Source: Gammaproteobacteria bacterium (GTDB lineage: Bacteria > Pseudomonadota > Gammaproteobacteria > DRLM01). From it: a stretch of DNA of 34,373 nucleotides. The stretch is from NCBI GenBank assembly GCA_919903055.1, contig CAKKSB010000114.1:1-34373 (forward strand), written 5' to 3'. How positions within the stretch are numbered: the stretch's first letter is position 1; each line of letters begins with the position of its first letter. Below, in pieces: positions 1 to 34,373 of the stretch. The notes under the pieces are model-generated. The model had not been told where the DNA came from. It worked only from the letters and a program-made list of their open reading frames with translations, and did not search any database. A program made the position numbers and the translations under genes.

Positions 1-339
1 CACATACCCCACGTGCACCCGTCCGAAAAACGGCAGCATGTGGTGTTCGCACTGGGAATAAAATTCGACGTCCTTGACGATCACCATCTCGTTGCAATCG
101 TCGACGAACAGCGCGCCCTGCACCACGTCCTGCACGGTCTGGCCGTAACCGCTGGTGAGAAAACTCAAGGCGGCGGCGATGCGTTCCGGCGTGCGTTTGA
201 GGCCGTCGCGCTCGGGATTTTCACCCAGCCCCACCAGCAGCTCGCGCACCAGGGGCGCCAAGGCCTGTTCCTGCGGCGTGACGGGCTCGGCCCGGGCATC
301 GTAACGGCGTAGGCCGCTGACCTGCGGTTTCTGGCTCAT
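1..339 (-). CDS. folE: GTP cyclohydrolase I, partial (C-terminal part lies beyond the window start)
   Basis: Reverse-strand translation MSQKPQVSGLRRYDAR...LLVGLGENPERDGLKRTPERIAAALSFLTSGYGQ...VKDVEFYSQCEHHMLPFFGRVHVGYV; the CEHHMLPF motif is typical of FolE. Confidence 0.93.
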   Translation of the reverse strand, partial: MSQKPQVSGLRRYDARAEPVTPQEQALAPLVRELLVGLGENPERDGLKRTPERIAAALSFLTSGYGQTVQDVVQGALFVDDCNEMVIVKDVEFYSQCEHHMLPFFGRVHVGYV

Positions 340-578
340 GAGTGTCTCCGCATTGCAGTGAAAAAGATTCGGTGCCGTCCGGTCCGTGGAACCGGCGGGA
401 CTGGCTATATGGATTAGTGAAACTCGAAGTATATACCAGAGCGGCGGGATACGATGATCGGGCAAGCACGGCGGCCTTTCAACCTCACGGAAACAGGTAT
501 AACTCGCCGCGGCCTGGGCCGCCGTGCGCGCCTCTGCCATACTCACCGCCATCATCACGAAGGACGGGGTATCCGGCG

Positions 579-1466
579 ATGCGCTTAATCACCTGCGACT
601 ATCGCGGACAAATCCACATAGGCGCGGTGGAGGGCGAGACCGCCGTCCTGCCCGCCCGGGATGGGACGGCGGCCGATGACATGCTCGGTCTGATAGCGGC
701 CGGCCCGCCGTACTGGCGGCGTTTCGCCGCCGAGGTGGTCGCGAGTCCGCCGCCGCACCGGGTGCCGCTCAGCGAGCTGACGCTGTTGGCGCCCATCCCG
801 CGCCCGCGCAAAAACATCATATGCCTGGGTTTGAATTACGCCGACCACGCCGCGGAGTCCCTCGCCGCCCACGGCCGCGAACTCGTGTTGCCCGAACATC
901 CGGTGGTGTTCACCAAGGCCGTCACCAGCGTCACCGGGCCTACGGCCGATATCACGCTGGACGAGGCGGTGACCACGCAACTGGATTGGGAAGTGGAACT
1001 GGCGGTGATCATCGGCCGCGGCGGCCGGGGCATCGCCGCCGAACGCGCGCTCGAGCATGTCTTCGGCTACACGGTGATCAACGACCTGTCGGCCCGCGAC
1101 CTGCAATTCCGCCACAAGCAATATTTTCTCGGCAAAAGCCTGGATGGTGCCTGTCCGATGGGACCGTGGATCGTCACCGCCGACGAGATCGCCGACCCCC
1201 AGCAACTCGACCTGCGTTGCTGGGTCAACGGCGAGTTGAAACAGGCGGCCAATACCCGGCGGCAAATATTTTCCATCGCCGAAACCATCGCGGTGTTGTC
1301 GCGGGGCATGAGCCTGGAACCCGGCGACATCATCGCCACCGGCACGCCGGCCGGGGTCGGTTTCGCCCGCACCCCGCCGCAGTTTTTGCGGGCGGGCGAT
1401 GTGGTGGAGTGCGAGGTGGAAGGCATCGGCCGGCTGCGCAATCGGATCGTCGCCGGCGGCGGATAG
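579..1466 (+). CDS. Fumarylacetoacetate hydrolase family protein
   Basis: MRLITCDYRGQIHIGAVEG...KNIICLGLNYADHAAE...DWEVELAVIIGRGGRGI...GYTVINDLSARDLQ...GKSLDGACPMGPWIVTADEI...GDIIATGTPAGVGFARTPP; FAH-fold motifs. The ORF track extends upstream, but ATG 579 fits the conserved N-terminus. Confidence 0.9.
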   Translation: MRLITCDYRGQIHIGAVEGETAVLPARDGTAADDMLGLIAAGPPYWRRFAAEVVASPPPHRVPLSELTLLAPIPRPRKNIICLGLNYADHAAESLAAHGRELVLPEHPVVFTKAVTSVTGPTADITLDEAVTTQLDWEVELAVIIGRGGRGIAAERALEHVFGYTVINDLSARDLQFRHKQYFLGKSLDGACPMGPWIVTADEIADPQQLDLRCWVNGELKQAANTRRQIFSIAETIAVLSRGMSLEPGDIIATGTPAGVGFARTPPQFLRAGDVVECEVEGIGRLRNRIVAGGG

Positions 1467-1646
1467 GATTGCCCCCCAAACCTTCCCCCTGAAGAGAAAG
1501 GGAAACAGCGTCACCCGCGCGGGCCGACATCCCGAAATGCGGGTTGCGAATCGGCCCGTGGCTATCGGTCCACGCCGGCACGAAGGTTCAAACGACGGTA
1601 TATATTTTTATCGATGCGGGTCCGCGACCCGATTTGCTCGGCGTGC

Positions 1647-2858
1647 TTACGGCCGCGGCGGAAACTTCGCCACCAATTCCTTGCGCTGATCGCCGCGTAG
1701 CACGGTGAGCGGCAGCCAAGCGCCGGGGAGCATGGCCTGCACCTTGGCGATGACGTCGTCCACTTCCGCGACACGATGGCCGGCGATTTCCACGATGCGG
1801 TCGCCTTCCTTGACACCGCTGGCCTCGGCCACGCTGCGTTCGATGAGTTTCACCACTTTGACACCGCCTTCGATGGGCTCCAGAAACACGCCCAATCTCG
1901 GCTTATCCGGTTCTTGCTCCGCGGTGTCCGGCGCCAAACCGAACACCGCGTAAGCGAAACCGGGCACCATTTCCTCGCAAGCGATTTGCTCGTCCCAAGG
2001 AATGAGAGAGGCCGTGTCGGCCATCCCCAATTCCGTCAGCTGATGCGGCACGCCGAAGTCGTAGACCATGTGGCCGGTACCCATCAATCCCACCACTAAA
2101 GGCGCGTGCTGACGTTTGGCCACCGCGGCGAGCGCCTCGGCCATGGCGCGGTCCCACAGCAGTTGGCCCTCGACGAAACGTTGGAACGCCTGCTTGTCCT
2201 CGTCTTTCAACTCGCCGGGCGGCCCGCCGTGCGAAGCTTGGGGACGGTGGGCGGCGAAACTGTTCGCCAGCATTTCCAGATAGTCGCGGCTGGCCGGCGC
2301 GGGATCGCTGATACCTTGCCGCGCCGCGGCATCGATGGCGGCCCACCCTTTGGCGCGCACCTCGCCCAGCAAGACGGGATTGACGTTGATGGCGTGCATC
2401 GGGATACGATTGATGCGGGCGAAATGAAAAATGGGCAGATAAAGGCCGGCATCGAAACGCCAGCCGCTTTGCCAATGGGTTTGTTGCAGGAATTCCTTTT
2501 CGGTCAATTCGCCGGCCACCCAGCGGTCGAGCACCGGTTGCGCTTCGCGGGGAAACATTTCCAGCCCGATCGCCAGCGCGGGTTGCAAGGCGAACAGGCC
2601 GGCGAGCATTTGCAATTGCCAGCGGTGGTGATCGGCATTGGTGTGATGCTCGCCCAGCAGCACGATCCGCCGCTGGCTGAGCTGTTTCAACAGCACATCG
2701 TTGGCGACGGGTTTGCCGTCCTCCATCCGCAGCCATTCGCCCGGTTTGATGCAGGCGGGCATTGCCTCCGTCCATCCCGGCCGGCCGCCCAGCAGACACA
2801 CGGCACCGAACAGCATCGCCATTAGCGGCCATCCGCCGCGCGTCCGTTTTATCGTCAT
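1647..2858 (-). CDS. ChaN family (haem-uptake/TIKI-like) protein with C-terminal PDZ domain
   Basis: N-terminal signal-like segment; RRIVLLGEHHTNADHHRWQLQML, IGLEMFPREAQPVLDRW; C-terminal PDZ-like GVFLEPIEGGVKVVKLIERSVAEASGVKEGDRIVEIAGHRVAEVDDV. Start set at MTIKRTRGG. Confidence 0.8.
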   Translation of the reverse strand: MTIKRTRGGWPLMAMLFGAVCLLGGRPGWTEAMPACIKPGEWLRMEDGKPVANDVLLKQLSQRRIVLLGEHHTNADHHRWQLQMLAGLFALQPALAIGLEMFPREAQPVLDRWVAGELTEKEFLQQTHWQSGWRFDAGLYLPIFHFARINRIPMHAINVNPVLLGEVRAKGWAAIDAAARQGISDPAPASRDYLEMLANSFAAHRPQASHGGPPGELKDEDKQAFQRFVEGQLLWDRAMAEALAAVAKRQHAPLVVGLMGTGHMVYDFGVPHQLTELGMADTASLIPWDEQIACEEMVPGFAYAVFGLAPDTAEQEPDKPRLGVFLEPIEGGVKVVKLIERSVAEASGVKEGDRIVEIAGHRVAEVDDVIAKVQAMLPGAWLPLTVLRGDQRKELVAKFPPRP

Positions 2859-2960
2859 GCCGCGTCCCTCTCCTCGTGCCTCGTCCCCGGCCGCGTGGCC
2901 GCGCCAAAAAATCAAGATAACCGACTCCTCCATCGTGGGCAAACGGCGTCGCGTAGCGGT

Positions 2961-5384
2961 TCAGCGGACGCCGGCCCCGCTCATCAAGCTCTGCATCACG
3001 GCGTCGAGCGCGCGATCGAACATTCCGATCTTTTCCACTATGCGCGCGCGTCCCGCGCGCAAGTCGGCGGCTAATTCGGCGAGATTATGTTCCACCACCA
3101 CTTTGTAGCGGCGATCGACGAATACATATTGGCCGAGCACCACGCTCTTCCAGCCCAGTTTGCCGCGGCGCCGTTTATCGCCCTGGACGAACTCCAGCCA
3201 AGTACTCACGGCCATCGTCCGGGCCTGCTCGGTAAACTCGTCTTCAACCAGCTCTTCCGCGAACTCGAATGGCGACTCCTCCAGCGTGGCCGGCGCGGAC
3301 CTGAATTCATCACCATGCGCCGGCCGTGCCAGATCGGCGGCCGCATCTTTATCGTCAACCGGAGCCATGGCTTGCTGGATGGAACGGATCATGTCCGTCA
3401 CGTCCTGGGAGGCCGGTGCACGGTCCGGCAGCGCCGGGGCCGCTACACCGACGTCGGGCGGCGGCGCCTCGCCGCGCAAACAAGCCATGTGGATGGGCTG
3501 CAAACCGTTGAGCACCGCATCCATCTCCGCCGGCTGGCAACCGACGGCGCTCATGCCGTCTTGCAGCCCGCTCAATAACCGCGGCAACAAGGCCACCATG
3601 CGCCGCCGCTCATCGCCGCTGGGCTTGGGTTCCACGCTCCACAATAAATCGTCCATCAATTGGACGCGACGCCGCCACGAATCGCCTTCGGCGTCTTCGT
3701 CGGCGGCCACTTGTTCCAAAGCCCGCCGCCAGGTGTTGCGCAAAAAATCGCGTACCAGGCGCGGCGCTTCGACCCCATCCAAACGTAGCTCGACGGTTTC
3801 AAAAGCGCGTTTTTCGGGAACGATCAGTTCTTCGGCCATCGCAGTCCGCGGCGATTCTTCCTGCACCGGTTCCTCATCGTCCACCTCGACGGTCAGAAAA
3901 GCGGTGAAATCGGCGAGCAGCTCGGCGAATACACTGGGATCGGTTTGATACTCTTTCAGTACCCGGCCGACCAAGTATTCCATCTTCTCGAAACGGCGCT
4001 GTTGTGTAAGCGGCTCTTTGTCGTTCCAACCGATGCTGGCGTGACCCAGGCTGTTCAACAAGCGGCGAGCGGGGTGTTGTTTGTTGGCGAAGAATTCCTT
4101 GTCGACGATGGCGACTTTGAGTATGGGAATTTGCAGTTGATTGAGCAAACGCTTCACCGACTCCGGAATACTGGTCTCGTCGAGTATGAACTCGAAGATC
4201 ATCCCGATGACGTCGATGGTGTTGTCGGTGACCGGATCGATGGTCTTGCCCAGCGCCGAATCGCCGATCCGCTCCAATAAACTCGATTTGATATAAGCGA
4301 TGGCGGCGTGGCCCGCCGTCATCTCCGGCGGCGGAGGCGGCAGCTGCTGCAATAAAGACAACCCTTCGATCAACACCGCGGCCGCCACCGGCGCTGCCGG
4401 GAGCGCACTACCGCCGCCGCTACCAGCAATGCCGTGGCCGGTGCCGGCCGCGCCGCCCGGCATTGACCCGCCGCCCACCGCCGTCGCGCCGCCGTATTTT
4501 TTGAGATTCATCAAGCGTTGCAGGGTATGGTAGACGTCCGCGCCGTCGCCTCCCGCCTCGCCGCCCATCATCCCCGGCAGGGAAGAAACGGGTACCGGCA
4601 GCAAGCTGTTACCGGCGGCCATGCCCGTCGCTTCTTCGGCGGCGTGGGGACGTTCCGCGGCGGCGTTCGAACGCACCGGCACCGCGGACTTGAGCTGCGG
4701 CAATATCCCGGCATCGGCCAGCACGCCGTTGAGCTTGTCGTAGAGTTCGCCGAAGTTTTTCGCCGCGTGTTTTTCGAAGAGCTTATAGATAATCAACTTG
4801 ATCTCGACGCCGAGTTCAATGCCGCCCAGCGCGTCGCGAAACGCGTGACAAATCGCGTCGGGCGCCAGCGGATGGGTCTCCCCTTCAAAGGTGACGCCCT
4901 CCGCCAGCAAGGTATACCGTTGACTAAGCCCGTACAGGCCATTGCTGAATCGTTCCTGAGCCTTGCCGACCATTCCTTCGACGGCCAGTGATTCTTCCAG
5001 TTCTTTTTCGCCGATCAGAGACAAGCCGCCGCTCTGCGGCGTACGGCCGCCAGGCTTACCCGCCGCCGTCACCAACGCGCGACGCAAACGATGGTCGTGT
5101 TCCCGCAGCGCACCGTCGAGAAAAGCCTGGGCTATGGCCTGGCGCTTGATCCGTAATTCGCGCAGCGCATCGAAATAGCGGGCAGCGCCGCCATCCGCCT
5201 CGCCCTGCTGATTGCTGCGGTCGAACAGGAGATCATCGGTTTTGTCGAACACCTCTTTGATCGATTCCCGCAGGGTGTTCTCGGCGATTTGCCGGCAGCG
5301 CAGCAGCAATGCCCGTTCCTGGGAAACCCCGCTCTCCCGCGGACTTCGCGCACCGATATTCACTACCTTGTCACGCTCTCCCAT
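2961..5384 (-). CDS. DUF1631 family protein
   Basis: Long single ORF; conserved-looking N- and C-termini (LLLRCRQIAENTLRESIKEVFDKTDDLLFD; WLEFVQGDKRRRGKLGWKSVVLGQYVFVDRRYKVVVEHNLAELAADLRAGRARIVE). ATG 5384 has GGAG about 5 nt upstream. Confidence 0.75.
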   Translation of the reverse strand: MGERDKVVNIGARSPRESGVSQERALLLRCRQIAENTLRESIKEVFDKTDDLLFDRSNQQGEADGGAARYFDALRELRIKRQAIAQAFLDGALREHDHRLRRALVTAAGKPGGRTPQSGGLSLIGEKELEESLAVEGMVGKAQERFSNGLYGLSQRYTLLAEGVTFEGETHPLAPDAICHAFRDALGGIELGVEIKLIIYKLFEKHAAKNFGELYDKLNGVLADAGILPQLKSAVPVRSNAAAERPHAAEEATGMAAGNSLLPVPVSSLPGMMGGEAGGDGADVYHTLQRLMNLKKYGGATAVGGGSMPGGAAGTGHGIAGSGGGSALPAAPVAAAVLIEGLSLLQQLPPPPPEMTAGHAAIAYIKSSLLERIGDSALGKTIDPVTDNTIDVIGMIFEFILDETSIPESVKRLLNQLQIPILKVAIVDKEFFANKQHPARRLLNSLGHASIGWNDKEPLTQQRRFEKMEYLVGRVLKEYQTDPSVFAELLADFTAFLTVEVDDEEPVQEESPRTAMAEELIVPEKRAFETVELRLDGVEAPRLVRDFLRNTWRRALEQVAADEDAEGDSWRRRVQLMDDLLWSVEPKPSGDERRRMVALLPRLLSGLQDGMSAVGCQPAEMDAVLNGLQPIHMACLRGEAPPPDVGVAAPALPDRAPASQDVTDMIRSIQQAMAPVDDKDAAADLARPAHGDEFRSAPATLEESPFEFAEELVEDEFTEQARTMAVSTWLEFVQGDKRRRGKLGWKSVVLGQYVFVDRRYKVVVEHNLAELAADLRAGRARIVEKIGMFDRALDAVMQSLMSGAGVR

Positions 5385-5683
5385 AGGTACTCCGACTGTC
5401 ATCCTTTCAAACCAAAGGTAATATTTACATTACTTATCGGCCGCGTAAGGGGTTTCTTTCAGTCCGCTTCATTTCTTAGCGCCTAGTGCCGTCTCTCTTC
5501 GGAGACGATATTTTTATTATATAATTCAATATATTAATATCTAGTTGGGCAGGTACGTCTCTCAGGGGCGACTCTTTGATAAGGGAAAACCCTTTTTTTC
5601 GGGGCGGGGGCGATTATTTTTTAAACAAGCTATTGATATTTAATGGATAGATATTTATTGGCATATCGCTTGCTATCTTGTAA

Positions 5684-5845
5684 GTATCCGGCGGAGGGCT
5701 CCCCGTCCCCCGGCGGACCTTCCTGGATACCCGTCCCACCCACGGTTTCCCTGACCGCGAAGGGTATCCTGAACCAACTGTAGAGCGTCTTCGTTCATCC
5801 CTCCTTGAGCGATCGCGCTGCCCTAACCGGGCAGCGCTTTTTTTT
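5684..5845 (+). ncRNA. Candidate orphan plus-strand RNA ending at a strong intrinsic terminator
   Basis: No plausible ORF; extended -10-like TGCTATCTT at 5671-5679; complementary blocks GTATCC (5684-5689), GGATACCC (5725-5732), GGGTATCC (5762-5769); terminator 5815-5845. Confidence 0.4.
5815..5845 (+). terminator. Rho-independent terminator on the plus strand
   Basis: GCGCTGCCC-TAACC-GGGCAGCGC followed by eight T; perfect 9-bp stem; the T-tract is on the plus strand only. Confidence 0.85.
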
Positions 5846-5854
5846 ACGCGGAGC

Positions 5855-6619
5855 TTAAACGGTCCACCGAGGATCGTAACGATAAAAGCCCGCGAGTTGC
5901 GGATAAAGCGAGGGAAAGCATTCCGCCACCACGGCGGGCGTTTCGAAGAACGCTTCGGTCATCACCGCAAAAAATTCCGCGGGATCTTCCGCGCCGTAGG
6001 GATCGAGTATCACCGCGTCGTCGCGGTCCACTTGTTCGCAAAAGGCGTGGTACGCCGCGGACCACGCTTGCGCCCAATCCTGTACGCGCATCTCGCGGTG
6101 CAGCGGAGGAAACCCGTTGGCATCACCGTTGAGCATATCGAGCTTGTGGGCCATTTCGTGGATGACCACGTTGTAGCCGTCGCGCTGCGGCGCGGATTCC
6201 TCGACATCGGCCCGCGATAATATCAACGGGCCGCGGGTCCAAGCCTCGCCGGCCGAAACCTGCCGCCAACTGTGCACTACCCCGGCCTCGTCCATCTCCT
6301 GATGGCGGGTGACGAAGGTATCGGGATACACGATCACTTCCCGCCAACCGGTGTAATAATCGATATCCAAATGGAGTATGGGCACGCAGGCTTGAACGGC
6401 GATGAGCAGGCGCAGCTCATCGCTGATTTCACCGCCACCGGCGGCGGCGAAGCGTTTGGCACGCAGAAAAAACACCGCCTGCTCACGCAACCGGGCCAGC
6501 GCAGCGGCCGGCCACTCTTCCAGCAAGCCCACGCTCCGCACCGCCGCCGCCCACTGTTCGGCCGTAAAACCGGGATCACGCAAGGCGCGCCGCCGCCACC
6601 AGGCCTTCACGCCCAGCAT
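5855..6619 (-). CDS. mtfA: MtfA-type zinc-dependent peptidase (M90)
   Basis: HEMAHKLDMLNGDANGFPPLH, YGAEDPAEFFAVMTEAFFETP; MtfA/DUF980 architecture. Confidence 0.88.
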   Translation of the reverse strand: MLGVKAWWRRRALRDPGFTAEQWAAAVRSVGLLEEWPAAALARLREQAVFFLRAKRFAAAGGGEISDELRLLIAVQACVPILHLDIDYYTGWREVIVYPDTFVTRHQEMDEAGVVHSWRQVSAGEAWTRGPLILSRADVEESAPQRDGYNVVIHEMAHKLDMLNGDANGFPPLHREMRVQDWAQAWSAAYHAFCEQVDRDDAVILDPYGAEDPAEFFAVMTEAFFETPAVVAECFPSLYPQLAGFYRYDPRWTV

Positions 6620-6674
6620 TCACGGCCCTGGCGTCTTCGCCTGTTCACCTTGCGCATCGGAATACGGCCATCCG

Positions 6675-7610
6675 TTACATATCCACTCCGGCGCCGCGCA
6701 AGGCCGTGCGCACCGCGTCGGTGGCGTCGAGGACCATACGAATCGCGACCGGATAATCTCCCTGCTTGGCGGTGAGCCCGGCTTGTTGCACCATCCATTG
6801 CGCCTTGTCCATCAAGGCCAGCATTTCGGAAATGGTTTGCGGCGGCGGCGAACGCATGTCGATGGCGACGGGAATCAAATCCGCGTAGCCCTGATAACGC
6901 TGCAGCTCATAGTGGTACTCGCCCTCGGCGGTATCGATTTTTAATTCATGGACGAGAGTGCGGTGATTGAGCATGCCGCGCAAGGCGCCGGTGATCGCCT
7001 GCTGGGCATTAATCAAAAAGGCGTTGGCGGTCACGTAGTCGCCGCCCAGCGCGGCGCGATCGCCGTCGCGTACCCAGCCCGCCACCGTATCGGTATCGAA
7101 ACCCACTACCGCGGTCTTGCCTTCCTCGGCGCTCAAACGGCTCGAGTTGCGTTGATGCGCCTGCTGGAACACCTCGATGCCTTGCCGCAAGGTCTGATAA
7201 CGCAGTTGTTCGGCGCGGCGGTCGTCTTCGTCATCGCTGGGCAAGCGCCGCGAGGCCTCCATCAGCAGCGCCATGACTTCCCGCGACCACTGCTCGGCCT
7301 GCGCGGTATCGCCGGCCTGCGCCGCCGTCTTAGCTTTGGCCAAGCGGGCACGCAATTGCGACAGCAATTGCTTTACTTCGGGATCGGCTGAGGCGGTCAA
7401 TCGCAAACCGGTCTGCGATCGCAGCAAACTCTCGATATAAACCAGTCGTTGCGCCACCGGCGTGGAAGACTGCACTCCGCCCGGAGCGCGCGCCGCCACC
7501 GGCGTGGAAGCGAAGACAGGGTTATTCGCTCCGCACATGACGCACCAGATCATCACGCCCAACCTTAAACCCCGCGCGGGACGCCCGCCGCTCAACTTCA
7601 TGAAAAACAT
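6675..7610 (-). CDS. Predicted exported hypothetical protein
   Basis: N-terminal hydrophobic signal-like segment (LRLGVMIWCVMCGANNPVFA), then a helical, Gln/Ala/Arg-rich protein; family not recognised. Confidence 0.6.
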   Translation of the reverse strand: MFFMKLSGGRPARGLRLGVMIWCVMCGANNPVFASTPVAARAPGGVQSSTPVAQRLVYIESLLRSQTGLRLTASADPEVKQLLSQLRARLAKAKTAAQAGDTAQAEQWSREVMALLMEASRRLPSDDEDDRRAEQLRYQTLRQGIEVFQQAHQRNSSRLSAEEGKTAVVGFDTDTVAGWVRDGDRAALGGDYVTANAFLINAQQAITGALRGMLNHRTLVHELKIDTAEGEYHYELQRYQGYADLIPVAIDMRSPPPQTISEMLALMDKAQWMVQQAGLTAKQGDYPVAIRMVLDATDAVRTALRGAGVDM

Positions 7611-7789
7611 ATTGCCTCGCTGTTTGATGCTGACGTTTAAATTGCCACTGCTCTGCCGCATCCCAGCGCCGAATCAGGCTTACGTCCTGACACCTTTGTT
7701 AATCACCCGAACTCTCAACCGCGCTTACAACGCCAGAAATTTTCTTGGCGTGCTTGGCGGCGAACGTCGCTTCTTGAAAACGAACGCCC

Positions 7790-8290
7790 TTAAAACAGAT
7801 ATCCCAGCGTGAACATCGAAATATCCTCGTCCACTATCGTGTATTCCACTTCGACGCGGGTTTGATTATCAACCCGGTAACCCATCCCCAGTCCCGCGCT
7901 GACGCCGTTTTCTTTATTCTGCAAATTCACCCCCGCGGCGTTGAAGGTCACTTGCTCATGGAGAGCACCCGCTTTCAATTTAAAATAAACCTTGGCGGAA
8001 CTGCGATACACCCCGTACAAAGCCAAGGTGGTCATATCCCATTCCACATCGGACAGTGCGGTCTCGCCGGGAAACAAGGTGGTGGTGAGCTCCGCCTCGA
8101 TCGCGAAAGCGCGGCCGTAACCTACCGTGAGGCCGCCGATATAAGCCTCCTCCAACTCATCGACGTTCGGCATCAGCGCCCCGGCCTTGATTCCGAAATA
8201 GGCCGCCGAATCATCGCCGCGCGCCGCCGTGGCGAAAACCAGCGCCGTCGAACACAACAGCATGGAAAGTTTTTTTAAATTATTCACCAT
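7790..8290 (-). CDS. Outer-membrane beta-barrel (OmpA/porin-like) protein
   Basis: Signal peptide MVNNLKKLSMLLCSTALVFATAARG; AAYFGIKAGALMPN...YIGGLTVGYGRAFAIEAELTTTL...TRVEVEYTIVDEDISMFTLGYLF, terminal aromatic residue. Confidence 0.75.
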   Translation of the reverse strand: MVNNLKKLSMLLCSTALVFATAARGDDSAAYFGIKAGALMPNVDELEEAYIGGLTVGYGRAFAIEAELTTTLFPGETALSDVEWDMTTLALYGVYRSSAKVYFKLKAGALHEQVTFNAAGVNLQNKENGVSAGLGMGYRVDNQTRVEVEYTIVDEDISMFTLGYLF

Positions 8291-8312
8291 CGCTCCTGTC
8301 TGCCTGTCGGTC

Positions 8313-8660
8313 TCAGATAATATCGAGCACATTTTCGGGCGGACGCCCCAACACCGCTTTACCGCCCGCCACCACGATCGGCCGCTCGATGAGCAGCGGG
8401 TGTTCCACCATGGCCTTGATCAGCCCGGCATCGCTCAACGTCGGATTGTCCAAACCCAGCGACTTGTAAATTTTTTCCTTAGTGCGCAGCAATTGTCGAG
8501 GCTTGAGTTGCAACGCTGCCAATAACTTTTTCAGCGCGGCGGCATCGGGCGGCACATTGAGATAGTCGACGATGACCGGCTCGATGCCTTGTTCGCGCAA
8601 CAAGGCCAAGGTCTCGCGCGACTTGCCGCAGCGCGGGTTGTGATAAATCGTGACCTTCAT
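8313..8660 (-). CDS. arsC: Arsenate reductase (glutaredoxin-type), ArsC/Spx family
   Basis: MKVTIYHNPRCGKSRETLALLREQGIEPVIVDYLNVPP...RTKEKIYKSLGL...PLLIERPIVVAGGKAVLGRPPE. Confidence 0.88.
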   Translation of the reverse strand: MKVTIYHNPRCGKSRETLALLREQGIEPVIVDYLNVPPDAAALKKLLAALQLKPRQLLRTKEKIYKSLGLDNPTLSDAGLIKAMVEHPLLIERPIVVAGGKAVLGRPPENVLDII

Positions 8661-8751
8661 GATTAACCCTTCCTCAGATGCGCGTCATTGTAGCGCATCG
8701 CGCCGAATAGACTGTCCGGCCCGGAGGGTGATCGGCGCCACGGCGTATTAG

Positions 8752-9063
8752 TCAAGGCTCGGACACAGCGGGCGGCACGCCCAGCAAACCGTCGAGCTGA
8801 CCCGCGTTTTCCAGCCGTTGGAGATCCGCATAGCCGCCGATGGCCCGGCCGTTGATGAATATCTGCGGCACGGTGAACCTCCCGCCGGCGCGTTGCGCCA
8901 TCGCGTCGCGCGCCTCGTCGTCGCCGTCGATGGCATATTCGACAAAGGCCACGCCTTTGTTCCGCAGCAGGCGTTTCGCGGCCATGCAATACGAACAATA
9001 ACGCCAGGTATAAATCTCCACATGGGCGCCCGCCGGCAGCGCCTCCTGATTCACGTCACTCAT
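8752..9063 (-). CDS. grxC: Glutaredoxin 3
   Basis: VEIYTWRYCSYCMAAKRLLRNKGVAFVEYAIDGDDEARDAMAQRAGGRFTVPQIFINGRAIGGYADLQRLENAGQLDGLL; CSYC active site, TVPQIFI. Confidence 0.9.
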   Translation of the reverse strand: MSDVNQEALPAGAHVEIYTWRYCSYCMAAKRLLRNKGVAFVEYAIDGDDEARDAMAQRAGGRFTVPQIFINGRAIGGYADLQRLENAGQLDGLLGVPPAVSEP

Positions 9064-9117
9064 TTGTTACTCCGCCCCACTACTCACCACTACCGACCTC
9101 CGCCGCGCCGGATCGCT

Positions 9118-10521
9118 TCATTTCATAACGGCGCCGTGACCGGAACGTTGATCCGATGGCGCCGGCCATGCCTCATTATTTTGAGACCGCGGCTGGGCGC
9201 GCAGCAAATCCTTAATGGTTTGTTCGGCCAACGCCTCACCGATCGCTGCGTCGACTCGCCGCATCACCGTCGCTATCTGTTCAAGTTCAGCACGATCATT
9301 CCAGGCCGCCTCGGCGGAATCGTCGCCATGGCGGACCGCCGCCAACACTTCACGGAGACTGATGGTTTCGATGTCCCGCGCCGGATAATAACCGGGCGGC
9401 GCATCGCCGGTCCGGCTGATGAAACCCTGTCTTTCCAAAATACCCAGCGGATATTGCAAGGACCGCGGCGCGATGCTCAAGATCTGCGCCAGACGCTCCA
9501 ATGTCCACGGTCCGCGATTGTAATAATAGTTATACCCGATCATCAGCATGAGCAGTATCGCCAGGCGCTCCCGCTCCTGATTGCTGAGCGGCTGCTTATC
9601 GTGGCGGGTGTTCAAGAAGGCCGGATGCTGCTGGTAATAGGCGATCTGCGCGCCCAACAACACGATCAACCAGCTGAGATAAAGCCAGATCATGAACGTG
9701 ATGAGTATGGCGAAACCGGAATAGATGGCGGTGTATTGGGTCGAAGACGCCACGAAAGCCGCGAACAGCCAGCCGCCGGTTTCCCATAATACGCCGGCGA
9801 TCAAACCGCCGGTGAAGGCCGCGGAAAAATTCACCTTAGTATTGGGAATGAAGAGGTAAATAAAAGTGAAGGCGGCGCAAACCAGCACATAAGGCAGCAC
9901 CGCGCCGGCGATCGCCACCAGCGTACCGATCGGTTCGACGGCCACCAGCCGCTGCACCAGGTCCGTACCCATCACCGCGGCGGTGATACCCAAGGCTGAA
10001 AACACCAGTACTGGCCCGACCAAAATCACGCTCATATAATCGCTGAAACGCCGCACCAGGCGCCGGGGCTGATCGATATGCCAAATGAAATTGAAGGCGC
10101 TCTCGATCTTCTGCACCAGCGACACCACGGTGTAGATCAGCATTGCCAAACCCAGTGAACCCAGCACGCCCACTTCCACGTTTTCCACGAAATCGATGAT
10201 GCGCTGAGTGAACTCCGGCCCCTTTTCGCCGAGTGGTGACAGCACGTTCAACAGCAAAGGCTCCACCTGGTTGTGAACGCCGAATGCCTTCAAAACCGAA
10301 AAGCTCACCGCCAGGAGCGGCACCAGGGACAATAAAGTGGTGTACACCAAACTCATGGCGCGCAGGGTAAGATCGCCTTTCGCCATCTCAAGGGTAATGG
10401 CCTGAATGATACGCACGGCATTGACGGCCGTCCGCCGCGGCCACGACAAGCGACCGAGCGCCGTTCTCCAAATCGCCCGCTGATAAACCTCGCGGAGCCG
10501 GGTGATGATCTGTTTAAACAT
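9118..10521 (-). CDS. YihY/BrkB family inner membrane protein
   Basis: Multiple TM segments; LRAMSLVYTTLLSLVPLLAVSFSVLKAFGVHNQVEPLL...FNFIWHIDQPRRLVRRFSDYMSV...; C-terminal winged-helix-like region. Confidence 0.88.
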   Translation of the reverse strand: MFKQIITRLREVYQRAIWRTALGRLSWPRRTAVNAVRIIQAITLEMAKGDLTLRAMSLVYTTLLSLVPLLAVSFSVLKAFGVHNQVEPLLLNVLSPLGEKGPEFTQRIIDFVENVEVGVLGSLGLAMLIYTVVSLVQKIESAFNFIWHIDQPRRLVRRFSDYMSVILVGPVLVFSALGITAAVMGTDLVQRLVAVEPIGTLVAIAGAVLPYVLVCAAFTFIYLFIPNTKVNFSAAFTGGLIAGVLWETGGWLFAAFVASSTQYTAIYSGFAILITFMIWLYLSWLIVLLGAQIAYYQQHPAFLNTRHDKQPLSNQERERLAILLMLMIGYNYYYNRGPWTLERLAQILSIAPRSLQYPLGILERQGFISRTGDAPPGYYPARDIETISLREVLAAVRHGDDSAEAAWNDRAELEQIATVMRRVDAAIGEALAEQTIKDLLRAQPRSQNNEAWPAPSDQRSGHGAVMK

Positions 10522-10913
10522 ATTCGTCCTACTCGTTTAACTCGCGGCCAGCGCGAGGCCATCTTATCGACCCTGACACCGAGCCGGCATCGCCAGTATT
10601 AAAAACTTCCGTACGTTCAATGCATTAATCGCACCAAGCGAGTACCCGCCCGCGCACCGCTACGCCTCGGCCGACCCCTTTGGTAAATCAATCCGTACCG
10701 AACCCGCGCCCCGGTCCCAGCGTTCAAGCATTCTTCCCCCCAGTCGATATCCAACGTGGGAGTGATGACGGATGTTCCGTTCCTGCCCTAAGCAACGGGA
10801 CATGCTTCGAAACCCTAGCCTAGCTCGATAGCGCGGGCGCTTAGCTGTATGAGGGATATCCCGCCGGCGACGCCCTCCATTCGCGTTCGCATTCGATATG
10901 GACACGGCTGACG

Positions 10914-13208
10914 ATGAGCATGATTGACGGAAGCAACGACGCACAGAAAAAACCCAATCCGGAACAACTCAAGCGCCAGCTCGAGTTTCAAGTCCGGCTC
11001 AACGCGGTCATTCACCGTATCCAGGAATCCGCCAATTTCCGCGATGTGATGCCGGAAATCGAGGAAGATTTACTTTCATTGCTCAACGCCGAGCGCATCA
11101 CCGTTTATCAGCGCTCGCGCACCGAACCGGCCTTGGTTTCCAAATACAAGAGCGGCAATGAAATCAAAGAAATTCGGGTCGCGCTCTCCACTTCGTCCAT
11201 CGCCGGTTATGTGGGACTCAATCAAAAACCGGTGCGCATTACCGACGTTTATAACGCCGAAGAACTGACTAATATTCACCCCAATTTACGTTTTGACAAG
11301 TCTTACGATCTCAAAAGCGGGTTCCGTACCCAGTCGATGATCGTGGTGCCCATCAAATCCAAGGACGTCTTATTCGGGGTGATCCAAGTACTCAATCGCC
11401 GCGGCGGCGGCGCGTTTACCGACGCGGAATTGCGCAACACCATCAAATTGGGTTTTTTCCTCGGCAACCAGTTCCGCTACGAATTGGGCGGCACCCGCGA
11501 TCCGTACGAATATCTGGTGCAATCGGACAAACTCACCCAACAGCGCCTCGATGAATTCAAGCAACGCGCGCCCAGGGAAGGCACGTCGGTCACGCACTTG
11601 CTGCTTACCGAAGCCAACCTCAGCGCCGCGGAAATCGGCGCTTCGCTGGAACGCTATTATCAAGTGCCGTACATGGGCTACGACCCGGAAGTGGAAATAC
11701 CCAAGGAATTGCTGAAGGGCATCAACGAAGCCTATCTCAAAAAAGAATGCTGGGTGCCGATTCAAGGCGACCGCAATGAAGTGGTGGTGTTGATCGACGA
11801 TCCCACCGACGACCGCCGCATCATGGAAGTCCAACGCGTATTGCGCGCCCGCAATTACGTCTTCAAGGTCGCGCTGGCTGAAGACATTCGGCAATTTCTC
11901 GGCGAAACCCCGCTCAACCTCGACGGCAAGGTCGACATCAACGAATTGGTCGACCGCCTCAATGAAGAAGGCATCGAGGGCATCTCCGATGACGAGGTGG
12001 ATGCGGTCGATGAAAACGAGGCCACCGTCATTCAGCTGGTGAATCAGCTGATTCGTGAATCCTATAACGCGCGCGCCTCCGACATCCATATCGAACCCGG
12101 CAAAGGCAAAGTGCCGTCTTCGGTGCGCATCCGCATCGACGGTCAATGCCAGCGCAGTCTCACTATCCCGGCCAGCCATATCCGCGCCGTGGTCTCGCGC
12201 ATCAAGATCACCGCCGGCATGGACATCTCGGACCGCCGCCGTCCACAAGACGGCAAGTGCGTGGTGAAGATCAAAGGCAAACCCATCGAGTTGCGCGTCG
12301 CCACCATCCCCACCGTCAACGGCGAATCGGTGGTGATGCGTATCCTCGCCTCGAATAAACCGCCGCCGCTCGATCAGCTCAACTTCGCCGAACGCACGCT
12401 GCGCGAGACCAAGGCCCTGGTGGAACATCCCCACGGGATTTTTCTGGTGGTAGGTCCGACCGGTTCGGGCAAGACCACCACGCTGCACGCCATCCTCGCG
12501 CACATCAATACACCGGAGCGCAAAATCTGGACCGCGGAAGACCCGGTGGAAATCACCCAGCCCGGTTTGCAGCAAGTACAAATGAACAAAAAGGCGGGAC
12601 TCACTTTCGCCGCTGCGCTGCGCTCCTTTCTGCGCGCCGATCCGGACGTCATCATGATCGGCGAGATGCGCGACCAGGAAACCGCCGAGGCCGGCGTCGA
12701 GGCGTCACTCACCGGCCACTTGGTATTCTCCACTTTGCACACCAATTCCTCGGCGGAGACCATCACCCGTCTGCTCGACCTCGGCATCGACCCCATCAGT
12801 TTTTCCGACGCGTTTCTGGGCGTAATGGCACAGCGGCTGGTGCGTACCTTATGCGAAAAATGCAAAAAACCCTATCAACCCGACGTCGATGAGCTGACAT
12901 TGATCCGCCGTTATTACGGCGAGGAGCATTTCGCCGAGATCTGTCCCGATTCCAGCAAAGCCACTCTTTACAAAGCGCCCGGCTGCCCGGCCTGCGACGG
13001 CACCGGTTATCGGGGGCGCACCGGTATCCACGAATTGCTGGTGTCCAGCCGCGGCATTAAGGATCTCATTTATCACAAGGGCACAGCCGAGGAACTACAA
13101 GCCTTGTCCATGAAAGAAGGCATGCGGACCCTGATGCAGGACGGCATCACCAAGATGTTCAAGGGCCAAACCGATCTCGCCCAAGTGCGCAAGGTCGCCG
13201 CTAAATAA
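10914..13208 (+). CDS. GspE/PilB-type secretion ATPase with N-terminal GAF-like domain
   Basis: Walker A GPTGSGKTTTLHAIL, Asp box RSFLRADPDVIMIGEMRDQETAEAGVEASLTGH, two CxxC pairs (CEKC / CPAC); N-terminal GAF-like region (RTQSMIVVPIKSKDVLFGVIQVLNRRGGGAFTDAE). Confidence 0.9.
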   Translation: MSMIDGSNDAQKKPNPEQLKRQLEFQVRLNAVIHRIQESANFRDVMPEIEEDLLSLLNAERITVYQRSRTEPALVSKYKSGNEIKEIRVALSTSSIAGYVGLNQKPVRITDVYNAEELTNIHPNLRFDKSYDLKSGFRTQSMIVVPIKSKDVLFGVIQVLNRRGGGAFTDAELRNTIKLGFFLGNQFRYELGGTRDPYEYLVQSDKLTQQRLDEFKQRAPREGTSVTHLLLTEANLSAAEIGASLERYYQVPYMGYDPEVEIPKELLKGINEAYLKKECWVPIQGDRNEVVVLIDDPTDDRRIMEVQRVLRARNYVFKVALAEDIRQFLGETPLNLDGKVDINELVDRLNEEGIEGISDDEVDAVDENEATVIQLVNQLIRESYNARASDIHIEPGKGKVPSSVRIRIDGQCQRSLTIPASHIRAVVSRIKITAGMDISDRRRPQDGKCVVKIKGKPIELRVATIPTVNGESVVMRILASNKPPPLDQLNFAERTLRETKALVEHPHGIFLVVGPTGSGKTTTLHAILAHINTPERKIWTAEDPVEITQPGLQQVQMNKKAGLTFAAALRSFLRADPDVIMIGEMRDQETAEAGVEASLTGHLVFSTLHTNSSAETITRLLDLGIDPISFSDAFLGVMAQRLVRTLCEKCKKPYQPDVDELTLIRRYYGEEHFAEICPDSSKATLYKAPGCPACDGTGYRGRTGIHELLVSSRGIKDLIYHKGTAEELQALSMKEGMRTLMQDGITKMFKGQTDLAQVRKVAAK

Positions 13209-13316
13209 ACCCTTCGCCGGGACAGGTTACAGTGCCTGTGCTAGACTTTGTCTAGTTGCGCAGCTAATCCACATCCTCTATTAAAAATAGCGCACTTCAA
13301 GGTGATAACTGCCCGT

Positions 13317-13700
13317 ATGAACAGCGATTCTTCCTATAGCATCAAAGTCCTGGTCGAACCATTCTATGTCGAGGAACAATCGGTTCCCGCGGAGAATCGC
13401 TTTGTCTTCGCTTATACCGTCAGCATCCAAAATCTGGGACGGGTACCGGCTAAACTGATCTCCCGGCATTGGATCATTACCGACGCCAACGGCAAAACTC
13501 AGGAGGTGCGCGGCCAAGGCGTGGTGGGGGAACAACCCTATCTGCGGCCGGGCGAGGCCTTTCAATATACCAGCGGGGCGGTGCTGGATACGGCGGTCGG
13601 CACGATGCGCGGTACGTATCAGATGGTGGGTGACGATGGTAACCACTTCGACGCGGATATCCCGGTCTTTACTTTATCGGTGCCGCGTACACTGCATTGA
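13317..13700 (+). CDS. apaG: ApaG protein
   Basis: YSIKVLVEPFYVEEQSVPAENRFVFAYTVSIQNLGRVPAKLISRHWIITDANGKTQEVRGQGVVGEQPYLRPGEAFQYTSGAVLDTAVGTMRGTYQM. Confidence 0.95.
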   Translation: MNSDSSYSIKVLVEPFYVEEQSVPAENRFVFAYTVSIQNLGRVPAKLISRHWIITDANGKTQEVRGQGVVGEQPYLRPGEAFQYTSGAVLDTAVGTMRGTYQMVGDDGNHFDADIPVFTLSVPRTLH

Positions 13701-13726
13701 CTTAAGCGGGCATGTGCGCGCCGGCT

Positions 13727-14068
13727 TCAACAGGCAAGTTTATCTAATTCCCATTGCACCAGTTGCGCCGCCTGTTCGCGGGTGTAGAAACAACCGCCTC
13801 GGACGAAACCGGCCACCACCGACGCTTTCACCGCCACCGGTCGGCCCGACTGGTCGCGTCCCGCCACCCAGTCATCGGGTAAGCCGTCGAACTGGTGTAC
13901 CGCCGCCGGTGTCCCCTCGGCGTTGCACGCCATGAGAAAGCGGCCGTTATCGCGGTTAAAAAAAGCCGGACGGAAACCCAGACTCCGGTTTTCTTCGCTT
14001 ACACCCCCAGTATCGCGGAAACTTGCCGATACCTCGGAGAGGTCGTCATAGGTCATCATCTGTCTCAT
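13727..14068 (-). CDS. Small conserved-looking hypothetical protein
   Basis: 113-aa ORF, MRQMMTYDDLSEVSASFRDTGGVSEENRSLGFRPAFFNRDNGRFLMACNAEGTPAAVHQFDGLPDDWV...; balanced composition, family not recognised. Confidence 0.6.
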   Translation of the reverse strand: MRQMMTYDDLSEVSASFRDTGGVSEENRSLGFRPAFFNRDNGRFLMACNAEGTPAAVHQFDGLPDDWVAGRDQSGRPVAVKASVVAGFVRGGCFYTREQAAQLVQWELDKLAC

Positions 14069-14308
14069 GGCTGAACTCCTCGCGGCTGCTTCACCGGCCT
14101 TGGCCGGCGACAGCGTGATTCATCTTCTCTGCCTAAAGTGTTGCAGGCCATGTGCCAAGCATAAATATCACTCAATCATTCAAACAATTACAAATCAGCT
14201 TAAACAACCCTACGCAAACTGTTAACTCTATTCGCCCCGATTCGCGGACCGGTTCTCATACTAGCCTACCGAAAACCGACCCGCGCCGTCAGTTTGTGAC
14301 CTACCGCG

Positions 14309-15514
14309 TCATCCGGCAGCCAATACCGTCCCCGCCGCGCCCAGCGCCACGCCGCGGGCGATGGGCGCCTTGAGATCGCTCAGCACTTTTTCCAGCGCCG
14401 CCAAACAGAATAAGACGTTCTTCGGCGTACTGGCGTGGCCCATCAGACCAATGCGCCACACTTTGCCGGCGAGACTGCCCAGTCCGGCGCCGATTTCCAG
14501 ATTGAATTCCCGCAACAAACGGCGGCGCACCTCCGCCTCGTCCACGCCGTCCGGCACGGTGACCGCATTGAGCTGCGGCAGGCGATAGGCTTCCTTGACC
14601 ACGAAACGTAAACCCAATGCCTCCACTCCGGCGCGCAGGGCGAGATGATGACGGTGGTGGCGCGCCCACGCCGCCTCCAAACCCTCTTCCTGCAACATCA
14701 CCAAGGCCTCATGCAAACCGTACAGTGCGTTGATCGGCGCGGTGTGATGATAAGCACGCTTGGTGCTGGCGCCCCAATAACCCATCACCAGATTCAAATC
14801 CAAAAACCAGCTTTGCACTTTTGCTTTACGCGCCTTGATGCGCGCCACCGCCCGCTCGCTGAAACTCACCGGCGACAGCCCAGGCGTACATGACAAACAT
14901 TTCTGCGTGCCGGAATAAATCGCGTCCACTTGCCACTCATCGACCTTGAGCGGAATGCCGCCCAGCGAGGTCACCGCATCGACGATGGTGAGGCAATCGT
15001 AACGGCGGGCGATCTCCACCAGTTGTTGCACATCCGACCGCGCGCCGGTAGAGGTTTCGGCGTGCACGAAAGCCACGGCTTTTACGCCAGGGTGAGACTT
15101 GAGTGCATCCTCCAATTTTTCCGGATCGGCCGGTTCGCCCCAGGCGTCTTCCACCATGATGGGCAGCGCGCCGCAACGCTCGACGTTTTCCTTCATGCGG
15201 CCGCCGAACACGCCGTTTTGACAGACCACGACTTTGTCGCCCGGCTCCAGCAGATTGACGAAGCAGGTCTCCATGCCCGCCGAGCCCGGCGCCGAGACGG
15301 GAATGGTGAGGGCGTTGCGGGTTTGAAAAGCATACTGCAATAATAGCTTCATCTCGTCCATCATATCGACGAACTGCGGATCGAGATGGCCGATGGTGGG
15401 CCGCGCCATCGCCGCCAGTATGCGCGGATGCACATCCGAGGGACCCGGGCCCATCAAGGTACGCACGGCGGGGTTGAAGGATAAGATAGTCGGTTGCGGA
15501 ATAGGATTAACCAA
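14309..15514 (-). CDS. Alanine/serine-glyoxylate aminotransferase (class V PLP)
   Basis: RTLMGPGPSDVHPRILAAMARPTIGHLDPQF...SAPGSAGMETCFVNLLEPGDKVVVCQNGVFGGRM...VDAVTSLGGIPLKVDEWQVDAIYSGTQKCLSCTPGLSPVSFSERA. Confidence 0.92.
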   Translation of the reverse strand: MVNPIPQPTILSFNPAVRTLMGPGPSDVHPRILAAMARPTIGHLDPQFVDMMDEMKLLLQYAFQTRNALTIPVSAPGSAGMETCFVNLLEPGDKVVVCQNGVFGGRMKENVERCGALPIMVEDAWGEPADPEKLEDALKSHPGVKAVAFVHAETSTGARSDVQQLVEIARRYDCLTIVDAVTSLGGIPLKVDEWQVDAIYSGTQKCLSCTPGLSPVSFSERAVARIKARKAKVQSWFLDLNLVMGYWGASTKRAYHHTAPINALYGLHEALVMLQEEGLEAAWARHHRHHLALRAGVEALGLRFVVKEAYRLPQLNAVTVPDGVDEAEVRRRLLREFNLEIGAGLGSLAGKVWRIGLMGHASTPKNVLFCLAALEKVLSDLKAPIARGVALGAAGTVLAAG

Positions 15515-15636
15515 GGCGCGCGCTCCGAAATTAAAGATGCCCGGAGTATAAAGTCATTGTCACGCCGCTTACAACGAGGCCGCGCGATAACGATGCAAGT
15601 ATCACTCAACACCCATCTCAGCGGTGTGATGCCCGC

Positions 15637-16521
15637 TCATGCCACCGGCTTGTTGTCTTGCACCCGCGCTTCGCGCTGATATAAAACCAACCCCAGTAAA
15701 ATCACCACCGTGCCCGCCCATACTTCCAGGCCGGGCCGCTCGTCATTGAGGACATTGCCGAGCAGCAAGGCGGTCACCGGCGTCACCAGGGTGATCAAGG
15801 CCACCCGGCCCGCGCTGAGCCGCTTGAGCACGTAGTAATACAAGACGAAACCGATCACCGATCCCACTACCCCGAGATACACTATCGACAAGGCGACGCG
15901 CGCCGGCAACACCCGCGGCACGACACCGTCGACCAGCCACCAAGTCGCGAGATACAGCGGCATCGCCACCAATAAACCACCGCTGGTCACCGCCAAGGCC
16001 GGCACTTCGGCACCGATTAGTTTGACCCGCACACTGCTGATCGAATGCAACACCACCGACACCAGCACCGCGCAAATCCCTTGCAGCGCCAGCGGACCCT
16101 GCTGACTACCGCCGCCGAAGATCATCACCAGCCCCGTCAAACCCGCCGCGATGCCCGCGAGTTTGCCGGGCGTGAAGCTGCGTTCGCCCAGCCACGCCAT
16201 CGCCAGGGCGCCGGTCACCAGCGGGGTCAGCCCGAACAACACCGCGATCAAACCGGAAGGAATATATTGCGCGCCCCAATAGACGCAGAGCATGGAACCG
16301 TAAATGCCGATACCCGCCGCGAGATAAGTACGCACCGCCGCGCGATGCCAGGGCAACTCGACCCGCAACAGCCGGATCAAGGCGAGACACACCACGGCGC
16401 CGAGCAGCATGCGGCCGGTGACGCCGAATAAAAAGCCGACATCCTGTCCACTCCACTTGATCGCCAGCGGCGTCGTCGACCAGATTAGAATAAGGCCCAA
16501 ATAGGCGGCAGGCACGGACAC
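15637..16521 (-). CDS. EamA-type DMT superfamily transporter
   Basis: About ten hydrophobic segments, LILIWSTTPLAIKWSGQDVGFLFGVTGRMLLGA...; probable GTG start at 16521 with AAGGAG upstream. The ORF-track start at 16566 lies inside a terminator hairpin. Confidence 0.85.
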   Translation of the reverse strand: MSVPAAYLGLILIWSTTPLAIKWSGQDVGFLFGVTGRMLLGAVVCLALIRLLRVELPWHRAAVRTYLAAGIGIYGSMLCVYWGAQYIPSGLIAVLFGLTPLVTGALAMAWLGERSFTPGKLAGIAAGLTGLVMIFGGGSQQGPLALQGICAVLVSVVLHSISSVRVKLIGAEVPALAVTSGGLLVAMPLYLATWWLVDGVVPRVLPARVALSIVYLGVVGSVIGFVLYYYVLKRLSAGRVALITLVTPVTALLLGNVLNDERPGLEVWAGTVVILLGLVLYQREARVQDNKPVA

Positions 16522-16554
16522 GATAACTCCTTCCCAGGACGGCGGCGCTACAAA

Positions 16555-16587
16555 CAAAAAAGCCACGGAACGCGGGTTCCGTGGCCT
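16555..16587 (-). terminator. Rho-independent terminator on the minus strand
   Basis: Minus strand: GCCACGGAAC-CCGC-GTTCCGTGGC followed by TTTTTT; perfect 10-bp stem (plus coordinates 16562-16571 / 16576-16585). Confidence 0.88.
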
Positions 16588-16612
16588 TGGGATCGCACTG
16601 CGTTGACTGTAA

Positions 16613-16798
16613 TTACGGCACTAGCAATAGATATTCCCCGGCCACTTCATCGCACGCCATACTCGCGCCTGGCATGGGCGAGAGACAATGACGGTAACGG
16701 CCGGTTGAAGATAAATGCACATGATCGAAAGTCTGCCCGCGGGCCTGGGGGCTGTCAAGCGGCGCGCGCCGTTGCGGCGATTCATTAATATCTCGCAA
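16613..16798 (-). CDS. Possible small protein downstream of the ExeA-like gene (TTG start)
   Basis: 61-aa ORF ending ...HVHLSSTGRYRHCLSPMPGASMACDEVAGEYLLLVP, between the ExeA-like stop and a strong terminator; weak start context. Confidence 0.3.
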   Translation of the reverse strand: MRDINESPQRRAPLDSPQARGQTFDHVHLSSTGRYRHCLSPMPGASMACDEVAGEYLLLVP

Positions 16799-16810
16799 GC
16801 CTGGATCAGT

Positions 16811-18046
16811 TCAACCGCATAAGTTGATCGTCGCGATCGCAATATTCGCTGACCGCAACCGATCGACGCGTACGCTGTCCATCGTCGCGACGGATCCGGT
16901 CACCGCGGGCAACAACGGCGCACCGACCGCATGCCGATCCAGAATACCGCTGATCGGCCATACCCAAATCAGCAGGGCCACTACAACTATCACCGCCATT
17001 CCAACCAAGGATCGCATGAACGAACGAGGCGCGCCCAGCCCATCCGGTGCGTCCCCCTCCGGCGATTGAGCGAACGACGCACTTGCATCGGCCACGGCCG
17101 CCGACGGCGGTGGCAATGAAACAGTTTCTTGATCAGCCTGAAACGGCGCGGATGATCTGGCGTTTGGCATAGCCGCTTGCGCCGCGCCCAACGCACCGAG
17201 ATTCTCGTCGATACACGCATCCGCATCGGCCGCATCATGCTCCAGACCCGCTTCCGTCACCCATTCCGCGTGCACGCGCGCCACGGCCGCCACATCGAAT
17301 TCATGCCGTTCCTCCAGGCAGCCGAACAGCAACAATCGATCGCATAGCGCATTAATCCGCCGCGGAATACCGTGGCTTAATCCATGTATCAATCCGATCG
17401 CCGCGCCGCTGAAACTTGGATCACCGCGCCAACCCACGTAACGCAGACGATGAAGAATATAACCGCGGGTTTCCTCGGGCAGCAGCGGCTCGAGGTGATG
17501 CGTAGCAATCACCCGTTGCTGCAAGGCGGAATGCGCCAGCACGTCCCGCAACGGCGGCTGGCCAAGCAAAATACATTGCAACAAAGAACGCGCGCCATGT
17601 TGGAAATTGGAAAGCATGCGCAGCTCTTCGAATGAACTCGGCGGCAAATTGTGCGCCTCGTCCACTACTAATAAAACCCGTTGGTCTTTTTGAGCGCGGC
17701 CCAGCAGAAAACCGTATAGCCGGTTAATCAAATCAGACTTGGTACCGCGCTGGGCAAGCTGGAATGCGCCGGCGATGGCGCGGAGTAAATCGTTGGCTTG
17801 CAATTGGGTATTGACCAATTCACCGACCACTCTCTGGCGGCCGGCCACTTTGCCAGACAACGTACGCACCAGAGTGGTTTTCCCGGTACCGGCGGCCCCG
17901 GTGACCACGATAAAACCTTCACCTTGATATAAGCCATAACGCAGATACGCCAACGCGCTATTGTGGGTAGCGCTGGTGAAAAAGCAGCGGGGTTCCGGAC
18001 TGAGGCGAAACGGTTTTGCCTGTAATCCGTAAAATTTTTCGTACAT
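16811..18046 (-). CDS. ExeA-like AAA ATPase with C-terminal TM segment
   Basis: MYEKFYGLQAKPFRLSPEPRCFFTSATHNSALAYLRYGLYQGEGFIVVTGAAGTGKTTLVRTL (Walker A), VLLVVDEAHNL (Walker B); later hydrophobic SLVGMAVIVVVALLIWVWPISG. Confidence 0.88.
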   Translation of the reverse strand: MYEKFYGLQAKPFRLSPEPRCFFTSATHNSALAYLRYGLYQGEGFIVVTGAAGTGKTTLVRTLSGKVAGRQRVVGELVNTQLQANDLLRAIAGAFQLAQRGTKSDLINRLYGFLLGRAQKDQRVLLVVDEAHNLPPSSFEELRMLSNFQHGARSLLQCILLGQPPLRDVLAHSALQQRVIATHHLEPLLPEETRGYILHRLRYVGWRGDPSFSGAAIGLIHGLSHGIPRRINALCDRLLLFGCLEERHEFDVAAVARVHAEWVTEAGLEHDAADADACIDENLGALGAAQAAMPNARSSAPFQADQETVSLPPPSAAVADASASFAQSPEGDAPDGLGAPRSFMRSLVGMAVIVVVALLIWVWPISGILDRHAVGAPLLPAVTGSVATMDSVRVDRLRSANIAIATINLCG

Positions 18047-18463
18047 CCATGACCTCGTTAAACGCTAAAAAAACTGGCTGATTTTTCGCCGTGAACGGCA
18101 AGAAAGCTTAAGCTGAAAAGTGAACAAGATGTCGTTCCGCGCGACCATGCTTGAGACAGGATTCCGATAAGTCGATCGACCCGTGGTTGGAATCCCATGC
18201 CGCTCAGGTAGAGTCCTGCGCGGTTATCACTCAGTATAGGCGTGATAGTGGACATGCACAAAAACAAAGAGTCTTTTTCCGCATCGTGGATAAGTTTTAT
18301 TTTTACTTGCTATCAAGATCCGCGATAAGTGACAGAGCCATGATGACTTTGTCGGACAGCACGGAACAACTAAAATTCAATCCAATGTCATATGTGTTGT
18401 TGCGGCGACAGCTCAATCTTGGGATACACTCATTATCCTTATTAATTATTTACGATATCCGAC

Positions 18464-18856
18464 ATGACAGACCACGACAAAGTGCGGCTCGATAAATGGT
18501 TGTGGGCGGCGCGCTTCTTCAAAACCCGCGCCCTCGCCGCGGAAGCGATTAGCGGCGGCAAAATCCACATCAACGGCACCCGGGCCAAACCGGCCCATGC
18601 CGTGAATCCCGGCGATGAAATGCAGATTCGCAAAGGACCTTACCAATTCACCGTGGCGGTCAAAGAAATTTCGCGCAGCCGCGGCCCGGCCAGCGTGGCC
18701 GCATTGCTGTATGAGGAAACGCCGGCGAGTATCGCGAGCCGGCAACAACTCGCCGAACAGCACCGACTCCTGGCGGCGACGGGTCCCCAGCCCGGTGAAC
18801 GGCCGACCAAGCGTCAACGCCGTCAAATAGCCCGCTTTACAGGCCGCGGTGAATAA
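18464..18856 (+). CDS. hslR: Heat shock protein 15 (S4 domain RNA-binding protein)
   Basis: VRLDKWLWAARFFKTRALAAEAISGGKIHINGTRAKPAHAVNPGDEMQIRKG; S4 domain. Confidence 0.92.
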   Translation: MTDHDKVRLDKWLWAARFFKTRALAAEAISGGKIHINGTRAKPAHAVNPGDEMQIRKGPYQFTVAVKEISRSRGPASVAALLYEETPASIASRQQLAEQHRLLAATGPQPGERPTKRQRRQIARFTGRGE

Positions 18857-18874
18857 ACCGGCGCACAGGGCTTT

Positions 18875-19258
18875 TTAGGATGGGTGATCTTCCCTTCCCG
18901 TGGCCATGCCATCAATCACGTCCAGCAACGATTTCCGTTTGCGCGGGCTGAGGCCGCGGTAAAGATCCAGCAAACGCTTCTCGTCAGAACTCAAACGCGA
19001 TTCGGCCCCGCTGTAAGCCGGCCGCTCATCCCGCACAGCGGGGTCGTAACGCATCTCACCGCGCCCGGTAGCCAGCCATTCAAAACGCACGTCCAGCACC
19101 ACCGCCACGTGGGAGAGATGCTCTACCTTGGGATGGGTGCCACCCTCGCTCTCCCATTGAATACAGGCGCTGGGATGCACCCCCACCCGCCGCGCCAATT
19201 CGGACTTGGTCATCACCACCGCCTCACGCGCCAACTTGATACGTTCCCCGATTTCCAT
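18875..19258 (-). CDS. XRE/Cro-CI-type HTH transcriptional regulator
   Basis: MEIGERIKLAREAVVMTKSELARRVGVHPSACIQWESEGGTHPKVEHLSHVAVVLDVRFEWLATGRGEM; canonical HTH_3 pattern. Confidence 0.85.
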   Translation of the reverse strand: MEIGERIKLAREAVVMTKSELARRVGVHPSACIQWESEGGTHPKVEHLSHVAVVLDVRFEWLATGRGEMRYDPAVRDERPAYSGAESRLSSDEKRLLDLYRGLSPRKRKSLLDVIDGMATGREDHPS

Positions 19259-19324
19259 CCAACTCAACCTGCCAAAAATACGGCTCTGATTATTAGCAGT
19301 GACCGGCAGCTTGCAATGTAAGTG

Positions 19325-19360
19325 TTGCTAACTTGACATTTATTTAGTAATTCTTATAAT
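19325..19360 (+). promoter_or_regulatory. Consensus sigma70 promoter with overlapping inverted repeat (candidate operator)
   Basis: TTGACA (19333-19338), 16-nt spacer, TATAAT (19355-19360); TTGCTAA (19325-19331) and TTAGTAA (19344-19350) form a 6/7 inverted repeat flanking the -35. Confidence 0.75.
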
Positions 19361-19456
19361 TGAAGTCGATGCGCAGACGGACTCTCACTCTCGACCACAA
19401 CCGTGTCGGCCACAGCCGTACCTCGCATCCCGTGTTCGCCAAGAAAAAGGAACCCT

Positions 19457-19657
19457 ATGCGCATCATCACTTGCAGACCCGGCCATTCGGTGGAGATCAA
19501 ACTAAAGACGCCCGCCTCATCTCAACTCCCGGCGTATCAATTATTCGCGTACGAGAGCATCGAGATTTTCGTCGGGAGGGTAAAAGAGCATGAAATAAAA
19601 CTGGCGGTCATGGCACCCCGCCAATTCGCGGTTTTACACAATCATTATTGGTGCTGA
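19457..19657 (+). CDS. Divergent CsrA-family protein, RsmN/RsmF-like (insertion between beta2 and beta3)
   Basis: MRIITCRPGHSVEIKLKTPASSQLPAYQLFAYESIEIFVGRVKEHEIKLAVMAPRQFAVLHNHYWC; SD AAGGAA upstream; hand alignment to CsrA [47 protein letters not shown]. Confidence 0.7.
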   Translation: MRIITCRPGHSVEIKLKTPASSQLPAYQLFAYESIEIFVGRVKEHEIKLAVMAPRQFAVLHNHYWC

Positions 19658-19714
19658 CGGGTTTACGAATGAAACGGCGGGTTTGCACAACAGCCGGAGA
19701 CGAGGGAGGATATC

Positions 19715-19742
19715 GCGCGACCTGACGGCCGCGCTTCTTTTG
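19715..19742 (+). terminator. Probable intrinsic terminator of the CsrA-like gene
   Basis: GCGCG-A-CC-TGAC-GG-C-CGCGC followed by TTCTTTTG. Confidence 0.5.
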
Positions 19743-19787
19743 TACACACAGCAGCGCACTCGACGGCGTGACACAACGCCAATGGCG

Positions 19788-20174
19788 TTAGCCCCTCGCC
19801 TCCGTGCGAGGCTGCTGTAAATCGTCTTTCAGCGTGAGAAACAACAAGGCATTCGCCTGGGCATTCACCGGATTGAGGCGAATACCCACGCGAAAATTTT
19901 GATAGGCACGCATGCTCACACCCACCCGGTCCGAGCGTACGCACCACATTACCGTTCCGTCCAAATCCGACCGCCATCCTTCCGTGGTGTAGCGCACTTT
20001 AACTTGCGAACCGCATTCCAAAGGCGAGGGCACATCCAAACCGATACCCGACACGCAGACGTCGTTGGCACGGATGTAGTGATACTCGCGTTCACCATCG
20101 ACCAAATGAAAAGCGCCGCCAGTGAAATATTTTGGAATGGGTAAGCGTGAGTTTGACCGACTGTCAGTGAACAT
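19788..20174 (-). CDS. PilZ-like domain protein
   Basis: MFTDSRSNSRLPIPKYFTGGAFHLVDGEREYHYIRANDVCVSGIGLDVPSPLECGSQVKVRYTTEGWRSDLDGTVMWCVRSDRVGVSMRAYQNFRVGIRL; PilZ-like layout; SD GGAGGG upstream of ATG 20174. Confidence 0.6.
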   Translation of the reverse strand: MFTDSRSNSRLPIPKYFTGGAFHLVDGEREYHYIRANDVCVSGIGLDVPSPLECGSQVKVRYTTEGWRSDLDGTVMWCVRSDRVGVSMRAYQNFRVGIRLNPVNAQANALLFLTLKDDLQQPRTEARG

Positions 20175-20336
20175 GATTCTGTTTCCCTCCTTGCGGCTGG
20201 CAAGCTCCATTACTATAACTCAAGCGCCAGAATGACGGCGCATTATTAACAACGGAACCGATAATGCAAAGCACATACCAGTTTAAAGCGTGCTGGAATA
20301 GGACTTTAACTATTCAACTCGCCACTCATCCGAGCT

Positions 20337-21542
20337 TTAACTAACGGTGAATGCCTGTAAAGTGTCCTGAATCTGATCGAGGGCGTTATCTATTTGTTGG
20401 CGGGTAATGACCAAGGGCGGCGCGAACCGCACGACGGTGTGATGGGTTTCCTTACTGAGTATTCCCCGCTGCATGAGCGCCTCGCACAAAGCCCGCGCGG
20501 AAACCCGGACCGTATCTACTTCCAAACCGATCAATAAACCTTTGCCGCGCGCCTCGCGTATCAGAGGGCTGTTTATTTCCCGCAAGCGTCCCAAAAAATA
20601 ATCGCCCAACTCGGCGGCCCGCTCGGCATACCGGTCTTCCAACATTACATTGACGGCTTCCAAGGCCACCGCCGACGCCAGCGGATTACCGCCGAAGGTG
20701 CTGCCGTGATCGCCGGGCTGAAACACCTCCATCACTTCGCGGCGCGCGAGGAAGGCGGACACCGCCAGCAACCCACCGCCCAAGGCCTTGCCGAGCACCA
20801 CCCCATCAGGTTTTACGCCGTCGTGCGAACACGCGAACAGCGCGCCGGTGCGCGCCATGCCGGTTTGAATCTCGTCGCAGATCAACAATACATTATATTT
20901 TTTGCAGATGCGGGCGCACTCGGCGAGATAGCCCACCGGTGGAATCACGATGCCGCCTTCACCTTGAATGGGCTCAACTAGAAACGCCGCTGTATCGGGC
21001 GTAATCGCCGCCTCCAAAGCCGCCGCGTCACCATAGGCAACGCGTTTCATGCCGGGTGGAAACGGTCCGAAACCCTCGCGATATTGCGGCTCCGAAGAGA
21101 GGCCGACCACGGCGATGGTGCGACCGTGAAAATTGCCGTCGCAGGCGATGATCTCCGCCCGCTCCGGCGCGACGCCTTTTACGGTATAGGCCCATTTGCG
21201 CGCGGCTTTCAACGCGGTCTCCACCGCCTCGGCGCCGCTGTTCATGGGCAGCGCCATATCGAAGCCGGTGATGTCACAAAGTCGCTGTAAAAACGGCGCG
21301 AGCCGGTCCGAATAAAATGCCCGCGACACCACCGCGAGTCGCGCCGCCTGTTCACTGAGCGCGCGCACCAGGCGCGGATGACAATGGCCATGGCTCACCG
21401 CCGAATAGGCGCTCATCATATCGAGATAGCGTTTGCCCTGATCGTCCCACACGTATACGCCCTCGCCCCGCACCAGCACTACCGGCAAGGGCGCGTAGTT
21501 ATGCGCGCAATAACGTTGTTCGAGTTGTATCGTAGGGTTCAT
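20337..21542 (-). CDS. rocD: Ornithine aminotransferase (class III PLP)
   Basis: EQRYCAHNYAPLPVVLVRGEGVYVWDDQGKRYLDMMSAYSAVSHGHCHPRL...MNSGAEAVETALKAARKW...LICDEIQTGMARTG...VVLGKALGGGLLAVSA. Confidence 0.93.
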   Translation of the reverse strand: MNPTIQLEQRYCAHNYAPLPVVLVRGEGVYVWDDQGKRYLDMMSAYSAVSHGHCHPRLVRALSEQAARLAVVSRAFYSDRLAPFLQRLCDITGFDMALPMNSGAEAVETALKAARKWAYTVKGVAPERAEIIACDGNFHGRTIAVVGLSSEPQYREGFGPFPPGMKRVAYGDAAALEAAITPDTAAFLVEPIQGEGGIVIPPVGYLAECARICKKYNVLLICDEIQTGMARTGALFACSHDGVKPDGVVLGKALGGGLLAVSAFLARREVMEVFQPGDHGSTFGGNPLASAVALEAVNVMLEDRYAERAAELGDYFLGRLREINSPLIREARGKGLLIGLEVDTVRVSARALCEALMQRGILSKETHHTVVRFAPPLVITRQQIDNALDQIQDTLQAFTVS

Positions 21543-22426
21543 TCATCCGCTCCCGCACTTACCGCGCACAAAATACGCCGCAGCAAACGCAAGGTCATTT
21601 GATCGTGGTCGAGGTGCGGGTTGTATTCGGCGATTTCCAACGCCAAGCAATTTTGATCATAGCGTGTCGCCGCCAGCGCCCGCACCAGTTCATCGGCGCC
21701 GATCCCTTCGGGGGAAGGCGTACCCACGCCGGGTGCGTCGCGAGGATCCAGCGCGTCCAAATCCAAGGTGATTCCATAACCGGCGCTAGCGCCCGAGACC
21801 CGCGCCACGGCTTCCCGCCACACCGTCGCGAAACCGCGCCACGCAACCTCGTCCATTAAAATTACCCGCACGCCCAAAGCAGCCAACAACGCCGCCTCGC
21901 CGGCTTCGAAGCTGCGCACACCCAACAAACACACATGAGCGGGATTTAATTTCGCGGCCGGGCCGGCGAGATGCGTCAGCTCATTTAAACCGTGCCCCAA
22001 TAAACACGCCAAAGGCATACCGTGCAACGCACCGCTGGGACTGGTTTGCGGCACGTGACTGTCCATATGCGCATCCACCCACAGCAAGCCGAGAGTGCCG
22101 CGCTCGGCCACCGCGCCGTACACGCCGCTCCACGTACCCACCGCGCACGAATGATCGCCGCCGATGACGATGGGGAAATAATCGGCCGACACGCACCGTC
22201 GTACCGCACTCGCCAAGCGTTGATTAATCTCCACTACCGCCGCGGTCACGTCACGTTCGGTCGAGGGCGGCGCGGCGCGTAAAATTTCATAAGACGGTGG
22301 AGCATGTCCCTCCGACGCGAGACAGGACAACGGCATCGTCGCTAATAACCTATCCGGCCCGTCTTCGCAGCGCCGGTCGCGGGCGCCCCAACCGCTGGCG
22401 ACGCCGATCAATGTGAGGTCTTTCAT
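21539..22426 (-). CDS. rocF: Arginase
   Basis: IVIGGDHSCAVGTWSG, LLWVDAHMDSHVPQTSPSGALHGMPLACLLGHG, GITLDLDALDPRDAPGVGTPSPEG, ALEIAEYNPHLD; Mn-binding motifs; overlaps the aminotransferase start by 4 nt. Confidence 0.93.
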   Translation of the reverse strand: MKDLTLIGVASGWGARDRRCEDGPDRLLATMPLSCLASEGHAPPSYEILRAAPPSTERDVTAAVVEINQRLASAVRRCVSADYFPIVIGGDHSCAVGTWSGVYGAVAERGTLGLLWVDAHMDSHVPQTSPSGALHGMPLACLLGHGLNELTHLAGPAAKLNPAHVCLLGVRSFEAGEAALLAALGVRVILMDEVAWRGFATVWREAVARVSGASAGYGITLDLDALDPRDAPGVGTPSPEGIGADELVRALAATRYDQNCLALEIAEYNPHLDHDQMTLRLLRRILCAVSAGADE

Positions 22427-22682
22427 ACTGCATCATTCATTAAGAATACTTATCCAAGATATCGACAGTAAACCCGTACTTCTCCATAGCCTTATCTATC
22501 AAACCCAGCAAGTATCCTAAAAGTCCATTTAGAGAATTTTCACGGTGTATCACATCGGCATGCGTAATCCTGTCCACAATCCGAACGCTGCACGATCGCA
22601 GAGACGCGCTTTTTCCATTGTGCTAAAGTCGTGATTATTGTTCGAGGAAAAGCGCCGAGACCGCGCATCGCGCCGCCATCCC

Positions 22683-23063
22683 ATGCCTGACACACCGCCC
22701 CGTTTACATGCGCTTTGCCGCTACGATGAACTCGCGCATGGAGAAAGCCGGGAGTTTCCTTTACCCGACGGCGACACGCGCAGCGTGTTCGCGATTCGCC
22801 ATCAGCAGCGGATTTACGTCTACCTCAACCGCTGTCCGCATACCGGCGCGCCGCTCAATTGGGGAAACGATCAATTCCTGAATTTCGACCGCAGCCTCAT
22901 ACAATGCACGCTGCACGGCGCGCAGTTCCGCATCGAGAATGGCTTGTGTATTTGGGGCCCTTGCCTGCGCCAACATCTTACCGCTCTGCCGGTTCGCGTC
23001 GAGAAGGAAATGGTGTGGATAGATTTAGGCACGCTAGCCGAGCCGGCCTGGCGCGCACGTTAA
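22683..23063 (+). CDS. Rieske [2Fe-2S] domain protein
   Basis: RCPHTGAPLNWGNDQFLNFDRSLIQCTLHGAQFRIENGLCIWGPC; CxH...CxxH-type Rieske ligands. Confidence 0.88.
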   Translation: MPDTPPRLHALCRYDELAHGESREFPLPDGDTRSVFAIRHQQRIYVYLNRCPHTGAPLNWGNDQFLNFDRSLIQCTLHGAQFRIENGLCIWGPCLRQHLTALPVRVEKEMVWIDLGTLAEPAWRAR

Positions 23064-23112
23064 GTGATTTTGAGTATAATCGCCGCACCATGTTATTCAC
23101 GATTGCCGGACT

Positions 23113-23652
23113 ATGCATAGACATTATTTATTGACGTTGCTGAAAAACTATCAGCCTTACGACAAAGACGAACGGGGCATGTACGAAATGCTGGTCCGCT
23201 TCGTGGAAAACCAAAGCCAATGTTTCGAGCGCCACTTGCGCATCGGCCACATCACCGGCTCAGCGTGGATCGTCGATCGCGAACGCCGCCATGTATTATT
23301 GACTCACCATCGCAAATTGGATCGCTGGCTGCAATTGGGCGGACATGCCGACGGCGAAACCGATGTCCTGGCGGTGGCCTTGCGCGAAGCGCGTGAAGAA
23401 TCCGGGGTGGAAAGTATCAAACCCCTGCTGACTACGCCGTTCGACATCGACGTGCATTCCATCCCCGCCCGCGGCGACGAACCCCGCCACTTGCACTACG
23501 ACGTGCGTTGGCTGCTGGAAGCGGACCGCGCCGCGCCGTTGGTGATCAGTAGCGAATCGAAAGACTTGGCGTGGGTGGCGCTGGAGGACATCGGCCGCCT
23601 GACCACCGACCGCTCCATCGCACGCATGACCGAAAAATTGCCCACCGACTGA
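23113..23652 (+). CDS. Nudix hydrolase
   Basis: LQLGGHADGETDVLAVALREAREESGVES matches Gx5Ex7REUxEExGU in layout. Confidence 0.9.
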   Translation: MHRHYLLTLLKNYQPYDKDERGMYEMLVRFVENQSQCFERHLRIGHITGSAWIVDRERRHVLLTHHRKLDRWLQLGGHADGETDVLAVALREAREESGVESIKPLLTTPFDIDVHSIPARGDEPRHLHYDVRWLLEADRAAPLVISSESKDLAWVALEDIGRLTTDRSIARMTEKLPTD

Positions 23653-23729
23653 GCGCGGACCGCCGCTAACCGTATCAAATCGCGTAGCTGCCATAACGCG
23701 ACGCATTGGCGCGGTTTATTCGACATACC

Positions 23730-23829
23730 CCGCAGCTTGCTGCGGTGACTTTGGCGATGGGGTTTCCAAAGGGGAGCGGCGCAGCGTTCCCCTTTGATCG
23801 CCCGCGAGGATCCATGCTCGCGAGCGATC
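23730..23829. repeat. Cluster of three hairpins (possible mobile or repetitive element remnant)
   Basis: CCGCAGC/GCTGCGG (23730-23745); CAAAGGGGA/TCCCCTTTG (23767-23796); GATCGC-c-CGCGAG/CTCGCG-a-GCGATC (23796-23829). Confidence 0.5.
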
Positions 23830-23990
23830 TCACTTGACTTGGCGCAGCCTGGACAGCGGCAGTGGCAGCAGCTTGGTGGGATAATCATTACTCATCACCG
23901 GCAAACCATGTTCAACTACACCCGTGACACTTTACGTGCGGAGAATGTCCTGATCACCCCTAATCGGGGCAACAGTTTTGTTTACTCGAC

Positions 23991-24356
23991 TTAAGAACCC
24001 ACTACGCTACGGGCCCGTTGACGCCGATCAAGGGAAAAAGTCAGCACAGCGGCAACCGGGTATTCAGGCTGTTGCTGCAACCGGCCTTGCAACGCATCGG
24101 ACAAACCGCCGGCACCATACACCGATGCCCACATTTTATTAAATAACTGGGAACATGCCGCCAGCGGATGGCGATGCTTTTTACGTTCCACATCAATTCG
24201 CCATTGCAAGCCGCGCAGACGTGGCTGCCGGTCAGGGGATATTTGCTCGATAACGTGTTCGATTGTTTCGCGGCGTTTTTCTTCAAAGGCTTGCGAATCC
24301 GTTGCGGCAAGCTTGGCCCAAGAGTCAAAATCAAATTCCTGTCCTGAACTACTCAT
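23991..24356 (-). CDS. DUF3135-like small protein
   Basis: FDFDSWAKLAATDSQAFEEKRRETIEHVIEQISPDRQPRLRGLQWRIDVERKKHRHPLAACSQLFNKMW. Confidence 0.65.
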   Translation of the reverse strand: MSSSGQEFDFDSWAKLAATDSQAFEEKRRETIEHVIEQISPDRQPRLRGLQWRIDVERKKHRHPLAACSQLFNKMWASVYGAGGLSDALQGRLQQQPEYPVAAVLTFSLDRRQRARSVVGS

Positions 24357-24492
24357 ACACTACCCCCAACTACCTATTTCTTTTCGGTTGTGGGCTCAGT
24401 GTATCAAATTGTTTTGAACAGGAAACTCATGATCTGCGCTCGTCAAATACAAGCAATTGATTCATTAACATTTGTAAGATAAATATTCGACT

Positions 24493-24698
24493 TGCGGACT
24501 CCAAAAAGACTGCTACCCTTAGCAAAGGGCAGGGTCGCCGTTCGGTGTTGTTCAACACCACCCCCGTCCGCAGTGCAATCCGCATTCGCACCCTTGCATT
24601 TTACCAAGCTACTTCTGATGTGACTTCGCACGGTCTACCGTGACCACACCCGTGCGATTCCTTTATTCAATCCACGCCTTCAAGAAGGAATAAGCAAT
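24493..24698 (+). promoter_or_regulatory. Candidate structured 5' leader (riboswitch-like) of the CHRD gene
   Basis: TGCGGAC/GTCCGCA (24493-24499/24566-24572) encloses CCCTT-AGCA-AAGGG (24516-24529) and GGTGTTG-TT-CAACACC (24544-24559); downstream competing hairpins and an anti-SD ATTCCTT/AAGGAAT. Confidence 0.45.
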
Positions 24699-25259
24699 AT
24701 GAATAAATTCATTATCCTCACCGCCGCGACTCTCGCCAGCCTGTCCGCCATGAGCGTCGACGCCAGAACCAACAGATTCGAAACAGATTTGAGTGGAGCC
24801 GAAGAAGTCATCAACACCAATGTGTCCGGCACGGTCATCCCGGTGATCGGCCTGGTCACCGGCGCTTATGGCGAGGCTTTCATCACCGTTTCCAAAGACC
24901 GTAGCACCATTAATTACCGGCTTAAAGTCAGCAATACCGCCACTCCCATCTTCATGGCTCACATCCATCTCGGTCCCAAAGGACAGAATGGACCCGTGAT
25001 GTTGTGGTTGTTTGGAGATAGCAGCAACAATCCGGCCGGGACGCCTCTACCGCGTGATGACGGTCCTTTTACGGGAGAAATTTCCGGTACGCTCACCGCC
25101 GCCAATTTGGTTCCACAACCTAATTTGGGGATTAACACATTCGAGGATGCCATCGCCAATCTGTTGCGCGGTAACACTTACGTGAATGTTCACACCAGAG
25201 CCAATCCGCCGGGAGAAGTACGCGGACAAATCGACGAACATTCGCATTTCAATTTCTAG
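24699..25259 (+). CDS. CHRD domain-containing exported protein
   Basis: Signal peptide MNKFIILTAATLASLSAMSVDA; FETDLSGAEEV...FMAHIHLGPKGQNGPVMLWLF...GNTYVNVHTRANPPGEVRGQI. Confidence 0.88.
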   Translation: MNKFIILTAATLASLSAMSVDARTNRFETDLSGAEEVINTNVSGTVIPVIGLVTGAYGEAFITVSKDRSTINYRLKVSNTATPIFMAHIHLGPKGQNGPVMLWLFGDSSNNPAGTPLPRDDGPFTGEISGTLTAANLVPQPNLGINTFEDAIANLLRGNTYVNVHTRANPPGEVRGQIDEHSHFNF

Positions 25260-25477
25260 GATTGACGCTTAGCGGACCAGCGGTGCGTCGGCGGGACGGT
25301 AACACGTCCCACCGCGCACTGCATTCTCCCTCGTCTCAAGCACGGCCGTTGCAGCTGTTACGCAACAACCTGGGTATCGCCTTCGGTACAGCGGGAAAAC
25401 CGTTAAACGTCGTCCAACTTAAGTGATGACCTAAGTCAGCACGCTAGACGGCGGAAACCAATGGCGTCACGACGGAT

Positions 25478-26860
25478 TTAAGCCGCGGCCAGATTGCGCG
25501 CCATGGTGTTGAGCCCCTCACATCCTTCCAGAATCCGGCTCATGACCATGACGATTTGTATTTCTTCCAGACCCAGTTCGGCCATGATCTCCACTGGCAA
25601 GTCATGACTGGGCGCATCGCCGATGCCATGCCCCTTCAACATATGGTCCGCCAACAAGGTCAGCTGCGCGTAGACGGCGTGGGGGCCATTGTATCGGGGA
25701 TTGTGGTGCTCGCGGGTGGCGACGATGATTTCTTCCGGCATATCCCAGCTCTCCATCAACCAAGCGCCCAATTCACCGTGCTCGACACCCAGCATCGCCA
25801 TTTCCTGTTCCACCACCGGCACGCCGGGATGGGCGCTGACCGCATTGTTCAGCATGCAGAACTCGCGCTTGAACAAATGCCCCAACAACAGATGCCCCAT
25901 ATTGTGCAGTAAACCGGCGAGATAACTCATGCCCGCCGGCGGCCGCACGGCCTGCGGCAATTCACGTCCCAAGGCTTGCACGAGGGCGGCGCTGTAAGTG
26001 GCATGCCGCCAGAACGCGTTTAATCCCAACGGACCGATCACCGGGATTTTGAATGGCCGGGCGCTGGCGATACCCAACGCCAGATTCATCACCATCTCGA
26101 AACCGAGGACCCGCGAAATGGCGATATTCACGGAATCGACTTTGCCTCGATAGCCGAAAAACGGCGAACGGGCGTAACGGATCACCTGCGCCGCCAAACT
26201 GGGATCCTGCTCGACCAATTTGCCGAGCCGCTCCACATCGGCCAGGGGATTGGCGCGCAATTCGAAAATTTGCCGCGCCACTTCCGGCATCGCCGGCAGC
26301 TCTTTCAGCGATTGAATACGTTTTTTGATGTCGGCACCGGTCCCGCCGGCATCGCCCGACGCGGCGGGATCGCGATCGTCATAACTGCCGATGGCCCGCG
26401 AGAAATTGCCCGCCAGCCAAGCATTGCTCAAGAGATTGAAGAAATCTTTATTATTGACTTGTATCAAATGCGAGGCATCACCTCCCGAAAAATACAAGCC
26501 GTCGCACGCCACCAGCGCATCATCGACGATGGTGCGGATGCCGTACGGCTCACCCAGCGGCGGCACGAAACGCGGCACGCAATCGGGGAACACTTGTTTA
26601 ATCTGCGCCTCGCTCGCCAATTCCATGCGGCGGTGCAACAACTTGCTCAAGGCATCGACGTCGAGGCTGTGCGTGGCCAGCATCACCACCATCACCAAAC
26701 CCACTTCGTCTTTTAACACCACGGTTTTCACCACCGAGGCGGCGGTTATCCCGGCCGCATCCGAGGCCTGCAACAGCGACGTGAACGGCGGCAGCTCGTG
26801 TACGTCGTAAATAATATGTTTTCTATCGAGGTATTGCCTCAATTTATCCGCAATGGGCAT
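25478..26860 (-). CDS. YbaK/aminoacyl-tRNA deacylase-like domain fused to HDOD domain
   Basis: N-terminal YbaK-like (LRQYLDRKHIIYDVHELPPFTSLLQASDAAGITAASVVKTVVLKDE); C-terminal HDOD (LKELPAMPEVARQIFELRANPLADVERLGKLVEQDPSLAAQVIRYARSPFFGYRGKVDSVNIAISRVLGFEMV...LLHNMGHLLLG). Confidence 0.88.
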   Translation of the reverse strand: MPIADKLRQYLDRKHIIYDVHELPPFTSLLQASDAAGITAASVVKTVVLKDEVGLVMVVMLATHSLDVDALSKLLHRRMELASEAQIKQVFPDCVPRFVPPLGEPYGIRTIVDDALVACDGLYFSGGDASHLIQVNNKDFFNLLSNAWLAGNFSRAIGSYDDRDPAASGDAGGTGADIKKRIQSLKELPAMPEVARQIFELRANPLADVERLGKLVEQDPSLAAQVIRYARSPFFGYRGKVDSVNIAISRVLGFEMVMNLALGIASARPFKIPVIGPLGLNAFWRHATYSAALVQALGRELPQAVRPPAGMSYLAGLLHNMGHLLLGHLFKREFCMLNNAVSAHPGVPVVEQEMAMLGVEHGELGAWLMESWDMPEEIIVATREHHNPRYNGPHAVYAQLTLLADHMLKGHGIGDAPSHDLPVEIMAELGLEEIQIVMVMSRILEGCEGLNTMARNLAAA

Positions 26861-27070
26861 TTATGCCTCCTTATGCCACCGTATCCCCACCGTGGGGCAT
26901 GACCTGACGACGGCATACTATTCGTACCGGGTTATCGGCCATCAGTGGCTGGGATTCAAGGGCGCCAACACCTAATCGATCCGGGGTGTCGATGACTTTT
27001 ACACTCCCATCGACCGGCATCAGCCCGGATGGCTCAGCAACCTGAGCGAAAAAGGAATAATTTTACTGGC

Positions 27071-27604
27071 ATGAATACTGCTCTTTTCTTAATAAAACCG
27101 GCGCCGGATTCGAGCATGCCATTAGAACAACAATACCAGCCGCGCACCGATCGGCGCCGCCCGCAAGGCCATAGCCTCTTGCATATCCACGGCCTACGCG
27201 GCCGCCGCCGCCGCTACCGCCGCCAGCAAGATCAACTCGACGCGCAATTGAGTCTGGATTGGCACCCGCCGCACCTGCTTTACTTCACCCTCGGCATCAT
27301 GCTGCTATGTGTCGCCGACGCCCACAACACGCTGCAATTGCTGCAGCTGGGCGCCAAAGAAATGAATTCACTGATGGACTACCTGATCCGGCGCGACATT
27401 GATTTATTTGTGACGGTCAAACTCGGAATGACCGCGGCTTGTTTAGTGGTGCTGGTGGGCTGCCAGCACCTTTCGTTATTCAAGCGCCTCAAAATCCGGC
27501 ACGTTATTTATTCGATCTTCGCCCTTTATACCGCGCTCATCGCGTACGAAGTCGCCATCTGGCCCGGCGAGGGGATGGCTTTCGCCTTCCTTCCCCCGCT
27601 TTAA
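27071..27604 (+). CDS. DUF5658-like small membrane protein
   Basis: PPHLLYFTLGIMLLCVADAHNTLQLLQLGAKEMNSLMDYLIRRDIDLFVTVKLGMTAACLVVLVG...IRHVIYSIFALYTALIAYEVAIW. Confidence 0.65.
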   Translation: MNTALFLIKPAPDSSMPLEQQYQPRTDRRRPQGHSLLHIHGLRGRRRRYRRQQDQLDAQLSLDWHPPHLLYFTLGIMLLCVADAHNTLQLLQLGAKEMNSLMDYLIRRDIDLFVTVKLGMTAACLVVLVGCQHLSLFKRLKIRHVIYSIFALYTALIAYEVAIWPGEGMAFAFLPPL

Positions 27605-27621
27605 AACGAAACCGTCCGCGC

Positions 27622-28800
27622 TCACCCCGCCGCGGCCGGGGTGGCGCAGACTTCGGCGTAATCGCTATAGCCGGTAAATTGAGCGTGGTCGCCGCAGACT
27701 TTACACTCCGAGTTACGCTTCAGTTTAAATTCGTTAAACGAGCCGTGCAGAGCATCGTAATACAGCATCCTGCCCACCAGCGAGTCGCCGATTTTCAAGA
27801 GCACTTTCAAGGTTTCCACCGCCTGCAAGACACCAAGCACGCCCGGCAAGACGCCGAGCACGCCGATCTCGGCGCAGGACGGCGCCGATTCCGCCGGCGG
27901 CGGTTCGGGGAACATGCAACGGTAACAGCCGCCGCGGCGTTTCTCGTAGCCCGGCCAGAACACGGTGATCTGTCCCTCGAAGCGATACACCGCCGCGTGG
28001 ATATTGGGAATGCCCAGCTTGACGCAGGCGTCGTTGATCAGATAACGCGTGGGCAGATTGTCCGAGCCGTCCACCACCACGTCGTAGCCGGCCAGAATCT
28101 CTTCCACGTTACCGCTATCGAGGCGGGTCTCGTAACCGACGATCTTGACTCGCGGATTGAGCGCTTCGAGCGCCTCGCGGGCCGACGCCACCTTGGAGAC
28201 ATCCACTCGCGCATCGGTATGAAGTATCTGCCGCTGTAAATTGCTGCGATCCACCACGTCGTGGTCCACCAGCCCCAGCGTGCCCACGCCGGCGGCGGCC
28301 AGGTAATACGCCGATGGCGAGCCCAGTCCGCCGGCGCCGATCAATAAGACTTTGCTGTCCAGCAATTTCAGCTGACCTGATTCGCCGACTTCGGGCAACA
28401 ACAGGTGGCGGGAATAGCGCTCGCGGGCGTCGTCGTCGAGCGTCCGCGGCATTTCAAAAGGCAGGCCTTTATTTTTCCAGCGGTTGAAACCGCCGGCCAC
28501 CGATTTCACGTTTTGATAACCGAGCTGTTTCAGCGCCTCGGCCGCGAACAAGGAGCGCGTGCCGCCGGCGCACATCACCAGGATAGATTGCGCCACGTCG
28601 GGTACTTGCTCTTCGATGCGCAGCTCGAGGAAACCCCGGTTCAGCCGCAGCGCCCCTTTGGGGCTGCCATTGGCCACTTCGTCGGCCTCGCGTACGTCCA
28701 CTAGCACCGCACCCTGCTTGTATTCGACCAGGGCGTCTTCCGGCGAAATTTCCGGAATGACGTTTTTCAACTCCGCCAGACGGCGGTCTTTGCCTTTCAT
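27622..28800 (-). CDS. moeB: MoeB/ThiF-type adenylyltransferase with N-terminal rhodanese domain
   Basis: Rhodanese (VLVDVREADEVANGS...ILVMCAGGTRSLFAAEAL) followed by E1-like core (RYSRHLLLPEVGESGQLKLLDSKVLLIGAGGLGSPSAYYLAAAGVGTLGLVDHDVVDRSNLQRQILH); CxxC pairs. Confidence 0.88.
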   Translation of the reverse strand: MKGKDRRLAELKNVIPEISPEDALVEYKQGAVLVDVREADEVANGSPKGALRLNRGFLELRIEEQVPDVAQSILVMCAGGTRSLFAAEALKQLGYQNVKSVAGGFNRWKNKGLPFEMPRTLDDDARERYSRHLLLPEVGESGQLKLLDSKVLLIGAGGLGSPSAYYLAAAGVGTLGLVDHDVVDRSNLQRQILHTDARVDVSKVASAREALEALNPRVKIVGYETRLDSGNVEEILAGYDVVVDGSDNLPTRYLINDACVKLGIPNIHAAVYRFEGQITVFWPGYEKRRGGCYRCMFPEPPPAESAPSCAEIGVLGVLPGVLGVLQAVETLKVLLKIGDSLVGRMLYYDALHGSFNEFKLKRNSECKVCGDHAQFTGYSDYAEVCATPAAAG

Positions 28801-29207
28801 CGCCTAACCTCCAGATCAGTCGGGCACCAACAATATCGGCATCCGCCCAGGGTCGTTATAATTTCCACGGTTCACGTAAGTTCAAGATATGTCGGCGGCG
28901 GCCCTGTTAATCATTAGTATGCTTATTCACGGCCGCGGGTCTCCGTGGAAACCGCCCGCTTTATCGTTTACCCCCGCCATGGAGGCTGTTAATCAGCGGG
29001 TTCGGCCAAGCATAACATAGCTCTCTTTATCGGCGGCCCTTCACCAAAAGCGGGAGCGATCCGACTACCTTCAAGCCAATGAGATTAAGATTCAAAAAAA
29101 CCGAGGACGTCCAATCCACCGGCCCGCCCGGACAGCCGCGACCGTCTTGCCGCACCCTGATCCCATGCCACGGTTAACCATCAATCAATACAGGAGTTCG
29201 GTGTCGA

Positions 29208-29900
29208 ATGGATGAGCAATTTATCACGGTAGCTACCCGTCTCACCTTGTCGCTGCTGGCCGGCGGCATCATCGGCCTGGAACGCACCTACCATGGCCGG
29301 CCGGCGGGTTTTCGTACCCATGTGCTGGTCTGTACTTCCTCGGCGCTGCTGGTATTGGTTTCGGTGTATCAATGGGAGCTCTTGCCCCACGCACCGCGAG
29401 AGGCTATCCGCATCGACCCCACCCGTATGGCCCAGGGCATCATGACCGGCATCGGTTTTCTCGGCGCGGGAGTGATCGTCAAGGAGCGGCTCGCCGTGCG
29501 CGGCCTCACCACCGCCGCTTCGATCTGGATCACCGCCGCCATCGGCATCGTGATCGGCATGGGTTTTTATTCCGCCGCCGGCCTAGGCGTAACCATGGCC
29601 CTCGGCACCTTGGCGGTGTTCCGCTGGGTGGAGTCGATCATGCCGGCCATCCGTTATGCCCAGCTCACGGTACGTTTTTCCCGCCACAGCCATTTGAATC
29701 AGGATGAACTGGTCGAAATCATCCGCGCCCATGACATCACCGCGGGCGGTCCCAGCTATCAATTGGAGGACGAAGGGCGAATGTTCCAATATCAAATGAG
29801 CATCCGCACCCGCAACGCCGTCAATCTGCGCTACCTGGCCGAAACCTTGAGCAAGATGGAGCAGATTCAGGAATTCAGCATCACGCCCACCCGCGATTGA
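29208..29900 (+). CDS. MgtC/SapB family protein
   Basis: RLTLSLLAGGIIGLERTYHGRPAGFRTHVLVCTSSALLVLVS...RMAQGIMTGIGFLGAGVIVKERLAVRGLTTAASIWITAAIGIVIGMGFY. Confidence 0.92.
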   Translation: MDEQFITVATRLTLSLLAGGIIGLERTYHGRPAGFRTHVLVCTSSALLVLVSVYQWELLPHAPREAIRIDPTRMAQGIMTGIGFLGAGVIVKERLAVRGLTTAASIWITAAIGIVIGMGFYSAAGLGVTMALGTLAVFRWVESIMPAIRYAQLTVRFSRHSHLNQDELVEIIRAHDITAGGPSYQLEDEGRMFQYQMSIRTRNAVNLRYLAETLSKMEQIQEFSITPTRD

Positions 29901-29907
29901 GCAACGA

Positions 29908-31618
<1,711 letters not shown>

Positions 31619-31694
31619 TGAACCGTCCAACTCACGCGGCACATGTTACGAGTGCTGCACATCCCGGTTGACACTCCGCCCGCCTTGAGCGAGA

Positions 31695-32177
31695 TCAGTG
31701 CGTCAGCTCGGAGGCCGCCGCCGGGCCTTGCTGCTGCTTCGCCTGTTCCACATGCTGCTGATAGAGGATGTCGAAATTAATGGGGGCGAGCAACAACTGG
31801 GGGAACCCGCCGCGCGTCACCACATCGGACACCGTCTCCCGCGCGAAAGGAAACAAGACATGCGGGCAATAACTGCCCACCATCATCGCCACCTGCTCTT
31901 TTTGGTAGCCTTCGATATTGAAAATGCCGGCCTGCTGCACTTCGATCAGATAAGCGGTCTTGTCTTTTTGCTTGGCGGTCACCGTGAGAGTGAGCACTAC
32001 TTCGTGGGTGGTCTCGTTCAAGACCGTGGCGGTGTTGCTGATTTGCAGGCCCACTTCAGGCTCCCACTTCTCCAAAAACACCTGAGGCGAATTAGGGGTT
32101 TCGAAAGACAAATCCTTCACGTAGATTTTTTGGATCGTGAACTGGGCCCGGGACTCTTGTTGCGGCGCGTCTGCCAT
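31695..32177 (-). CDS. secB: Protein-export chaperone SecB
   Basis: QFTIQKIYVKDLSFETPNSPQVFLEKWEPEVGLQISNTATVLNETTHEVVLTLTVTAK...GSYCPHVLFPFARETVSDVVTRGGFPQLLLAPINFDILY. Confidence 0.97.
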   Translation of the reverse strand: MADAPQQESRAQFTIQKIYVKDLSFETPNSPQVFLEKWEPEVGLQISNTATVLNETTHEVVLTLTVTAKQKDKTAYLIEVQQAGIFNIEGYQKEQVAMMVGSYCPHVLFPFARETVSDVVTRGGFPQLLLAPINFDILYQQHVEQAKQQQGPAAASELTH

Positions 32178-32292
32178 CGTCATTTCCTTCACACGGTCGG
32201 TTAAATGGACTGGACCCGCCGGCCGAACACCGCCGCGTCACAGCATATAAATTCACTATAGAGATACTGCCCGCAGCCGGCTTGGCGCCACT

Positions 32293-32721
32293 TTATTTTT
32301 TAGTGGTCACCGGCAAATCCGCCCCTTGCCAGGCCAACATGCCGCCGCCCAGCTTATAAATACGGGTGTAGCCTTGCTTACGCAACTGCACGCCGGCCTG
32401 CGCCGAACGCTGCCCGGTGCGGCAATAAACCACGATGGGCTTGTCTTTATGAGGTTCCAGCTCGCCGAGCCGCTTATCCAATAACCCCAGCGGGATATGG
32501 ACGGCATTGATCACATGGCCTTGCTTGTATTCTTGATCGTCGCGGACATCCAAGGCGATCGCGTCCTCTTGATTCATCAGACGCACCGCCTCCTGCGGTT
32601 TGATATCCGCGAACCCCAGCACTTTGCGCTGAGCCTCACCGGCTATAATCAACACAAGAATCACTACCAAGGCCAATACCAACAACCAGTGGTTGACCAC
32701 GAATTCGCCAAATTGAGCCAT
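32293..32721 (-). CDS. Membrane-anchored rhodanese-like protein (YibN-type)
   Basis: N-terminal TM WLLVLALVVILVLIIAG; AIALDVRDDQEYKQGHVINAVHIPLGLLDKRLGELEPHKDKPIVVYCRTGQRSAQAGVQLRKQGYTRIYKLGGGMLAW. Confidence 0.9.
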   Translation of the reverse strand: MAQFGEFVVNHWLLVLALVVILVLIIAGEAQRKVLGFADIKPQEAVRLMNQEDAIALDVRDDQEYKQGHVINAVHIPLGLLDKRLGELEPHKDKPIVVYCRTGQRSAQAGVQLRKQGYTRIYKLGGGMLAWQGADLPVTTKK

Positions 32722-32784
32722 GGGAATAATCGAAACCTTTACTTCAAAATGTACTAACAGCCATACCGGGACTGAATCCGACAA

Positions 32785-33096
32785 CTACACCCGTACGAAC
32801 ACCTCACGCATCATGCCGATCAGGCGCAGGGTGCGTTTATCTCCTACCCGATAATATACCCGGTTGGCATTCTTGCGGGTCATTAATATACCTTTTTCGC
32901 GCAAAATACCTAGATGCTGAGAGATATTGCTTTGGGACGTGCCGACCATTTCCACGATACATTGAACACTGACTTCATCATTGCCTAGCGCACAGAGGAT
33001 TTTCAATCGAATGGGGTGGGCCATTGCCTTCAGTGAACGCGCCGCTTGCTCAATTTCATCATCGTCATTTATGAGCGCGGCAGTTATATTTTCCAT
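32785..33096 (-). CDS. ArsR/SmtB-type winged-helix transcriptional regulator
   Basis: ARSLKAMAHPIRLKILCALGNDEVSVQCIVEMVGTSQSNISQHLGILREKGILMTRKNANRVYYRVGD. Confidence 0.9.
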   Translation of the reverse strand: MENITAALINDDDEIEQAARSLKAMAHPIRLKILCALGNDEVSVQCIVEMVGTSQSNISQHLGILREKGILMTRKNANRVYYRVGDKRTLRLIGMMREVFVRV

Positions 33097-33323
33097 TGTT
33101 ATTACCCTCGAGATAGATCTTCATGTATGAATTATTTAAGTCACGACAACCTCCATAAACGCGCCACTCCACATCGATACTGCCTTTTGAGGGCAAAAGA
33201 TTATACAATCACCCTTCGGTCTGAGGGAACTTAGGTATTCCCCCCGGTCTCGCGGCAATCACGGCCAGATTGAAAAAGACCTGCTTGAGTTTCCAGGAAC
33301 CACTTTCGAAAAGCATCGTCAGC

Positions 33324-34373
33324 ATGAATCCGTTACGTCATAAACCCGTTGTTTTACTTATCCTTGATGGCTGGGGTTACAGCGAACAAACGGCGCACAA
33401 TGCCATCTTGAACGCCGCTACACCGGTCTGGAACCGCCTGTGGGCCAATTACCCGCGCCTGCTGATCCGCTGCTCCGGCACCGACGTCGGTCTGCCGGCC
33501 GATCAAATGGGCAACTCCGAAGTGGGTCATCTCAACCTCGGCGCCGGTCGGGTGGTGTACCAGGAATTCACGCGGATCAGCCGGGCGATCAAGAGCGGTT
33601 CGTTCTTCAACAACCACACCCTGACCGACGCGGTGGATGCCGCCGTCACGCAGGGCAAGGCCGTCCACATCCTCGGCCTGCTTTCCCCCGGCGGCGTGCA
33701 CAGCCATGAGGAACACATTCAGGCCATGGTGAAACTGGCGGTGGAACGCGGCGCCCAGCAGGTTTACGTCCACGCTTTTCTCGACGGCCGCGACACGCCG
33801 CCCAAGAGCGCGACCAGTTCACTGCAAGCGCTGTCCGAGGTTTTCGCTCAACTGGGGCACGGCCGCATCGCCTCCCTCGTCGGCCGTTATTTCGCCATGG
33901 ACCGCGACCATCGCTGGCCGCGGGTACAGACCGCTTACGACTTGATCACCCAAGGCCAAGGCCTGTTCACCGCCGGCGATCCGCTCAGCGCTTTGCAAAC
34001 CGCCTATGAACGCGGCGAGACCGACGAATTCATGCAAGCCACCGCCATCGTGCCGCCCGGCGAACAGCCGGTGGCCATCCACGACGGCGACGCGGTGATC
34101 TTCATGAATTATCGCTCCGACCGGGCCCGGCAAATCACCCGCGCCTTCATTGAAACCGACTTCGACGGCTTCTCGCGGGCGGTGATCCCCCAGCTCAGCG
34201 CCTTCGTCACCCTCACCGAATACAACGAAGAGTTTCACGTACCGGTGGCCTTTCCGCCGGAACGGCTGCGCAACACCTTCGGCGAATACATCGCCAACCT
34301 CGGCCTGCACCAATTGCGCATCGCCGAGACCGAGAAATACGCCCACGTCACCTTCTTTTTCAACGGCGGCGTC
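33324..34373 (+). CDS. gpmI: 2,3-bisphosphoglycerate-independent phosphoglycerate mutase, partial (runs off window end)
   Basis: [40 protein letters not shown]...[27 protein letters not shown]...[14 protein letters not shown]...[12 protein letters not shown]...[13 protein letters not shown]; open to 34373. Confidence 0.96.

Follow-up and report, generated by a model that had tools for sequence, protein, structure and literature searches.

A conserved gammaproteobacterial relative of insertion-type CsrA proteins with substitutions at RNA-contact positions

The window, by which we mean the whole 34,373-nucleotide stretch of DNA analysed, contains the gene order Hsp15-like, divergent XRE, CsrA-like and PilZ-like, which it shares with three related Gammaproteobacteria (G001, G002 and G003). 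The gene under study, identified as an insertion-type CsrA paralogue by its translation, orthologues, dN/dS, profiles and predicted structure, occupies 19457..19657 on the + strand, stop included. Positions 19457-19654 translate to 66 amino acids, identical to the protein quoted in the original prediction. An orthologue search, which that prediction had proposed, recovered the protein with the same neighbours from two congeners (G001 and G002, 86% and 73% identity) and from another genus of the same family (G003, 42%). Between the window genome (G000) and G001 the dN/dS ratio was 0.07, and against G002 it was 0.11, with an excess of synonymous change in both comparisons (Fisher p = 3e-11 and 6e-10, respectively). 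Each alternative frame is interrupted by stops somewhere among the three congeneric genomes, and the gene has no indels among the four genomes. The open reading frame at 19457-19657 is a genuine conserved gene.

A sigma-70 promoter, TTGACA-16-TATAAT, lies at 19333..19360 (+), matches the consensus at 12 of 12 positions and is conserved in both congeners in the upstream alignment; even at a looser 9-of-12 threshold, only 0.9 sites would be expected in the region. A Shine-Dalgarno-like AGGA follows at 19447..19450 (+), with AAGGA conserved in both aligned congeners. Relative to the window, G001 has a leader shorter by 26 nt, and because this difference is no multiple of three, it fits ATG 19457 as the start. 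A terminator 3′ of the gene was unsupported (z = -0.8), an Rfam scan around the gene returned no RNA family, and PADLOC gave no match for the CsrA-like protein and only generic HTH matches for XRE. A search of IMG/VR viral contigs recovered nothing related to the window protein or to the f2/f44/f46 group, and thus gave no sign of phage origin. The same genome keeps a canonical CsrA (G000:C110, 94 bits), which therefore covers the ordinary function.

The divergent XRE/HTH_3 regulator, a conserved neighbour, is encoded at 18875..19258 on the - strand (Pfam HTH_3, 8e-9); its listed open reading frame, 18875-19267, begins with TTG, and the ATG at 19258 is the likelier start. A 16-bp inverted repeat at 19313..19328 (+), GCAATGTAAGTGTTGC, with the pattern GCAAY-N6-RTTGC, is a candidate XRE operator. 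It sits 4 bp 5′ of the -35 element of the CsrA-like gene and extends over the -35 element predicted for the XRE gene. The pattern was observed once in the window, with 0.3 occurrences expected, and has counterparts at equivalent positions in G001-G003 and in G005, a genome without the CsrA-like gene. There the PilZ-like, XRE and Hsp15 genes are present, and the ~165 bp from the PilZ-like gene to XRE leave no room for a CsrA-like gene. Because the repeat is kept in this gene-less genome, it is probably XRE's own operator. Obligate pairing of the CsrA-like gene with XRE is ruled out, as G005 has XRE alone; XRE may still control the gene where both occur, judging from position only.

Several features of these surroundings deserve mention in their own right. 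In G005, a long imperfect palindrome, GCGTCTAAC...GTTAGACGC (L130:1419-1459), surrounds the XRE operator where the CsrA-like gene is absent. The divergent PilZ-like protein of the window (19788-20210, -) is under tighter constraint than the CsrA-like gene (dN/dS 0.03); Pfam PilZ matched its G005 orthologue at 1e-10 and gave no match for the window and G003 copies. On the - strand at 20337-22426, a class-III aminotransferase gene shares 4 bp with a gene of the arginase family, and the two look like a pair from an arginine/ornithine pathway.

Taken singly, the window protein scored poorly against curated families: E = 0.0024 and 18.2 bits for Pfam CsrA (PF02599), where the curated cut-off is 27, and E = 0.0027, again under the cut-off, in NCBIfam. 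With the single-sequence Pfam score below its threshold, the hand alignment to CsrA offered in the original prediction was insufficient. Profile-profile comparison (hhalign) was made with two reference alignments, A6, comprising 10 canonical CsrAs, and A7, comprising 16 insertion-type proteins including RsmN and Pseudomonas-type relatives, with the window clade left out and an RsmN sequence that agrees with PDB 4k59/4kji. Against A7 the window clade scored 72.1 (1.5e-14), where 200 column shuffles reached at most 19.5, and against A6 it scored 32.7 (4.2e-6), with at most 15.6 in 200 column shuffles. In the A6 alignment β1-β5 are homologous, and a 17-column gap falls exactly at the claimed β2-β3 insertion. 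An A7 profile search of the window genome retrieved the open reading frame at E = 8.5e-9. A single-sequence phmmer search of the PDB gave no match for the window protein, and the 4-sequence clade profile against the PDB gave nothing useful. The predicted alignment over both halves of CsrA is thus borne out against both references, and of the two profile checks originally proposed, PF02599 and RsmN-type, the former stayed under its cut-off and the latter succeeded. The window protein is homologous to insertion-type CsrA (P. aeruginosa RsmN/RsmF), and part of the insertion-type branch is missed or scored too low by the present Pfam and NCBIfam models.

We then turn to the predicted structure. 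With the four orthologues as input, AlphaFold2 gave a monomer model of the window protein with a mean pLDDT of 84.7 and the elements β1 (2-6), β2 (11-16), helix (26-29), β3 (36-43), β4 (46-52) and β5 (57-62); the model of the G003 orthologue, 42% identical, has the identical element order, with its helix at 26-32. In a Foldseek search of the PDB, the top four matches were RsmN/RsmF chains (probability 1.00, TM 0.67-0.72), and the next hit stood at 0.18; the E-values of the four were 0.01-0.05, the chain being very short. Because these E-values are modest and RsmN, released in 2013, may be in the AlphaFold training set, the model supports the fold and is no proof alone. Predicted strand β1 (residues 2-6, RIITC; 19460..19474, +) places R2 and C6 at CsrA L2 and R6, in the model as in the alignments. 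The inserted β2-β3 segment spans residues 17-34 (KTPASSQLPAYQLFAYES; 19505..19558, +) by the alignment gap and the AF2 models, so that the ~17 extra residues predicted at the RsmN/RsmF helix site are matched by gap, modelled helix and Foldseek chains alike. The chain ends 4 residues past β5 without a C-terminal helix, as is typical of RsmN. Ten Pseudomonas sequences are marked by Gly-Ile where the inserted helix ends (PMC3791407); most other insertion-type proteins have GPI there, and the window clade, with S/N/T/P-I, does not. The monomer fold is probably RsmN-type, as modelled, and by analogy with RsmN the protein is probably dimeric. The two points on which the original prediction had been staked therefore came out in its favour: a CsrA-fold match was found by profile-profile comparison and in the predicted structure, and orthologues exist under purifying selection.

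CsrA proteins are regarded as GGA binders requiring R44. In RsmN, L4 and L6 pack against the G bases, R62 contributes stacking and phosphate binding, R8 and E64 form a salt bridge, and the GG bases are read mainly via backbone amides (PMC3791407). The R62A mutation lowers RsmZ-2 affinity >1,000-fold, and RsmN fails to complement a csrA glycogen mutant of E. coli (PMC3791407). Across the A7 proteins (n = 16), the columns of RsmN L4, R8, A54 and R62, equivalent to CsrA L2, R6, A36 and R44, are invariant. All four members of the window clade instead carry R2 and C6 at the CsrA L2 and R6 positions; the R44/R62 position reads H, H, H and Q, and the E46/E64 position H63, H63, Q63 and P63. In the window protein the alignments place H61 and H63 at these last two sites, within the C-terminal HNHYWC (19637..19654, +). 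The original prediction had read I, C and H for L4, R6 and R44; the readings stand (I4, C6, H61), L4 to I is a conservative change that does not belong among the altered contacts, and two replacements had been missed, L2 (RsmN L4) to R2 and E46 to H63.

On these alignments, three invariant RNA-face positions and the salt-bridge partner are replaced with the fold kept, and high-affinity binding of canonical ANGGA is likely lost. As GG is read mainly via backbone amides, the side-chain changes could leave some GGA binding intact. Clade-invariant columns make up 25 of 50 in residues 1-50 and 1 of 16 in residues 51-66 (Fisher p = 0.0025), which makes the R44-bearing β5 end the least constrained part; the C-terminal HN(H/Q)xWC is nevertheless conserved within the genus. 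Net charge is +2.8 for the window protein and -1.2 for the G003 orthologue, in which RNA-suited positive charge is not kept. A metal site formed by C6, H61, H63 and C66 was rejected as a clade-wide feature, since G003 is without three of the four.

Comparison with known systems places these differences in context. The window protein shares with RsmN/RsmF (PDB 4kji, 4krw, 4k59) a ~16-18 residue β2-β3 insertion with a helix, a truncated C-terminus and its status as a second CsrA-type protein beside ordinary CsrA. It departs from them in overall sequence (~21% identity) and in having R2, C6, H61 and H63 for RsmN L4, R8, R62 and E64; ANGGA binding is demonstrated for RsmN/RsmF, whereas for the window protein its sequence makes such binding doubtful. 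Canonical CsrA/RsmA/RsmE (PF02599) can be aligned with it from β1 to β5 over both halves but lack the 17-residue insertion, retain a C-terminal helix region and the L2/R6/R44/E46 set, and are not left below the Pfam and NCBIfam cut-offs as it is. The gammaproteobacterial insertion types (L005, L024, L030-L038 and others) have in common with it the insertion, with an L-F core before β3, and a profile, yet mostly retain L2, R6 and R44, unlike the window clade. Family f144 (L025, L027, L029, L113) resembles the window clade in being without R6 and R44 and in lying divergent to a DNA-binding regulator gene; it differs in that the regulator is Arc-type and the gene stands beside a Dyp peroxidase gene, and common descent of the two is weakly supported (81/12).

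The RsmN-like proteins treated in PMC3791407 and PMC7366521 come solely from Pseudomonas and all carry the Arg62 equivalent. When 369 genomes of the class were searched with the four-member window-clade alignment, many CsrA-like proteins proved to carry a β2-β3 segment that matches that of the clade in length and core, and a full-length insertion-type protein was present in about 26 of the 369, from 16 families. Weak matches L006, L007 and L009-L016 were discarded as lying inside other genes or being of unconfirmed kinship. The insertion-type branch is much wider than the Pseudomonas set of those two papers, and the window clade, known from four genomes, is part of it and not isolated. Absence of R44 among insertion types was seen only in f1 (the window clade), f144 (also without R6) and f78 (R6 kept); the open-access literature covered yielded no R44-less CsrA. 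In a 37-row tree, support was 98/90 for the window clade, 100/99 for f144 and 81/12 for f1 with f144, and the insertion types fell on one side of the branch from five canonical CsrAs (98/82), over 69 columns that include the insertion itself. Grouping f1, f144 and f78 together is compatible with the data (p-AU 0.33), and since it is not rejected, one or several losses of R44 are possible.

We propose that the gene encodes a small RsmN/RsmF-like regulator that would work beside the ordinary CsrA of the same genome. The inserted β2-β3 helix would redirect the chain within an RsmN-type dimer, and the change of L2, R6 and R44 to R, C and H/Q, with the R6-E46 salt bridge gone on both sides, has rebuilt the face. 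With contact face and salt bridge replaced, ANGGA binding is most likely lost, and a face that no longer binds ANGGA with high affinity would serve another ligand. The favoured ligand is a different RNA, over a protein partner, contacted perhaps through the invariant R2/C6 edge of β1 and the conserved β3-β4 hairpin. A strong conserved promoter beside the divergent XRE operator would drive the gene, and XRE may set its level. As a whole, the proposal of a CsrA-fold regulator with an altered face and altered RNA recognition has, in our estimate, about an even chance of being right. Somewhat more tentatively, the clade may have dropped GGA recognition and put the dimer scaffold to another use, with either a novel RNA motif or a DNA-binding regulator as ligand, and this may have happened on more than one occasion among Gammaproteobacteria.

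Two readings would remove the premise of this proposal. Chance resemblance in a short β protein without CsrA kinship would agree with the sub-cut-off Pfam score and the empty phmmer search of the PDB, but it is scarcely credible given profile-profile scores far beyond all 200 shuffles, a collinear full-length alignment that includes the insertion, and a fold search that names RsmN only. Decay of a duplicate, or a non-coding frame, might be suspected from the divergent C-terminal third of the G003 protein and the missing gene in G005; dN/dS of 0.07-0.11 with Fisher p <1e-9, stops in the other frames, the absence of indels in four genomes and the conserved promoter and ribosome site largely refute it, and we consider it very improbable.

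The remaining alternatives accept the fold and concern its ligand. The original prediction had posed a paralogue with different RNA specificity against a non-RNA-binding relative; the contacts are gone, and the evidence chooses neither. A CsrA fold without RNA binding could act by protein contact, perhaps partnering or modulating a DNA-binding regulator such as the divergent XRE: the R44-less window clade is divergent to an XRE regulator in 4 of 4 genomes, R44-less f144 to an Arc-type regulator (Pfam Arc, 1.4e-16), insertion-type L031 carries a fused HTH domain, and one f144 protein is acidic (pI 5.1). Yet in G005 the XRE gene, its operator and the genes on either side are all present in the absence of the CsrA-like gene, and XRE is therefore independent of the CsrA-like protein; the fused L031 retains R44; and the promoter region is often all that divergent neighbours share. 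The links of insertion types to DNA-binding proteins (XRE, Arc-type, L031 HTH) are suggestive only, and protein contact strikes us as conceivable though rather unlikely. A smaller chance attaches to GGA RNA still being bound RsmN-style, with His or Gln for Arg44 and the β5 backbone providing recognition. The mostly backbone-amide contacts to GG in RsmN (PMC3791407), the ability of His to stack and bind phosphate and the conserved predicted fold would allow this; the >1,000-fold affinity loss of RsmN R62A (PMC3791407) argues against it, as do the additional changes to R6, the salt bridge and L2 and the fact that none of the other 16 insertion-type proteins departs from L2, R6 and R44. Altered RNA recognition, itself an even prospect, is thus preferred over both. 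If it holds, retention of the fold without the contacts across a conserved clade would mean that the CsrA scaffold is reusable, and the clade would help delimit which CsrA residues matter and provide a natural test of CsrA-fold ligands.

The class-wide search also surfaced several unusual arrangements of insertion-type genes. In G136, L031:1237-1695 (-) joins an insertion-type CsrA domain (R44 kept) and a C-terminal HTH_31 in one open reading frame, with Pfam CsrA and HTH_31 both above cut-off; no such fusion was found in three other genomes of the same family. In G344, L121:1198-1863 (+) encodes tandem insertion-type CsrA-like domains in one protein, a possible single-chain dimer, of which domain 1 is apparently without the R44 arginine and domain 2 has it. 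In four f144 genomes (L025, L027, L029, L125), the R44-less gene has a Dyp-type peroxidase gene on one side and a divergent gene for an Arc-type regulator on the other. Finally, G082 carries two insertion-type copies, L123 and L124, with R6 kept and R44 absent; encoded close to the L124 copy are a fragment of a C-5 cytosine DNA methylase and a 343-aa protein without a Pfam match.
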